Below are positions 1 to 64,000 of a DNA stretch of 64,000 nt, one piece after another. The DNA is from Vibrio gallicus (GTDB lineage: Bacteria; Pseudomonadota; Gammaproteobacteria; Enterobacterales; Vibrionaceae). The notes below the pieces were generated by a model. That model saw only the letters and a program-made list of their open reading frames with translations. It was not told where the DNA came from and made no database searches. Numbering within the stretch: the first letter of the stretch is position 1; every line of letters starts with the position of its first letter. The position numbers and the translations under genes were made by a program. Location: contig NZ_AP024871.1 of assembly GCF_024346875.1 (NCBI RefSeq), forward strand, positions 806,001 through 870,000. The letters are read 5' to 3'.

Positions 1-90
1 CAAAATCGATATCAAGAGTTGCAACAAAGAGTGCCGCAACTGATTGATTTAATATCAAAAACTGAATTGGAAATTAGAAAATTATTGTAG
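1..90 (+). CDS. 3' end of a gene, possibly LuxU phosphorelay protein
   Basis: An open frame runs from the window edge to a TAG at 88-90 and encodes the last 29 residues of a protein (ends LEIRKLL). It is convergent with yvcK and overlaps its stop by 9 bp. In Vibrio cholerae the gene beside the yvcK-moaA block is luxU (histidine phosphotransfer protein of quorum sensing), and a short helical tail would fit. That is inference from gene order only; the phosphorylated-histidine region lies outside the window. Confidence 0.5.
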   Translation, partial: QNRYQELQQRVPQLIDLISKTELEIRKLL

Positions 91-969
91 TTGTTCTAGG
101 ATTGCATCTCGAAGTTTGTCGCGATCATGTCGCCAGCCGCGCGTATAAGAAGCAAGATCACGAGTAACGGTATTCCATTGTTCGCTCAATTCAGGATTTG
201 GCTGGTTGCCGAGAATAACGTCAGGGCGTCGATTTTGGCAGGCGCGGGTAATCCAGTCTAACTTTTGCTCAATCCCCATACGTCCCGCAGGTCCAAATTC
301 TGGGCTGAGGTTTTCAATGAAAATGACCTTGGCTTTGGTGTTGGATTTGATTGCCTTACCAAGTTCTGGCAGTAGTAGCGGCGGCATAATACTGGTTAAG
401 AAGCTCCCAGGACCGAGAATAATTGCATCTGCCTCTTTTAACGCAGTGATGGCCTCATTAATAGCGGGAACTTCTGGGTCGAGATCAAGCCTTAGTAATT
501 CATCTTCCATCTCATCCACACTGGTTTCACCCTTAACCCATTTCCCACCAGTAGAAAGAGCGCGCAGATCAGAAGGGTGCTCAGACATTGGCAGTATCTT
601 GGTCTTAATTCGTAGAAATTCACGCACCAGATTAATGGCTTCAAGAGGGCGAATTGAAAGGTTATCTACCGCCGCAAGGATGAGGTTACCAAGGTTGTGA
701 CCATCAAGCTCACCAGCGCCTCGAAAGCGATATTCAAATAACATTGAGCTGATAGTCGGCTCGGTTATCAACTGGTTAAGGCAGTTTCTGGTGTCGCCCC
801 AGGCTATGCCTCCTTGGCAAAATCGAATGCGTCCAGTTGAGCCACCATTGTCAGTGGTAGTTACAATACCGGTAGCATTTTCTTTGAAATCGCGCAGGGC
901 GGCTAGTATACGACCTAGCCCGTGACCACCACCAACAGCAACGACTTTATTATTCTTATAGATATCCAT
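82..969 (-). CDS. yvcK: YvcK/CofD-like family protein (gluconeogenesis factor)
   Basis: A 295-residue protein of the UPF0052/YvcK family, usual length about 300. It has the N-terminal nucleotide-binding GGGHGLG (residues 13-19), DNGGSTG (40-46), a GDTRNC motif near 57-62 and LGPGSFLTS in the second half, the same fold as CofD. Family members bind UDP-sugars and affect growth on gluconeogenic carbon sources and cell-wall synthesis in Bacillus; the role in vibrios is not settled. ATG at 969 is the only good start. It is divergent from moaA, with the Moco riboswitch between them. Confidence 0.93.
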   Translation of the reverse strand: MDIYKNNKVVAVGGGHGLGRILAALRDFKENATGIVTTTDNGGSTGRIRFCQGGIAWGDTRNCLNQLITEPTISSMLFEYRFRGAGELDGHNLGNLILAAVDNLSIRPLEAINLVREFLRIKTKILPMSEHPSDLRALSTGGKWVKGETSVDEMEDELLRLDLDPEVPAINEAITALKEADAIILGPGSFLTSIMPPLLLPELGKAIKSNTKAKVIFIENLSPEFGPAGRMGIEQKLDWITRACQNRRPDVILGNQPNPELSEQWNTVTRDLASYTRGWRHDRDKLRDAILEQLQ

Positions 970-1111
970 AGATCTGAATAGGTTGTGTCTGAGTTACGGT
1001 AAACCCTACTGTAATATTGTGATAGCGCCAAGTTTTTTGCAGTACTCAATCTAAATAAACTCGATACACCGCAAAGAAAATTCACACCAAAGCAGTTAAC
1101 TTACTGTATAA

Positions 1112-1139
1112 TTGACTCTACTTATAAATGTTTTATAAG
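1112..1139 (+). promoter_or_regulatory. Candidate sigma-70 promoter of moaABCDE
   Basis: TTGACT at 1112-1117 is followed after 16 bases by TATAAG at 1134-1139. Transcription would start near 1146, just upstream of the riboswitch fold. The position and near-consensus boxes support it; it is not proven. Confidence 0.55.
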
Positions 1140-1154
1140 TGTCGAACTCCGAGT

Positions 1155-1265
1155 TCATTAGGCTAAGTATCACTACCAATGTGAAATACGCGTATTGAGC
1201 CGTGGCATGTGCCACCGGGTTGCTTTAGAAATGAAGTAGCCTCCCGATATTTGGAAAGGTGTTTT
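1155..1265 (+). promoter_or_regulatory. Moco (molybdenum cofactor) RNA motif upstream of moaA
   Basis: The leader matches the E. coli moaA Moco RNA: GGCTA (1161-1165) pairs with TAGCC (1237-1241), a hairpin GTGGCA/TGCCAC lies at 1202-1215, and a CTT-TAGAAATG-AAG hairpin at about 1223-1236 carries a GAAA loop. It is followed by the conserved GCCTCCCG and GGAAAGGTG blocks. The last block contains the ribosome binding site, so ligand-dependent folding would control moaA translation. In E. coli this element represses moaA when cofactor is abundant. Confidence 0.88.
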
Positions 1266-2255
1266 GTGACGCAACAATTCGAAGATGGTTACCAGCGAAG
1301 ATTTTATTATCTGCGCTTATCGGTGACCGATGTATGTAATTTTAAATGTACGTATTGCTTACCAGATGGGTATCGCCCTGATGGAAGTAAGCGTCCTTCT
1401 TTTATCTCGCTTCCTGAAATAAAGCGCGTGGTAACAGCATTTGCTCACTGTGGAACCAACAAGGTTCGAATCACAGGGGGCGAGCCAACCCTACGTCGTG
1501 ATTTCACCGAGATCGTTGAGACCGTGGCACAAACGCCAGGCATAGACAAAGTTGCGATGACTACCAACGGTTATCGTATGGCTAAGCATGTTGAACAGTG
1601 GCGTCAAGCAGGGCTTACCCATATTAATGTCAGTCTTGATAGCCTTGATGCAAAGCAGTTTCATCAGATCACAGGACAAAATCGCTTTCATGACGTAATG
1701 GCGGGCATCGACCGCGCATTAGAAGTCGGCTACAAGCAGATCAAAATCAATGTGGTGTTGCTTAAAGACCTTAATAGCCAGCAGTTTCCTCAATTCCTTA
1801 ATTGGATCAAAGATAAACCGATTCAGCTTAGGTTTATTGAGCTAATGAAAACCGGTGAAATGGATGAGTTATTTGATAACCACCACGTTTCAGGGGTTAG
1901 CTTACGCAACCACTTAATTGCTAATGGTTGGCTATTAAAGCTACGTGAAGCCAATGATGGTCCTGCACAAGTGTTTATACACCCTGATTATCAAGGTGAA
2001 ATTGGCCTGATAATGCCGTATGAAAAAGGCTTTTGTTCAACGTGTAATCGCTTGAGGGTCTCTTCACGAGGCAAACTTCATCTGTGCTTATTTGGTGATG
2101 ATGGCTTAGAGCTTAGAGATCTAATGCAGAGTGATGAGCAAGAACAACAACTAATTGCTCGTATTTCTGAAGGCCTTACGCACAAAGATGTGAGTCACCA
2201 TTTATCTGAAGGTGATAGCGGTGCTACCCCTCATCTAGCCTCTATAGGCGGTTAA
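1266..2255 (+). CDS. moaA: GTP 3',8-cyclase MoaA
   Basis: Radical-SAM enzyme making 3',8-cyclo-GTP from GTP, first step of molybdopterin synthesis. With the start at GTG 1266 it is 329 residues, the E. coli length. The N-terminal cluster CX3CX2C is C24, C28, C31; the C-terminal cluster is CSTCNR plus a third Cys about 14 residues later; the protein ends in the catalytic GlyGly. The frame stays open upstream to 1209, but that stretch is the riboswitch. GTG 1266 sits 6 bases after the AGG of GGAAAGG and aligns with the E. coli start. First gene of moaABCDE. Confidence 0.96.
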
Positions 2256-2328
2256 TCTTTTTTTGCTCAGGGGAGACCCTTGAGCACTTTCTCATTTATA
2301 TAAACTTAATACATAGGAATTTCTTGCT

Positions 2329-2841
2329 ATGGGACACGCTCAATCTGATTTTCGACCAGCAAACATTGCCGTTTTAACCGTTTCGGATACTCGCACTGAA
2401 GAAACCGATACCAGTGGCGGATATCTTGCAGAGCAACTGCAACAGTGTGGTCATACTTTGACTGGCAAACAGATCGTTATCGATGACGTATATAAAATTC
2501 GTGCTGCAGTATCACAATGGATTGCTGCTGAGAATGTAGATGCGATTCTAATTACTGGTGGTACTGGTTTCTCGGCACGTGATTTTACACCTGAAGCAGT
2601 ATCAGTACTGTTTGATAAGCAGATTGAAGGCTTTGGTGAGTTGTTCCGTTCAATTTCTTATCAGCAAATCGGTACGTCCACCATTCAATCTCGCGCAGTA
2701 GCGGGTATTGCAAACCGTACAGTAATCTTTGTGATGCCAGGTTCTACTGGAGCATGTCGCACTGCTTGGGATGGAATTCTTAAACAACAGTTAGATTCTA
2801 GCCATAAGCCATGTAACTTTATGCCGCATATCGGAGCATAA
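2329..2841 (+). CDS. moaB: Molybdenum cofactor biosynthesis protein B
   Basis: MoaB/MogA-like protein of 170 residues, the usual length. It shows the TVSDTR motif near the N terminus, the molybdopterin-binding TGGTGFSARDFTPEAV segment around residues 85-100 and VMPGSTGACR near 143-152. It binds molybdopterin; its adenylation role overlaps that of MogA in gammaproteobacteria. It lies 73 bp after moaA and 6 bp before moaC, so it is co-transcribed. Confidence 0.95.
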   Translation: MGHAQSDFRPANIAVLTVSDTRTEETDTSGGYLAEQLQQCGHTLTGKQIVIDDVYKIRAAVSQWIAAENVDAILITGGTGFSARDFTPEAVSVLFDKQIEGFGELFRSISYQQIGTSTIQSRAVAGIANRTVIFVMPGSTGACRTAWDGILKQQLDSSHKPCNFMPHIGA

Positions 2842-2847
2842 TTTAGC

Positions 2848-3327
2848 ATGAGTGAATTGACCCACATTAATCAAAACGGCGAAGCTAATATGGTGGACGT
2901 TTCGGGCAAAGCTGAAACGGTGCGTGCAGCAAGAGCTGAGGCGTATGTTGAGATGGCGCCAGAAACACTGCAACTAATCGTAAGTGGTTCACATCATAAA
3001 GGCGATGTATTTGCCACAGCACGCATTGCGGGTATCCAAGCGGCGAAGAAAACCTGGGATTTAATCCCGCTATGTCATCCATTACTACTATCTAAGGTTG
3101 AGGTGCAGCTTACTGCATTGCCAGAGAGCAATCAGGTACATATTGAGTCTGTATGTAAGCTGGCCGGTAAAACGGGCGTTGAAATGGAGGCCCTAACGGC
3201 GGCATCGGTCGCGGCATTGACCATCTACGATATGTGTAAAGCGGTGCAAAAAGATATGGTAATTAGTCAGGTACGCCTATTAGAGAAAAAGGGCGGAAAA
3301 TCTGGACACTTTGAGGCTAAGTCATGA
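2848..3327 (+). CDS. moaC: Cyclic pyranopterin monophosphate synthase MoaC
   Basis: Converts 3',8-cyclo-GTP to cyclic pyranopterin monophosphate after MoaA. The 159-residue protein carries the conserved [14 protein letters not shown] (residues about 72-79) and GVEMEALTA (about 110-118) active-site segments, and the conserved D and K of the [11 protein letters not shown] helix. Its stop overlaps the moaD start by 4 bp (ATGA), a sign of translational coupling. Confidence 0.96.
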
Positions 3328-3569
3328 TTAAAGTTGTTTTCTTTGCTCAGGTACGAGAGCTAGTTGGTATCGATGAGATTGTTATTGACTCTCAATCGAC
3401 CACAGTTGAAGCGATTCGCCAGCAACTGCTGTTGAAGGGTGGCAAATGGGAACTGGCGTTAGAGTCGGGGAAACTGCTTACGGCAGTTAACCACACCATG
3501 GTTCCTCTTACAGCTGAAGTCAACGCGGGTGATGAGGTTGCATTCTTCCCTCCAGTTACAGGCGGTTAG
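3324..3569 (+). CDS. moaD: Molybdopterin synthase sulfur carrier subunit MoaD
   Basis: Ubiquitin-like sulfur carrier of 81 residues ending in the required GlyGly (PPVTGG), which is adenylated by MoeB and then thiocarboxylated. Together with MoaE it inserts the dithiolene sulfurs into precursor Z. It overlaps moaC by 4 bp and is 2 bp from moaE, matching the fixed stoichiometry of the synthase. Confidence 0.95.
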
Positions 3570-3571
3570 GC

Positions 3572-4024
3572 ATGGATAAGGTATTGGTTCAGTCTCAAGA
3601 TTTTGATCTATCCCAAGAATATTCTTGGTTAAGTGAAGATCAAGGTGTCGGAGCAGTTGTAACCTTTATTGGTAAAGTGAGAGATTTTAATTTAGGGGAC
3701 AATGTTGTTGGCTTGCATCTTCAGCACTACCCAGGAATGACTGAAAAATCTTTGCAGAGCATTATTGAACAAGCACGACAGCGCTGGCCGTTGGATAAAG
3801 TATCAATCATCCATCGAGTAGGAGACCTTGATATTGGCGATCAAATTGTCTTTGTTGGAGTCTCTAGCGCCCACCGAGATGCTGCTTTTGCCAGCTGTGA
3901 TTTCCTTATGGACTACCTTAAAACACAGGCTCCATTTTGGAAAAAAGAGCGCTTAGCCAAGGGAAGTCGCTGGCTTGATTCGAGAGAATCTGATCATCAA
4001 GCAGCTTCAAGATGGCTGAAATAA
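3572..4024 (+). CDS. moaE: Molybdopterin synthase catalytic subunit MoaE
   Basis: Catalytic subunit of 150 residues, the family length. Conserved features are the GAVVTFIGKVRD segment (about 27-38), HYPGMTEK, a VSSAHRDAAF motif near 106-115 and the active-site Lys region PFWKKE near 126-131. Last gene of the moa operon; a factor-independent terminator follows at 4070-4097. Confidence 0.95.
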   Translation: MDKVLVQSQDFDLSQEYSWLSEDQGVGAVVTFIGKVRDFNLGDNVVGLHLQHYPGMTEKSLQSIIEQARQRWPLDKVSIIHRVGDLDIGDQIVFVGVSSAHRDAAFASCDFLMDYLKTQAPFWKKERLAKGSRWLDSRESDHQAASRWLK

Positions 4025-4036
4025 AACTACATTAAG

Positions 4037-4052
4037 CGTGATCTGTATCACG
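4037..4052. promoter_or_regulatory. CRP-like palindrome downstream of moaE
   Basis: CGTGAT-CTGT-ATCACG is a perfect inverted repeat and fits the GTGA-N6-TCAC core of a CRP/FNR-family site. It sits 13 bp after the moaE stop and about 480 bp before oppA. The motif is seen; its use is unknown. Confidence 0.35.
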
Positions 4053-4069
4053 AAAATATGAAAGTAAGA

Positions 4070-4097
4070 AAGCTCCTATATTAGGAGCTTTTTTTTA
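4070..4097 (+). terminator. Terminator of the moa operon
   Basis: Nine-base stem AAGCTCCTA/TAGGAGCTT with a TAT loop, followed by a run of T residues at 4089-4096. Confidence 0.92.
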
Positions 4098-4536
4098 TTC
4101 TATTAGGTTTGCTTTAGCCTTTTTTAGGTAACTAAATATTGCAATTGTAGCGATGGAATCTTCATATCTTTAATTATATGTTATTGAAATTGTTGTATTT
4201 ATGTTGTCGCTCGGGGTTGTGTTTGAGGTGTTAATCACGTTTATTGATTAATTTACACTGTTGAGTTGGCTTGCTGTAAAAAGTGTGGGCTATATCACTG
4301 ACATTTTCATCAACCACCGAACTTTAAGCTGGAATATTGACGTATGCAGGAATTTAACAATTCCAATGTGACATTTTCATGGTAAAAAAAACTAATAATT
4401 GGTAACTTTGTTTCCAATTCCTTATGAGTTTTGGCTTTTTTAGGTGAATATACAGATAAAAAATACCTAGAAGAGGAAGCCGAAATCCTCATTGGGAGTT
4501 TCACGGATGCAACTTTTAAAATTGGAGTTTTTTTGC
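4098..4536 (+). other. Long upstream region of oppA
   Basis: About 440 bp without a credible gene. It must contain the opp promoter and a long leader, as in E. coli where oppA is controlled after transcription by small RNAs. A GGAG at 4524-4527 lies 9 bases before the oppA ATG. I could not pick a promoter or sRNA target with confidence. Confidence 0.4.
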
Positions 4537-6168
4537 ATGTATAAAAATAAGATCACTCAGTCTCTGCTTCTTGGTGCCGGTTTAGCCGTAGCCGCTACTT
4601 CTTTCTCTTCTATCGCAGCCCACGTTCCAGATGGTACTAAACTTGCTAAAGTTCAAGAACTTGTTCGCGGTAATGGTACTGAGGTGGCGTCAATTGACCC
4701 ACATAAAACAGAGGGTGTGCCAGAGTCGCACGTAATCCGCGACATTCTAGAAGGTCTAGTAAATCAAGATGCTGATGGTAATACTGTTCCTGGTGTTGCT
4801 ACTAGCTGGGAAACGACAGACAACAAAACCTTTACTTTCCATCTTAGAAAAGAAGCAACATGGTCTAATGGTGACCCAGTAACAGCACAAGATTTCGTGT
4901 ATAGCTGGCAGCGTGCAGTTGACCCTGCTACAGCATCACCGTATTCATGGTATATCGAAATGACTACCATGACTAACTCTGCTGACATCGTTGCGGGTAA
5001 GAAAGACAAGTCAACTCTTGGCGTTAAAGCAATTGATGACCATACATTAGAAATTCACCTAGACACTCCGTTGCCATATTTTGTAATGATGACTGGCCAC
5101 ACAACTATGAAGCCTGTGCATAAAGCAACGGTTGAAAAGTTTGGTGACCAATGGACTCGTCCTGCAAACTTCGTAGGTAACGGCGCATTTGTTCCAAGTA
5201 ACTGGGTAGTTAATGAGCGTTTAGAGCTTAAGCGCAACGAAAAATACTGGGACAACGAGCACACCGTACTTAATAAAGTGACCTACTTACCGATCGAGAA
5301 TCAGGTATCAGAAATGAACCGCTTCTTATCTGGTGAAATTCAGATCACTAACGAGCTTCCAGTAGAACACTTCCGTCGCTTACAAAAAGAGCACCCAGAA
5401 GCGGTTAACGTGAAAGGTAACTTGTGTTCTTACTACTATGGTTTCAACAACCAGAAAGCACCGTTTAACGATGTTCGCGTTCGTAAAGCACTTTCGTACA
5501 CGATTGACCGTGACGTGATTGCAAAAGCTATCCTTGGCCAAGGTCAAAAGCCTGCATACTTCCTAACGCCTGAAATCACTGCTGGATTCCACCCGGATCT
5601 TCCTGCATATGGAAAAATGACGCAAAAAGAACGTATCGCAGCGGCAAAAGAGCTTCTAGAGGAAGCTGGCTTTAATAAGAGCAATCCACTTGAGTTCACT
5701 TTGCTTTATAACACCTCTGAAAACCACAAGAAGATTGCAACTGCAATCCAATCTATGTGGAGAAAAGACCTAGGTGTTAAAATCCAGCTTGAGAACCAAG
5801 AGTGGAAAACATACCTAGATACGCGTCGCGAAGGTAACTTCGATGTAACTCGTGCGGGTTGGTGTGGTGACTACAATGAAGCGTCAAGCTTCCTATCACT
5901 AATGCAGTCAAACAACAGCTCAAACGATCCTAAGTATCATAGCGACACTTACGATGCATTGATGGATAAAGCAATGGAAGCTACTAGCGACGAAGCTCGT
6001 GAAGACATCTATAACAAAGCTGAACAGCAGCTGGCACAAGATATGCCAATTGCACCTATCTATCAGTACGTAACATCTCGTCTTGTATCACCAACCGTTG
6101 GTGGTTACCCAGCTCACAATGCTGAAGATAAGATGTTCTCTAAAGATATGTACATCATCGCTAAATAA
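4537..6168 (+). CDS. oppA: Periplasmic oligopeptide-binding protein OppA
   Basis: SBP family 5 receptor that delivers peptides to OppBCDF. From ATG 4537 it is 543 residues, equal to E. coli OppA. A Sec signal peptide covers about residues 1-28 (KNK, hydrophobic core, SIAA). The family pattern of a peptide-binding two-lobe protein is continuous, and the two Cys that form the OppA disulfide are present (in LCSYYYGF and AGWCGDYN). An upstream in-frame start at 4492 would precede the signal peptide and is rejected. Confidence 0.96.
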   Translation: MYKNKITQSLLLGAGLAVAATSFSSIAAHVPDGTKLAKVQELVRGNGTEVASIDPHKTEGVPESHVIRDILEGLVNQDADGNTVPGVATSWETTDNKTFTFHLRKEATWSNGDPVTAQDFVYSWQRAVDPATASPYSWYIEMTTMTNSADIVAGKKDKSTLGVKAIDDHTLEIHLDTPLPYFVMMTGHTTMKPVHKATVEKFGDQWTRPANFVGNGAFVPSNWVVNERLELKRNEKYWDNEHTVLNKVTYLPIENQVSEMNRFLSGEIQITNELPVEHFRRLQKEHPEAVNVKGNLCSYYYGFNNQKAPFNDVRVRKALSYTIDRDVIAKAILGQGQKPAYFLTPEITAGFHPDLPAYGKMTQKERIAAAKELLEEAGFNKSNPLEFTLLYNTSENHKKIATAIQSMWRKDLGVKIQLENQEWKTYLDTRREGNFDVTRAGWCGDYNEASSFLSLMQSNNSSNDPKYHSDTYDALMDKAMEATSDEAREDIYNKAEQQLAQDMPIAPIYQYVTSRLVSPTVGGYPAHNAEDKMFSKDMYIIAK

Positions 6169-6183
6169 TACCCCTTGTACACT

Positions 6184-6248
6184 AGGGCCATACAGGCCCT
6201 AAGTTAAAACAATAATATGAAAGGCACTGCATGCGGAAACGCATGCAG
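6184..6248 (+). promoter_or_regulatory. Two hairpins between oppA and oppB
   Basis: AGGGCC/GGCCCT (6184-6200) is followed by a perfect nine-pair stem CTGCATGCG/CGCATGCAG closed by a GAAA tetraloop (6227-6248), then a T-rich stretch around 6260-6269. Such structures stabilise the oppA message and attenuate read-through, giving more receptor than permease. The structure is seen; the effect is inferred. Confidence 0.7.
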
Positions 6249-6291
6249 AGTCTTGTTACTTTTTTTTTATTTGTCACAGACTGGAAGAATC

Positions 6292-7212
6292 ATGTTTAAA
6301 TTTATTGCTAAACGGATATTCGAAGCAATCCCAACATTACTGGTTCTCATTACGATATCTTTTTTCTTGATGCGCTTTGCACCAGGTAACCCATTCTCAA
6401 GTGAACGTCCATTGCCTCCTGAAGTTATGGCAAACATCAACGCTAAATATGGTCTAGATAAACCTGTACTTGAACAGTACACCACTTATTTGACTAATAT
6501 ATTGCAAGGTGACTTTGGTCCTTCATTTAAATACAAAGACTATACCGTAAATGAGCTTGTTTCTACGGCACTACCTGTATCAGCTAGGATCGGCTCTTTC
6601 GCATTTCTATTTACGGTTATTATGGGGGTCACAGTCGGAACCATAGCCGCATTACGGCAAAACACCTGGCTGGATTACTCGATAATGGCGACCGCCATGC
6701 TCGGGGTCGTCATGCCCTCATTCGTACTGGCTCCGGTACTGATCTATCTATTTTCGATTAACCTTGGTTGGTTCCCCGCTGGTGGGTGGCACAACGGAGG
6801 GTGGGAGTTCGTCGTCTTACCGGTTATAGGTATGTCACTGCTTTATGTTGCAACGTTTGCACGTATTACGCGTGGCTCTATGATTGAAACCCTAAACAGT
6901 AACTTTATTCGTACGGCTCGCGCCAAAGGCTTGAGCTATAGATACATTGTTCTCAAACATGCACTTAAACCAGCACTGCTTCCGGTTGTTTCGTATATGG
7001 GACCTGCTTTTGTAGGTATCATCACCGGTTCAGTTGTTATTGAAACCATCTTTGGGCTACCTGGTATTGGTAAGCTGTTCGTCAACGCTGCCTTTAACCG
7101 TGACTATTCACTGGTTATGGGAATCACCATTTTAATTGGATTCTTATTTATCCTATTCAATGCGGTGGTTGATATCTTACTGGCTGCTATCGATCCTAAG
7201 ATTCGCTTCTAA
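6292..7212 (+). CDS. oppB: Oligopeptide ABC transporter permease OppB
   Basis: Inner-membrane permease of 306 residues, the E. coli length, with about six membrane segments and the binding-protein-dependent transport motif (EAA loop, seen as RARAKGLSYRYIVLKHALKPAL near residues 200-221). ATG 6292 aligns with the E. coli start (MFKFIAKRIFEAIPTL); an upstream in-frame start at 6217 lies in the attenuator hairpin. Second gene of opp. Confidence 0.96.
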   Translation: MFKFIAKRIFEAIPTLLVLITISFFLMRFAPGNPFSSERPLPPEVMANINAKYGLDKPVLEQYTTYLTNILQGDFGPSFKYKDYTVNELVSTALPVSARIGSFAFLFTVIMGVTVGTIAALRQNTWLDYSIMATAMLGVVMPSFVLAPVLIYLFSINLGWFPAGGWHNGGWEFVVLPVIGMSLLYVATFARITRGSMIETLNSNFIRTARAKGLSYRYIVLKHALKPALLPVVSYMGPAFVGIITGSVVIETIFGLPGIGKLFVNAAFNRDYSLVMGITILIGFLFILFNAVVDILLAAIDPKIRF

Positions 7213-7227
7213 TTGAGGAATTAAAGC

Positions 7228-8130
7228 ATGTTAACAAAAAAACAAAACCTCGAAGCGATCGAGAAATTCTCTGAAAACCTTGAGATTGAAGGTCGCTCTT
7301 TGTGGCAAGATGCCCGTATCCGTTTTATGCGAAATAAAGCGGCAATGGTGAGCCTATTTATTCTAACGCTTATTACGCTGTCGGTAATTTTCTTGCCAAT
7401 GTTGTCGCAATACGCCTTTGATGATACCGATTGGTATGCAATGCACGTAGGACCATCCGCAGAGCACCTATTTGGTACTGATAGCCTAGGTCGTGACCTA
7501 TATGTTCGTACCCTAGTTGGTGGACGTATCTCATTGATGGTTGGCGTACTTGGTGCGTTTGTTGCTGTACTGATTGGTACGCTATACGGTGCCGCTTCTG
7601 GTTTCATCGGTGGCCGTACTGACCGTATCATGATGCGTATTCTAGAAATCTTATACGCAGTGCCATTCATGTTCTTGGTTATCGTATTAGTGACCTTCTT
7701 TGGCCGAAATATCGTCCTGATATTTGTGGCTATCGGTGCTATCGCATGGCTAGATATGGCGCGTATTGTACGTGGACAGACTCTAAGCTTACGTAGCAAA
7801 GAGTTCATTGAAGCCGCTCATGTATGTGGCGTTAGCAAGTGGCGTATTATCACCCGCCATATCGTTCCAAATGTTTTGGGTATTGTAGCGGTTTATTCAA
7901 CCCTGCTAGTACCAAGTATGATTCTAACTGAATCGTTCCTGTCTTTCCTTGGTCTGGGTGTTCAAGAGCCAATGACAAGCTGGGGAGCACTACTGCAAGA
8001 AGGGTCACAGACAATGGAGGTTGCAGCATGGCAACTTACATTCCCTGCTTTGTTTATGGTAGTAACCCTATTCTGTTTCAACTACGTGGGCGATGGTCTA
8101 CGTGATGCACTTGATCCAAAAGACAGATAA
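7228..8130 (+). CDS. oppC: Oligopeptide ABC transporter permease OppC
   Basis: Second permease, 300 residues, with the N-terminal cytosolic OppC_N segment, the typical FGTDSLGRDL motif at about residues 88-97, five to six membrane helices and an EAA-type loop (EAAHVCGVSKWRIITRHIVPN). It lies 15 bp after oppB and pairs with it to form the channel. Confidence 0.96.
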   Translation: MLTKKQNLEAIEKFSENLEIEGRSLWQDARIRFMRNKAAMVSLFILTLITLSVIFLPMLSQYAFDDTDWYAMHVGPSAEHLFGTDSLGRDLYVRTLVGGRISLMVGVLGAFVAVLIGTLYGAASGFIGGRTDRIMMRILEILYAVPFMFLVIVLVTFFGRNIVLIFVAIGAIAWLDMARIVRGQTLSLRSKEFIEAAHVCGVSKWRIITRHIVPNVLGIVAVYSTLLVPSMILTESFLSFLGLGVQEPMTSWGALLQEGSQTMEVAAWQLTFPALFMVVTLFCFNYVGDGLRDALDPKDR

Positions 8131-8150
8131 TAATTACAAGGAATTCAGTG

Positions 8151-9119
8151 ATGACTAATCTATTAGACGTTAAAGACCTGCGGGTAGAGTTTACGACCCA
8201 AGATGGCATAGTAACTGCGGTTAATGACCTTAACTTCTCCCTAAAAGCGGGTGAGACCCTAGGTATTGTTGGTGAATCAGGCTCAGGTAAATCTCAAACC
8301 GTATTTGCGATTATGGGCTTGCTAGCGAAAAACGGCATTATCTCAGGCAGTGCTAAATTTGAAGGCAAAGAGATCCTAAACCTGCCGGAGAAAGAGCTAA
8401 ACAAAGTACGTGCTGAGCAGATCGCGATGATCTTCCAAGATCCGATGACTTCATTAAATCCATATATGAAGGTGTCTGATCAGTTGATGGAAGTGCTTAT
8501 GCTACATAAAGGCATGGGTAGAGCAGAGGCGTTTGAAGAATCAGTACGCATGCTGGAAGCCGTTAAAATTCCAGAAGCGCGTCAGCGTATCACCATGTAT
8601 CCGCACGAATTTTCTGGCGGTATGCGTCAGCGCGTTATGATAGCGATGGCACTACTGTGTCGCCCTAAGCTGCTGATTGCTGATGAACCGACAACAGCGC
8701 TAGATGTGACCGTTCAGGCTCAGATTATGGACCTGCTTAACGAACTTAAATCAGAGTTTGATACCTCTATCATCATGATTACCCACGACCTTGGCGTAGT
8801 TGCCGGATCCTGTGAGAAGGTATTGGTAATGTACGCTGGCCGTACCATGGAATATGGCTCTGTAGATGACATCTTCTATTCACCAAGCCATCCATACGCA
8901 GAGGGCTTGCTTAAAGCTATCCCTCGCCTGGATACCGTGGGTGAAGTTTTGCCAACGATACCTGGAAATCCACCGAACCTTCTTCGCTTACCACCTGGTT
9001 GTCCTTACCAAGAGCGCTGTCATCGTGTGACAGACCGCTGTAAGAGTGAATCGCCTATCCTGACTCCTTTTGGAGAGCAGCGTCAGCGAGCATGTTTTTC
9101 TGATCACGAGGCTTGGTAA
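8151..9119 (+). CDS. oppD: Oligopeptide ABC transporter ATPase OppD
   Basis: ABC ATPase of 322 residues: Walker A GESGSGKS (41-48), signature FSGGMRQR near 150, Walker B LLIADEPTTALD near 175, and the oligopeptide-family C-terminal extension with the Cys cluster CPYQERC...C. The ATG at 8151 is 7 bases after AAGGAA; an in-frame GTG at 8148 is too close to it. One base separates its stop from the oppF start. Confidence 0.96.
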   Translation: MTNLLDVKDLRVEFTTQDGIVTAVNDLNFSLKAGETLGIVGESGSGKSQTVFAIMGLLAKNGIISGSAKFEGKEILNLPEKELNKVRAEQIAMIFQDPMTSLNPYMKVSDQLMEVLMLHKGMGRAEAFEESVRMLEAVKIPEARQRITMYPHEFSGGMRQRVMIAMALLCRPKLLIADEPTTALDVTVQAQIMDLLNELKSEFDTSIIMITHDLGVVAGSCEKVLVMYAGRTMEYGSVDDIFYSPSHPYAEGLLKAIPRLDTVGEVLPTIPGNPPNLLRLPPGCPYQERCHRVTDRCKSESPILTPFGEQRQRACFSDHEAW

Positions 9120-9120
9120 A

Positions 9121-10122
9121 ATGAACGCACCTTTGAATACAGACAAAAAATTAATACTGGACGTGAAAGACCTTAAGGTTCACTTTCAGATCACTCCAAA
9201 GTCAGCATGGCCTTGGACTAAGCCGATCCCGCTTAAAGCCGTTGACGGTGTTGATGTTCACCTTTACGAGGGTGAAACATTAGGCGTAGTTGGTGAGTCA
9301 GGTTGTGGTAAATCGACTTTTGCGCGTGCTGTAATTGGTTTAGTTGAAGCGACCGAAGGTCAAGTAGTTTGGTTAGGCCAAGACCTACTTAAAATGAAAG
9401 ATGCTGCGCGCCGTGAAACACGCAAAGACATCCAGATGATCTTTCAAGACCCTCTGGCTTCATTGAACCCTCGAATGACAGTGGGTGATATTATTGCTGA
9501 GCCGCTACAAACATTCTATCCAGGCCTTTCTAAAGACCAGGTTAAGGAGCGCGTAAAGGCAATGATGGATAAAGTAGGTCTATTACCTAACGTTATCAAC
9601 CGTTATCCACACGAGTTTTCCGGTGGTCAATGTCAACGTATCGGTATTGCGCGTGCGCTTATCCTTGAACCAAAAATGATTATCTGTGATGAACCTGTTT
9701 CGGCATTGGATGTGTCTATTCAAGCTCAGGTTGTAAACCTTCTTAAAGAGCTACAAACAGAACTTGGATTATCGCTAGTGTTCATTGCACATGACCTTTC
9801 AGTGGTAAAACATATCTCAGATCGCGTATTGGTTATGTACCTTGGAAACGCCGTTGAACTAGGCGAATCTGATGCACTGTTTAAAGACCCTAAGCACCCA
9901 TACACGCGCGCTTTGATGTCAGCAGTGCCTATCCCTGATCCAAAGCTTGAGCGTCAAAAGAAAATTCAGATGCTAGAAGGGGACCTACCTTCCCCAATGA
10001 ACCCACCATCAGGTTGTGTGTTCCGTACTCGTTGTCCTATCGCAACTGAGGAATGTGCCAAGCACAAACCAACGTTAGAAGGCGATGACGTGCATGCAGT
10101 ATCATGCTTGCATGTAGATTAA
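9121..10122 (+). CDS. oppF: Oligopeptide ABC transporter ATPase OppF
   Basis: Second ABC ATPase, 333 residues, with Walker A GESGCGKS near 60-67, signature FSGGQCQR, Walker B IICDEPVSALD and the C-terminal oligo-family Cys cluster CVFRTRC...C. The frame is open upstream inside oppD, but ATG 9121 right after the oppD TAA matches E. coli OppF. Last gene of the operon, followed by a terminator. Confidence 0.95.
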   Translation: MNAPLNTDKKLILDVKDLKVHFQITPKSAWPWTKPIPLKAVDGVDVHLYEGETLGVVGESGCGKSTFARAVIGLVEATEGQVVWLGQDLLKMKDAARRETRKDIQMIFQDPLASLNPRMTVGDIIAEPLQTFYPGLSKDQVKERVKAMMDKVGLLPNVINRYPHEFSGGQCQRIGIARALILEPKMIICDEPVSALDVSIQAQVVNLLKELQTELGLSLVFIAHDLSVVKHISDRVLVMYLGNAVELGESDALFKDPKHPYTRALMSAVPIPDPKLERQKKIQMLEGDLPSPMNPPSGCVFRTRCPIATEECAKHKPTLEGDDVHAVSCLHVD

Positions 10123-10152
10123 CGGATAGTTAATTCGGCCTGTGACAGGCTT

Positions 10153-10188
10153 GAGCGTGTTGTGTATGCAACACGCTCTTTTTTTTTT
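10153..10188 (+). terminator. Terminator of the opp operon
   Basis: Ten-pair stem GAGCGTGTTG/CAACACGCTC with a six-base loop and a run of ten T residues. Confidence 0.95.
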
Positions 10189-10199
10189 GGAATCGGAAT

Positions 10200-11075
10200 C
10201 GGTGTAGCGGTGAGTCGATGTATCTATGGTGTGCCACTCCGCACTTTCCACAAACCATTCCACCATTCCCCACGCCGTCATGCCGGTGGTGTTTTAAGCC
10301 GGCATCTTCGGTTACTCGGGTTTAATTGAAGTAGCACGCTTGGCTGGGTTATGAGTGTCTACAGATCCCCGCCTGCGCGGGAGGACGGGGGTGGGGCGTA
10401 TCGGTGTGGCGGTGAGTCGGTGTATCTATGGTGTGCCACTCCTCAGTTTCCACTCACCTCACTTTCCACAAACCATGTCACCATTCCCCACGTCGTCATG
10501 CCGGTAGTGTTTTAAGCCGGCATCTTTGGGGACTCGGGTTTAATTGAAGTCGTACAGTTTGGTTGGGTATCGAGTGTCTACAGATCCCCGCCTACGCGGG
10601 GAGGACGGGGGTGGGGCGTATCGGTGTGGTGGTGAGTCGATGTATCTATGGTGTGCCACTCCTCAGTTTCCACTCACCTCACTTTCCACAAACCATGTCA
10701 CCATTCCCCACGTCGTCATGCCGGTAGTGTTTTAAGCCGGCATCTTTGGGTACTCGGGGTTAATTGAAGTAGCACGCTTGGCTGGGTTATGAGTGTCTAC
10801 AGATCCCCGCCTACGCGGGGAGGACGGGGGTGGGGCGTATCGGTGTGGCGATGGGTCGGTGTATCTATGGTGTGCCACTCCTCAGTTTCCACTCACGTCA
10901 CGTTCCACAAACCATGTCACCATTCCCCACGCCGTCATGCCGGTGGTGTTTTAAGCCGGCATCTTCGGTTACTCGGGTTTAATTGAAGTAATACGCTTGG
11001 TTGGGTATCGAGTGTCTACAGATCCTCGCCTACGCGGGGAGGACGGGAGAGGGGGCGAGTCGATGTAGCTATGAG
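10200..11075. repeat. Array 1: four units of about 219 bp with two palindromes each
   Basis: Palindrome A (ATGCCGG...TTTTAAG-CCGGCAT) starts at 10276, 10494, 10714 and 10933, spacing 218, 220 and 219. Each is followed about 85 bp later by palindrome B (ACAGATCCCCGCC with inverted GCGGGGA). Linkers are almost identical between units, including the GTGTATCTATGGTGTGCCACTC block and the CCACTCACCTCACTTTCCAC block, which are absent from array 2. The short frames inside are artefacts of the repeat. Palindromes A and B look like REP elements; no gene is present. Confidence 0.92.
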
Positions 11076-11130
11076 TCGATGTATTGTATTGCTTAAAGCT
11101 GCAGCTAAATTGGAACCCCATTTCCCCAAA

Positions 11131-11164
11131 CGAAAAAAAACCAGCTCAATGAGCTGGTTTTTTT
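11131..11164 (-). terminator. Terminator of the tRNA-Tyr transcript
   Basis: CCAGCTC/GAGCTGG stem (11141-11157) with flanking A/T extensions; on the minus strand it ends in a run of eight T residues. It lies 6 bp beyond the second tRNA-Tyr. Confidence 0.9.
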
Positions 11165-11169
11165 ATATA

Positions 11170-11254
11170 TGGTGGAGGGGGACGGATTCGAACCATCGAA
11201 GGCAGTGCCGTCAGATTTACAGTCTGATCCCTTTGGCCACTCGGGAACCCCTCC
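11170..11254 (-). tRNA. tRNA-Tyr (GUA), distal copy
   Basis: 85-nt class II tRNA with a long variable arm. The minus strand begins GGAGGGGTTCCCGAGTGGCC, the anticodon loop reads ACTGTAAAT (anticodon GUA), the T arm is GGTTCGAATCC and CCA is encoded at 11170-11172. Identical in the tRNA part to the copy at 11310-11394; 55 bp separate the two. Confidence 0.97.
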
Positions 11255-11309
11255 AGGGTGTTTTTATACTTAGTGCATGTTTTCCCAACACGTGAACCAA
11301 GTTTGAATA

Positions 11310-11394
11310 TGGTGGAGGGGGACGGATTCGAACCATCGAAGGCAGTGCCGTCAGATTTACAGTCTGATCCCTTTGGCCACTCGGGAACCCCTCC
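11310..11394 (-). tRNA. tRNA-Tyr (GUA), promoter-proximal copy
   Basis: Same 85-nt sequence as the distal copy with encoded CCA at 11310-11312. The flank beyond the 5' end of each copy is also alike (AGGGT, TTTTTATACTTA, then TTTCCCAAC), so the duplicated unit is about 140 bp. Both are probably processed from one transcript. Confidence 0.97.
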
Positions 11395-11451
11395 AGGGTA
11401 TTTTTATACTTAAGAGCAGATTTCCCAACGCTGTTCTCAAGTTCGGAGCGC

Positions 11452-11480
11452 ATAATACTCAGCACAGAAAATTCTGTAAA
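11452..11480 (-). promoter_or_regulatory. Promoter of the tRNA-Tyr operon
   Basis: On the minus strand: -35 TTTACA (11475-11480), 17-base spacer, -10 TATTAT (11452-11457), then a GC-rich discriminator GCGCTCC. That layout is typical of stable-RNA promoters under stringent control. Confidence 0.8.
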
Positions 11481-11905
11481 GTGTTTTCTTGCATTTTCAG
11501 GTCGTATGCATGCTTTTTATCCATAACGGCTGAAAAGTGACTCAATTCGAATTATTTATGAGCAAGCTGGCTCAGGTAATTGAGTTGTAAGTGTTGTAGC
11601 TGATTCAAATTAGTGTAACCGAAACCTCAACAATTTACATAGATTGACGTTATTTACTCTCGAAAATGATAAAGTATGACAAATGAATAGCCTAATTTAG
11701 GCTATGCGCAAATTTTAGCTGTGAGTGTTCTAATTTATCTAAGATAACCGCTTAATTGTGTGTGAATTTTGTACACCAAGCGATTATCGAATAGGAAGTT
11801 AGCACGCTCGGCTAAAGGGCTCGACCAAAACTACTTTACGCATAGATTTAGGTCGAATGAAATTTAACCGCGAGCGGTTAACGGACTCCAATAATTACAA
11901 TTATT
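11481..11905. other. Upstream region of the RND operon
   Basis: About 425 bp with no credible gene between the tRNA promoter and the efflux operon. A small inverted repeat TAGCCTAATTTAGGCTA lies at about 11688-11704. It presumably holds the pump promoter; I see no clear regulator site. Confidence 0.4.
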
Positions 11906-12979
11906 ATGACTACTACAACACCAACTCGAATCCAATTTTTTACGATGTTTGTCTGCCTGACATCGCTAGTTCTTTTTTCATCTCCGAGTTTCGCAAGACC
12001 GCGCAGTGCCTCAAACGTTGCGGTGACGGTGCAACAAGTTCAAATTCATGAGATATCGCAGTCACTTTCATTGGTGGGTAAGCTCAAAGCTCAGCAGTCG
12101 GTAACTATTGCACCAGAGGTTAGCGGCACAATCGAGCACATTGCGGTATCGGCCAATCAAGAGGTTAAAAAGGGTCAGCTGTTGATTCGTCTTAGTGATG
12201 ATAAGGCTAAAGCTGCGGTAAAAGAAGCTAAGGCATATCTCAGTGAAGAAAAGCGTAAATTAGGTGAGTTCGAAAGGTTGCGTAAGAGTGCAGCGGTTAC
12301 GTTAACTGCATTGGAAGGTCAAAAAGCCAGTGTGCAGATTGCACAAGCAAGGCTAGATGCAGCCCAAGCTGAGCTCAATGATAAATACCTTAGAGCACCC
12401 TTTGCCGGTCATATTGGTTTCATTGACTTTAGCTTAGGTAAATTAGTTAATTCAGGTACTGAGTTAATGAACCTCGATAACCTGAGTGTCATGGAGCTCG
12501 ATCTTCAAGTCCCTGAGCGCTATTTATCTATGATTGCGAATGGCATGAAGGTAAATGTGTTGGCTAATGCATGGGGCGATCGCGTATTTGAAGGCAAGAT
12601 TGTCGGCATCGATTCAAGGGTAAATCCTGAAACATTAAACCTGCGCGTGCGCATTGACCTTGATAATACGGCTGGGCAGTTGAAACCGGGTATGTTAGTG
12701 CAGGCCACAATGAAGTTCCCACCAATTCAGGCTCCAATCATTCCGGTGCAGTCATTGCAATACCTAGGTACTAAGCGCTTTGTTTATGTTTTGGGTAAAG
12801 AGAATCGCGTGACTCAACGAGAGGTGTTCTTAGGCACTCGCGTGGGTAACGAAGTCGTCATTGATAAAGGGCTCGAAATCGGAGAAACCATAGTTGTACA
12901 GGGTGTGGTGAACATGCGCAGTGGCATCGTGGTTAAAATTGTTGGCGAGCATGAAAGTGAAAGTAAGGCGGCACTATAA
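11906..12979 (+). CDS. RND efflux periplasmic adaptor (membrane fusion protein)
   Basis: HlyD/AcrA-type adaptor of 357 residues that links the inner-membrane pump to an outer-membrane channel. An N-terminal signal segment (about 1-31, ending PSFA) has no lipobox. It is followed by a biotinyl-lipoyl half motif (GKLKAQQSVTIAPEVSGTIEHI), an alpha hairpin around 100-155, the second half LRAPFAGHIGFI, and beta-barrel and membrane-proximal domains. ATG 11906 is used; ATG 11945 is an alternative. Its TAATG overlap with the pump gene shows an operon. No TolC homologue is present here. Confidence 0.93.
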   Translation: MTTTTPTRIQFFTMFVCLTSLVLFSSPSFARPRSASNVAVTVQQVQIHEISQSLSLVGKLKAQQSVTIAPEVSGTIEHIAVSANQEVKKGQLLIRLSDDKAKAAVKEAKAYLSEEKRKLGEFERLRKSAAVTLTALEGQKASVQIAQARLDAAQAELNDKYLRAPFAGHIGFIDFSLGKLVNSGTELMNLDNLSVMELDLQVPERYLSMIANGMKVNVLANAWGDRVFEGKIVGIDSRVNPETLNLRVRIDLDNTAGQLKPGMLVQATMKFPPIQAPIIPVQSLQYLGTKRFVYVLGKENRVTQREVFLGTRVGNEVVIDKGLEIGETIVVQGVVNMRSGIVVKIVGEHESESKAAL

Positions 12980-15900
12980 TGTTGTTATCTGACATTTCAG
13001 TTAAACGCCCAGTGGCGGCGGTTGTACTTAGCTTACTCTTGTGTGTATTTGGTATTGTATCTTTCTCAAAGCTCGCTGTGCGAGAAATGCCAGATATCGA
13101 AAGTTCAGTGGTTTCTATCAATACGCGCTATAACGGCGCTTCTGCCACCATTATAGAAAACCAAATAACCTCAACCATTGAAGACCAGTTATCAGGTATC
13201 AGTGGCATTGATGAGATTACCTCTACAACGCGTAATGGCATGTCTCGCATTACAGTGACGTTTGATCTGGGTTATGATCTAAATACAGGTGTGAGTGATG
13301 TCCGTGATGCCGTTGCCCGTGCCCAGAATCAGCTACCAGATGAAGCCGACTCGCCAATTGTTTATAAGAACAACGGCAGTGGTGAGGCGTCGATATACAT
13401 CAATTTGAGCTCCGATATTTTAGATAGAACGGAACTTACCGACTATGTAGACCGTGTTTTGTTAGACCGATTTAGCCTGATCTCTGGGGTGAGCTCAGTG
13501 CAGGTACAGGGCGGTTTGTACAAGGTTATGTACGTCAAACTCAAACCGACTCTAATGGCAGGCCGCGGGGTGACGACCTCAGATATTTCCTCGGCGCTAA
13601 ACTCGGAGAATATAGAAAGCCCAGGTGGTCAGATTCGTAACGATCAGATAGTGATGTCAGTACGTACCGACCGCTCTTACAACAGCGCCAAAGATTTTGA
13701 GTACCTTGTGGTGCGTCGCGCAGCAGATGGTACGCCTATCTATCTTAAAGATGTAGCGGATGTCTATCTAGGTGCAAAAAATGAAGATTCAACCTTCCGC
13801 AGTAACGGTGTAGCCAACGTTAGTTTAGGGATAGTGCCGCAATCAGATGCCAACCCTCTAGATGTTGCTAGTGCGGTGCGCAAGCAGGTTGATGATATCC
13901 AGAAATTCCTACCCGATAGCACCCATTTAGTGGTGGATTATGACTCGACCGTGTTTATCGATCGCTCAATATCTGAGGTGTACAATACGCTGTTCATTAC
14001 GGGTGGCTTAGTGGTGTTGGTGCTGTATATCTTTATTGGACAGGCGCGAGCAACGCTGATTCCAGCGGTAACGGTTCCGGTTTCTTTAATATCCTCATTT
14101 ATAGCCGCCTATTACTTAGGTTTTAGTATTAACCTCATTACCTTAATGGCGCTCATTCTTTCCATTGGCTTGGTGGTAGATGATGCCATCGTGGTGGTAG
14201 AGAATATATTCCACCATATTGAGCGCGGTGAATCGCCGTTATTAGCCGCTTATAAAGGCACGCGAGAAGTTGGGTTTGCGGTTATCGCAACCACGCTGGT
14301 GCTAGTGATGGTATTCCTGCCAATATCCTTTATGGATGGCATGGTGGGACTGCTGTTTACTGAGTTTTCAGTGCTACTTGCGGTGTCGGTTCTGTTCTCA
14401 TCACTTATTGCTTTAACGTTAACCCCAGTACTAGGCAGTAAGATCTTGTCTGCCAACGTGAAACCGAATCGTTTTAACCGTGGCGTTGAGGTGGTGTTTA
14501 GTAAGCTTGAGCGTGGTTATCGCAGAGCCTTACAAGGCGCGATTAAGTTACGCTGGCTTGCTCCTGTGGTTATTCTTGCTTGTATAGGCGGAGCATATCA
14601 ACTGATGCATGTGATCCCAGCGCAGCTTACACCGCAAGAAGATAGAGGGGTATTGTTTGCGTTTGCTCGCGGTGCGGATGCAACCAGTTACAACCGTATG
14701 GCTACTAATATGGATGTGATTGAATCGCGTCTGATGCCACTGGTAGGCAAGGGCGTATTGAAATCGTTCTCGATTCAGTCTCCTGCATTTGGTGGTAACG
14801 CGGGTGATCAGACTGGCTTTGTGATTATGGTTCTTGAAGACTGGGAGCATAGGGATGTCTCGGCTCAGCAAGCACTGGGTATCATTCGTAAGGCGTTAAC
14901 TGATATTCCCGATGTGCGCGTATTCCCAATGATGCCAGGCTTTAGAGGCGGCTCTAGTGAACCGGTGCAATTTGTCCTTGGTGGCTCGGATTATAAAGAG
15001 CTCGAAAAATGGGCTGACTTAATGAAGAACGCGGCTGAGGATAGCCCGTTTATGGATGGAGCAAGTACCGATTATTCTGAGAAAACCCCAGAATTGGTGG
15101 TCTCTATTGATAAAGAGCGCGCGGCAGATCTTGGCATAAGCCAAAGTGATATATCGGACACCTTAGAGGTGATGCTTGGTGGTAAGTCTGAGACCACTTA
15201 TGTTGACCGTGGTCAGGAATACGATGTCTATCTGCGCGGTGATGAGAATAGCTTTAATAACGTGGGTGATCTTAGCCAAATATACTTGCGCACCTCAAAG
15301 GGTGAGCTCGTAACCATGGATTCGGTGGCACATGTTGATGAAGTGGCATCTGCGATTCGCTTGTCTCACTATAACAAACAAAAATCCATTACCGTTAAAG
15401 CTAACCTAGTTGAAGGTGCCACTTTAAGTGATGCGCTAGATTACATGGACAGCAAGGCGATTGAGCTATTACCTAGCGATATTAGCGTGCACTACTCTGG
15501 AGAGTCGAAGGACTTTAAAGAGAACCAATCATCCATCCTAGTTGTTTTTGCGTTGGCTTTGCTGGTGGCATATTTGGTACTTGCAGCGCAGTTTGAAAGC
15601 TTTATCAACCCATTGGTGATTATGTTTACTGTACCTATGGGGGTGTTTGGTGGTTTCTTGGGGCTGTTAATTATGTCGCAAGGCTTAAACGTATATAGCC
15701 AGATAGGCATGATAATGCTGATCGGTATGGTAACCAAAAACGGCATATTGATTGTTGAGTTTGCCAACCAGTTGCGAGACAGAGGGATAGCATTTGAGCA
15801 AGCTATCATCGATGCCGCAGCGCGTCGTCTCAGACCTATTTTGATGACCGCATTTACCACATTGGCCGGTTCAATTCCGTTGATACTCTCGACGGGAGCT

Positions 15901-16092
15901 GGATATGAAAGCCGCGTAGCCGTGGGTACGGTAATCTTCTTTGGGATGGCATTTGCGACTTTAGTAACGCTGTTTGTTATTCCAGCTATGTATCGCCTCT
16001 TGTCGGTTCACACCCAAGCACCAGGGCATGTTGAGTTGCAACTTAACAAAGACCTGCAACACGACACCAAGGGACGCGTGGGGCACGGTTAA
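12979..16092 (+). CDS. RND multidrug efflux transporter, inner-membrane pump
   Basis: 1037-residue HAE1-type RND protein of usual length, with twelve membrane helices and two large periplasmic loops. The proton-relay Asp pair is visible in TM4 (SIGLVVDDAIVVVENI). TM10-11 hold the GMVTKNGILIVEFAN segment with the relay Lys. It resembles the MexK/VexK-like subgroup more than AcrB, so the substrate is uncertain. Co-transcribed with the adaptor. Confidence 0.95.
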   Translation: MLLSDISVKRPVAAVVLSLLLCVFGIVSFSKLAVREMPDIESSVVSINTRYNGASATIIENQITSTIEDQLSGISGIDEITSTTRNGMSRITVTFDLGYDLNTGVSDVRDAVARAQNQLPDEADSPIVYKNNGSGEASIYINLSSDILDRTELTDYVDRVLLDRFSLISGVSSVQVQGGLYKVMYVKLKPTLMAGRGVTTSDISSALNSENIESPGGQIRNDQIVMSVRTDRSYNSAKDFEYLVVRRAADGTPIYLKDVADVYLGAKNEDSTFRSNGVANVSLGIVPQSDANPLDVASAVRKQVDDIQKFLPDSTHLVVDYDSTVFIDRSISEVYNTLFITGGLVVLVLYIFIGQARATLIPAVTVPVSLISSFIAAYYLGFSINLITLMALILSIGLVVDDAIVVVENIFHHIERGESPLLAAYKGTREVGFAVIATTLVLVMVFLPISFMDGMVGLLFTEFSVLLAVSVLFSSLIALTLTPVLGSKILSANVKPNRFNRGVEVVFSKLERGYRRALQGAIKLRWLAPVVILACIGGAYQLMHVIPAQLTPQEDRGVLFAFARGADATSYNRMATNMDVIESRLMPLVGKGVLKSFSIQSPAFGGNAGDQTGFVIMVLEDWEHRDVSAQQALGIIRKALTDIPDVRVFPMMPGFRGGSSEPVQFVLGGSDYKELEKWADLMKNAAEDSPFMDGASTDYSEKTPELVVSIDKERAADLGISQSDISDTLEVMLGGKSETTYVDRGQEYDVYLRGDENSFNNVGDLSQIYLRTSKGELVTMDSVAHVDEVASAIRLSHYNKQKSITVKANLVEGATLSDALDYMDSKAIELLPSDISVHYSGESKDFKENQSSILVVFALALLVAYLVLAAQFESFINPLVIMFTVPMGVFGGFLGLLIMSQGLNVYSQIGMIMLIGMVTKNGILIVEFANQLRDRGIAFEQAIIDAAARRLRPILMTAFTTLAGSIPLILSTGAGYESRVAVGTVIFFGMAFATLVTLFVIPAMYRLLSVHTQAPGHVELQLNKDLQHDTKGRVGHG

Positions 16093-16104
16093 GCTCATCA
16101 ACAT

Positions 16105-16125
16105 AAAGGCCCGTTACGGGCCTTT
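16105..16125. terminator. Terminator shared by the RND operon and ogt
   Basis: AAAGGCCCG-TTA-CGGGCCTTT, a perfect nine-pair stem between convergent genes. The ogt stop overlaps its right edge. Confidence 0.85.
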
Positions 16126-16606
16126 ATTGTTTAACGGTGATACCTTCCAATTCAAGCAGCGCTTGCTTGCGCTCTATTCCTCCCGCGTATCCGGTCAGGG
16201 TTCGATTTACTCCAATTACCCTGTGGCATGGAACAATAATAGAGATCGGGTTTTTTCCATTTGCAGCACCCACTGCGCGCACCGATTGAGGGTTATTAAT
16301 TGCTTCTGCTAACTGCTTATAAGTGCGGGTTTCACCAAATGGTATGCACGTGAGTTGCTCCCATATCTGTAATTGAAACGCTGTACCTTGCAGGTCTAGT
16401 GGCAAATCAAAATGGCGCCTTTGGTTGGCAAAGTATTGTGTAAGCTGGTGCTTGGTATCTTGTAGATAAGGATGGTCATCACTGGATTGACCCGGTAGCT
16501 GTGGTTTGGTGGTGTGCTGTTCAAACCATATACCGGTTATCCCTTTATCGCTGCATTGTGCAGTTATGCTCCCAAGGCGCGATGCGAAAGTGGTGAAATA
16601 GTGCAT
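16124..16606 (-). CDS. ogt: Methylated-DNA-protein-cysteine methyltransferase
   Basis: Repairs O6-methylguanine by suicide transfer to Cys. The 160-residue protein has the helix-turn-helix GETRTYKQLAEAI and the active site PCHRVIG with the acceptor Cys, plus the YAGG motif beyond it. Start at ATG 16606 is 1 bp beyond the alkA stop; an upstream frame would overlap alkA. Forms a two-gene alkylation-repair operon with alkA. Confidence 0.94.
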   Translation of the reverse strand: MHYFTTFASRLGSITAQCSDKGITGIWFEQHTTKPQLPGQSSDDHPYLQDTKHQLTQYFANQRRHFDLPLDLQGTAFQLQIWEQLTCIPFGETRTYKQLAEAINNPQSVRAVGAANGKNPISIIVPCHRVIGVNRTLTGYAGGIERKQALLELEGITVKQ

Positions 16607-16607
16607 A

Positions 16608-17390
16608 TTATTGATTCCACAGATGTAGGGTGGCATAACTGCCGTAGGGTGACACGCTTTGCTGCGATAAGTTAGGGTAGTGGATACGCATCTTTTTAAC
16701 GAACAGATCCCCCTCGAGTAAGGTGTCTTTTAGCCTTTGTCCACGCAGTTGAGCGTACTGAACAGTCCAAGGGCCAATGCCTTTAATCACTAGCCAATCC
16801 TCTGGCTTGGAATCTGGATTATCACACATAAATTGCGCAAAGTGCGTTAGGGTTTGCTTGCGGCTTTGCGGCATTCGTAAAAAACTGATATCGGTATTTG
16901 ATACTTGTTGCGGGGTGGGGAAGTCATGACCTTCTGGATTGACATTCTCTACCAGATTATTGAGGTGCTTGATAGCTGCAACGACCGAAACCTGTTGCCC
17001 TAAAATAGCGCGTACTCCCGCCTCCCATAAACTCCATACACCCAGAATACGCACCCCTTTACGGTGGACAAGCTGAGGTTCAATACCACTCAAATAGTGT
17101 TCGACCGTATCGGTATTACAATCTAGGTCAAACATTTCAGTAACGCGCTTAATCAATAAGGGTAGGGTATCGCTATTTTCTAATTCACACTCTAGCAATA
17201 GAGTGTTGCTTTTTGCCTTTGAAATACAAAATTGATAGCCTTGACCATTTAATACACCACTGCGGTAGTACGCTGTATCGCTAATTTGTTCAAAGCGATC
17301 GATGGCTCGCTTAGCATAAAATTCAAGCATCCATGGCCAGTCTAAGTGTCCGCGAACGGGTATAAATTGAGTGTGCTTTTGCCATGCCAT
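16608..17390 (-). CDS. alkA: DNA-3-methyladenine glycosylase II (AlkA)
   Basis: 260 residues: an AlkA_N domain in the first half, then the HhH-GPD fold. Seen are ILGQQVSV, the hairpin GIGPWTVQYAQLRG near 205-218 and the catalytic Asp in LEGDLF near 228. E. coli AlkA is 282 residues. It removes alkylated bases. It sits just upstream of ogt, and 2 bp separate it from the preceding outer-membrane gene, so all three may be one transcript. Confidence 0.92.
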   Translation of the reverse strand: MAWQKHTQFIPVRGHLDWPWMLEFYAKRAIDRFEQISDTAYYRSGVLNGQGYQFCISKAKSNTLLLECELENSDTLPLLIKRVTEMFDLDCNTDTVEHYLSGIEPQLVHRKGVRILGVWSLWEAGVRAILGQQVSVVAAIKHLNNLVENVNPEGHDFPTPQQVSNTDISFLRMPQSRKQTLTHFAQFMCDNPDSKPEDWLVIKGIGPWTVQYAQLRGQRLKDTLLEGDLFVKKMRIHYPNLSQQSVSPYGSYATLHLWNQ

Positions 17391-17392
17391 AT

Positions 17393-17950
17393 CTAGAAAT
17401 CTAAGCCAATAGAGAGCTGTAATCCGTCGTAGTCTTCATCGTATGCACCTAGCCCGGTAGTGGCGTAGCCGTAGATGTATTCCGCTCGCGCCCAATAATC
17501 GGCATTGATATTCCATTGTAAGCCCGCGCCCACTGTGAATACGCCACCGTTGGTATCGCCAGTATCAGTACGCTCTCCATTGGTAGTGTCATGGTCTTTT
17601 ATAAAGGTTGCAATGGCACTGGTACGTCCAAATACCTCTAGCGGGGTATCTCCTAACTCACCAGAGCTTACAACTACAGACATACCGAGCTGGTAGTAGT
17701 TTCTTTCATAGGTCCGAGCATTATCTTTGGATTCGGCATATCGGAAAAAACCTTCCATGCTCACATAGTCGTTAAATGATTGCCCGCCGCCAATGATAAA
17801 GCTCGGGTCAGAAAAGGTATTGGTATCGTCATTTTCAGGAGAAAACCCAACATCACCAATTCCCATATAAAATGAGTTACTGGTAGCTGAATATGCTGAT
17901 GCAGAGAGTAAAGCGAGAGGCAATAAGGCGGCTATGTGGTACTTATTCAT
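17393..17950 (-). CDS. Small outer-membrane beta-barrel protein
   Basis: 185 residues with a signal peptide (about 1-21, SAYSA) and alternating beta strands ending in a terminal Phe (LQLSIGLDF), the usual outer-membrane assembly signal. It looks like an eight-stranded OmpA/OmpW-like barrel, but I do not recognise the family. A GGAAA stands before ATG 17950. It is placed first in a possible transcript with alkA-ogt; a link to alkylation repair is not evident. Confidence 0.7.
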   Translation of the reverse strand: MNKYHIAALLPLALLSASAYSATSNSFYMGIGDVGFSPENDDTNTFSDPSFIIGGGQSFNDYVSMEGFFRYAESKDNARTYERNYYQLGMSVVVSSGELGDTPLEVFGRTSAIATFIKDHDTTNGERTDTGDTNGGVFTVGAGLQWNINADYWARAEYIYGYATTGLGAYDEDYDGLQLSIGLDF

Positions 17951-18096
17951 AGGTTTCCTGTTAGCGGGTTAACAAAATGGCAATATAATCAAACGCATTG
18001 ATATGCAATAAAGTATAAATTAATCATAATCTTAGCACTAATACTAGGTTATACAGTTTCAAGTGATAACTTTTGATAACAGCAAGGAGTATTGTT

Positions 18097-18411
18097 TTGA
18101 CAAAAGCAAAGCATGAGCAGCTTTCCCAAGCCGAGCAGGATCAGCTGGACGCTGCGGTATTTCGCCGTCTGCTAAAGCATTTAGACAACAATAAAGATGT
18201 GCAGAATATTGATTTGATGATCTTGGCAGGATTCTGTCGCAACTGCTTTAGCAAGTGGTACACCGCAGAAGCGAAAGAGAAAGGATTGGATCTGGATATC
18301 GATGATGCACGTATGCGTGTTTATGGCATGACATATGATGAGTGGAAGCAGAACCACCAGTTGCCAGCAACCCCAGAGCAACTTGCCGCATTTGAGGCAA
18401 AGCAAAAATAA
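18097..18411 (+). CDS. DUF1244 family protein
   Basis: 104 residues with the DUF1244 pattern: VFRRLLKHLDNN, then GFCRNCFSKWY with two Cys near residues 50-53, and the MRVYGMTYDEWK motif. The start is a TTG at 18097, 7 bases after AAGGAG (18085-18089); no ATG gives a full domain. Function unknown; members are compact helical dimers. Confidence 0.85.
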   Translation: MTKAKHEQLSQAEQDQLDAAVFRRLLKHLDNNKDVQNIDLMILAGFCRNCFSKWYTAEAKEKGLDLDIDDARMRVYGMTYDEWKQNHQLPATPEQLAAFEAKQK

Positions 18412-18421
18412 TATAACAAAA

Positions 18422-18437
18422 GCGCTTTATAAAGCGC
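18422..18437. terminator. Palindromic terminator-like hairpin
   Basis: GCGCTTTATAAAGCGC is a perfect 16-base palindrome, flanked by AAA and CTTTG-TTTT, between the convergent DUF1244 and PLP genes. Confidence 0.6.
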
Positions 18438-18467
18438 CTTTGTTTTGCGTGCTACTCGCGATGAAAA

Positions 18468-19532
18468 CTAGCTTAGTAGTTGTTGCAAGTGGTTACGACT
18501 CTCACTGATATCACCTATGGTTTCGCTCACCCATTGCGGGTTGTAATAGGTATCGAGATAACGCTCGCCACTGTCACACAACAGGGTAACGATAGAGCCT
18601 TTTTCTCCGCGCTCAACCATCTGTTTGGCTAACATAAATACCCCATAAAGATTGGTGCCAGTTGAAGGCCCAACCCGACGACCGAGGTGCTGATGTAGCC
18701 ATTGCATAGTCACAATTGAGTGAGCATCAGCAACCTTAATCATGTCATCCACTACGCCAGGAATAAAACTTGGTTCAACTCTAGGTCTCCCAATGCCTTC
18801 AATATGGCTGCCTCTATTTAGGGTGATATTTGCGTCACCGCTTTGATAGTAATCGAAGAAAACCGAATGCTCAGGATCAACCACACACAGCTTGGTGGAA
18901 TACTGTTGATAGCGAATAAATCGCCCAATGGTTGCTGATGTGCCACCTGTACCGGGGCTCATTACAATCCAGCTCGGGATAGGGTGACACTCAAGCTTCA
19001 TCTGATCGAATATCGAATTGGCAATATTATTGTTTCCACGCCAATCGGTAGCGCGCTCAGCATAGGTAAACTGGTCCATATAGTGGCCGTTTAACTCCTT
19101 GGCAAGGCGGTGTGACTCGGCATAAATTTGGTCTGAGCGATCAACAAGGTGTGCTTTACCACCGTAAAATTCGATCTGTTGGATCTTACTCTTAGCAGTG
19201 CTTTTGGGCATTACCGCAATAAAGGGTAGCCCGAGTAGGCGCGCAAAGTAGGCCTCAGATACCGCAGTACTGCCCGATGATGATTCAATAACTGGGGTAT
19301 TTTCACCAATCCAACCATTACACAAGGCATAGAGAAACAAAGAACGCGCTAAGCGATGCTTAAGGGAGCCTGTTGGGTGAGTGCTCTCATCTTTAAGATA
19401 GATATCTACGCCGTCAAAGGCGTGGTTATCTAACTTAATTAAGTGGGTGTCGGCACTGCGTTGGTAATCAGATTCAATGATCTGTACCGCGCGGTTGATC
19501 CATGAAAGGTCGCAATGTTGATGAGAGCTCAT
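18468..19532 (-). CDS. PLP-dependent cysteine synthase-like enzyme, probable cysteine desulfhydrase
   Basis: Fold-type II PLP enzyme of 354 residues. The PLP Lys is in the TGSLKHR segment near residue 58, [14 protein letters not shown] binds the cofactor phosphate, [14 protein letters not shown] is the Gly-rich loop and [10 protein letters not shown] lies in the C-terminal part. It resembles O-acetylserine sulfhydrylase homologues without a biosynthetic setting. It is divergent from a close DecR homologue, the regulator of cysteine detoxification, so cysteine breakdown to pyruvate, ammonia and sulfide is the best guess. The substrate is inferred. Confidence 0.8.
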
Positions 19533-19648
19533 AGGGAATCCCTTATTATTGTGTATAAGGTTAATTTACCCATTTAATGGGAGAAAAACTTAATGAATTT
19601 TCTGCTAATATGCCATATATAGAGAAAAGTTTTCTACAAAGTGGTTTT

Positions 19649-20122
19649 ATGATGACAAAGTTGGATGCAATAGATAAACACCTTCTTACCCTGCTGCAGC
19701 AAGATGCTACCTTGTCGCTGGCTGAATTAGCAGAATCGGTAAACCTGACCACAACACCATGTTGGAAGCGCTTAAAGCGTATGGAGCAAGAAGGGGTAAT
19801 AAATAAGCGAGTGGCGCTGTTAAACCCTGAATCGCTAGGCCTGAACTTCACCGCATTCGTATTGATAAAAACCTCGGATCATTCTCATGAGTGGTATCAA
19901 CACTTTGCCAAAACCGTATCGGAGTTTGAGCAGGTGATGGAGTTTTATCGTATGGCGGGTGAGTATGATTATATGCTGAGGGTGCTAGTTAGCGATATGC
20001 AAAGCTTTGATGGGTTCTATAAAGAGTTAGTGAACTCGATTTCTGGGATCTCTAATGTGACTTCTACATTTGCCATGGAATCGATCAAGTATACGACGGA
20101 ATTACCGCTGACTGCGCTGTAG
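19649..20122 (+). CDS. decR: Lrp/AsnC-family regulator, DecR-like
   Basis: 157-residue Lrp-type regulator: an N-terminal HTH with [14 protein letters not shown], then a RAM domain ending [12 protein letters not shown]. It aligns along its whole length with E. coli DecR (YbaO), which activates cysteine desulfidase genes in response to cysteine. Starts at 19649 or 19652 (ATGATG) are both possible; the longer frame from 19577 has no family match. The shared divergent promoter region (19533-19648) likely holds its site. Confidence 0.88.
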
Positions 20123-20132
20123 AAAAAAGAGC

Positions 20133-20157
20133 TAGAGCCGAATCGGTATCGGCTCTA
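20133..20157. terminator. Bidirectional terminator between decR and putP
   Basis: TAGAGCCGA/TCGGCTCTA nine-pair stem with a seven-base loop; an A-rich run lies left of it, giving T residues on the minus strand for putP. Confidence 0.75.
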
Positions 20158-20171
20158 ACTCTTCCCTATTA

Positions 20172-21605
20172 TTAGAAGTTAAGTTTTTGTAAGGTAGCCT
20201 GTGAAGGCGCCTTAGTCACTTTACTGACTACGACAATTGAGATAAACGCCAAGATAAACGCTGGCATTAGCTCATAGAAGTATTCACCTTCAATAGAGAC
20301 GTAGTTCTTAACCACAAAGATGGTAACTGCACCCACAATCATACCGGCAATAGCGCCAGCCTTGGTGGTGCCTTTCCAGCATAGTGCTAGAATCATCAGT
20401 GGACCAAACGCTGCCCCAAAGCCGCCCCATGCATAGCCAACCATAGCCAGAATAGAGCCGCTGTCATTGCTAGCGATAACAAGAGCTAATATTGCAAAAG
20501 CAACCACGCCACCACGGCTAATCCATGCTTTCTTCTTCTCATCAAGCTTGCTGAAAATCGAGAGATCTTCGGTAAGGGAAGAGGTAAGAACCAGTAGCTG
20601 AGAATCGGCTGTTGACATGACAGCAGCCAATACAGCAGCAAGAATGAACCCAGCAAATACAGGGTGGAATAGCACCTCTGTTAACGCAAGGAAGATGCGC
20701 TCTGGGTTACCACCTTCACCTGATACACTGCTAAGCGGGTGAATAGCGTCGTAACCGATACCGATAAGGGCGATAGCAATTGAGATAACCAGTGACAATA
20801 CCATCCAAGTAATACCAACGCGTCGCGCTTTAGGGATACTTTTTACACTATCGATACCGATAAAGCGCGCTAGAATATGTGGCTGACCAAAGTAGCCCAA
20901 ACCCCAAGCCATTAATGAGGCTCCAGTGATAAAGCTGGTGGAGAACTTAAACGCCTCAGGTTTGACTTCACTGATCACTACATCAGCACCTGAAATAGCG
21001 GTATAGCCAAGGATCAAACAAGCGGTGAGCGCCGCCAGCATTAGAATACCTTGAATTAGGTCAGTCCAACATACTGCTAAATATCCGCCGAGGAAGGTAT
21101 AAGAGACCACCACAAATGCGGTTACATAGAGTGCCACTTCTTCGGAAACACCAAAGCTGTGGGCAAATAATAGCGTGCCGCCCTTCAAGCCAGATGCAAC
21201 ATATAGGGTAAAGAAGAACAGGATAACCAGGGTAGAAACCGTCTTGATTACGCCTGAATTATCTTCAAAACGCTTAGCGAGAAAGCTTGGTATGGTTACG
21301 GTACTTGTTACCTCGGTTGCGATGCGTAAGCGAGGTGCAACAATCAACCAGTTTAGATAAGCACCTAAGGTGAGACCTGCGGCAATCCATACCCCTTCAA
21401 CCAGACCACTGGCAAAAACGGCACCGGGTAGGCCAAGCAATAGCCAACCACTCATATCGGATGCACCTGCACTGATAGCCGAAGTAACAGGGCCTAATGA
21501 GCGTCCACCAATAATAAAGTCTTGGTTGTTGTGGGTTTTACGCATTGAGTAGTAGCCAATCCCGAGCATGAGAGCAAGGTAGAGGCCAAATTGTAAATAG
21601 ATCAT
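20172..21605 (-). CDS. putP: Sodium/proline symporter PutP
   Basis: Sodium:solute symporter of 477 residues with about 13 membrane helices. The PutP pattern is clear: GGRSLGP near 34-40, the AGASDMSGWLLLGLPGA sodium-site segment near 47-63, and ADSQLLVLTSSLTEDL in the second half. It is some 25 residues shorter than E. coli PutP, mostly at the termini. putA is not adjacent here. Confidence 0.92.
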   Translation of the reverse strand: MIYLQFGLYLALMLGIGYYSMRKTHNNQDFIIGGRSLGPVTSAISAGASDMSGWLLLGLPGAVFASGLVEGVWIAAGLTLGAYLNWLIVAPRLRIATEVTSTVTIPSFLAKRFEDNSGVIKTVSTLVILFFFTLYVASGLKGGTLLFAHSFGVSEEVALYVTAFVVVSYTFLGGYLAVCWTDLIQGILMLAALTACLILGYTAISGADVVISEVKPEAFKFSTSFITGASLMAWGLGYFGQPHILARFIGIDSVKSIPKARRVGITWMVLSLVISIAIALIGIGYDAIHPLSSVSGEGGNPERIFLALTEVLFHPVFAGFILAAVLAAVMSTADSQLLVLTSSLTEDLSIFSKLDEKKKAWISRGGVVAFAILALVIASNDSGSILAMVGYAWGGFGAAFGPLMILALCWKGTTKAGAIAGMIVGAVTIFVVKNYVSIEGEYFYELMPAFILAFISIVVVSKVTKAPSQATLQKLNF

Positions 21606-21771
21606 ATACTGCCTTTAAAATCCGTTAGCAAAAGTCCAAGCGACTCCAATCGCCTATGGCACATTATCACTTTCTATTAAAACAGCAACTACACCAGAGC
21701 TTCAATATGAGCTTGGTTGCATTTTGGTTTAAATGGGGACGTATTTATTGGAGGTAGAGAGAGGGAATTGC

Positions 21772-21801
21772 AATGCTACTGGTATAGGCACCAGTAGCAT
21801 T
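21772..21801. terminator. Perfect 12-pair hairpin downstream of tesB
   Basis: AATGCTACTGGT/ACCAGTAGCATT with a six-base loop. It follows tesB on the minus strand but lacks a long T run, so it may act as a message stabiliser or weak terminator. Confidence 0.6.
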
Positions 21802-21818
21802 AGTTGTAATTGAGTATA

Positions 21819-22676
21819 TTATTTAAAGCGCATTACGCCTTCTTGAACCGCGCTTGCTACCAATTGCCCATCTTGGCTATAGATCTCGCCGCGAACAAGA
21901 CCGCGCGAGTTACTGGCTGTTGGGCTTTCGATGGCGTATAGCAACCATTCATCCATCTTAAATGGTCGATGGAACCACATCGAGTGGTCGATAGTAGCAA
22001 CTTGGAATTTAGGCGTGAATAGGCTTACTTCGTGCGGATGCAAAGCAGTAACCAAAAAACCCCAATCCGATGCGTAAGCAAGCAGGTATTGGTGAATCAA
22101 TTGATTGCTTGGCAGATCGCCATTTGCTTTAACCCATAAATATTGAGTTGGTTGCTCTTTTTGAGGCTTAAGAGGGTTAACAACCGTAACCGGGCGAACC
22201 TCAATGGCTTTCTCGCCGCAGAATATTTTACGCATGGCTTCTGGCAGAAGATGCGCAATCTGTGCAACGAGTTCAGACTCTGAAGCATAGTGCTCAGGGC
22301 CCTTAATCTCGGGCATGGTATTTTGGTGCTCGAACCCTGGCTGTTCGTTGTTATACGACGCAGTAAGATAAAAAATAGGGCGTCCATTTTGAATCGCTTT
22401 CACTCGGCGGGTACTAAAGCTTCGGCCGTCACGCAGGTTCTCAACATCGTAAATAATAGGCTTAGTAGGGTCGCCTCGATGAAGAAAATAGCTATGAAAG
22501 GAGTGAACGCTGCGATCATTGTCAACGGTATACCTTGCCGCAGATAAGGATTGTCCAATAACCTGACCACCGTATACCTGTGGTAATCCTAGATGTTCGC
22601 TCTCGCCACGAAATAGACCTTGCTCTAATTGCTCTAGTTGAAGAAGAGCTAGTAGTTGATTTAGTGGTGTACTCAT
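21819..22676 (-). CDS. tesB: Acyl-CoA thioesterase II TesB
   Basis: Double-hotdog thioesterase of 285 residues, the E. coli length. Seen are the VYGGQVIGQSL motif near 34-44, HSFHSYFLHRGD, and in the second half the DHSMWFHRPF segment with the catalytic Asp, plus SRGLVRGEIY. A strong AGGAGG precedes ATG 22676. It hydrolyses acyl-CoAs in the cytoplasm. It is divergent from ybaY, as in E. coli. Confidence 0.94.
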   Translation of the reverse strand: MSTPLNQLLALLQLEQLEQGLFRGESEHLGLPQVYGGQVIGQSLSAARYTVDNDRSVHSFHSYFLHRGDPTKPIIYDVENLRDGRSFSTRRVKAIQNGRPIFYLTASYNNEQPGFEHQNTMPEIKGPEHYASESELVAQIAHLLPEAMRKIFCGEKAIEVRPVTVVNPLKPQKEQPTQYLWVKANGDLPSNQLIHQYLLAYASDWGFLVTALHPHEVSLFTPKFQVATIDHSMWFHRPFKMDEWLLYAIESPTASNSRGLVRGEIYSQDGQLVASAVQEGVMRFK

Positions 22677-22840
22677 CCGACCTCCTAATAATTTATAGAA
22701 GGAAAATACCCTTTTTTTTTCATTTACTCAAGATTGAAACCTAAGCTTACTGTAGCCTTGGCTAAATAATTGGTTCAGTATACGTGGACTTACAAGCCCT
22801 TGATTCAAGGTGCGATTCATTTAATTAGTTGGAGACTATG

Positions 22841-23335
22841 ATGAAAAAATTGCTTTTAATCGCTGTATTTGGTGCGCTAATGACCGGTTGTGTAACGGAG
22901 CCGGCACAGAAGCAGGAGCAGCCAGCAGCGGCGCAACAATCAACAGCAACTAAGCAACCAGTCTCAAATTCAGAGTTGACTAAAACCGCTAAGCAGGCAG
23001 ATAAGATAGATGTAACCGGCAACCTTTCGTATCGTGAGCGTATCGCGCTACCTGACAATGCGGTGATTAAGGTTACCCTTGAAGACGTATCTTTGGCAGA
23101 TGCCAAAGCGATTGTTATTGATACCCAAACCTACAAAGCAAACGGTAAACAAGTACCATTACCTTTCAAGGTGAGCTATCAAGAATCTAAGATAAACCCG
23201 CAGCATATCTATAACGTGAGAGCGCAGATCTTTATTGGAAAAAAATTGGCCTTTACAACCGATACAGCCGTTCACGTAATTACCGACTTCGAACAAACCC
23301 ATCAGACTGACCTTCAACTGCGAAGCGCGCGATAA
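22841..23335 (+). CDS. ybaY: YbaY-family lipoprotein
   Basis: 164-residue lipoprotein: signal peptide with the lipobox LMTGC near residue 16, a Gln/Ala-rich linker (about 17-45), then one YbaY/YscW-type beta domain (IALPDNAVIKVTLEDVSLAD onward). ATG 22841 has GGAG six bases upstream; ATG 22838 is too close. The setting tesB-ybaY-atl-ffs matches E. coli. Function unknown beyond envelope location. Confidence 0.88.
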   Translation: MKKLLLIAVFGALMTGCVTEPAQKQEQPAAAQQSTATKQPVSNSELTKTAKQADKIDVTGNLSYRERIALPDNAVIKVTLEDVSLADAKAIVIDTQTYKANGKQVPLPFKVSYQESKINPQHIYNVRAQIFIGKKLAFTTDTAVHVITDFEQTHQTDLQLRSAR

Positions 23336-23346
23336 TCCCTAACATT

Positions 23347-23376
23347 GGCACCTATCCTAATCTGTGATTAGGTGCC
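23347..23376. terminator. Hairpin between ybaY and atl
   Basis: GGCACCTA/TAGGTGCC with an alternative inner pairing CTAATC/GATTAG, between convergent genes. No strong T run. Confidence 0.55.
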
Positions 23377-23409
23377 TAACTTACCCAAAACAAAAATATT
23401 GCGTTTTAA

Positions 23410-23712
23410 CTAAGGTTGCCAGCGAAGTTGGCGCAACTTAACTTTTCCCGCACTATTAAACTCAACCCCTTCCTCAATAAGCCGTGATTTCTGGCGTTGT
23501 AACGATTCACCCTTCAAAGATATTTCACCTTTACTATTTATGACTCTATGCCATGGCAGGGATGTGTCTTCAGGTAAGTTACTTAAAATATGGCCTACCT
23601 GCCTCGCATAGCCCGGATAGCCCGAAAACTTAGCTATATCGCCATAGGTGCTTACCATACCTAGCGGGATTTGATGAACAATTGCAAAGACATTGAGCTT
23701 AAAATGATGCAT
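23410..23712 (-). CDS. atl: Alkyltransferase-like protein Atl (YbaZ/MGMT family)
   Basis: 100 residues with the MGMT DNA-binding domain: VSTYGDIAKFSGYP and the active-site equivalent PWHRVINSKG, in which the acceptor Cys is replaced by Trp, the hallmark of Atl. Atl binds O6-alkylguanine without repairing it and hands the lesion to nucleotide excision repair. ATG 23712 is chosen; the frame is open upstream without homology. Confidence 0.92.
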   Translation of the reverse strand: MHHFKLNVFAIVHQIPLGMVSTYGDIAKFSGYPGYARQVGHILSNLPEDTSLPWHRVINSKGEISLKGESLQRQKSRLIEEGVEFNSAGKVKLRQLRWQP

Positions 23713-23771
23713 AATTGTTAATGCTGTTACAAAAAAAGGGAAGTTCAACAGTAAATCGCAGGGAGGCGAGC

Positions 23772-24506
23772 ATGGTATTTTCATCAATTCAGTTTCTAGT
23801 TACCACATTATTAGCCATAGTTTGTGCGCAGTCTATCGACATTACGCAGGGAAATGTACCTGTGTTGGCATTGGCTATTCCAGCACTATGGATGCTTTCG
23901 CGCTCTCGTGCTTCAGGCATGTTTTTATTGATTGGCTTGTGCATGTATGGGCTGACACTACCACACCAAGCAACCGCTCTGTCTATTTCAATGTGGATTA
24001 TCTTTCCAGTGTTAATGGTGGCCTTTTCGCGTCGTTCAAATACTGTGGTGCGTTTATGTGTGTTTGGCTTTTTTATGTTTATGCAGTCAGGCATTCTCTA
24101 CAGCCAAGCAAAGGGTGTTTTACCCGGTGAGGCTATCTATACCTTATTACAGATAGTCAGTATTTCGATGATTTGGTTAGCGGCGGTATCTTGGAAAACA
24201 TCACCAAAGCACAGCTGGTGGGCACTATTTTTAACCATACCCTTGCTACTTGCCGGTATGGCACACGCCGCATTAATCTCGTTAACCATAGTTGCAATCA
24301 TGGCCTCCCTTGAGAATATGGTGCAACAACGCTCCAGTTGGTTGAAATTGCAATGTTGGACACTACCAACCGCCGCATTTGTTTCGCTGGTCGCAATGCC
24401 AAGTGGACAAGTACAGAGCATTATCTTGTTGGTTTGGCTTCTGATTTTGGCTTCAATCTGGATGGCAGACTACATATTGCGAGTAAATGAAGAGCTGGGC
24501 GAGTAA
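23772..24506 (+). CDS. Unrecognised inner-membrane protein
   Basis: 244 residues, almost entirely hydrophobic, with about seven to eight membrane segments and few charges (RSRASG and SRRSN loops near 38-43 and 87-91). Start ATG 23772 has GGGAGG at 23761-23766; an upstream in-frame start would run into the atl promoter. Divergent from atl and just ahead of ffs. No family recognised; no catalytic motif seen. Confidence 0.75.
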   Translation: MVFSSIQFLVTTLLAIVCAQSIDITQGNVPVLALAIPALWMLSRSRASGMFLLIGLCMYGLTLPHQATALSISMWIIFPVLMVAFSRRSNTVVRLCVFGFFMFMQSGILYSQAKGVLPGEAIYTLLQIVSISMIWLAAVSWKTSPKHSWWALFLTIPLLLAGMAHAALISLTIVAIMASLENMVQQRSSWLKLQCWTLPTAAFVSLVAMPSGQVQSIILLVWLLILASIWMADYILRVNEELGE

Positions 24507-24614
24507 AATTTCGACGGTTGGCATTAAAGCGGTAAAAACTGCTTGTATAACGCCAGCGGATACTCGATAATTCCTGCACTTCTTTAGGAACATAAAATCT
24601 TAAAGATGATCTAT

Positions 24615-24718
24615 GGGGGTTGGTCCTCCCGCAACAATAGTTCGTGAACTCGGTCAGATCCGGAAGGAAGCAGCCGCAGCGAATGACTTGTGTGCCGGGA
24701 TGTGGCTGGCCCCCACCC
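24615..24718 (+). ncRNA. ffs: 4.5S signal recognition particle RNA
   Basis: About 104 nt. The conserved SRP domain (GGTCAGATCCGGAAGGAAGC followed by AGCC and the matching strand GTGCCGGGATGTGGCTGGC) and the closing GGGGG/CCCCC helix match E. coli 4.5S RNA closely. A candidate promoter is TTGTAT (24543-24548), 17-base spacer, GATAAT (24566-24571). It pairs with Ffh for co-translational targeting. Confidence 0.96.
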
Positions 24719-24834
24719 AATTCTGCCTCAGAAAACTTCAACGTATCCCATTTTCAAATCATTCAATATTAAAAATATTGTTACTTTGCTATTCGTGCAA
24801 CTGCCTCCATTTATTATGTAACTCGTGGACACTA

Positions 24835-24932
24835 AACACGCCTAATGATTAAAATGTACGCTCGAGGCTGCATATCATATGAGCCGCAGTCAACGTTAGA
24901 GAAAGTGAACTACTCAGCGACAGCATAGCTGA
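24835..24932 (-). ncRNA. Candidate omega RNA / right end of the tnpB element
   Basis: On the minus strand, directly after the tnpB stop, a hairpin pairs CTCAG with CTGAG around an inner CAGC...GCTG, and a second folds GGCT...AGCC around CATATGATATG. TnpB elements carry the guide RNA here, at the 3' end of the gene. The folds are seen; that they form an omega RNA is inferred. The element boundary, perhaps near 24840, is not fixed. Confidence 0.35.
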
Positions 24933-25920
24933 TCACTGAGCTTCTAAGGCAGTTAAGCAAACTGCCTTTTCTGTTTCCTCAGCTCCCAAAGACAACTTTG
25001 CCAATGCAAAGACTTTCGTTTTAACGCCTGATTTCTGCTGAGTGCTGGTTGATCTAGTCAACCTGACGACAGTTCCATTCGCCATTAAATCAGATTCACC
25101 TATCCGTTGTACTGCTATTGCAGAGGAATAGTCTCGATCACTAAAAGTGCCGCAACTAATGCAGGTGAAATGTCTGTCTTTCAACGTCAATCTATTATGT
25201 TGACCGCAGTGTGAGCACACACCCGTTGTGCGTTCAAACCGACCAATCTCATGATGTATACCACCTCTCAGCTCAATTTTGTATTTCGCTAAGTCAGATA
25301 TAAGCCCCATGATGTTGTCAGCAATCATCCTGCCGTTGAATTTTTGCATACCCGCCACATTTAGGTCTTCAAACACTACAATATCGCTTTCGTTGGCTAT
25401 CCGATGAGCGGTTTTATGTGCGAAGTCCATTCGTTTTCTAGCGATTGAACCGTGAAGATTATTTAGACGGGATTTTGTTTTCTTCCAGCGAGCAGAACCT
25501 TTCTTTTTTCTAGAAAGCTGTCGCTGTAATCTAGTTAGTTTCTGCTTTGCTTGTTTTAAGTATTTCGGGTTATCAACCGTTAAACCATTAGATCCGACAA
25601 CGGTTTGCTTTGAGTTGATGTCGTATCCCGCAATGCTTTTTAGTACCTTCTTCGCTTCGTCACACACCACTTCTTGTGTGAGGCTAACCTCCCACTTCCC
25701 GTGTCGGTATTGGACTGTCGCTGTTTTAATTGAGCTAACTAACTTACGGTGCAAGACAATAGGAACAGCCCCAACTTTTGGCAAAGTAATAGTGCCGTTC
25801 TCAACTCTAATGCAGTTGTTATTATTTACTGAGCGGTAGCTATCATTGTGTTGCTTCTTAACTCGATAGCTAACCTTAAACTTTGGGAAGTGTTGGTGGG
25901 ACTTCTTTGATGTTCCATTG
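24933..25920 (-). pseudogene. tnpB: 5'-truncated TnpB (IS200/IS605 OrfB, RNA-guided nuclease)
   Basis: About 328 residues of TnpB remain: a FPKFK-type segment, the RuvC Asp in IAGYDIN, Glu in VVFEDLNVAGM, a CX2C...CX2C zinc finger (CSHCG, CISCG) and the final DRDYSS. So the nuclease triad is intact, but the N-terminal wedge part (roughly 80-100 residues) is missing. The open frame continues to 26069 only because it runs antisense through the DUF1214 gene. No tnpA is nearby. Likely inactive in mobility; nuclease function unlikely but untested. Confidence 0.85.
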
Positions 25921-26457
25921 TTTACCGCTGAACAAGTGAATAAAGCATCATTTGAGAAAGTAGAGAACGAGCTAAAATCACAGATGCCAACCATCTTGAA
26001 ACGTGATGGCAGCCAAGCACTAACGGGCATGTTTACCGACCCTAATGATGAGTCAAAAGAGCTGTTCACCGAAGAAAAATACGCGGTAGGTGCGGCAATT
26101 GGTTGGGGCGGTGCTCAGATGAAAGACAACATCTATGAAGTATCAGGAAACTACCCAGCGAATCAATGTCACCAAGCAACCTTTGAAGACCCTAAGAACC
26201 AAGCGTTCTGGTCTATCACTGTATACGATAAAGCCGGGTTCATGTTTAATGATGTGGCAAACCTAAGCTCGAACACAGCAACGCCAAATGCCGATGGTTC
26301 ATACACAATTAGTTTTGGCTGTGGTGACGACGCACCAAACAACATCAAAACTGCCAATGATTCGGGAGTGTTTAATCTAGGTATTCGCCATTACATGCCT
26401 AGCCAAAAAGTTAAAGATGGCTACCGCATCTTGCCAACCGTTAAGGCTGTAAAGTAA
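25918..26457 (+). pseudogene. 3' fragment of a DUF1254/DUF1214 gene
   Basis: 180 residues match the C-terminal DUF1214 domain: FWSITVYDKAGFMF, ADGSYTISFGC, FNLGIRHYMPS, and DGYRILPTVKAVK at the end. The N-terminal DUF1254 domain and signal peptide are absent: left of 25918 is the truncated tnpB, and beyond that ffs. The frame has no normal start (TTG at 25918). A terminator follows at 26482. The gene was cut at the same junction that cut tnpB. Confidence 0.8.
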
Positions 26458-26481
26458 CGGATTGACAATATAATCAATAGT

Positions 26482-26514
26482 AAGCCTCGCTCTTTAAAAG
26501 AGCGGGGCTTTTTT
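26482..26514 (+). terminator. Terminator after the DUF1214 fragment
   Basis: AAGCCTCGCTCT/AGAGCGGGGCTT stem (one G-T pair) followed by TTTTTT. Confidence 0.88.
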
Positions 26515-26628
26515 ATTGAAGATAGGAGCTAGTTTCATTCAATTCGCTCCCCATGAACAAACAAAACGCTTGTGAATGAAGTGAGCGGTTAGGGGGCAAT
26601 ATAGCGATTCTAACGTACTGAGAAATTC

Positions 26629-26967
26629 TCAATTTATTCGGGTTATAAAGGTCTGCTCGTCATCCACAAAAGCGACAAAGCCACCGTAATAGATAAATAC
26701 CCGACCACGCCCCTCAACTAGGCAAGCAAGCTGTGGGTTCAAATCTTCTTCGTTATCCTGACTTTGAAAAGTGCCGGTATCGGTGATTACGCCGCTAAGC
26801 GTAGGCAAGTAACCATAAGTCCGCTTGGCTTGATCAATCAGGCTCAATTCACTGGCGGTAGAGAAGCAAGCGGGGATAGCACCAGCGTCTTCAATAAATA
26901 GAGTTTTCAGTTCTTCAAAAGCTGTAATCACCAGCCAGTCGATGCCATTAACATGATGGATAAACAT
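26629..26967 (-). CDS. Hypothetical protein
   Basis: 112 residues, acidic, probably cytosolic, no signal or membrane segment. ATG 26967 has GAGAAA upstream. The C-terminal half (ACLVEGRGRVFIYYGGFVAFVDDEQTFITRI) reads as beta strands. No family recognised. Confidence 0.55.
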   Translation of the reverse strand: MFIHHVNGIDWLVITAFEELKTLFIEDAGAIPACFSTASELSLIDQAKRTYGYLPTLSGVITDTGTFQSQDNEEDLNPQLACLVEGRGRVFIYYGGFVAFVDDEQTFITRIN

Positions 26968-27169
26968 AGAGTTTCTCGGTAATTCTGATGCGAAGATTCT
27001 ACCACTATCAGAAACAGAACGTAGTAGAGATTTAGTTGTTAAAGGTGGTAATGCATTGCCATGTACAGATATTCGCTAGGCTAATTTGAAACGCATTTAT
27101 GCCCAGAGATAATTCACCTAGTCCAAAATTAGGACTCACTCAGGGATAGAAACTTGTTAGCTATATGTT

Positions 27170-27265
27170 GGGTGTCCATTATTTTTTCTTTTGAACACTT
27201 CGTCATCTCGGCAATCTTTTAGACCGAGGTCTGTTTGAGCACGATCTTAGTCGCAGCATCGAACT
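27170..27265. repeat. Dispersed REP-like repeat, copy 1
   Basis: Begins with GGGTGTCCATTATT (27170-27183). A 75-bp block at 27190-27265 differs from 48248-48322 at about ten positions. Inside it, CGTCATCTCGG...TTTTAGACCGAGGT (27201-27231) is a diverged palindrome A of the two large arrays. Confidence 0.75.
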
Positions 27266-27347
27266 TATTTATGCCCCATTGCGTGACAGCTTATATCTGA
27301 ATCAACCTAATGCTGTACAAATAAGCGACACCGATATACACTATCAT

Positions 27348-27363
27348 GTACTAAATTGAGTAC
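27348..27363. promoter_or_regulatory. Candidate YafN operator
   Basis: GTACT-AAATTG-AGTAC inverted repeat ending 11 bp before the yafN ATG, the usual place for antitoxin autoregulation. Confidence 0.5.
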
Positions 27364-27374
27364 TCGGGTGTGTT

Positions 27375-27668
27375 ATGAAAACAAGTACAATCTATGCTGA
27401 AAAAGCAGTGTCATCAAGCGAAGCTAGAAAGCATTTTAAAGATTGCTTATCAGGGGAGCCAGTTGTCGTTTTATCAAATAACGAGCCTGCTGGTTATATG
27501 ATGAGCGCCACTTTTTTTGAAGGACTTATGAAAGCTTTAGAAGGCAAAAATGCTGACTCTGTTTCATCATTTAGGCCAATGAGTGCTCGCTTAGAAGTCA
27601 TTGCCCATCTTAATGCTCATGCATTAACAGAGCTTGATGAGAGTATCTTGGGTGAGTTTCAAGAGTGA
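27375..27668 (+). CDS. yafN: YafN-family antitoxin
   Basis: 97-residue Phd/YefM-type antitoxin. It has the SSSEARKHF DNA-binding start, VVVLSNNEPAGYMMSATFFE in the middle, and a charged disordered tail ending EFQE that would cover the toxin. It aligns with E. coli YafN through FRP(M/S)(S/A)ARLE. The stop overlaps the toxin start (GTGA at 27665-27668). The complex probably represses its own promoter. Confidence 0.9.
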   Translation: MKTSTIYAEKAVSSSEARKHFKDCLSGEPVVVLSNNEPAGYMMSATFFEGLMKALEGKNADSVSSFRPMSARLEVIAHLNAHALTELDESILGEFQE

Positions 27669-28075
27669 GTAAGTCACTAAATATTAGAATTTTTAAGCAT
27701 AAGATTTTAATTGATTCACTTACTAAAAGTGAGCTTCAATCTTTGACTAAGGACTTTAGATATTACAAAGAGACTGGTCAAAAACCAGAATTTTTTGGTC
27801 GTGATGAAGCCTATGATCACCCTAATACATTGCCAATTCTAAAATCAGAAGAAGTGAAGCACATTCATTTAGCAGCTATGGATGCTCCGTTTCTCAGCTC
27901 TATCCAATTCTACCAAACGAGTGATAAGCATTTAGTCTATTGCCAAGGCTGGAGTGATCCTAGTTGTTTTTTGTTAATCGCTATCCTTGCACCAGATGCT
28001 CATGAACAAACTCGAAATAGAACTATCATGCATAATTTAGGTTTGATAGCTGAAAAGTTTCGGCAGCAATTTTAA
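27665..28075 (+). CDS. yafO: YafO-family mRNA interferase toxin
   Basis: 136 residues with a GTG start overlapping yafN. Conserved YafO pieces: DFRYYKETGQKPEFFGRDEAYD (aligned to E. coli DFISYKRDGVLPDIFGRD), VKHIHLA, HLVYCQGWSD, LLIAIL and the C-terminal MHNLGLIAEKFR. YafO cleaves mRNA in a ribosome-dependent way. In E. coli the pair sits in the dinB operon; here it stands alone in an accessory region. Confidence 0.92.
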   Translation: MSKSLNIRIFKHKILIDSLTKSELQSLTKDFRYYKETGQKPEFFGRDEAYDHPNTLPILKSEEVKHIHLAAMDAPFLSSIQFYQTSDKHLVYCQGWSDPSCFLLIAILAPDAHEQTRNRTIMHNLGLIAEKFRQQF

Positions 28076-28275
28076 AGTGTTTTTGTCCAGAGACGTTTCA
28101 GCGAGTGTTGTAACTCGCCTTTGCCCCTTTTCTTGCCAGTAATGCTCAACGTCACAAATCACAGTGAGGTGATTTGACCTATTTTTTCTTATCTCTAGAG
28201 CGGGTTTAAAGTCAATTACTTACCACTCAAAACTAGATAGTATACAGATACCTTATCAGCACGGTTTCGGAAACT

Positions 28276-29634
28276 ATGGGAAGCTACGTATACGACTACT
28301 TGAATGATTCATTGTTACTTGATAGTACACTCGTGACTAGGTTTTACAGCGGTGTGTCAGACGCTGTACTCGAACAGGAACTCATCAAGTATCGTGAATA
28401 CTGCTTAAAGGTACTGCCTGAAATACGTGATGAAGTGAAAGCTAACGGCGTAGTTAGGTGCTTGGCAACTGATACGCTGTCTCATACTTCTCATCTAAAA
28501 CAGGCTGCTCTGTATCTAGAAGAAGCTGTAGTTGCAGATCCAGTCTTTGAACTAACGGACTTTAGAACCCAAGCTACAGAAGCCCTGACGTCATTTATGG
28601 GCATGGCGTCAACCCCAAAAGTAGACCGCCAGAAATTAGCTCAAGCAGCGGTTCGACTGGTTGAATTACGTCCGTTAGTAGCAGGTGGTTACGTTAAGCT
28701 GTACCCAGTTACTTTTGAACTTGAAAAGGGTGCTGAATTACCACTGCTCTACTCAGATGTTGGATTTGAAGATTGCTTACCTCCAAACATCTTAGAACAG
28801 TATAAAGCTAGTGCTGTTGTTCGAAGCGTTCAAAACGATAATGGACGAATGCTCGTAATGCGTGATTTGTATCCATGTAGAAACATCAGCATTCATTTCC
28901 AAGGCATGGAAAGCGGCTTCGCCATGGGTTATGTATTAAACCCAACAGAATTTGAACCGACTGATAAAGAAAACGTATTCACCTTTATTCAAAAGAAGTC
29001 TTCTGTGCCACCCTGTAAGGCTGATTTTGATGCTTGGGTAAATCAATCTGTAAATCAAACTGCACGAAATCACTTCATTGAACTAAGTAAGCGCATAACG
29101 TTATCAGAATACCTCGGCTGCATGTTTGGTACGGAACATCCATTTGAAAGCAATCTGCTTAACATGGATGTCGATAGTACGGATATCCAAGCCAATACAT
29201 TAAATTGTGCGCTACAGATGGACGTGCCATTCTTGGAACAAGTGTCCTCTGCTGATTTGATGTCTATTAGAATCAACGACGGCGAAGCATTCCAGTCGTT
29301 CCGTGCTGAATTAGAAAAAGGGCTACGTGAAGCAAGACATGAAACTGACGTTAGTCGTGTGAAAGCAATTATAGAAGACACTCAGCATGAACTATTCGAA
29401 GTACAGATGCGCCAGATAGCACCTCAAATGAAGCACATCCGAAATACCCATTTTGCTGAAGCAGCAATTGCCGTAGCGGGTTTAGGTCTTAGTGTTGTGA
29501 CTGGCGGGGCAAGTTTGATTGCTACTGGCATAGCAGGGCTTAGTGGAATGAAATCACATAGCGACTACAAATCAAAACTCACGGCTAATCCAAGTCATTT
29601 CTTGTGGAATGTAAAACAAAAAGCAAAGAAGTAG
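28276..29634 (+). CDS. Unrecognised 452-residue protein with C-terminal hydrophobic segment
   Basis: No family recognised. Residues 1-120 are helical with scattered charges. The middle (about 155-240) looks beta-rich (GGYVKLYPVTFELEKGAEL, GRMLVMRDLYPCRNISIHF). Residues about 335-395 form a long charged helix (coiled-coil like), then an Ala/Gly-rich hydrophobic stretch near 398-425 (AIAVAGLGLSVVTGGASLIA) could be a membrane hairpin, before a basic tail. ATG 28276; 200 bp after yafO on the same strand, possibly separate. Confidence 0.7.
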   Translation: MGSYVYDYLNDSLLLDSTLVTRFYSGVSDAVLEQELIKYREYCLKVLPEIRDEVKANGVVRCLATDTLSHTSHLKQAALYLEEAVVADPVFELTDFRTQATEALTSFMGMASTPKVDRQKLAQAAVRLVELRPLVAGGYVKLYPVTFELEKGAELPLLYSDVGFEDCLPPNILEQYKASAVVRSVQNDNGRMLVMRDLYPCRNISIHFQGMESGFAMGYVLNPTEFEPTDKENVFTFIQKKSSVPPCKADFDAWVNQSVNQTARNHFIELSKRITLSEYLGCMFGTEHPFESNLLNMDVDSTDIQANTLNCALQMDVPFLEQVSSADLMSIRINDGEAFQSFRAELEKGLREARHETDVSRVKAIIEDTQHELFEVQMRQIAPQMKHIRNTHFAEAAIAVAGLGLSVVTGGASLIATGIAGLSGMKSHSDYKSKLTANPSHFLWNVKQKAKK

Positions 29635-30091
29635 TTCGATTAGTATGTAATTAGGCAGAATGCCGGTTGTATGCAGGCTATTTGTTGTGGGGTTGCTTGC
29701 TAGTACTTGTAGGGTCGGCTTCGTTATCTATATTGCTATCGAACCTGACTGTGACTTTTCCCCTTTTCCATACCTGTCGTAATTCATTAATTACTAATTT
29801 AGTAAAGGGGCTGACACGTTTTTGTCCAAAAGCGTGTTAACTAATCTATGGGTGTCCTGTGATCACTAAGGGATTCTGTCGTACTTTAATTACCAAGCGA
29901 AACTATGAAAAAACACTGAACACCCGCCTAGCGCTGAACCTTTACATAGCGTAAGAATTTCATTTGCATGTCTTTATGTTGCAGATTATTGTTATCGTAA
30001 GTTCCCATAACTCTCAATGAGAGTGCTAAACAGACGAATAATCCTAATTAATATGCCTATTTGTATTGGCTTGAGTTGTTGGTGTGAAGTG
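29635..30091. other. Intergenic region before an AraC gene
   Basis: No credible gene in 457 bp. It contains one more ATGGGTGTCCTGTGAT element (29848-29863), inverted relative to the copies at 48117 and 49690. An in-frame extension of the AraC gene to 30017 lacks homology. Confidence 0.45.
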
Positions 30092-30982
30092 ATGAAGCAA
30101 AAAATAAAGCAGCTAGTAGAACGCCGCATGCCAGAAGATGGCATGCTAGAAACCGGTATCAAAGGGGTGCACCTGTTTAAGGTGACTCATGCTATTCCTT
30201 GTGCTCCAGCCGTTTATGAACCGGTACTGGTGGTGATTTTGAATGGTCGAAAAGAAGCAATATTGGATGGCGATAAATATGTCTACGACAATAGTCAGTA
30301 TTTGTGTTGCTCAGTTTCCATGCCAGTAGAGGCGGGAACGCCCGATGCGTCACCAGAGAACCCGTTACTTGGGGTTTATATCTCTCTTGATACTAAGGTG
30401 ATGACTGAGTTGGCCATTGAAATTGAGAGTGTCAGTGGTGCGGTCAAGCTTCCTAAAAGCAGTTTACAGCCGCAAGGGTTGTCACTTGCTAACTGGGATG
30501 ACGGTTTCTCAGATGCCTTACTACGCCTACTTCAGCTAGGTGATGATAAAGAAGATACCGCTATTCTTGGGGAGAGCCGCTTAAGAGAGCTTTATTATGC
30601 GGTTCTAAAGGGGGAGGCTGGGTTATCGGTAAGGCGTGCATTTGGTATTGGTAATGAAATTGCTCGCTCAATCGAGTATTTGTCGTTGAATCTTGCTAAG
30701 AGCGTTACGATTGATGAGCTCGCTACGCACGTGGGAATGAGCCGAGCAGTCTTCCATAGAAAATTTAAGCAAGCTACGAGAATGTCACCAATCCAATTTA
30801 TGAAGTCGATGCGCTTGAATAATGCGGCAATGAAGATAGCGTCGGGTAAGAATGTGAGTGAAGCTGCGATGGCTGTGGGGTATGTCAGCTCTTCCCAATT
30901 TAGTCGCGAGTTTAAACGTGTCTATGGGCAGTCACCCAAGCAATGGAGCCAATCAAAGCAGTTGATTGAAAATATCGCATAG
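30092..30982 (+). CDS. AraC-family regulator with AraC_N domain
   Basis: 296 residues: an AraC_N cupin domain (about 15-165, e.g. VYEPVLVVILNGRKEAILD) of the YqhC type, then two HTH units (TIDELATHVGMSRAVFHRKFKQ and VSEAAMAVGYVSSSQFSREFKRVYGQSP). YqhC-type regulators respond to reactive aldehydes and control neighbouring oxidoreductases; here an SDR lies 1 kb downstream on the same strand. Start at ATG 30092 is preferred over 30017. Confidence 0.85.
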   Translation: MKQKIKQLVERRMPEDGMLETGIKGVHLFKVTHAIPCAPAVYEPVLVVILNGRKEAILDGDKYVYDNSQYLCCSVSMPVEAGTPDASPENPLLGVYISLDTKVMTELAIEIESVSGAVKLPKSSLQPQGLSLANWDDGFSDALLRLLQLGDDKEDTAILGESRLRELYYAVLKGEAGLSVRRAFGIGNEIARSIEYLSLNLAKSVTIDELATHVGMSRAVFHRKFKQATRMSPIQFMKSMRLNNAAMKIASGKNVSEAAMAVGYVSSSQFSREFKRVYGQSPKQWSQSKQLIENIA

Positions 30983-31152
30983 TGATAATAGATAGCCCTT
31001 CTCCAACCTTCCAACTAATTGATACAAATAGGCATGTTTTAGAGAATATATCGCCTATTTTTAATACCATCTAAGAGATATAGTTATTACATAGATTGAT
31101 TCGGTTACTTGTGTTGTGGCCGGGTTAACTAATTTTATCTATAGGGGGTAGC

Positions 31153-31827
31153 ATGGTTCTTACTACAACATCGTCGGCTAATGATATCAATAAAGAGTTA
31201 CACCAACTGACTGATACGGTTCAAGACCTTGAAGGAAACACCTATCATACGGTGACAATCGGTGAGCAAGTTTGGCTGGCTGAAAGCTTGAGAAGCACCA
31301 AGTTTCAAGATGGCAGTTCGGTAACATCTGGTGCTATCCCTAAAGATGATGAGAAAAATCTATTAAAGTATGGACGTTTGTACAACTGGCATGATGTTTC
31401 AGATGAGAGAGATATTTCTCCTGTAGGTTGGCGCGTTGCCACTGATGATGACTGGAAACAACTAGAGCGAACCGTTGGGATGTCTGAGCAGGAAGTCGAC
31501 CAAGATGGCTGGCGTGGTAGTGAACAAAACGTTGGCCTACAACTTAAACAAGCGCAGGCGGGGGGGCTATTTACTAAAGTTGATCCCTCGCTCGTCAACA
31601 AACAAAATTTCTTTGCCAGAGCTGCGGGTGTTAAGTGGAATGGATTTTACATTACTCAAGGTGCTTACACTGAGTTTTGGACAGCAAGTAGTGCATCAAA
31701 TAAAAAAGGGATCATTCGAACCCTTGCTTACGCTTGGTGGAATTCGCATCTAGGGGAAATCCGTCGTGCCACTAGCTCCAAAGATTATATGTTCTCGGTG
31801 CGCTGCGTAAAAATAGCCGACTTATAA
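31153..31827 (+). CDS. FISUMP-domain protein (Fibrobacter major paralogous domain)
   Basis: 224 residues. The pattern DLEGNTYHTVTIGEQVWLAESL, YGRLYNWHDV, PVGWRVATDDDWKQL, FWTASSAS and a C-terminal FSVRCVK is the FISUMP domain, usual in surface proteins of Bacteroidetes. No signal peptide is visible from ATG 31153, which follows GGGGG. Odd in a vibrio; transfer is likely. Role unknown, probably carbohydrate or surface binding. Confidence 0.82.
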   Translation: MVLTTTSSANDINKELHQLTDTVQDLEGNTYHTVTIGEQVWLAESLRSTKFQDGSSVTSGAIPKDDEKNLLKYGRLYNWHDVSDERDISPVGWRVATDDDWKQLERTVGMSEQEVDQDGWRGSEQNVGLQLKQAQAGGLFTKVDPSLVNKQNFFARAAGVKWNGFYITQGAYTEFWTASSASNKKGIIRTLAYAWWNSHLGEIRRATSSKDYMFSVRCVKIADL

Positions 31828-31934
31828 TCTATCTCGACCCAAGGCTACCTTTTGGGGCTTTAATCACCCCTTTTGCTACAGTTTACAGATAGCTCACTTT
31901 GGTCCTCCTTTTACCCAACTATTTGGTTAACTAA

Positions 31935-32867
31935 ATGACTTGTTCAACTATTCTCATTACCGGTGCTAATTCTGGACTTGGATTCGATGCCGCACGCCAG
32001 TTCGCTTTGCAAAGTGGAGTTTCTAAGATAATTCTAGCCTGTCGCGATGAACATCGAGCCAAACAAGCGATGATGCAATTAGAAGCGTTAACGGGTAAGA
32101 AGATCTTCGAAATTCTAATTGTTGATGTTGGTAATTTGGATTCATGTCGTAAAGCGGCCAATAAGTTGAGTACCAAAGTTGACGCGATTGTATTGAACGC
32201 TGGAGGCGGCGGCGGAACTGCCCCGACTAAGCTCACTAAAGATGGTGTCATGTTTATCTTCGCGGTAAACGTATTGGGGCATGTTTACTTTACCGATCTT
32301 CTGATGAACAGCGGCAAGTTATCTAAGGGTGGCAGTGTAATGTATGTGGCTAGCTTTGCTGCTAGAGGCGCCTCCGAGGTTGGTTCAGCAAAACCGCCTA
32401 TCACAATAGGCTCAGTTGAAGAGTGGACAACCGTGGTTAATGGCGCCAAGTTTGCCAAAAATAAAACGTATACCGATATCTACGGGTCTGTGAAGCTTAT
32501 GGGAGCACTATGGACGATGAGCATGGCGCGCAAGCATCCTGATATGAGATTTATTACGGTCGACCCAGGTATGGCTCGCGGTACCTCTGGCGCCGCCACA
32601 CTTCCGTGGCATCAGCGGTGGGTCATGAATACGGCTATGTGGGTGATGGAACTCCTTGGTAAGGCTCACTCAGTGGATGTGGGCGCCAAGCGTTACGTTG
32701 ATGTGCTCTTAAATGACCAAGGTTTTGAATCAGGTATTTGGTGGGGCAGTAAGAAAGGACTAACTGGAGAGCTGGCTAACCAACTAGAGCACTGGCCTGA
32801 GATAATTGGCAATCAGTCAGCACAAAACAATGCAAATACGGTTATTCACGATTTTCTGCCAGAATAA
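31935..32867 (+). CDS. Short-chain dehydrogenase/reductase
   Basis: 310-residue SDR of the protochlorophyllide-reductase/retinol-dehydrogenase type. TGANSGLG (residues 9-16) binds the nucleotide, NAGG lies near 89-92, a Ser in MYVASFAA is in the catalytic region and YGSVK near 182-186 is the YxxxK pair. The long C-terminal part is typical of this type. Substrate unknown; possibly a target of the upstream AraC regulator. Confidence 0.85.
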
Positions 32868-32888
32868 ATACGCTTAGATATTACCATC

Positions 32889-32922
32889 ACAAGCTAGCAA
32901 TTAATTATCATTGCTAGCTTGT
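32889..32922. terminator. Hairpin between convergent SDR and FAD genes
   Basis: ACAAGCTAGCAAT/ATTGCTAGCTTGT, a perfect 13-pair stem with an eight-base loop. Confidence 0.7.
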
Positions 32923-32993
32923 ATTGCCAAAGCGACCATCTAATCCCCAGCTACCCTTGGCAAGGGTCTTTCCTATAATTCCCTTTATGCAAG

Positions 32994-34451
32994 TTAACTG
33001 CGAGAAGGGGTTCCTGTTTTAATTGCTAGCGCTTCTGGGTAGCCCCTATCGCGCGCCAATGCTTTGGCTCGCACTTCGATTTCTTCAAAGGTTAGGGCTG
33101 ATAAATTGGGATGAGAGCGCTCAATACTGACGTCAGCTGCCTGCTCAGAGTGATACAAGCGTTGTAGTTGATGTTTGATTTTATTTGCCGCTTGAAAAGC
33201 CGAAGAGGCTTTTACTAACTCGATGCGCGCATAATTATTGTCGGTAAATGAGACATCGGCTACGCGTAACCCAGGGTCTTCACCTGGGATCTGCTGAGCG
33301 CCAAAAAGGGGTTTACCACCCACAGTCGCCTTTGCAAATGTAGGGATATGCTGGCTCATATGCCCAATCGCGTTTTGGGTGCGCTGTTGAATCGCCGATT
33401 TTGGCCAACCATGAGTGATCTTAGCTTCAAGCTCGATGGGTAATTTGGGCTGTGAACTTGGCTCTTGGCTTGCAACTAAGCCCTTATCAAACAAGGTAAT
33501 GGATTCTGTCATTCCATGGACTTGAAAATAGCCATTACTGTAAGGTGTTAACTGCGCCATCCCTTGTGGAGTTCCGCGTTCACCATGAAATATCACTTCA
33601 GGCCAATGGATGTCACTATTTTGCCAATGGGTTATGAATGCGGATTTGAATTCCACCAAACGCTTTTGTGACTGGTTGGTTAAATCATCAATGGTGCCGG
33701 TTTTATAACCTGTGGCATTGACCAAATAATCCACCACTAGCTGTTGCTTATTTCCCTGTTTTGGCTGATAGCTCAAGTGCCATTGATTATTTACATAATG
33801 CGCATCTTCTAGGCGACATCCAGTTTTCAAATGCGCTTTAGGGTGATGCTCCAAGGTTAGGCTGACACTAGCAGCAAGACGAAAAACACTAAGACCAAAC
33901 TCTTGAACCACCAATACCGGATACTTTAGGTTATCCAGATCGACATATTTGGCGAAGGGAACCATCCATTCATCGTGACTTAGTGGCTGCTGAGGTTGCT
34001 CGCTGTCTTGAAGTGCCTCGAGTTGTGCGCGACTGTATTGTGAATAGTACTGTTTAGGTTCACCTAATACAGCATTTAAAGGATCTTGAGATACTAACTC
34101 TTGATAACTTGCTTGAATAACGGATAGGCGAGGCAGTAACGAATACGGGTCATTACTATCAGTAATAGGCGTTGCAATAACCGTTGGCCGAGTATTGACT
34201 GCGTAAGGAAAAAGACGAACTGTATCAATCGACTGTTTAAGTAGATCGACGCATTGCTGCTGAGAAATCTCACGATAGAGATTACCACCCGCGTGAAGAT
34301 GACAAATAGGTGGACCATTGACTAAACCGTCGCTTTGCTCAATCAGAGTTACGTCTACACCTTGTTCGGCAAGATGTAACGCTGTCGTAGAACCGGCGAT
34401 TCCGCCACCAATCACAGCAACTCGGAGCGACGTTTTCACTTGTTCAGCCAC
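32994..34451 (-). CDS. FAD-dependent oxidoreductase (DAO-like)
   Basis: 485 residues with an N-terminal Rossmann FAD site VAVIGGGIAGSTTALHLAEQG near 11-31 and a conserved ATG-type motif (VNATGYKTG) near 249-257, as in flavin oxidases. The start is GTG 34451, 10 bases after AAAGGA; no ATG is close. No signal peptide, so cytosolic. Substrate not apparent. Confidence 0.8.
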   Translation of the reverse strand: MAEQVKTSLRVAVIGGGIAGSTTALHLAEQGVDVTLIEQSDGLVNGPPICHLHAGGNLYREISQQQCVDLLKQSIDTVRLFPYAVNTRPTVIATPITDSNDPYSLLPRLSVIQASYQELVSQDPLNAVLGEPKQYYSQYSRAQLEALQDSEQPQQPLSHDEWMVPFAKYVDLDNLKYPVLVVQEFGLSVFRLAASVSLTLEHHPKAHLKTGCRLEDAHYVNNQWHLSYQPKQGNKQQLVVDYLVNATGYKTGTIDDLTNQSQKRLVEFKSAFITHWQNSDIHWPEVIFHGERGTPQGMAQLTPYSNGYFQVHGMTESITLFDKGLVASQEPSSQPKLPIELEAKITHGWPKSAIQQRTQNAIGHMSQHIPTFAKATVGGKPLFGAQQIPGEDPGLRVADVSFTDNNYARIELVKASSAFQAANKIKHQLQRLYHSEQAADVSIERSHPNLSALTFEEIEVRAKALARDRGYPEALAIKTGTPSRS

Positions 34452-34875
34452 GACTTATTTATCCTTTATTCTAAATGCACATTAATCACAGGAATTACCA
34501 ACTTGATAGACGATGATTCGTTCTCTATCAAATCGGTGGTTACTCTACAGGCGATAGACGATTATTGGAATCATATCAGCGCGTTACATTATACAATATC
34601 TAGATTTCGGCTGATATCTAAGTGAGTATCTTGGGGCAAAATTGTGTGATTTAATCAAAAATGGTTGTGACCCTTAAAGTAGACGATAAAACCAACAGGA
34701 AAGGCAAGTTAAACACTTCTTTGCTGATACCGGCACAGATGTTAATTAAATGTGCGCTTGGTGTGGTCATAAAAACTATTTTAAGTCGGTATGTGGCGGG
34801 TGTCTCAAGAACTAAACTAGTTGCATTTTTTATGTTAGGCTTTAATTAATTACAGTTTGGCAGCATAGTGATAAC
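34452..34875. other. AT-rich intergenic region
   Basis: 424 bp between divergent genes. Short open frames here have neither a ribosome site nor homology. No repeat or clear operator seen. Confidence 0.4.
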
Positions 34876-36117
34876 ATGCGAAATATATTAATCAGATTTG
34901 CGACACTAGCTTCAGTCTTAGTCTTGATTGGATGCAAGGGTAGTGATGGTGATGGCTCTGATACATCAGTGACACCAGATCCTGAATTACCTTCTGTATT
35001 GAATTTGCCTGATACTCACTTTAACTATTCAAATATTGAGCTTCCTGAACATTATCTAGTTAATGATTTCCCTGCGGTTTTTCAATTTCAAAAAGCCGCT
35101 ATTGATATGGATAACCTACCTGACCATAACCAGATTACCGATGCTGGTGCCACCTTGGGGCGAGTGCTGTTTTATGACAGAAGGCTATCTGCTAATGGTA
35201 CTGTGTCTTGTGCTTCATGCCATATTCCAAGTAATGGATTTTCCGATCCAAAGGTGTTGAGTGATGGCTTTAATGGTGGCAAAACTCGAAGACATTCAAT
35301 GGGTCTCACAAATTCCCGGTTCTATTTCACCGGGAAGTTTTTTTGGGATGAAAGGGCGGATTCATTAGAAGAGCAAGTGCTGATGCCATTTCAAGACCCA
35401 GTAGAGATGGGGTTGATTCTTGCTGAGTTAGAAGAAATTGTCAGAAACCAAGATTATTATCCGGCCTTGTTTGCAGATGCGTTCGGCGATGCTACGGTGT
35501 CTAGTGATAGAATTTCGAGAGCTTTAGCGCAGTTTGTAAGGTCGATGGTGAGTACAACATCGAAGTATGACATTGCTCGGCAAGATGTATCATCACCCCT
35601 GGTAGATTTTCCTCAGTTCACCGATGAGGAAAATGCGGGCAAAGACCTATTTTTCACGCCAAGAGCAGTAGCAAATGGCGACCCATTAAATTGCTCTGGA
35701 TGCCATATATCAGAAGCGTTTGTTGGGGTTGTGCCGATTAATATAGACTTTGATTCAATCGCGACAAATAATGGGCTCGATTCTGTTTCAAGCGATGATC
35801 TTGGCGTAGCAGAATCTACTGGTTCAAACAGAGATATAGGCAAATTTAAAACGCCTTCTCTAAGAAATATTTCAGTTACGGCGCCATATATGCACGATGG
35901 CCGCTTTGCCGATTTAGGCGCAGTTATCGACCATTACAGCACCGGGATACAGCCCCACCCAAACCTGTTGCCGCCCTTACTTGGAAATGATGGAAATCCA
36001 ATTAAATTTGATTTTACCGACGCTGAGAAGAGCGCGTTAATCGCATTTCTGGATACCTTAACGGACCACACTATGCTCAATGATGAAAAGTACAGTAATC
36101 CATTTAATAGCAACTAA
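34876..36117 (+). CDS. Di-haem cytochrome c peroxidase/MauG-family lipoprotein
   Basis: 413 residues. The lipobox LIGC near residue 20 anchors it to a membrane. Two haem sites are seen: CASCH (about 115-119) and CSGCH (about 274-278), with the family motifs LGRVLFYDRRLSANGTVSC, FFWDERADSLEEQ and YMHDGRFADL. It would reduce peroxide or oxidise a partner in the periplasm. Partner unknown. Confidence 0.9.
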   Translation: MRNILIRFATLASVLVLIGCKGSDGDGSDTSVTPDPELPSVLNLPDTHFNYSNIELPEHYLVNDFPAVFQFQKAAIDMDNLPDHNQITDAGATLGRVLFYDRRLSANGTVSCASCHIPSNGFSDPKVLSDGFNGGKTRRHSMGLTNSRFYFTGKFFWDERADSLEEQVLMPFQDPVEMGLILAELEEIVRNQDYYPALFADAFGDATVSSDRISRALAQFVRSMVSTTSKYDIARQDVSSPLVDFPQFTDEENAGKDLFFTPRAVANGDPLNCSGCHISEAFVGVVPINIDFDSIATNNGLDSVSSDDLGVAESTGSNRDIGKFKTPSLRNISVTAPYMHDGRFADLGAVIDHYSTGIQPHPNLLPPLLGNDGNPIKFDFTDAEKSALIAFLDTLTDHTMLNDEKYSNPFNSN

Positions 36118-36135
36118 AAAAGGCCACAAAATCGA

Positions 36136-36813
36136 CTACTTTTGAGCCTTACCTATAATCTGCTTGGCAATGTCACCCATGTTATTGCTAACTATATCTG
36201 GTAGTAAATAGTGAGGGTTATATGGGGCGTTAGACCTATCAATATAAGCCGCTTTCAACCCTGCGCACAATGCGCCATGGGTATCCCAATCGTGGGTTGC
36301 CACTAGCCTAACCATACTCGGTTGTAGTTGAAGTTTATCTAAAGCATATTGGTATGCCGTTTTGGAAGGCTTGAAGGTTTGCGCTTGCTCGACAGAAATG
36401 GCGTCGTCAAAACAGTCCCTTAAACCAGATTGCGCCAACTGAGACTCAAGTAGTTCAGATGATGAGTTTGACAGTGCGACCAGACGAAAGCCCGCTTTTC
36501 TTAACTCAATCAGCGCCGGTTGGATATCGTCATGAGCAGGCAGACAAGCAAATGTGCCTAACATATCGCGGTAGCCTTCATCAGAAATATCGATATTTAG
36601 TCGCCCAGCAATAGATTGCAATGCGGTCAATGCGAGACTTTTAAAATTGGTCTTTGTGCCAGTGACTAGGCATACCGTCGAGGAGTGCAATAGCATGGCA
36701 AACCAAGTACTCATGTGATTTTCATCCCCCATATAATGGCGAAATTTGGGCTTTAGTATGCTTAGATCAAGCACTGTTTCATTAATATCAAACAGAATTG
36801 TCGGTGTAGACAT
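36136..36813 (-). CDS. HAD-superfamily hydrolase, haloacid dehalogenase type II
   Basis: 225 residues. Motif I is FDINET with nucleophile Asp9; motif II is ALSNSS near 115; the Lys of motif III is in TFKPSKTAYQYAL near 148; motif IV is THDWDTHGA. This is the L-2-haloacid dehalogenase pattern, though DINET replaces the usual DxYGT, so the substrate may be a phosphate ester or another acid. Confidence 0.82.
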   Translation of the reverse strand: MSTPTILFDINETVLDLSILKPKFRHYMGDENHMSTWFAMLLHSSTVCLVTGTKTNFKSLALTALQSIAGRLNIDISDEGYRDMLGTFACLPAHDDIQPALIELRKAGFRLVALSNSSSELLESQLAQSGLRDCFDDAISVEQAQTFKPSKTAYQYALDKLQLQPSMVRLVATHDWDTHGALCAGLKAAYIDRSNAPYNPHYLLPDIVSNNMGDIAKQIIGKAQK

Positions 36814-36887
36814 AGAGCGTTTTTACCTATTGCTTAGGGTGATGATATTCAAGTGTTACTTTAGCTGTGGTGAATGAGGGTGGCAAG

Positions 36888-38449
36888 GTGGTGGTGGGTT
36901 GGTGTACTGGTGTAGCGGTGTGGCGATGTAGCTGCATACTCAACGCCGTCATGCCGGTGGTGTTTTAAGCCGGCATCTGTGGTGGTGTGTTTGTTTTGGT
37001 GTTGCGGGCTTAGTTGGGGCTTGAGTACTTACAGATCCCCGCCTGCGCGGGGAAGACGAAGGGAGGCGAGTCGATGTGACGGTGTATCGGTGTGTCGATG
37101 TGTCGATGTAACTGCATACTCAACGTCGTCATGCCGGTGGTGTTTTAAGCCGGCATCTGTGGTGGTGTGGTGTTTGATTTGGTGTTGCGGGCTTAGTTGG
37201 GGCTCGAGTACTTACAGATCCCCGCCTGCGCGGGGAAGACGAAGGTGGGTGAGTCTATGTGGCGGTGTAACGGTGTGTAGATATAGCTGCATACTCAACG
37301 CCGTCATGCCGGTGGTGTTTTAAGCCGGCATCTGTGGTGGTGTGGTGTTTGTGTTGGTGTTGCGGGCTTAGTTGGGGCTTGAGTACTTACAGATCCCCGC
37401 CTGCGCGGGGAAGACGAAGGTGGGTGAGTCTATGTGGCGGTGTAACGGTGTGTAGATATAGCTGCATACTCAACGCCGTCATGCCGGTGGTGTTTTAAGC
37501 CGGCATCTGTGGTTGTGGGTGTTTGATTTGGTGTTGCGGGCTTAGTTGGGGCTTGAGTACTTACAGATCCCCGCCTGCGCGGGGAAGACGAAGGTGGGCG
37601 AGTCGATGTGGTGGTGTAGCGGTGTATCGATGTGTCGATGTAGCTGCATACTCAACGCCGTCATGCCGGTGGTGTTTTAAGCCGGCATCTGTGGTGGTGG
37701 GTGTTTGATTTGGTGTTGCGGGCTTAGTTGGGGCTTGAGTACTTACAGGTCCCCGCCTGCGCGGGGAAGACGAAGGGGCGAGTCGATGTAGCGGTGTGGC
37801 GGTGTGGCGATGTAGCTGCATACTCAACGTCGTCATGCCGGTGGTGTTTTAAGCCGGCATCTGTGGTGGTGGGTGTTTGTTTTGGCGTTGCGGACTTAGT
37901 TGGGGCTTGAGTACTCACAGATCCCCGCCTGCGCGGGGAAGACGGAGGGGCGAGTCGATGTGACGGTGTATCGGTGTGTCGATGTAGCTGCACACTCAAC
38001 GCCGTCATGCTGGTGGTGTTTTAAGCCGGCATCTGTGGTGGTGGGTGTTTGTTTTGGCGTTGCGGACTTAGTTGGGGCTTGAGTACTTACAGATCCCCGC
38101 CTGCGCGGGGAAGACGAAGGGGCGAGTCGATGTATCGGTGTAGCTGCATACTCAACGTCGTCATGCCGGTGGTGTTTTAAGCCGGCATCTGTGGTGGTGG
38201 GTGTTTGTTTTGGCGTTGCGGACTTAGTTGGGGCTTGAGTACTTACAGATCCCCGCCTGCGCGGGGAAGACGAAGGGGGGCGGGTCGATGTGGCGGTGTA
38301 TCGAAGTGTCGATGTAGCTGCATACTCAACGTCGTCATGCCGGTGGTGTTTTAAGCCGGCATCTGTGGTGGTGGGTGTTTGTTTTGGCGTTGCGGACTTA
38401 GTTGGGGCTTGAGTACTCACAGATCCCCGCCTGCGCGGGGAAGACGAAA
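36888..38449. repeat. Array 2: nine units of 156-182 bp with two palindromes each
   Basis: Palindrome A starts at 36947, 37127, 37302, 37477, 37659, 37831, 38003, 38159 and 38333. Each is followed by palindrome B (ACAGATCCCCGCCTGCGCGG and following GGA) about 85 bp later. The A-B linker is nearly constant (TTAGTTGGGGCTTGAGTACT); the B-A linker is made of degenerate GTGTAGCGGTGTATCGATGT words and varies in length, which explains the spacing changes. Frames on both strands across it are artefacts. Confidence 0.93.
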
Positions 38450-38501
38450 ACAAAGCATGATGGAACGAGTTTCGTCCCATAGAACCGATATGTAATATTT
38501 C

Positions 38502-39017
38502 CTAGAATTTAAAAATGAAGCCTGTGGAAAAAGTGGGTGCGATTGAACTTGAAAGTAGTGTAGAAGATGAGTCTAAATAACTTAGATCCATCCCCGCTTT
38601 TACGGCAACATGTTGATTTATATCATAAGCTACTGCTACCGAAGTACTGGCTCCAGATTGTTCTAGGTAACGCGTGTCTCCGAAAGCATATTCTCGTTCA
38701 CCATTGTATTTAGCAAATCCAGCTTCAACTAGAAGAGATAATCCTATTGATTCGACCAGCGGAATTTGCCCTCCCACGCGATAGGTTGTTATCTGATCTT
38801 TATCGACATTGAGAAATTTTGAATTGGTGTCGGTATAGGATATATACAGCGAGCGTAAACCAATAATGTCATTGAGCCCAAATTGAAAGCCGTAACCCGA
38901 CAGACCGGAACCGGCATAGGGGCCTGTTTTTATTTCGGGCGAGAAATGAAAAGAATTTGCTTTTGCTGGAATAGATAAAAAAGTAACAGCCAAGATGGTC
39001 AGGTGTATTATTTTCAT
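38502..39017 (-). CDS. Outer-membrane beta-barrel protein
   Basis: 171 residues with a signal peptide (about 1-20, IPAKA) and amphipathic strands ending in SFTGFIFKF-like FKF with terminal Phe. OmpW/OmpA-sized barrel; family not recognised. Start at ATG 39017; longer in-frame starts (for example 39065) would bury the signal sequence. Confidence 0.7.
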   Translation of the reverse strand: MKIIHLTILAVTFLSIPAKANSFHFSPEIKTGPYAGSGLSGYGFQFGLNDIIGLRSLYISYTDTNSKFLNVDKDQITTYRVGGQIPLVESIGLSLLVEAGFAKYNGEREYAFGDTRYLEQSGASTSVAVAYDINQHVAVKAGMDLSYLDSSSTLLSSSIAPTFSTGFIFKF

Positions 39018-39189
39018 AGTTGTCTTAAAATGTAGGGTAAAAACTCCCTGTAACTCATTATTCATTGTCCTGATGAATGAGCACACTTTAAGCGACAGAT
39101 TTGATTGGCTCTAATTATATGCACTTAGTGTCGCAATAATTAAAACTTATTATGCTTGGTATCTACATATATTTAAGTAGTTTAGCGGC

Positions 39190-40122
39190 TTAATGTTTGC
39201 TTTTCCGTTCCTGTTCAACAACAAGTTGTACTTGTTCTACCAACCACTGCATCAGCGATGTATCGCTATATTTCATATGGTAGTAGGCATAAATGCTATT
39301 TTGGTAGGGTGCACCATTTATGAAGGGCGTTATGGCTTTTAATGATGGATAGCGTTGAAGTGGAAAAAGGTCTGAATGGGGCATAAAGAAATCGGTATGT
39401 TCGATAACATCGATTAAAGCCATGGTAAGTTCTGAACGAAAACCTACGCAAGGGTTTAATCCTTCTTGCTCCATGAGTACTGCCGCTTCAGTAAAATAAT
39501 CGTTATGACCAGGTGTGATAAGAGAAGCAATTGGGTAAGGTTCCATTTCTCTGGCGGTAACGGTATCGGTTTGGATTGGATGGTCTTTTCGTACTATTAA
39601 TTGGCCGGTAAGGTCTGTTAGTCGGTCTCTTTTTACACCCTGTGGTAGGCTGTGCTTTAAGCTCACACCCAGAGTAATTTCATCACTTTGTATGTGCTGG
39701 ATAGAATCGTTTTTCCATGTAAGCAATTCAAGGGTGCAGTTAGGTGCGACTTTTGAGAAGTGCTGATAAAGCGAACCAGAAAGACAAGTTAGTACAATAG
39801 GTGCTACCGCGATTTTTATTGAAGTGTTAAGTGATAGCGGTTCAAAGGTTCGGTCTTTGTTTAAGGTGTTGGATATCCCATTTAAGTGGGGAATGATATC
39901 GATAGCGAGCTGTTCGGAGAATGGTGTTGCTTTTAACCCACTTGGTACTTTTACAAATAACTTATCACCAAGCTGGCCTCTTAATTTTTGCAATGCTTGG
40001 CTCACTGCAGGCTGCGAGACATACAGGCGTTCAGCCGCTTTTCGAGTATTAAGCTCTTGATACAAAACAAGAAAGGTTCTTAATAAATTCAAATCCATAC
40101 TGAAAAATAAGTCTTTAGCCAT
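39190..40122 (-). CDS. LysR-family transcriptional regulator
   Basis: 310 residues. N-terminal winged HTH: LNLLRTFLVLYQELNTRKAAERLYVSQPAVSQALQKLR, then a LysR substrate domain. The MAKDLFFS start is common in vibrio LysR proteins, so ATG 40122 is preferred over TTG 40137. Its target is not obvious: the neighbour downstream is an unrelated barrel protein and upstream is the TrmO-like gene. Confidence 0.88.
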   Translation of the reverse strand: MAKDLFFSMDLNLLRTFLVLYQELNTRKAAERLYVSQPAVSQALQKLRGQLGDKLFVKVPSGLKATPFSEQLAIDIIPHLNGISNTLNKDRTFEPLSLNTSIKIAVAPIVLTCLSGSLYQHFSKVAPNCTLELLTWKNDSIQHIQSDEITLGVSLKHSLPQGVKRDRLTDLTGQLIVRKDHPIQTDTVTAREMEPYPIASLITPGHNDYFTEAAVLMEQEGLNPCVGFRSELTMALIDVIEHTDFFMPHSDLFPLQRYPSLKAITPFINGAPYQNSIYAYYHMKYSDTSLMQWLVEQVQLVVEQERKSKH

Positions 40123-40298
40123 ATATGATTTCTTCAATTATCCGGGTGATTTAGTGGGGCTTCTATCGCTATCGCTTAGTAGTGATATGTGAATGTCGTA
40201 TTAAAAAAGTGCGTGACAAGCGCCCCTCGCCATAATAAGTGTAGCTTATTACTTTTTAAGTAATTAATCATCAGGGCTGCTTGTCATGAAAAAGTCTA

Positions 40299-40697
40299 TT
40301 AACTTATGCCTTCCTTATATATGGCAGGTTTAATATCGATTACAGGGGTGTTGTCTAAGCAATCAAGCCCCTTAACTGTAATCACTGCCCCCTCAATTGC
40401 CTCGATTGACAGTACCGCAGCTCCAATAGGGTTGGGACGATGAGGAGAGCGAAGGGCAAACGTACCTTTGTTATCTCCATGTTTATTGCTTTGAATCAGC
40501 AAATCACGCTCTGCATCTGCGAGCCAGTACAGCACTAGAATATCTTGGCCTATCGTTAGGCCCTTTAAGCCTTGTTTAAATTCTTCTCTCACCGTAATTT
40601 GACACAAAGGTCCTTGAGACTGAATGTTGTTTGGGCACTGTTCAACACGATGGTAAGGTGTTGTGATTTTTCCGATATAGGTTAAGGTTGCTGTCAT
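40299..40697 (-). CDS. TsaA/TrmO-like domain protein (UPF0066)
   Basis: 132 residues with the UPF0066 beta barrel: YIGKITTPY, TFALRSPHRPNPIG near 86-99 (SAM-binding in TrmO) and LDCLDNTPVIDIKP. Full TrmO of E. coli is about 235 residues; only the barrel is here. TrmO methylates t6A37 in tRNA; whether this short form does is unclear. It starts 13 bp after the DMT transporter stop, so likely co-transcribed and under the TetR regulator. Confidence 0.82.
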   Translation of the reverse strand: MTATLTYIGKITTPYHRVEQCPNNIQSQGPLCQITVREEFKQGLKGLTIGQDILVLYWLADAERDLLIQSNKHGDNKGTFALRSPHRPNPIGAAVLSIEAIEGAVITVKGLDCLDNTPVIDIKPAIYKEGIS

Positions 40698-40710
40698 AGG
40701 TACTCCGTAA

Positions 40711-41598
40711 TTACTGGTCATTTTTCATAGTGATTAATGTGTAGATGAAGATGGTGACTAAGATAATTGAACCGCCGAAAATACTTGCTATAGCGGGGAT
40801 CTCAGTGAAGAACAGAAACCCCCATAGTGGAGCGAGTACTGTTTCTAGCATCAAGGTCATCGACACTTCAGCGGCTGTAATATAGCGGGTCGCAACCATA
40901 GACATGACTCGTCCAAGTGGTGCGGAAAACAGCCCCATTGCAGCCATAATCAGCCACGTATCGACACTGTAGTGGCTTGGCTGTGCAAAAAATGACATCA
41001 CTACTGCAAGTAGCAAACCGCCCAGTGCGACACTGGCTAATCGACTTACGTCTTGATAGCGGCGCAGTAGGGTGAACATTAACGACAAGCAGATCACGGA
41101 AAATACCGCTAAAGCATCGCCAATCCAATTACCTGAGCTAACCGAACCTGACACAACAATCCCGATACCGAGCATGACACAAATAATTGCGATGATTGTG
41201 GTGCGGTTGGTTTTCTCGCGTAGCAATAGCCAGCTAAAAATAGCGGCAACAGCTGGAGAAGCACTTAGAATCACGAAGGTATTCGCAATTGATGTGTTCT
41301 TAATACTAAACACCAATCCAGTCGCGCTGCCGAGCATCAATAGACCTGCCAATAACAACGGCCAACCACTGTCAATTACCGCCTTTCTAATACCGCGCTT
41401 ATCGTTGATTTTGAGTACAAATGACATAGATATTGCGCTAAATAAGCCAAAAAGAAACGCGGTATCAAAGCCACTTACACCCGCAAAACGGATGAATATC
41501 GGGTCGATGCTCATTAATACTGCGCCTAGAATCGCGACCATAAATCCAGTAATACGGTTGTTGTTGAACGCCAAGTTAGGGAATGAAAAAGTTGTCAT
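40711..41598 (-). CDS. DMT-family (EamA) transporter
   Basis: 295 residues, ten membrane segments in two EamA repeats. Typical exporters of this family carry metabolites or drugs. Divergent from a TetR gene with two operators between them, and followed by the TrmO-like gene. Substrate unknown. Confidence 0.88.
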   Translation of the reverse strand: MTTFSFPNLAFNNNRITGFMVAILGAVLMSIDPIFIRFAGVSGFDTAFLFGLFSAISMSFVLKINDKRGIRKAVIDSGWPLLLAGLLMLGSATGLVFSIKNTSIANTFVILSASPAVAAIFSWLLLREKTNRTTIIAIICVMLGIGIVVSGSVSSGNWIGDALAVFSVICLSLMFTLLRRYQDVSRLASVALGGLLLAVVMSFFAQPSHYSVDTWLIMAAMGLFSAPLGRVMSMVATRYITAAEVSMTLMLETVLAPLWGFLFFTEIPAIASIFGGSIILVTIFIYTLITMKNDQ

Positions 41599-41615
41599 AA
41601 TAAATATCCATCAAT

Positions 41616-41690
41616 AAATCATACTCGAAAGTATGATTTTGTAGTGGTATAGTGTCAATATAAATCATACCCATGAGGATGATTTATATT
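41616..41690. promoter_or_regulatory. Two TetR operators in the divergent promoter
   Basis: Site 1: AAATCATAC-N6-GTATGATTT (41616-41639). Site 2: AATATAAATCAT-N10-ATGATTTATATT (41657-41690), a perfect 12-base arm. Both share the 24-bp core AAATCATAC...ATGATTT. They would cover both promoters. Confidence 0.85.
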
Positions 41691-41703
41691 GTAGAGGGAA
41701 GCA

Positions 41704-42288
41704 ATGAGTAAAATTGAACAAAATAGAGCAATAAAAAGACATGCTATTTTGGCGGCTGCGAAATCGGTATTTTTATCGCAGGGGTACACATCTGCCAACA
41801 TGGATGGTATAGCGGCGCAAGCGAAACTGACCAAGCAAACTCTCTATCGCTATTTCCCCTCTAAGATAGAGCTTTTTCAGGCAACCATGCGACAGATCGG
41901 TGACAGCTATAATGGCCGCTATTTCGTGCACCTTACCTTAGAGAGTAATCGAGATGCGCTGGTTGCATTTGCGACAGAGTTTATGCAATTTCATCTATCA
42001 AAAGAGCATATTGCAACCCAGCGATTATTAATTGCTGAGGCAACTCAAGCACCAGAAATAATCGAGAGCTTTATGGGTATTGGTGCTGATGATACCAGTC
42101 GTGCTTTAAACGCATTCTTTAGTGAGCGATTTGGTTTACAACATCCAAGCACTAAGGTTGAGTTGTGGCTTGGTATGCTACTTGCGCCTTGCTCTGCGGC
42201 GCTGTTGGGGATGCCTACTCTTAATGACCAGCAAATTGAGCAACATGCGCTTGAAGCAACAGATCTATTGCTGGTGGGGATTCAATAG
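41704..42288 (+). CDS. TetR-family repressor
   Basis: 194 residues with the HTH AKSVFLSQGYTSANMDGIAAQAKLTKQTLYRYFPSKIELF near 18-57 and a C-terminal AefR-like ligand domain. GAGGGAA precedes ATG 41704. The two operators just upstream imply autoregulation and control of the DMT transporter. Confidence 0.93.
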   Translation: MSKIEQNRAIKRHAILAAAKSVFLSQGYTSANMDGIAAQAKLTKQTLYRYFPSKIELFQATMRQIGDSYNGRYFVHLTLESNRDALVAFATEFMQFHLSKEHIATQRLLIAEATQAPEIIESFMGIGADDTSRALNAFFSERFGLQHPSTKVELWLGMLLAPCSAALLGMPTLNDQQIEQHALEATDLLLVGIQ

Positions 42289-42323
42289 GGTGTAGGCCAA
42301 AATCGCTATATCGGTGCGTTAGC

Positions 42324-43145
42324 CTACTTGAATAAGTTGGCTAACTGGTTCTCAACAACGGGCGTAATGTTAAGACCAATCATGAAATCAGGTCGAGTCT
42401 TGTCATCTTTTTCAATGTAGTAGTTTGCTTCTAATCCAAATTTCCAAGGTCGACCGGCAATGATAGTTGTCTTAGAAACATTGAGGTTAATCGGCACCTC
42501 AGCTTGGTTAGTCGTCCAATCGTAGGTTATGGTTGGCGATGTGCCGATTGTCCAACCACCGTTTAATATTTCTACCCAGAAAAGCTGCGCCGAGGTTTTA
42601 TTGATACGCTGCTTATCAATCCCAGATCCGGCCACGCCAACTAAATGGTTGGGGAATGCGCCAATGACTCGCTTAGCATTGGCTTTACCGATTAACATCT
42701 CGGGGCCGACGGCAAACTGGTCAGCACTAAATTCATCACTACCAGTAGGTAAAGAGGCAATAACCCCAAATGCGGCAATGGTGCCAGGGGCGGTCTTTGG
42801 AGCGTATGCTAAGTCAAAAGAGATATCACTAAAGCCTGATTCATCGTGATGGCCTACGTTGCTGTCAATATAAGAAATAGCAGGGCGAAATATCACTTTG
42901 TCACCACCTTGCATCGGAAAAGGAAGGGTTGGCTGGAATACGGTTGTGGTGCTGTTTCCGCCGTGTTGATATCCGCCGTTGTATTGCAGTTTTAGGTTTA
43001 AACTCGCGTAAGCGGTATTTGGATTAGCAAGTTCTTTGGCGGCTTCTTCAGCTAGAGATTTGTCATCAGATGGTGTTGATGCGTTTGCTACCGCAGTAGA
43101 GGCTACAATGCAGAGTAGCCATGTTGTGATTAACGTTTTCTTCAT
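42324..43145 (-). CDS. Exported protein, probable outer-membrane channel
   Basis: 273 residues with a signal peptide (about 1-22, STAVANA), many beta strands and Gly/Pro turns (ASLPTGSDEFSADQFAVGPEMLIG). The pattern recalls the transporter-like barrels of the MetA-pathway of phenol degradation group, a weak match. It ends in Lys after a Phe. Same strand as the OprB gene, 151 bp away. Confidence 0.65.
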   Translation of the reverse strand: MKKTLITTWLLCIVASTAVANASTPSDDKSLAEEAAKELANPNTAYASLNLKLQYNGGYQHGGNSTTTVFQPTLPFPMQGGDKVIFRPAISYIDSNVGHHDESGFSDISFDLAYAPKTAPGTIAAFGVIASLPTGSDEFSADQFAVGPEMLIGKANAKRVIGAFPNHLVGVAGSGIDKQRINKTSAQLFWVEILNGGWTIGTSPTITYDWTTNQAEVPINLNVSKTTIIAGRPWKFGLEANYYIEKDDKTRPDFMIGLNITPVVENQLANLFK

Positions 43146-43295
43146 GTCTTACCTCAAAAATCAGAGAAAGGCGACCCACTGAGGTGATATCGCTCTTTGT
43201 GTGTTGTGAGGCTTATCTTAATAATATCTCGTTGTGAAAATAGCCACTTAACGACAAGTAGAACAGAGGCTGTCGTTAATTGCTGCTCTGGTAAA

Positions 43296-44534
43296 TTAAA
43301 GAAACAATCGTGCTCGGATACCAAACACAACTGCGCTATCTTTGTTTGAGAAGGCGGGATCTTTGATGATTTGCACATCAGGTGTGATTTGAAAATGCTC
43401 ACCAAATTGCATGTTGTAATACAGTTCTGCTGTCCATTGCTCATCTGAATGGCTGATAGGTTGTAATATTTGGTGATTAACTTCAGCCCAGTTGACCGCA
43501 AATCCTAAGTTATTTTTGGGTGCACCAAGCCCAAAATAACCAAAGCCTGCACTTACGGATTTGTCGTAAAGGGCGACTTGACCTTCTGATATTCCCCCTC
43601 GAATAAACGGCATAATTTGTGGAGTGATAAATGTACTCCATGAGAAATTAATACCTTGGCCTCCGTCGGTGTTGGCGGTATCAGGGTAGGCGAGGTTATG
43701 ACGAGTATCGTCGCCAAAATGCCATAGTGTTATGTGGAAATTGTCAGTAAAAATTTGATCTTGGGAGGCCGTCCAGCCCAGTTCTAGAGTTGTGAAATAC
43801 GACGCATCACTACCGAACGCAGTATCAAAGCCGTCGAATATGTCATCTGATTTGCCGTTGGCATCAGCAATACCTGCAATGACATAAAAGTTGTCGTTAA
43901 GCATGTGACCTGCAGACAAGGCCAATACGCCGTCATCGGGCAGTCCCATAGAGCCAGCCCCAGTTGAGAACGCTAGGTTACTAAAGCCAGACCAAGGACT
44001 GGCAAGCGCATAAGTATCAACGTAATCCGTTACGTCTTGCCAGCCTGCGATGATTGAGGTTTTTCCGCCATTAAGTTTTTGTTTCCAATGCAGGTTAGTA
44101 ACACGCGCCCCTTGGTCACTAAATGCAGAGCCGATCATGCCAACGTAGCCGATTTGGTCATCACCAATAAAGCCAAATCCTTTTGGTGCGGTATCAGAAT
44201 AAGCGTGGCGGTGTTCAACCTTCCATACAATGCCACCCGTATTACCTGAATCTCGACCAATTAGATCCCAAGCGCCATAGAATCGAACGACACCCGAAGA
44301 GGCATCAACACTGTTGCCTGCTACGCCATCTTTAGAAGCTAAGCTTAAAGCGTTGTAGTCTAGGCCAAAAGTCAGCCCCTCTTCAGCGAGGGATTCTCGC
44401 CAGCTTTTCTGTGGGATCTTTTGCTCTGAAATGGTGTTGCCTACACTATCAGGGCCTTCAAAATTGGCAGCAAATACCATAGATGAAAAACAGGTTACAG
44501 TGATAGAAAGGGTAAGGCGTGAGAGTTTGTTCAT
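43296..44534 (-). CDS. OprB-family carbohydrate-selective porin
   Basis: 412 residues: signal peptide (about 1-22, MVFAA), then the OprB pattern (WRESLAEEGLTFGLDYNALSL, GRDSGNTGGIVWKVEHRH) and a terminal RARLFL with Leu after Phe. Such porins pass sugars or small organics through the outer membrane. It is third in a minus-strand run with the amidohydrolase and DUF3299 genes. ATG 44534 is the start; the frame extends to 44612 without homology. Confidence 0.85.
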   Translation of the reverse strand: MNKLSRLTLSITVTCFSSMVFAANFEGPDSVGNTISEQKIPQKSWRESLAEEGLTFGLDYNALSLASKDGVAGNSVDASSGVVRFYGAWDLIGRDSGNTGGIVWKVEHRHAYSDTAPKGFGFIGDDQIGYVGMIGSAFSDQGARVTNLHWKQKLNGGKTSIIAGWQDVTDYVDTYALASPWSGFSNLAFSTGAGSMGLPDDGVLALSAGHMLNDNFYVIAGIADANGKSDDIFDGFDTAFGSDASYFTTLELGWTASQDQIFTDNFHITLWHFGDDTRHNLAYPDTANTDGGQGINFSWSTFITPQIMPFIRGGISEGQVALYDKSVSAGFGYFGLGAPKNNLGFAVNWAEVNHQILQPISHSDEQWTAELYYNMQFGEHFQITPDVQIIKDPAFSNKDSAVVFGIRARLFL

Positions 44535-44666
44535 TAACGTGAGTTCCTCAAGGAGTTGCCTAGGGCTAAAGAAGTAGTTGCTGAGATAAATTGTAGGCAC
44601 AACGTCTAACAAAAATTGTCATTTGGCGACATCAGATGATATTGCTTATTGGCTGGGATCTCTTTG

Positions 44667-45335
44667 TTATTCAGGACTATACAGTTCAATAGAGTCGGCT
44701 GTCATCGCATAAACTGATTCCACGTTTGCAGACCCATCCGAGTAATCCACATCTTGTGTTGACTGTTGTCCGGTAAGTTCGCCTTGTACCCAAACGGGTG
44801 TTGTTAGGCTTATTAACTCAATACCCTCTGGATACTCAATTAACACTAATTGGTTTGCAGGCGGAGGTGGGGTATGAATACATGCACCAGCAGTAGGAAC
44901 GAGGAAAAACTTAGTGACCTTGGTTCCTTTCATCTCGATAGGAGTAATAAATCCTGGGATTTTACGCTTTGCATTTAATACGTCTTTGTTTGGCAAAGAC
45001 GCCAGAGCTTGGCGCTGCTGCATGATTTTATTGCGGACGCTAAATAAGTGTTCGACATCAATTCCTTGAGCTTGCAGCCCTTGTCTTATTTTCTCAACCT
45101 CTTGCTTTGCCGCTTCACTGACTTGAAAATCTTGCTGTTTTTGAGCCTCTTGGAAGCGAGCGATAGTTGCCATATCGAACATTTGATTGTCATCTAATGA
45201 CTTAAATGGGTCTTCGACGGTTTCCATTTTAGGAGTAAGTTGGTCCCAATAAGTTGTTTGTGCTTCAGCGGCAAATAGTGAGACAGAAGCAACAACAGAC
45301 AGCAAACCTAATAGCGTTGATTTAGAGAAAAACAT
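44667..45335 (-). CDS. DUF3299 family exported protein
   Basis: 222 residues with a signal peptide (about 1-25). The domain is in the C-terminal half: KIPGFITPIEM, then TKFFLVPTAGACIHTPPPPANQLVLIE, the DUF3299 hallmark with one Cys and the HTPPPP run. Function unknown; often beside ABC or lipoprotein genes. 74 bp after the amidohydrolase on the same strand. Confidence 0.87.
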   Translation of the reverse strand: MFFSKSTLLGLLSVVASVSLFAAEAQTTYWDQLTPKMETVEDPFKSLDDNQMFDMATIARFQEAQKQQDFQVSEAAKQEVEKIRQGLQAQGIDVEHLFSVRNKIMQQRQALASLPNKDVLNAKRKIPGFITPIEMKGTKVTKFFLVPTAGACIHTPPPPANQLVLIEYPEGIELISLTTPVWVQGELTGQQSTQDVDYSDGSANVESVYAMTADSIELYSPE

Positions 45336-45409
45336 AGTGGGTAAACCTCAATGAAAGAATTAAATAGGCAAGGGTTTGTAGCCCTTGCCTAATAGGGTGT
45401 TGCGGTCGA

Positions 45410-46783
45410 TTACATTTCGTTGCGGTAAATTTGGCCGTCTTTCATGACTAGCTTGATCGTGTCGATTTTTTTGTATTCTGGGTCGGCATCGAACCATTTA
45501 TTGGTTCCACCAATGACACCTAAGTCATCTAACGGATTACCTTCTACCAGAATGATATCGGCAATCGCATCTTGCTCTATAACGCCTAGCTTGCCTTTCG
45601 CTGGGTTGCGAGGGCCAGACAGTGCCAACATTTCGCCAGCATTAGATGTCATCTGTTTTAACACCTCAAAGTTGCTACCAAATTGTTCCCCACGCCACCA
45701 GATTTCGTAGCGACGAGCACGCTCAGCATCGGAGTTTACGCCTACGTAGTCAGAGGCAAATACGACTTTGACATCGTGCTTTAACAGGTCTTTGCCAAAC
45801 GTGCCATATTCCTCCACAAGTGCGTTGATAAGTGGCAGCTTGTCAGCTGGCATTAGGGGGTTTTTAGCTAAATCAGGGGAAATGCCCCACATTTGAGGAA
45901 CCACAAATCCACCTTCTTTGGCAATTCTCTGCATAGTTTCTTCGCTAATGAAGAAAGAGTGCTCAAATGTTTTTACGCCGCAATCTAGTAGTCGATTAAC
46001 AGAGCGATCATTAAAGGTATGCGCTGCGACATAAGTGCCCCAATCGGCAGCCGCCTCAACGATGGCACAGGTTTCATCTTTTGAGTATTGGGTCGTATCA
46101 ATCGGGTCAAATCGAGATGAACCACCACCGCCGGCCATTATTTTAATTTGAGTGGCGCCGTTGCGTAGGTTCAAGCGGGTTGCTTTTAATACTTCTGGCA
46201 CGCCATCTGCAACATTACCAATACCCATACGTTCAAAGTTGGACACGTCACCTTTGATACCCGCACTAAAGCCTGGGTCCGCACGGTCTCTAAAGTCACC
46301 ATGGCCAGAGGTTTGGGAAATAAATCCGCCGGATGGGTAGATACGTGGACCGTCAATATTGCCAGCATCTATTTCACGCTTTAGACCAAAAGCCGGGCCG
46401 CCCATATCACGAACAGAGGTAAAGCCATCGTCAAGGAAACGTTGTGCAACGGTGACGGCGTTAATTGAAATATCGGTAAGGTCTTTATTTTTCTCAACCT
46501 GGTCAAAGTTGTAGTTGATCATAATATGTGCATGACCGTCGATAAGCCCAGGCATTAAGGTTTTGCCTTGACCGTCGATAACGGTTGCATCATTGGCTTC
46601 AATTGGGCTAGCAGAAATGCTTTTGATCTTGTTATCTTCGACCAGTACGTGATGATCTTGATACAGCTTGTCTTCTGTACCATTGAATATATCTACATTG
46701 GTGAACAGTGTGGAAGCAGCTGAAACGGAAAAAGCAGCAGAACATGATAGTGCTATTGCCGTCAGCTTGAGAGTATTCTTCAT
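45410..46783 (-). CDS. Exported metal-dependent amidohydrolase
   Basis: 457 residues, with a signal peptide (about 1-22, AFSVSA). Imidazolonepropionase/prolidase-type fold: DGHAHI metal site near 82-87, the KIMAGGG region with the bridging Lys near 216-222, AAHTFND and FEHSFF His sites, and the ASDYVG Asp near 345. Periplasmic members cleave dipeptides or cyclic amides. It heads the minus-strand cluster with DUF3299 and the porin, downstream of an AraC gene. Confidence 0.88.
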   Translation of the reverse strand: MKNTLKLTAIALSCSAAFSVSAASTLFTNVDIFNGTEDKLYQDHHVLVEDNKIKSISASPIEANDATVIDGQGKTLMPGLIDGHAHIMINYNFDQVEKNKDLTDISINAVTVAQRFLDDGFTSVRDMGGPAFGLKREIDAGNIDGPRIYPSGGFISQTSGHGDFRDRADPGFSAGIKGDVSNFERMGIGNVADGVPEVLKATRLNLRNGATQIKIMAGGGGSSRFDPIDTTQYSKDETCAIVEAAADWGTYVAAHTFNDRSVNRLLDCGVKTFEHSFFISEETMQRIAKEGGFVVPQMWGISPDLAKNPLMPADKLPLINALVEEYGTFGKDLLKHDVKVVFASDYVGVNSDAERARRYEIWWRGEQFGSNFEVLKQMTSNAGEMLALSGPRNPAKGKLGVIEQDAIADIILVEGNPLDDLGVIGGTNKWFDADPEYKKIDTIKLVMKDGQIYRNEM

Positions 46784-46996
46784 ATTGATTTACCTTATAA
46801 ACTAAGCAAATTATCCCTATCCAAATCTCTACTCAAAAAATCTGAGTGCATTTCCTATGCGTTAGTTATTGCATGAAGCAAACTTAACAACTTGGATGCA
46901 TTCAATAACTTGGGTGTTACTTTATGGTGAATCGAGGTTAATTAATTGCCATTTGATGACATTAAAGGAGGGAGTTGTTAGATAGTGCTTGTCAGT

Positions 46997-48007
46997 TTAT
47001 TGGTGTGATTTTCTATATTGAGAGGGTGTGCAACCGTAAATGCGCTTGAATGAACGTGTGAAATGAGCCGCATCAGAGTAGCCATAGCGGTTAGCTATTT
47101 GAGTTATATTTTCGTTACTGCCAGATAAGTGTTTAGATATTTGTTCAAAAACTAAGGCTTCAATCAGTTGTTTGTAGACAATATTTTCAGATTCCAGCCG
47201 CCTTTGAAGGGTTCTTACATTCAACCTCAGGATTTCAGCGGCAATCTTGATAGGCAGTTTGCCCATAGAAAGGTAAGGAGTGATTGCCAATGTGAATTGC
47301 TGTTTAAAAGACGATGGGGGGATAGAGCAAGATTGATGCTGAGCGACCTTGTTGATATTTTTAGGTAATTGAATAGGTGACAATAATAGCGATTCTGGTA
47401 TTTCGATGGCAGTGACCGGGCGCTCGATAAAAAACTGAGCGTGTTGCAGCGAAGGCAGTTGTGAAAATTCATCAATGTTAGGGTGTTGAATACCAATTCG
47501 CTGTGGAAGCCACTTTTGATGAGTTAATGCCCTTAATAGCTCTGCCATGCAGATAACGGAGAACATCTCTGCGTATTTAAACCATCCTTCATCCAAACCA
47601 CTTTTCTCACGAACCAGCCACCAACTGCCTCCTGCTTGCTCAAGATAGACATTTTCAGCACTGGATTCCTTTTTTAAAAGGGTACTAAATTTCTGTAACG
47701 CTGCTTTAAGAGAGCTTTGCTCTGTTAGCGAGGAAATAAGGCGAGGTACATAGGTTTCTTTACAGGTTCTTAAAAACAGCCAACCCAATTGTTTTTGAGT
47801 GGTGTTATCAGCCAGTACTTCTAGAAAGTTTTTCAGGCATGACTCAGGCAAATATTCATACTGAGCGTCAGTATGAATATCATTAGGGATAGTAGCCGCG
47901 CGCAGTAAGGCGTAAGTTTTACTATCAACCTCTTTAAACATGGATGCAAAAAACTCGACACTCTGTCGCGATACAAGTGGGATGTTATTTTCTTTTTGCG
48001 AAGCCAT
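46997..48007 (-). CDS. AraC-family regulator with arabinose-binding-like N domain
   Basis: 336 residues: an N-terminal domain of the OruR/ArgR-like AraC group (about 20-210) and a C-terminal HTH pair (IKIAAEILRLNVRTLQRRLESE and ITQIANRYGYSDAAHFTRSFKRIYGCTPSQYR). Same strand as, and upstream of, the amidohydrolase cluster (213 bp gap); probable regulator of it. Confidence 0.87.
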   Translation of the reverse strand: MASQKENNIPLVSRQSVEFFASMFKEVDSKTYALLRAATIPNDIHTDAQYEYLPESCLKNFLEVLADNTTQKQLGWLFLRTCKETYVPRLISSLTEQSSLKAALQKFSTLLKKESSAENVYLEQAGGSWWLVREKSGLDEGWFKYAEMFSVICMAELLRALTHQKWLPQRIGIQHPNIDEFSQLPSLQHAQFFIERPVTAIEIPESLLLSPIQLPKNINKVAQHQSCSIPPSSFKQQFTLAITPYLSMGKLPIKIAAEILRLNVRTLQRRLESENIVYKQLIEALVFEQISKHLSGSNENITQIANRYGYSDAAHFTRSFKRIYGCTPSQYRKSHQ

Positions 48008-48114
48008 ATCTATATCAACTTTTGATTAGTTGCTTGAGTGTTAATTATATCAAGCTGTACGTCAAATTAAGAAGGGTCGAACAAGTGTGCTTTTTAGCTA
48101 TGTACTCCATCACC

Positions 48115-48325
48115 AAATACTGGACACCCATAATTTTCGAACATGTTTCTGCCTGTATTGTGGCACTCAAATACAGGACACCCACAAGAGCATTTACAGA
48201 TTCCCACCTGCATGGGAAACCAGGTTGGGCTTAGTCATCCTATGGTCTTTGAACACTCCGCCATCTCGGTAATCTTTTAAGCCGAGATCGGTTTGAGCGC
48301 GATCTTAGTCGCAGTATCTAACACA
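48115..48325. repeat. GGACACCCATAA motifs and dispersed REP-like repeat, copy 2
   Basis: AATACTGGACACCCATAATT (48116-48135), then AATACAGGACACCCACAA (48169-48186), then a diverged palindrome B (ACAGATTCCCACC-TGCATGGGAA, 48196-48218) and a diverged palindrome A (CCATCTCGG...TTTTAAGCCGAGATCGG, 48261-48291). The block 48248-48322 matches 27190-27265. The order B then A is that of the arrays. It lies in the 443-bp gap before the FAH gene. Confidence 0.8.
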
Positions 48326-48450
48326 TTTCTGCTTAGAAGCTTGATGAGCTGAATTGTTTAGGTTGTACCATTTGTCTGCCCATCCCGTATCCATACATCT
48401 GTGACTATTCTTAATTAACTAGTCACTATCAGTTGAGAGTAGAGATAAAG

Positions 48451-49257
48451 ATGAAATGGATAATTCTAATCAGCACCCTAATTGCTTCAGCGTCAGCATG
48501 GAGTGAGGTTGAACAGTTTGTAAGATACCAACAAGGCGAAGAGATTGGCTACGGAAGGCTAGTTAGCAATAAAGTCTATCCCATATCCGGTGATGTTTTT
48601 GATCAGTTTTCAGTAGAGAGTAATAACATTGCACTGGATAAGGTTGAGCTGCTGCTACCAGTCATACCAGAAAAAGTCTTTGCTGTAGGGATGAATTTCG
48701 CTAGCCATATGTCCTCTCCGTCTGACCGTCCACCTCCTCTATTTTTGAAACTTCCGTCTTCACTGATTTTGTCTGGTCAAACTATACAAGTGCCTAGTGA
48801 TGCAAAAAATGTCCACTTTGAAGGGGAGTTGGTGGTTGTTATAGGTAAAGAGGCCCGCAATATATCTGAAGATCAAGTAAAGGGCGTTGTATTTGGAGTG
48901 ACCGTTGGTAACGATTTAACTGAACGAAGCTGGCAAGGGCAAGATTTGCAATGGATGAGGGCTAAAGCGACTGATGGGTTTGGCCCCATTGCAGCGACGA
49001 TAACGCGAGGCGTTGATTATGAAGCCTCACTGTTGACTACTCGACTTAATGGTAAAGTTGTCCAGCAAGAGAACACACGACATATGATTCATTCGGTGGC
49101 GAAGGTGGTCAGTTACCTGAGTCGTTATTTTACCCTCAAACCTGGCGACTTGATTTTTATGGGAACGCCGGGCAGGACCAAGGCATTATCAGACGGAGAT
49201 ATTGTGTCTGTAACCATTGATGGGGTGGGGAGCGTGGAAAATACCGTCCAATTCTAA
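48451..49257 (+). CDS. Fumarylacetoacetate hydrolase-fold protein with signal peptide
   Basis: 268 residues from ATG 48451. The FAH fold is clear: VFAVGMNFASHM, FLKLPSSLI, VHFEGELVVVIGK (metal-binding Glu pair), GVTVGNDLTERSWQ and LKPGDLIFMGTPGR. Residues 1-18 (KWIILISTLIASASA) look like a Sec signal peptide, which is unusual because this fold is normally cytosolic. It would hydrolyse or decarboxylate a diketo acid in the periplasm if exported. Confidence 0.83.
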   Translation: MKWIILISTLIASASAWSEVEQFVRYQQGEEIGYGRLVSNKVYPISGDVFDQFSVESNNIALDKVELLLPVIPEKVFAVGMNFASHMSSPSDRPPPLFLKLPSSLILSGQTIQVPSDAKNVHFEGELVVVIGKEARNISEDQVKGVVFGVTVGNDLTERSWQGQDLQWMRAKATDGFGPIAATITRGVDYEASLLTTRLNGKVVQQENTRHMIHSVAKVVSYLSRYFTLKPGDLIFMGTPGRTKALSDGDIVSVTIDGVGSVENTVQF

Positions 49258-49413
49258 GTTGCTCGGCTGTTCGATACTAGAGATTCATTGTGGTATATGG
49301 AGTACAGCATAGTCCATCCTATGCTAGACTCCCGCTACTTGCGAGATAAGTGTTGTTATCTATCAGCGTAAGGACATACAAATGGCCACTCTATTTTTTA
49401 CAAAGGTATATCA

Positions 49414-49674
49414 ATGAGCAAATTGAGTTCAGCAGAACGCAAAGCACGCGACCACGAACGTTTTTCACAACGTGTAAATGAACGCAGAGAGAAGGGTGAA
49501 GACATCGTTGCGTATGCGCTTTCAAACAAGAAGGCGCTGAAGTTTCTGACGAAGTCAGAAAAAAAAGCACTGAACGAACGTAAAGCAGCAGTTAAAAAAG
49601 AGCTTGAGCAGAAAGAGCAAGAAGAGCTTAAAAAAATCGAAGAATCTTTTTCAGTTGATCAACGCAAAGATTAA
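49414..49674 (+). CDS. Small charged helical protein
   Basis: 86 residues, more than one third Lys, Arg, Glu or Asp. Residues 46-75 form a strong coiled-coil-like helix (EKKALNERKAAVKKELEQKE). No membrane segment or known domain. Start ATG 49414. Likely real from composition; function unknown. Confidence 0.65.
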   Translation: MSKLSSAERKARDHERFSQRVNERREKGEDIVAYALSNKKALKFLTKSEKKALNERKAAVKKELEQKEQEELKKIEESFSVDQRKD

Positions 49675-49740
49675 AAAGAACAGAAATTACCGGACACCCA
49701 TAAATATTGACGTCTCTCGACTCTACAGCTAGCTTTAATT

Positions 49741-49755
49741 GATGCACAGTGCATC
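49741..49755 (+). promoter_or_regulatory. Hairpin just ahead of the RAYT ribosome site
   Basis: GATGCAC-A-GTGCATC is a perfect inverted repeat ending 2 bases before GGAGG (49758-49762). It could limit translation of the transposase. Confidence 0.5.
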
Positions 49756-49770
49756 TTGGAGGTAGTTGTT

Positions 49771-50769
49771 ATGACCCAATCTCGACAGTCTCAAGTTTCT
49801 CTTTCTGATACTCCTTATTATCATTGTATCTCGCGTTGTGTTCGCAGAGCCTATCTGTGTGGCGACGATAAATATACAGGGCAATCATTTGAGCACCGCC
49901 GAGCGTGGGTGGTTGAGCGGATGCATTATTTGTCGACGGTATTTAGTATGGATATCTGCGCCTATGCGGTGATGTCAAATCATTACCACATTGTGCTGCA
50001 TGTCGACGAGCAATTAAATCAACAGCTTAGTGATGAAGATGTCTGCTGGAGGTGGGGACAGTTATACTCACTTCCCGTACTAGTTCAGCGCTGGCTAAAA
50101 AAGCAAACCTGCGCTGAAGTTGAAAGTAAAGCGGCTCTTAGTATCATCAATGATTGGCGAGAGCGGCTTATTGATATTTCATGGTTCATGCGCAGCCTAA
50201 ATGAGTTTATTGCACGTAAAGCCAACGCAGAAGATGACTGCTCCGGAAGGTTTTGGGAGGGGCGGTTTAAGTCGCAAGCGTTACTCGATGAAGAAGCCTT
50301 ATTAACATGCATGGCTTATGTCGATTTGAATCCCATACGAGCAGGCATCAACGACAGTATCGAAGCGTCTGAATACACCTCCGTTTACGAGCGAGTTCAC
50401 GGCGTGTCACATCAAGATGAACAGCAAAGCGAGCCCCCTTGTAACAAGAAGGCATTATTTGGTTTTGTTGGCGATACCAGTGAGTCTGAGCAGCGAGGCA
50501 TTCCGTATTCATTACTCGATTATATTGAGCTAGTGGATTGGAGTGGCCGTGTTATTCGAAATGACAAACCCGGTGCAATTGTCGCTTCACACCCTAAACT
50601 ACTGCACTCACTCGGCTTAGATACAGAGACTTGGATGAGCTTAGCCAGTAATTTTGGCAAAGATTATCAAGGAGCGGTCGGTACACTGGATGAGTTGGCG
50701 TTATTTGCAGAGCACACAGGTAGGCGATGGATAGCCAAAAAGAACCAACTGCGACGATGTTTGCACTAA
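49771..50769 (+). CDS. REP-associated tyrosine transposase (RAYT, Y1/HUH family)
   Basis: 332 residues. The N-terminal TPYYHCISRCVRRAYLC segment, the HUH pair HYH (His71, His73) in MSNHYHIVLHVD and the MAYVDLNPIRAGI helix define the IS200-like Y1 domain. The extra C-terminal half (from about 215) is seen in vibrio relatives. GGAGG 8 bases before ATG 49771. Such enzymes bind and cut REP hairpins. It lies between GGACACCCATAA motifs of opposite orientation, with no terminal IS ends seen. Confidence 0.9.
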   Translation: MTQSRQSQVSLSDTPYYHCISRCVRRAYLCGDDKYTGQSFEHRRAWVVERMHYLSTVFSMDICAYAVMSNHYHIVLHVDEQLNQQLSDEDVCWRWGQLYSLPVLVQRWLKKQTCAEVESKAALSIINDWRERLIDISWFMRSLNEFIARKANAEDDCSGRFWEGRFKSQALLDEEALLTCMAYVDLNPIRAGINDSIEASEYTSVYERVHGVSHQDEQQSEPPCNKKALFGFVGDTSESEQRGIPYSLLDYIELVDWSGRVIRNDKPGAIVASHPKLLHSLGLDTETWMSLASNFGKDYQGAVGTLDELALFAEHTGRRWIAKKNQLRRCLH

Positions 50770-50946
50770 CCACTCACTTTATTTACTCATATTTACCACA
50801 CATCTTTATTAATTAGCCTAGCTAACGACACAGCACGCCTTGAATTTCCTAATTTACGTATTTTAATGTCAATTTCACGGCATTAATCAACATTCATCCG
50901 ATTTAAACACATTTTTTAAGCTTTAACATGTAGCGGTTGAGTATTG

Positions 50947-51022
50947 GTTTGAAAACTATAATTAATGGATGTCCAGTATCTGGTTGTTTGAAAACTATAA
51001 TTAATGGATGTCCAGTATCTGG
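50947..51022. repeat. Perfect 37-bp direct repeat after the RAYT gene
   Basis: Two identical copies (50947-50983, 50986-51022) of GTTTGAAAACTATAATTAAT followed by GGATGTCCAGTATCTGG, separated by TT. The reverse complement reads CCAGATACTGGACATCCAT, the same motif as at 48117 in inverse orientation. The rest of the 389-bp gap before rhlE shows no gene. Confidence 0.92.
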
Positions 51023-51158
51023 GATGTCGTGTTTTTGAGCTTATTGCGATGAATTGGTAAAAAGCCTGCCGTTCCGATACAGTTTGTTTTACAATCTGTG
51101 ACCGTATTTTTGGTTATGCTTTATGTGGTCGTAGCCGCTTAATTTTAGGAACACAACA

Positions 51159-52451
51159 ATGTCATTTTCATCTCAGAATTTTTCTCCAGAAATTGTGAAA
51201 GCACTGTCCGAGTGTGGCTACGAAAAACTAACGCCTGTTCAGCAAAAAGCGATCCCTCTCGCTCGTAAAGGGCACGATATCTTAGCGAATGCTCAAACAG
51301 GGACCGGCAAAACTGCCGCGTTCGCTCTGCCAATTATTCAGCAACTATTAGACAACAGCAAGGTGACTAAGCAGTTTCAAACGCGAGCACTGGTTCTTGC
51401 ACCAACTCGTGAATTGGCTGCACAGATTGCGCAAAGCATTGAAGATTATATTAAGTACACATCATTGAGTGTTGCTGCTATTTATGGTGGCGTGAAAATG
51501 TCATCTCAGGTTCAAAAGCTAAAGAACGGTGTCGACATTTTAGTGGCAACACCAGGTCGCTTGATTGAGCATCTGGATGAGAAAAATATTTCCCTACAGA
51601 ACCTTGAGTTCTTGGTTTTCGATGAAGCCGACCGTATGTTAGACATGGGCTTTATTTCATCAATTGAAACCATTATGTCTGGTGTTTTAACGAAGCCACA
51701 GACTATGCTGTTCTCGGCGACGTTCTCTGCGCAAATGAACAAACTAGCGGCTGAAATGTTGAATCAACCGAAAAGAGTATCTGTAACTCAAGAAAACGTG
51801 ACGGCAGACACTATCGCGCATGTTGTCTACCCAGTAGATCAAGAAAGAAAGTGTGAAATGTTATCTGAACTTATTGGTCGTAAGAACTGGCAACAGGTAT
51901 TGGTCTTTGTGAACTACAAAGAAACGGCCAACATGTTATTGAAAGAACTCAAACTGGACGGCATTAAAGCGGTACTATGTCACGGCGATAAAGCACAAAG
52001 TGCCCGTCGTAGAGCGCTTGACGAGTTTAAAGAAGGCAAGGCGCGTGTGATGATTGCAACCGATGTGGCTGCTCGCGGCTTAGATATTAAAGGCCTTCCA
52101 CACGTAGTGAACTTTGATATGCCATTTTTGGCAGAAGATTATGTTCACCGTATTGGTCGAACAGGTCGAGCTGGCCAAAAAGGTCATGCAGTGTCTTTTG
52201 TCAGCCGTGAAGAGGAACTGACGTTGCAACAAGTCGAGTCGTTGATTGGTCATACGATTAGACGTGTAGAACAAGCAGGGTACGAGCCAAAAAACCGTGA
52301 TGCGCTATTGCAGAAAATGCACAGCAAACCAGCGTTCAAAGACCGTAAAACTCGCAAGAATAACCCTTCTGATGCCAGTCAGGGTTCTGCTGAGAGATCC
52401 GCTCGACTACGTAATATCGTGAGAAATAGAGCTGCAGCCACTAAGAAGTAA
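51159..52451 (+). CDS. rhlE: DEAD-box RNA helicase, RhlE type
   Basis: 430 residues: Q motif (TPVQQKAIPLA), Walker A AQTGTGKT (45-52), PTRELAAQI, TPGRL, DEAD box VFDEADRML, SAT, and in domain two ARGLDIKGLPHVVNFD and HRIGRTGRAG. The short basic tail fits RhlE. It unwinds RNA in ribosome assembly or decay. A TAGGA precedes ATG 51159. Confidence 0.93.
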   Translation: MSFSSQNFSPEIVKALSECGYEKLTPVQQKAIPLARKGHDILANAQTGTGKTAAFALPIIQQLLDNSKVTKQFQTRALVLAPTRELAAQIAQSIEDYIKYTSLSVAAIYGGVKMSSQVQKLKNGVDILVATPGRLIEHLDEKNISLQNLEFLVFDEADRMLDMGFISSIETIMSGVLTKPQTMLFSATFSAQMNKLAAEMLNQPKRVSVTQENVTADTIAHVVYPVDQERKCEMLSELIGRKNWQQVLVFVNYKETANMLLKELKLDGIKAVLCHGDKAQSARRRALDEFKEGKARVMIATDVAARGLDIKGLPHVVNFDMPFLAEDYVHRIGRTGRAGQKGHAVSFVSREEELTLQQVESLIGHTIRRVEQAGYEPKNRDALLQKMHSKPAFKDRKTRKNNPSDASQGSAERSARLRNIVRNRAAATKK

Positions 52452-52469
52452 GCGAGCCAGCGTACACTA

Positions 52470-52505
52470 AACGCCGATGATGCAAATCAATCGGCGTTTT
52501 TTTTA
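52470..52505 (+). terminator. Terminator of rhlE
   Basis: AACGCCGAT/ATCGGCGTT stem with an 11-base loop, then a run of T residues. Confidence 0.93.
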
Positions 52506-53068
52506 CCCCGAGAGATATATTTCTACTCCCGCTTTATTTCCAACCTTCAAGCTTGTCACAACTTGGGTGTTAAGTTAATTGTGGTAGGTAACCGATACTC
52601 ATAAGAATTGCGAGTAATAGACGTCGTTGACTGCACGTAAGATAATTTGGATATCACCCCATCAAGCCATGGTTTGGCAGGTTATATAACTGTCAAACAA
52701 TCAGGCTGATATAGGGGGAAGTTGATGAGAGGGCGCTTTATTAGATATAAAGCATCCAGATTGGTGCATACCAAACAACAGTGGTAAGAACAACAACCAG
52801 TGTCATTCGTGGTCTATCTAGTAGGATATCTTGATTCATAATCTGTCTCTCTTTCATCTAAAAAAGTAGAGCATCCATTGCGTTAAATTCCCTTCCGGTT
52901 ATGGCGTTTCACCTTCTAACCTATGGGTTCATTTAACCAAAATAGCCGTTATGAATAAATTCAGTTACGTTTATATCACACATAAGCCACGCTTATTAAT
53001 GAAGGTGTAAAAGAATACTGGACACACATAATGTCGCTAGCGTACTTCTTGATATCTTAGTTAGTACG
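52506..53068. other. Intergenic region between rhlE and catB
   Basis: Holds the 32-residue frame at 52741-52839 and one AATACTGGACACACATAATG motif (53014-53033). Otherwise I see nothing; no integron attC fold was recognised beside catB. Confidence 0.45.
52741..52839 (-). CDS. Putative 32-residue single-span membrane protein
   Basis: ATG 52839 to TAA 52741 encodes MNQDILLDRPRM, then a hydrophobic stretch TLVVVLTTVVWYAPIWMLYI to the end. AAAGAGAGAC precedes the ATG as a ribosome site. Charged soluble head, one membrane helix of about 20 residues, no loop after it: the usual form of a regulatory small membrane protein. A GCTTTAT/ATAAAGC hairpin overlaps its 3' end. Not a shadow of any gene. Translation is unproven. 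Confidence 0.5.
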   Translation of the reverse strand: MNQDILLDRPRMTLVVVLTTVVWYAPIWMLYI

Positions 53069-53692
53069 CTATTGTTGCCGCCAAAACTCAAACAATCCAT
53101 CGATATCCTGTGAGGTGATAAGAGGTATTGCCTGTTTGAGTTTGTTGTCGGGCCAATTCCACCATTGCATTTGGAGCAGTTTTTCAATAGTTGCAGGTTC
53201 AAAGCGATAGCGGATGTGTGTAGCTGGGTTAGAGCCAACGATTTCGTAGGGCTGAACATCTTTGGTGACCACCGCGCGACTGGCGATGATTGCGCCATCT
53301 CCGACTTTTACGCCGGCCATAATCATGGCTTCAGAACCAATCCATACATCGTTACCGATTATGGTATCTCCCGCTTTTTGAAAGCCATCGTCAGCGGCGG
53401 AAAAATTAGGGTTGTCTAGATAAAAGAAAGGAAAGGTAGAGGCCCAATCACTACGATGGCCTTGATTGCCTGCCATCATAAATACCGCACCAGATCCGAT
53501 AGAGCAGAAGTTTCCGATAATCAGCTTATCGACATCTTTTCGCTCTGGGCTTAGATATCGAGCGCAGTCATCGAAGCTATGCTGGTGATAATATCCAGAA
53601 TAATAGCTGTGCCTACCAACAATGATATTTGGGTTAGTGACTTGTTCAGATAACGGCTTTCCTGCAAACGGAGTATCAAAATAGTTGGTCAT
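53069..53692 (-). CDS. catB: CatB-type xenobiotic acetyltransferase
   Basis: 207 residues, left-handed beta-helix of hexapeptide repeats. It is close to the vibrio CatB9 type: [42 protein letters not shown] with the catalytic His near 79, and IIGNDVWIG. The family acetylates chloramphenicol or streptogramin-like drugs with acetyl-CoA; resistance in this host is inferred. No attC site seen, so chromosomal context. Confidence 0.92.
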
Positions 53693-53784
53693 TGCTTGGC
53701 AAACAAAGTAGTGGGTTATGCAGATTATATTATCAGCTTTACCCCTTTGAGGGGATTTTACGGTTCAAGGTTGAGTGATATTGG

Positions 53785-54255
53785 TTAGCACTCACTATCA
53801 TGCACCGTTATTACAGGCTCTAAACTGGAGGTAGCTTCTTGATATTCCACGTAGCAGTGGGTGGCTTCAATCTTAAAAACATTGGTAAGTTCACGGTTTT
53901 TAAAGGTTGTTAAGTAGGAGCGCGGGCTGCCACCAGGCCAAGAACTGGAGGTCCAATCATCACTTAATCCAGCGACCGCAAAACCGATCCCGGTACCTGA
54001 GGCTGCTGGATAGCCGTAGTGAGTGGCAATATCACTTACAATGTCATCTGGGTTACGTTCTACATTGTTAATCACGGATTTACTATAAACAATGCGTGAA
54101 GCACTAGACATCGCACCTTTCAAGCCTTGTAGGGCCGATTTACGTGCATCTGATTGCAAGTTCAGAAATTTAGGCGCTGCCGTGACGGCAAGAACGCCCA
54201 AAATAACAATAACGACAATTAATTCAATCAGTGTAAAGCCATGTTGTTTTTTCAT
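53785..54255 (-). CDS. MSHA-like type IV pilin, copy 2
   Basis: 156 residues. The prepilin leader MKKQHG is cut before [14 protein letters not shown]; the helix runs to about 60 and the C-terminal globular part has a Cys pair (near 134 and 156). Residues 1-60 are nearly identical to the neighbour at 54330 and close to MshA of V. cholerae ([27 protein letters not shown]). No msh assembly genes are here. Confidence 0.9.
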
Positions 54256-54329
54256 ATTATAGTTCGAAATTTAGGGCGTTAGTGAATCAATAGTGGGTAT
54301 AGAACTAGCTATTGAAGTGAGTTAAATTA

Positions 54330-54800
54330 TTAGCAGTTGTCATCAACGATGGTAATTATTGGCGCTGCGCTTGCAGTGGCTTCTTCATATTCTACATAAC
54401 AGAGTGTTTCATCAATCTGTAATGCTGTCGTTACATCAGAATTCTTAAACGTAACTAAATACGATGGAGGAGTCATTGAACCATCTGCTAATGCCGTCCA
54501 ATCATCACTCAATCCAGAAACTGCCGCGCCGATGCCCGCACTCGTGGCTGCTGGGTAACCAAAGCGAGTAGCGATTCCACTCACGTTATCATCCGGGTTG
54601 CGCTCTACATTATGAATAGCTGATTTACTAAATACGATGTGAGAGGCATCAGACATAGCCGCTTTTAATCCTTGTAGGGAGGATTTACGTGCATCTGATT
54701 GTAAGTTCAGAAATTTAGGCGCTGCGGTGACGGCTAGAATACCCAGAATCACGATAACCACAACTAACTCGATAAGAGTAAAGCCACTTTGCTTTTTCAT
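54330..54800 (-). CDS. MSHA-like type IV pilin, copy 1
   Basis: 156 residues, same length as the next gene. Leader [20 protein letters not shown] core. The two differ mainly in the variable region 90-150 and share the C-terminal Cys pair. The promoter-proximal copy; 74 bp separate the genes. Needs PilD-type peptidase and a pilus machine encoded elsewhere. Confidence 0.9.
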
Positions 54801-55238
54801 TTAATACGTCCTTTTTTAAATGCTGTAGATTAAGCGGATTTAACGAAGTTAAAGGTTCACTTACAACCAACATTTGTTGTTTGATGTTAGATTTATTGTT
54901 TATCAATATGAAGCTATAGAATGGCTAATAACTAGGTAAGAGCTCGGATAGTGCATAGATACTTAGACAGTACTGATAAATAATGAAACAGAAGTTATGT
55001 GACGTATTTTGAGAACATTGATTTTACAAATCAACATCAGTAAGGATGTTGCATATTGTATTATTTTATTTTCGTGATCTACTGCATATATATTCATTCA
55101 AGTCTTATATACGCAGGAAGCTATTTTTAATTACAAGGAGCAGTTTGAAGGGCTTATTTGGTTTAGATGGGTTAAATCAGTGATATATCTTATAAGGGTG
55201 AAATTGATTATTTCACCCTTATATATGGTTATTGTTGC
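54801..55238. other. AT-rich region upstream of the pilins
   Basis: 438 bp, very AT-rich, between the pilin pair and the pyrophosphatase, both on the minus strand. No gene or clear signal picked out. It likely holds the pilin promoter. Confidence 0.4.
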
Positions 55239-56252
55239 TTATTTATTTTCAAGAGCTTGTTGAATCGGTGGACCAATTTGGCGCTTGCGTGATGTGACTC
55301 CTTCTAGGGTCAACATATCGTTGTTTGATGCTGTTTTAAATGCGCTTTTAAGAACTTGGTAATCGCTATTATCAACCCACAGTAAGTTCGCTTTTTTATT
55401 CTTGGTATCGGTAATCGAGAAGAATAAGTGGTCTAGGTTATTGGCTTTTTTATAAGCGGTCATTGCAGATAGCAGCTCTTGTTTACGGTCGATAAGTTGC
55501 TGGGCGGTTAGGGTTTCAGCAACACCAATACCGACTTTTTTACCGCCATATTCAAAGTTTTTATAATCCATGGTCAAAATGGTTTCAGCAGAGAGGTGGC
55601 TAAGATCGGATTTAGCAATCAGCATTTGTTGTCCAAAGCTGTTGATATCTTTGATGCCAGCCATGTTAGCTAATTTTTCAGCATATTGACGGTCATAATC
55701 TGTCGTTGTTGATGATTGGAATACCACGGTATCTGACAAAATAGCGCCTAAGCCTGCACAAGCCAGATTTTTAGGTAGCTTGATATTAAGTTGCTGGGCG
55801 TGATCAGCCAAAATCGTCGCCGCTGAACCCCAGCCGCGAATATCCATTGCCACAAGTTGTGGGGTATTGATAGGTGAACCACCAATAGCATGGTGGTCAA
55901 TAACGGCCACTATTGAGCCTTGATCTATGCTCGTTGCTAATTGAGTAGTCTGGTTGAAGTCTACCAAACCTACTTTAAATGAAGAGTAGTCGTTTTCAAC
56001 ACGTGGCGCGTCAACCTTACAATAGTTCAGAACAAATGCTGTTTCTGGATTAACCTGTTCCGCAACCGTTGCCGTGCCGCCATGGATATGTGCCGCAAGT
56101 AGAGCCGATACGGCACTATCAGTATCTGGGCTTAAGTGACCGGTCCAAACCAGATTCTGAGTGTCATTATCTGCTGGATTCTGCAGGCTAAATGCATAAC
56201 TTGTAGAGCTGATAGATATAACTAGTGTTGCAACTATTGGAGAAAGTTTCAC
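55239..56252 (-). CDS. ppaC: Family II (Mn-dependent) inorganic pyrophosphatase, apparently exported
   Basis: 337 residues. A signal peptide covers about 1-20 (TSYAF). The DHH family metal ligands are all there: GHLSPDTD (His39, Asp43, Asp45), VDFNQ, IDHH, and the C-terminal SRKRQIGPP substrate loop. Typical family II enzymes are about 310 residues, cytosolic and start near the GHxxPDTD motif; this one has an added leader. It would cleave pyrophosphate in the periplasm. Confidence 0.86.
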   Translation of the reverse strand: MKLSPIVATLVISISSTSYAFSLQNPADNDTQNLVWTGHLSPDTDSAVSALLAAHIHGGTATVAEQVNPETAFVLNYCKVDAPRVENDYSSFKVGLVDFNQTTQLATSIDQGSIVAVIDHHAIGGSPINTPQLVAMDIRGWGSAATILADHAQQLNIKLPKNLACAGLGAILSDTVVFQSSTTTDYDRQYAEKLANMAGIKDINSFGQQMLIAKSDLSHLSAETILTMDYKNFEYGGKKVGIGVAETLTAQQLIDRKQELLSAMTAYKKANNLDHLFFSITDTKNKKANLLWVDNSDYQVLKSAFKTASNNDMLTLEGVTSRKRQIGPPIQQALENK

Positions 56253-56517
56253 TGAGGTTTCCTTAAAAGGGGTATTTATAAAAGACGCCTACAAGGTAAC
56301 TGCAATAAGTTTCAGTAATATGTCTTACTTGTTTCATTTTGATTTCAATTAGTTAGTTGTGATTTTCATGGTGATAGGTTTTTATAATGGGGAATCTAGC
56401 CCTAAATGTTCACTTTTCCGTTTGGGTCTCATAAGCATGTGATTGAATGAGATATACTCGGGGGCTGATCAAAGCCTATGCGCATCATTATGGGCAGAAG
56501 TAGCACTTGGAAAGTAA

Positions 56518-57024
56518 ATGCAATTAAAACCAATCGATAAAAAAACCTACCGTTCACGCCTTAACATTGTAATTGTGGCCTGTATTGCAATTCTGGCTGT
56601 GTTGAGTTTGGCCATATCTCAAACATTAATTCAGATCTTTCCCTCCCAATCTGGCTCGCATTTCCACTGGAATCTACTTGGGGTAGTAGTGAGTGCGTTA
56701 ACCCTTGGCGCAATACTGATTAAGTTAAAAACGCACCCTAAGATGCTTGAAGTTGCGTATGTTTGGGATCTAAAACAACAACTAAATCGAATCTATAGAA
56801 AGAACCGAAAACTGATAGCGGCCGCCAAACAGGGCAATAAGGGCGCAATGTTGGCACTGCAGTTTAGCTACCATGGATCTCGTCAATTATGGGAGCTAGA
56901 TGACAATACGATTACTATAAATACCTTAAATAAGGCGCAGTTAGAGCTTGATGGTTGGGCTGAGCAATATAACGTAGAGCTCAATATTAACGAGTATCAC
57001 TCAGGATTATTGAGTGAATTCTAA
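56518..57024 (+). CDS. DUF3087 family membrane protein
   Basis: 168 residues with two N-terminal membrane helices (about 16-36 and 49-65) and a charged cytosolic part (LKQQLNRIYRKNRKLIAAAKQG). Matches the DUF3087 pattern. Function unknown. Ends at a bidirectional terminator. Confidence 0.82.
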   Translation: MQLKPIDKKTYRSRLNIVIVACIAILAVLSLAISQTLIQIFPSQSGSHFHWNLLGVVVSALTLGAILIKLKTHPKMLEVAYVWDLKQQLNRIYRKNRKLIAAAKQGNKGAMLALQFSYHGSRQLWELDDNTITINTLNKAQLELDGWAEQYNVELNINEYHSGLLSEF

Positions 57025-57037
57025 TTACTTTATTAGC

Positions 57038-57074
57038 AAAAAGGGCGATATACACAAGTTATATCGCCCTTTTT
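57038..57074. terminator. Bidirectional terminator between DUF3087 and pflB
   Basis: AAAAAGGGCGATATA/TATATCGCCCTTTTT, a perfect 15-pair stem with a seven-base loop. Confidence 0.95.
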
Positions 57075-57103
57075 CTTATTTGGCCTGCCGACAGATTATA
57101 CCA

Positions 57104-59401
57104 TTATATTTTATCGGTGAAGGTACGGCTGATTACATCTTGTTGCTGCTCACGGGTGAGTGAGTTGAAGCGTACAGCGTAGCCAGATACGCGAATTGTC
57201 AGTTGCGGATACTTTTCTGGGTTCTCGACCGCATCAAGTAACATTTCACGGTTTAACACGTTTACGTTAAGGTGTTGACCGCCTTCGACTTTAACCTCAT
57301 CACTTTCGCTTTCATGGTGGAAGTACCCATCCATAAGCGCGGCAAGGTTAGCTTTCTGATCGGTATCACTTTTTCCTAACGCATTCGGTACGATAGAGAA
57401 GGTATATGAGATACCATCTTTTGCTGATGCAAATGGCAGTTTAGCAACGGATGATAAAGAGGCGACAGCGCCATTCTCATCGCGGCCATGCATTGGGTTT
57501 GCACCTGGGCCAAATGGCATACCAGCGCGGCGACCATCTGGGGTATTGCCTGTTTTTTTACCATAAACAACGTTGGATGTGATGGTCAAAATGGACTGAG
57601 TTGGAACAGCATCGCGATAGGTATGGTTTTTCTTAATTTTATTCATAAAGCGCTCTACCAAATCACAAGCGATATCGTCAACACGTGGGTCGTTGTTACC
57701 AAATTTTGGATAATCACCCTCAATGTCAAAGTCCACGGCAATGCCATCTTGATTGCGAATTGGCTTAACCTTCGCGTATTTAATGGCAGCCAATGAATCT
57801 GCTACTACGGATAATCCAGCGATACCGCAGGCCATAGTGCGGTGCACATCACGGTCCATAAGCGCCATTAGCGAAGCTTCGTAGCTGTAACGGTCGTGTG
57901 AGTAGTGGATGATGTTCAACGCTGTCACATATTGCGTAGCAAGCCAGTCCAGCATTTCATCAAAATGAGGCATCAAGCGGTCATAATCTAATACGTCATC
58001 TGCAATACGAGCAAATTGAGGGCCAACTTGCGCATTGGTTTTTTCATCAACACCACCATTGATGGTGTAAAGCAGCGCTTTGGCTAGGTTTGCGCGAGCG
58101 CCAAAGAATTGCATGTGTTGACCAACGATCTGAGGACTTACACAGCAAGCAATTGCGTAGTCATCGTTGTCAAAATCTGGGCGCATTAAGTCATCGTTTT
58201 CGTATTGAACCGAAGAGGTCTCAATCGATACTTTAGCAGCGTAGTGTTTAAATGCTTGCGGCAGTTGCTCTGACCATAGGATGGTCATATTTGGTTCTGG
58301 AGCAGGTCCCATAGTATGTAGGGTGTGCAAGTAACGGAACGTGGTTTTGCTAACTAGAGTACGACCATCAACCCCCATTCCCGCCATTGCTTCGGTTGCC
58401 CATATTGGGTCACCGGAGAATAGTGAATCGTATTCAGGGGTACGCAGGAAGCGAACCATGCGTAGCTTCATGATGAAGTGATCAATAAATTCTTGTGCTT
58501 GTTTCTCGTCGATAATGCCACGCTCAATATCGCGTTCGATATATACATCGAGGAAGGTCGATGTGCGTCCGAGTGACATGGCCGCGCCGTTTTGCGATTT
58601 AACCGCAGCAAGGTATCCAAAATAGGTAAATTGGATTGCTTGTTGTGCGGTGACTGCAGGAGATGACATATCAATGCCATATTTAAGCCCCATTTGACGT
58701 ATGTCTTCTAGCGCGCGAATTTGGTCAGTGATCTCTTCACGCAGGCGCAGTGTTTTATCAAGTTGTTGACCATTTTCAAGCATCGCTTGCGTAGAATGCA
58801 GCTGTTGTTGCTTATCGGCTTTTAGGAAGTCTAATCCGTATAGCGCGATGCGGCGATAATCGCCAATAATACGACCACGACCATACGCATCTGGAAGACC
58901 GGTGATGATACCTGAACGGCGACACGCTTTGATTTCATTTGTATAAAGGTCAAAGGTAGCTTGGTTATGGGTCTTGCGGTGCTCGGTGAAGGTATTTTCA
59001 AGTTGAGGGTCGAGCTCTCGGCCATATACTTCACAAGATGTTTTCACCATGCGAATTCCGCCGTTGGCAATAATAGCGCGCTTTAGTGGTTTATCGGTTT
59101 GGAGGCCAACTATTTTCTCTAGGCGTTTTTCAATGTATCCAGCGTCGTGTGAGGTGATGGTGGATGCAACATCGGTATCAAAATCGACAGGTGCATGAGT
59201 GCGGCTTTCTTGTTTAATGCCTTCTAACACTTGCTCCCACAATTGCTGGGTAGACTCACTCGCTTCGGACAGAAAGGATTCGTCACCTTCATAAGGGGTG
59301 TAGTTCTTTTGAATGAAATCCCGGGTATTAACCGATGTCTGCCATTCGCCCCCTTGAAAGCCTTTCCACGCTGCTATCATATTTGTAGTAGGAATAGTCA
59401 T
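57104..59401 (-). CDS. pflB: Pyruvate formate-lyase
   Basis: 765 residues. The thiyl Cys pair is in [11 protein letters not shown], followed by [25 protein letters not shown] as in E. coli PflB. The glycyl radical is Gly740 in [13 protein letters not shown]. It splits pyruvate with CoA to formate and acetyl-CoA without oxygen. Unlike E. coli it has neither focA upstream nor pflA downstream here, so its activase is encoded elsewhere. Confidence 0.95.
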
Positions 59402-59647
59402 ATTGAACCTCTAACACATTGATAATTATGCGGTAGCGTTTATGTTTGCGCTCCGCTTTAAACTGCGGTCTATGATAGAACGATAGATTAATGAGTAAAG
59501 TGCATTGTTTTTATTTAATTAATGCATTTTGTGCATGATTATAATAAACACTAGTTTTATCAGTAGATTAAATGACATATGCGGTAGATTTTGCGTGCGA
59601 TTAATTTATGAAATAATGGACGTAATTAATAAGGAGTATTGAACCAG

Positions 59648-60310
59648 ATGAATCCAGATACGCTACACCCTATGGCGGGGTTAAAACACACAGTGCTGTT
59701 AAAACCATTAATTGAACAAAGCGATGTCCACAATGTTTTTGCCGGTGATTATAGCTATTACAGTGAATTTGGTGATGCGAGCGGCTTTTTAGAGAATAAC
59801 GTTCTGTATAACTTTGGTATATCGGGAGCTTCACTGCATATTGGTAAATTTTGTGCGTTGGCCAATGGTGTCCAATTTATTATGCCGGATGCCAATCATG
59901 CCACTAAAGGCGTGAGCACCTTTCCCTTTGCTGTATTTGGAGAGCGTTGGTCACAGCAGTTGCCGCTAAAAGAATATCCATTTAAGAAGTACCCAGATAC
60001 GGTTATTGGCAATGATGTGTGGCTTGGCTATGAGGTTACGATAATGCCAGGAGTGAACATTGGCCACGGCGCTATCATAGGTGCAAAGTCAGTCGTGGCA
60101 ACGGATATTCCTGCTTATAGCGTAGCGGTAGGGAACCCAGCAAAGGTAGTCAAAATGCGCTTCAATGAACAGTATCAAAAGCTACTACTGCGCTTGGCAT
60201 GGTGGGACTGGGATATTGCAATAATTGAGAAGGCGATGCCTTTGCTAGTGCAAGGGAGTGCAACTGAGTTATTGGCGTTTGCAACTGAGCAAGGGCTTAT
60301 AAATGAGTAA
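59648..60310 (+). CDS. CatB/Vat-like hexapeptide acetyltransferase
   Basis: 220 residues with the xenobiotic acetyltransferase layout: [35 protein letters not shown] with a candidate catalytic His, [32 protein letters not shown] hexapeptides. More distant from CatB9 than the gene at 53069. ATG 59648 with AAGGAG 11 bases upstream; TTG 59639 is too close. Substrate unknown. Confidence 0.85.
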
Positions 60311-60413
60311 CAGCAGGATTGCTTAAAGCATGAAACAATAGAATGTTAGGTTGTGCTTGTGGTTAATTGGTGTCAGTTCTGTGAGGATAGGGGTTTTAAA
60401 GGGAGGTAAAGCT

Positions 60414-61139
60414 ATGAATTTGGGATTAAGTGGAAAGAAGGTTGTTGTTACTGGCGGTTCTTCAGGTATTGGAGCGGCAATAGTTAAGACCTTTCTAGAA
60501 GAAGGGGCACATGTATACTTTTGTGGTCGTGACCAAATTAAGATCGATACTGTTTTAGCAGAGCTTGCACAATATTCGCACCTGCATGCTAAACAATTGG
60601 ATGTAACTCAAGAGCAGGACTTTAAGGCATGGATTGACGAAATCGGTCAAGTTGATGTGTTTGTGCCTAATGTTAGTGCGCTCTCTTCTGATTGGGAACA
60701 GTGTATAAATACCGATGTATTGGCAACAGTACGTAATATTGACTGCGTACTTCCCGCGCTAACTGGTGATAATCCAGCAGTGACATTCATCGGCTCGACC
60801 AGTGCTTCAGTGAGTGAAAGAGGCGGTAATGCCTATGGCGCGATGAAAGCGGCAGTTACTCACTATGTGCAGTCTTTATCCAAGACTCATGCTGGCAAAA
60901 TTCGCTTTAATATCGTAGCTCCAGCAGCAACTCTATTTGATGGTGGCGGTTGGGACAAATTTCGTATTGCAGCCCCAGAGCGATTTGAAGAGAAAGTGAA
61001 TAATTTACCAATGAAGCGCCTAGCCACACCCCAAGAAATCGCAGATGGTGTCGTTTTTGTTTCATCGGCGCGTGCTAGTTACATCGCGGGTGAGGTGATT
61101 CATATAGATGGCGGGGAAGCGGACTCGGCAAGCTTTTAG
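60414..61139 (+). CDS. Short-chain dehydrogenase/reductase
   Basis: 241-residue classical SDR: TGGSSGIG near 13-20, an unusual PNVSAL in place of NNAG, catalytic Ser in IGSTSAS near 127 and YGAMK near 139-143. C terminal SYIAGEVIHIDGG is typical. GGGAGG before ATG 60414. NAD(P) oxidoreductase of unknown substrate. Confidence 0.88.
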   Translation: MNLGLSGKKVVVTGGSSGIGAAIVKTFLEEGAHVYFCGRDQIKIDTVLAELAQYSHLHAKQLDVTQEQDFKAWIDEIGQVDVFVPNVSALSSDWEQCINTDVLATVRNIDCVLPALTGDNPAVTFIGSTSASVSERGGNAYGAMKAAVTHYVQSLSKTHAGKIRFNIVAPAATLFDGGGWDKFRIAAPERFEEKVNNLPMKRLATPQEIADGVVFVSSARASYIAGEVIHIDGGEADSASF

Positions 61140-61246
61140 CTTGATAATGCCAATCGCCGTTTTTGACAGCACAGTAATCAACCTTGGTTGTGATACAATT
61201 AGTGGTAATTATTAATGCGTCTCGGCGCTTGCACAAGAAGAGCTTT

Positions 61247-61465
61247 ATGAGCCAGCAACAGCAGAACAACCCCCTGCACGGGTTGACCCTTGAAAAAATA
61301 CTTACTCGTCTAGTGGAGCACTACGGCTGGAAGGGAATGTATGCCGAGGTTAAGGTTAATTGCTTCGACAACGACCCATCGATTAAGTCGTCATTGAAAT
61401 TTCTACGCCGCACTCAGTGGGCGCGAGACAAAGTAGAAGCACTATATATTCAAACCTTTTGTTAG
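61247..61465 (+). CDS. VF530/DUF2132 family DNA-binding protein
   Basis: 72 residues. The motif [21 protein letters not shown] and [21 protein letters not shown] is diagnostic of VF530, a small helical fold first solved from Aliivibrio fischeri. Start ATG 61247. Function unknown. Confidence 0.9.
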
Positions 61466-61490
61466 GTTGTGAATTTTTGCTGATTAGCAT

Positions 61491-61521
61491 CAACAAAGGG
61501 CTCATTATGAGCCCTTTGTTG
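61491..61521. terminator. Bidirectional terminator
   Basis: CAACAAAGGGCTCA-TTA-TGAGCCCTTTGTTG, a 14-pair stem between convergent VF530 and DUF3332 genes. Confidence 0.9.
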
Positions 61522-61527
61522 TATCAA

Positions 61528-62064
61528 TTAGACGTCGGTAGTTACGAAGTCTTGCAGTTGCCCCATGGTTGTCTCTGATACCAATTCACCATCGTAGTAA
61601 TAAGATACCTTTTCGCCATCACGTACACCGGTAACGACCGCCGTATCACCGTTGTTGTAGGTGATATTCATCTGTACGGTATTATTATCAATAGACTCAA
61701 AGGTACTGCTTTCTATCTGGCGCTGTGAGATGGGTTCAATAGGCGCATCTGTCAGTGATGGGTCTAGAGATTCGTTCATGTTGTACATGGTTTCTACTTT
61801 GCTATCAAAGATATGTGGCTTACCGTTTAATGGGTTTGTACCAGTCCAGAATTCAAGGGAGTTGAATATCAAGCTATCGACACCCACGCTTAATGCATAC
61901 ACAGGGGCAAGGAGCATGTTAACTCCGCCACGTGCATAGCGGTTGTCGACTACTTCAAGGTTAAATTTCATTACATGGCCGGTCACGGCGTTGCTACCAA
62001 TACAACCAGATAGAGACGCAGCAACTGCAATAAAACCTATCGCCTTCAAGCATAATTTTTTCAT
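61528..62064 (-). CDS. DUF3332 family lipoprotein
   Basis: 178 residues, lipobox LSGC near residue 21. The conserved VDNRYARGGVNMLLAPVYALSVGVDSLIFNSLEFWTG block is DUF3332. Envelope protein of unknown role, common in marine gammaproteobacteria. Confidence 0.87.
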   Translation of the reverse strand: MKKLCLKAIGFIAVAASLSGCIGSNAVTGHVMKFNLEVVDNRYARGGVNMLLAPVYALSVGVDSLIFNSLEFWTGTNPLNGKPHIFDSKVETMYNMNESLDPSLTDAPIEPISQRQIESSTFESIDNNTVQMNITYNNGDTAVVTGVRDGEKVSYYYDGELVSETTMGQLQDFVTTDV

Positions 62065-62480
62065 CTATAAACCCTTCTTTGAATTTGCACTAACACCAAT
62101 TAAATAAATAATGTCGCGCAATTAACCCCAATATTTATTGTTATTAATTGGGAGTAATTACGTGATGAAGCTAGTGTAGGTGAGCCGGGTTTTGGTTACT
62201 TACCTATTTGTGCCACGGCATAAACTATCTATTTAGGGCCTAAGGCAGAGTTAGCAATAAAGAGAATATTTGTAACCTGCTGTATCAAACTGTTGCTTAA
62301 GTAACAGTGGTACAAGTCACACTTTATTGATAATAGGGTACCTCTTAAGTGGTAACTGGGATTGCATTCACGAACCAGACATATATATAAAATGTTAAAT
62401 TAAATAAATGATTTAGGTCAATTTAGGTATCTATTACCCCTGTACTCCACTCACAACTATATTTTGTTTTGACGAGTACT
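62065..62480 (+). promoter_or_regulatory. torC upstream region with FNR/CRP-like site
   Basis: 416 bp between divergent DUF3332 and torC. ATGAT-TTAG-GTCAA at 62408-62421 is a near match to the FNR pattern, about 60 bp before the torC ATG. I could not identify convincing TorR boxes by eye. No gene. Confidence 0.35.
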
Positions 62481-63575
62481 ATGTCTATTAAGAAGCGCTA
62501 TGTTGCATTGATTGCAGCGGTTGGTATTGGGGTTGGGTGGTTAACCTTAGGGGGAACAGCCGCCATTATGCATTACACCTCAAGTACAGAGTTCTGTGTA
62601 TCGTGCCATACCATGCAGATCCCCTATGAAGAATATGAAGGCTCGGTTCACTTTAGTAACGCTAAAGGGATCAGAGCTGAATGTGCGGATTGCCATATCC
62701 CATCTGACCCTGTTGATTATGTCATTACTAAAATATGCGCTTCGAAAGATATTTATCATGAATTCGTTACGGGCAAGATCGATGATGTAGATAAATATGA
62801 GGCGCATCGCTTAGAGATGGCCGAAACCGTATGGAAGCAGTTTCGAGAAAACGATTCCGCAACGTGCCGCTCTTGTCATGATTTCGATGCTATGGATGAG
62901 TACTCGCAATCAGAAGATGCAGCCAAGAAGCACGCTTATGCGCGTGAACACTCACAAACCTGTATTGATTGCCACAAAGGTATGGCGCACTTTGCTCCGG
63001 AGTTGGAAATGGACTCAGAAGCCTTCGATCATCTGATGGAGTTTACTGAGCAAACACCTAGCGATGCCAAGGTGGTTTATCCGGTGGATTACATTAAAGC
63101 TGAAGACCTAGGCACTATCAATCCAACCGCAAAACTGGTGGTTAACTCTGCACAAGGGGACACTCGTCAAGTTACGTTAGATGCGTATCAGATGAAAGGT
63201 GCTGAGCAAGTGCTTTATATCGGCCAAGGTCAGCGCGCTATCGTTGCGAGCTTAACTGACAAAGGCCAACAAGCTTTGGTGGTTGGTGATTTTGAAGCAG
63301 ACCGCTATGGCAATGAGTGGCGTAGTGCTCAACTTAACGCTGAGATTACTAGCCCTGTTGTCGATTCTCTAGAGCCTATCTGGTCGTATGCTGAAGAATT
63401 GGATACCGTTTATTGCTCAACATGCCATGCCAAAATCGATGCGCATCACTTTACGGTGAATGCATGGGGTCCGGTAGCGAAGGGCATGGGAGACCGCACC
63501 GACATCTCAAAACACGACTTAGAGTTACTGACTAAATTTTTCCAAAACCACGCGAAAGACGTGACTGGACATTAA
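62481..63575 (+). CDS. torC: Pentahaem c-type cytochrome TorC
   Basis: 364 residues. An N-terminal anchor helix (about 8-30) holds it in the inner membrane facing the periplasm. Haem sites: CVSCH (39-43), CADCH (68-72), CRSCH and CIDCH in the NapC/NirT domain, and CSTCH in the TorC C-terminal domain. It passes electrons from menaquinol to TorA. ATG 62481 is used; TTG 62469 is possible. 38 bp before torA. Confidence 0.94.
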   Translation: MSIKKRYVALIAAVGIGVGWLTLGGTAAIMHYTSSTEFCVSCHTMQIPYEEYEGSVHFSNAKGIRAECADCHIPSDPVDYVITKICASKDIYHEFVTGKIDDVDKYEAHRLEMAETVWKQFRENDSATCRSCHDFDAMDEYSQSEDAAKKHAYAREHSQTCIDCHKGMAHFAPELEMDSEAFDHLMEFTEQTPSDAKVVYPVDYIKAEDLGTINPTAKLVVNSAQGDTRQVTLDAYQMKGAEQVLYIGQGQRAIVASLTDKGQQALVVGDFEADRYGNEWRSAQLNAEITSPVVDSLEPIWSYAEELDTVYCSTCHAKIDAHHFTVNAWGPVAKGMGDRTDISKHDLELLTKFFQNHAKDVTGH

Positions 63576-63613
63576 TAAGGCCGAACAAAGGCTTGAAATT
63601 AAAGGAACATTTT

Positions 63614-64000
63614 ATGACTAATATATCCCGCCGTGGATTCTTGAAAGGAACTGGACTGGCTGCTGGTGCTATGGCAATCACCTCGCTGACTCCAATGTCA
63701 GCAATGGCAGCTAAAAAGCGAGGCTCTGGCGTATTAACTGCTGGGCGCATGGGACCAATGCTGGTTGAAGTTAAAGACGGCAAGCTGATCTCTAGTAAAA
63801 ATGCATTGGCACAGACTGTGCCAAATAGCTTACAAACATTAGGGCCGGATCAGGTTCATACTAAAGCGCGCATCAAATACCCAATGGTTCGTAAGGGCTT
63901 TTTAGAAAACCCATCTAAACCAACGGGTCAGCGTGGTGATGACGAGTTTGTTCGCGTGTCATGGGATGAAGCTTATAAACTTGCACATGAACAGCACATG
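63614..64000 (+). CDS. torA: Trimethylamine-N-oxide reductase TorA, 5' part
   Basis: The first 129 residues are in the window. The Tat motif SRRGFLKG (5-12) and AMA cleavage region near 36 mark an exported molybdoenzyme. The mature start (RGSGVLTAGRMGPMLVEVKDG, ... IKYPMVRKGFL) matches TorA/DMSO reductase. AAAGGAA precedes ATG 63614. It needs the bis-MGD cofactor for which the moa genes at the other end make the precursor. Confidence 0.94.
   Translation, partial: MTNISRRGFLKGTGLAAGAMAITSLTPMSAMAAKKRGSGVLTAGRMGPMLVEVKDGKLISSKNALAQTVPNSLQTLGPDQVHTKARIKYPMVRKGFLENPSKPTGQRGDDEFVRVSWDEAYKLAHEQHM

Follow-up and report, generated by a model that had tools for sequence, protein, structure and literature searches.

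An IS-like mobile element of Vibrio gallicus with a RAYT-type HuH transposase gene, inverted end tags and tandem partial copies of its ends

The closest described enzymes to the one analysed here are the TnpAY1 transposases of subclass 2.3, which according to the relevant passages of PMC6006769 measure about 325 aa, carry the motifs NHYH, WE and YVDLNP with a median HuH-Tyr spacing of 110, occur in several copies per genome and are prevalent in Alteromonadales and Chromatiales. The same passages report no REP-like sequence for this subclass by automatic or manual search, and a mean within-genome identity of 74.8%. A related organisation is the TIRtron, in which a RAYT-like gene (TIRYT) lies between terminal inverted repeats rather than REPs (PMC3733652, TIRYT passages), so that terminal inverted repeats on RAYT-like elements are already known. 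The passages in question assign 20 of 26 TIRYT to subclass 2.1 (PMC6006769) and describe the TIRYT motif GGGGWSAS as absent from some published TIRs (PMC3733652). REPtrons and REPINs, with TnpAREP enzymes of e.g. subclasses 2.2 and 2.5, resemble the present locus in HuH fold and inverted arrangement, and IS200/IS605 elements such as IS608 and ISDra2 resemble it in the HuH/Y1 fold and in having a mobile, multi-copy gene. IS200/IS605 elements possess subterminal hairpins and excise as single-stranded circles. TnpAREP enzymes cut at CT/CA sites.

The window, i.e. the whole 64-kb stretch of V. gallicus DNA that was analysed, contains a gene which a preceding sequence-only reading had called RAYT, and its product indeed proved to be a RAYT-type HuH enzyme (Table 1). 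The protein was matched by NCBIfam NF047646 (REP_Tyr_transpos) with E 6.8e-11 and 42.2 bits, under the cut-off of 80, and by Pfam Y1_Tnp with 18.4 bits, under the cut-off of 23. Asn70, His71, His73 and Tyr183 proved invariant in 34 sequences compared, and the predicted fold, with its closest match in 4er8, is the HuH/Y1 fold of IS200/IS605. NHYH, FWEG and YVDLNP correspond to the motif set of subclass 2.3, as do the protein length and the distance of 110 from His73 to Tyr183 to its size and spacing. Compared by description (motifs, length, spacing), the predicted enzyme matches published TnpAY1 subclass 2.3. In contrast to this subclass as published, the present genome shows tagged ends, elements lacking a gene, and copies with 97-100% identity.

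Table 1. Features of the RAYT element and of the detached ends to its left (window coordinates)
Feature	Position	Strand	Remarks
Detached ends CAAATACTGGACACCCATAA and CAAATACAGGACACCCACAA, spaced by 54 nt	48114-48187	+	Resembles ends of small non-autonomous elements
Whole IS-like RAYT element, ~1.34 kb, outer point to outer point	about 49683-51022	+	Nine genome sites compared; homology limits of relatives
Left end GAAATTACCGGACACCCATAAA, tag R-GACACCCA-T	49683-49704	+	
RAYT gene	49771-50769	+	332 aa; HuH/Y1 transposase; NHYH (70-73), YVDLNP (Tyr183)
Inner unit of the right end, forming a stutter of period 39 with the outer unit	50947-50983	-	
Right end, outer unit; inverted tag, + strand reads TGGATGTCC	50986-51022	-	Perfect 37-nt repeat

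The gene is part of an IS-like, multi-copy mobile element. Nine full copies of the element were found in the genome, with the protein identity given above, in addition to one partial copy (95%) and three distant ones (45-48%); inspection by eye revealed the nine copies as alike from left tag to right tag and unlike outside. The innermost left motif is located 77-79 nt upstream of the start codon at the other eight sites, and at the same distance in the window, at 49692. Homology of relatives, available on one side each, extends up to 49673 in G021 and begins at 51025 in G022 and at 51029 in G015. Because of these limits, the motifs at 48122 and 48176 lie outside the element; as judged from the comparison, this pair is a separate end and not a border of the RAYT element. 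The proposal that 48117 forms the left border of the unit is thereby replaced by a border at 49690, as set by the nine-site comparison and the homology limits. In the V. gallicus genome, the consensus of the left end is about RAAATTNNY-GGACACCCAT, and at the right end the tag is inverted and its outer bases are less strictly kept.

A base-exact empty site was not found when, for five of the nine sites in the V. gallicus genome, both flanks were joined and compared with 227 genomes, a search of little weight in which two candidates per genome were scored. Matches from this search, and from a search of four relatives with two loci including their elements, were diverged or not adjacent, and the flanks of one own-genome site lay on different contigs in G062. 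At a Pseudoalteromonas site, CF6-2 is without the element, with a junction that is not base-exact. Insertions at L045, L047, L048, L051, L052, L057 and L170 were located by eye near terminator-like hairpins, so that hairpins or single-stranded DNA could be preferred as targets. Directly before the window element, an 86-aa charged protein without Pfam or PADLOC match is encoded (49414-49674), and the DNA around its gene is 88% identical in G021 and 72-75% identical in several genomes of the genus. Farther left, a gene of the FAA-hydrolase family (48451-49257) has a signal-peptide-like start, MKWIILISTLIASASA, which is unusual in this family.

GGACAYCCA occurs seven times in the window as compared to 0.61 expected copies, and none of 100 shuffles reached seven. 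The RAYT gene has GGACACCCA to its left and two inverted copies to its right. The left copies reported earlier are present near 48117 (TACTGGACACCCATAAT at 48118-48134) and at 49690, where CCGGACACCCATAAAT begins, and the right copies do lie inside a perfect 37-nt direct repeat with a spacing of 39; an extra left copy, AATACAGGACACCCAC at 48170-48185, had been missed. The motif in opposite orientation is likely a candidate recognition element of the RAYT. Exact TGGACAYCCA was found 40 times in the genome, 20 times per strand, as compared to 3 and 6 for the reversed pattern. By position, 19 of these belong to RAYT elements, 10 to small gene-less elements, three to other repeats or ends (C1 733922, 735845 and 740472) and two are the window sites 27169 and 48121; four lie within genes, chance-like by eye, and two fall outside this assignment. 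The gene-less elements, with inverted AAATACTGGACACCCAT-like ends, comprise one 109-bp element and a 157-bp family of four copies, which was present in one of six genomes searched, the V. gallicus one.

Two other repeats were observed near motif copies. A palindrome-bearing repeat (27190-27274 and 48248-48332, 85% over 85 nt) adjoins motif copies in the window, and distant copies of it cluster on C2 at 119112-120029, with spacings of about 190-230 bp, and at 170667-171695; it is possibly integron attC-like. A 1.8-kb repeat with 96% identity (L059 2839-4619 and 7466-9263, corresponding to G000:C1 735838-737618 and 740465-742262) starts at GAAATGCTGGACACCCAT, contains a 345-aa gene that is membrane permease-like by eye and lacks an exact inverted tag at its far end.

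A scan of named genomes yielded at least 590 confirmed relatives, 80 of which were kept for a survey of the tag. GGACA[CT]CC was found beside the gene on the left in 32, on the right in 20 and on both sides in 18 of the 80, and many other relatives show by eye AGACACCCA or GCCACCCA in the same position. A pooled set from the own genome, named genomes, plasmid records and other genomes comprised 124 entries from 116 loci, as eight entries represent a further gene or an outer stutter copy of a locus already included; the duplicate loci L182 and L214 were excluded before tags and stutters were counted. Searching from -130 to -35 on the left and from +930 to +1450 on the right, relative to the gene, revealed a left tag in 104 (83 exact) and a right tag in 92 (49 exact) of the 124 entries. 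Tags at both ends, i.e. terminal inverted repeats as in a TIRtron/TIRYT, were present in 87 entries. By arithmetic with uniform bases, a window of 95 nt would contain a given exact 8-mer in ~0.15% of cases. The consensus is A/T-rich from -8 to -4 with R at -1, followed by GACACCCA-T, its perfect columns being partly due to the search design. In this general form, R-GACACCCA-T marks both element ends in many gammaproteobacteria, and the tag also terminates small gene-less elements. The TIRYT motif GGGGWSAS, as given in the TIRYT passages of PMC3733652, partly resembles NGGGACAC, the consensus here being R-GACACCCA-T; neither Vibrio nor GGACAC occurs in the main text of that paper.

Among 223 genomes of the genus, 69 had a RAYT hit with E up to 1e-40 and 154 had none. 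Exact GGACACCCAT was present in a mean of 5.7 copies per genome (median 4) with RAYT and 2.8 (median 3, maximum 8) without, and the reversed-pattern control gave 5.3 and 4.5, respectively. The Mann-Whitney p of 3e-7 is too small, as species were counted as independent; the same caveat applies to the p of 4e-6 obtained after removal of the top four genomes, with a RAYT mean of 4.1. A clear excess was confined to four genomes with 47, 36, 27 and 17 copies and at least eight RAYT hits each. The other 65 RAYT genomes had at most 10 copies each and as a group were not above the reversed-pattern control, which may be due to low copy number or a lineage-specific different tag. Equal motif density in genomes without RAYT, named in the sequence-only reading as an argument against its proposal, was not seen, the excess coming mainly from the four genomes.

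The element ends frequently stutter, i.e. they are accompanied by tandem partial end copies of 11 to 887 bp which all begin close to a common outer point P, whereas their inner limits vary freely. Most starts lie 9-14 nt outward of GACACCC; in the V. gallicus genome, P is located about 10 nt 5' of this sequence. With a threshold of at least 12 exact nt repeated within 400 nt outside, by which the 887-bp unit is not counted, 37 of the 101 left ends that could be tested and 30 of the 91 right ones showed stutter, as compared to 52/2080 (2.5%) and 33/1840 (1.8%) for random points in the same loci; 64 left and 61 right ends were without stutter at this threshold. Counting one entry per locus gave 33/93 left and 30/89 right ends, exclusion of the V. 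gallicus genome 28/84 and 28/80, and this genome alone 5/9 and 2/9. The ten positions from -16 to -7 contained the outer boundary of 51/75 repeats on the left and 43/62 on the right, versus 34/244 repeats at random points, and inner boundaries were scattered.

Forty near-exact units were selected because they begin close to P, with outer boundaries from -17 to -7 and a filler of up to 12 nt. These are 11-243 nt long; 26 of them adjoin without a gap or share up to 3 nt, and 14 contain a filler of 1-8 nt. P varies between lineages from -7 to -17, which is the entire range allowed by the selection, and no fixed dinucleotide was evident at P when the 40 units were read by eye. Longer units of 187 and 333 bp are present in G039, the 887-bp unit of the V. 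gallicus genome shows 99.9% identity over 883 nt, and in the window copy the right end includes a unit of 39 bp. L203 and L204, considered as nested insertions of one copy in another, were rejected as such, both being long stutter units. The outer bases differ among sites and largely agree among units of one site, and therefore the units were probably made where they now sit. Two strains of P. shioyasakiensis carry the element behind the same gene, one of them with a 121-bp unit pair (L170; 2 differences in 121). Divergence between the two strains amounts to 15% across the element together with its right flank and to 9% in the left flank. By this comparison, the 121-bp unit looks younger than the insertion; alternatively, an older pair may have been homogenised later, or lost in the other strain. 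We recognised no description of the tag or of stutter at RAYT ends in the literature searched, in which subscription papers were largely outside the scope, and the TIRYT passages of PMC3733652 do not describe stuttering ends.

Nine insertion sites, common ends, gene-less elements with the same ends and tandem partial end copies form the basis of a model which we consider rather probable: an autonomous element would combine a single TnpAY1 subclass 2.3-like transposase with a pair of inverted R-GACACCCA-T ends, stutter arising by a nick at P, extension of the 3'-OH and rejoining. The enzyme would bind the tag and nick at P the strand that reads outside-to-inside; Tyr183 would hold the 5' end, and the 3'-OH would remain in the flank. 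A host polymerase would extend this 3'-OH along the element over a variable length, displacing the held strand, and rejoining of the new 3' end to the held 5' end would add one tandem partial copy per cycle. With cuts at both ends, this chemistry would also serve to transpose the complete element. As the ends are inverted, start would be fixed and stop free at both of them, and since no fixed dinucleotide is seen at P, unlike at the CT/CA sites of TnpAREP, the position of the cut would have to depend on distance. That HuH enzymes leave a 3'-OH able to prime or attack has been discussed as a possible route of REP/BIME spread (PMC8266576, relevant passages). In its simple form, the nick-extend-rejoin model leaves the fillers (14/40), the lineage spread of P and the absence of an evident base preference at P unexplained.

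The fillers, together with the identical polarity at both ends and the variable lengths, would also agree with partial copies arising during insertion, when synthesis primed from target 3' ends on the ends of the element aborts and restarts repeatedly and the aborted copies stay. We regard this origin as unlikely, because outer nucleotides differ between sites and recur within units of one site, and the L170 unit looks younger than its insertion. A transposase-independent origin, by ordinary slippage during replication or by unequal exchange where the ends are AT-rich, could be recognised in short AT-rich units such as the slippage-like 12-bp array of L090. As a general explanation it is quite unlikely: at either end the outer starts cluster near -10 and the inner stops vary, units reach 887 bp, near-exact units share at most a few nt of overlap on which to slip, and random points in the same loci give about 2-2.5%.

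With respect to the extent of the element, a composite from 48114 to 51022 with the FAA-hydrolase and 86-aa genes as cargo would account for the likeness of the outer left and right ends (25 nt, 84% complementary) and for the FAA gene not being found beside the 86-aa gene at the G021 locus. It is nevertheless very improbable, as among the matches listed none of the six other own-genome ones reaches beyond the RAYT element, and the 48114 pair resembles ends of small non-autonomous elements. The earlier view of a REPtron-like RAYT-REP unit stands as to the inverted arrangement and fails as to a strict REPtron. Fold and motifs of TnpAREP and the inverted motif copies speak for a classical REPtron, in which a domesticated, stationary RAYT spreads REP hairpins, but the gene itself is mobile, with nine near-identical full copies. 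A REPtron gene is flanked by REP hairpins with 5' GT[AG]G; here, the predicted folding of 10 end stretches from eight loci (four in this genome) did not surpass that of shuffled sequences (z -1.57 to 0.76), and such an identity is therefore exceedingly improbable. Rfam gave no match in 44000-53000, which is weak evidence. From IS200/IS605, the element differs by a long extra C-terminal part of the protein and by its stuttering ends, which IS608 is not known to have. It also appears to carry inverted end tags instead of subterminal hairpins, no better-than-chance hairpin being seen in the 10 end stretches.

When subclass 2.3 was described, no DNA partner was known for it; ends, tag and a predicted cut position can now be named. 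The fixed-start, free-stop stutter, if made by the enzyme, would mean that the 3'-OH left by a HuH transposase primes synthesis and is then rejoined. REPIN clusters are described as tandem repeats including flanking sequence, for which the relevant passages of the REPIN paper infer an unnamed second mechanism (PMC3116915). If true, nick-extend-rejoin offers a mechanism for tandem REP/REPIN arrays. We tentatively propose, at somewhat less than even confidence, that a HuH transposase may act in place as a nick, prime and rejoin machine which lengthens DNA ends by partial copying in tandem, always from a set nick position, and leaves stutter as its footprint, and that the same reaction by related RAYTs may generate tandem BIME/REPIN arrays.
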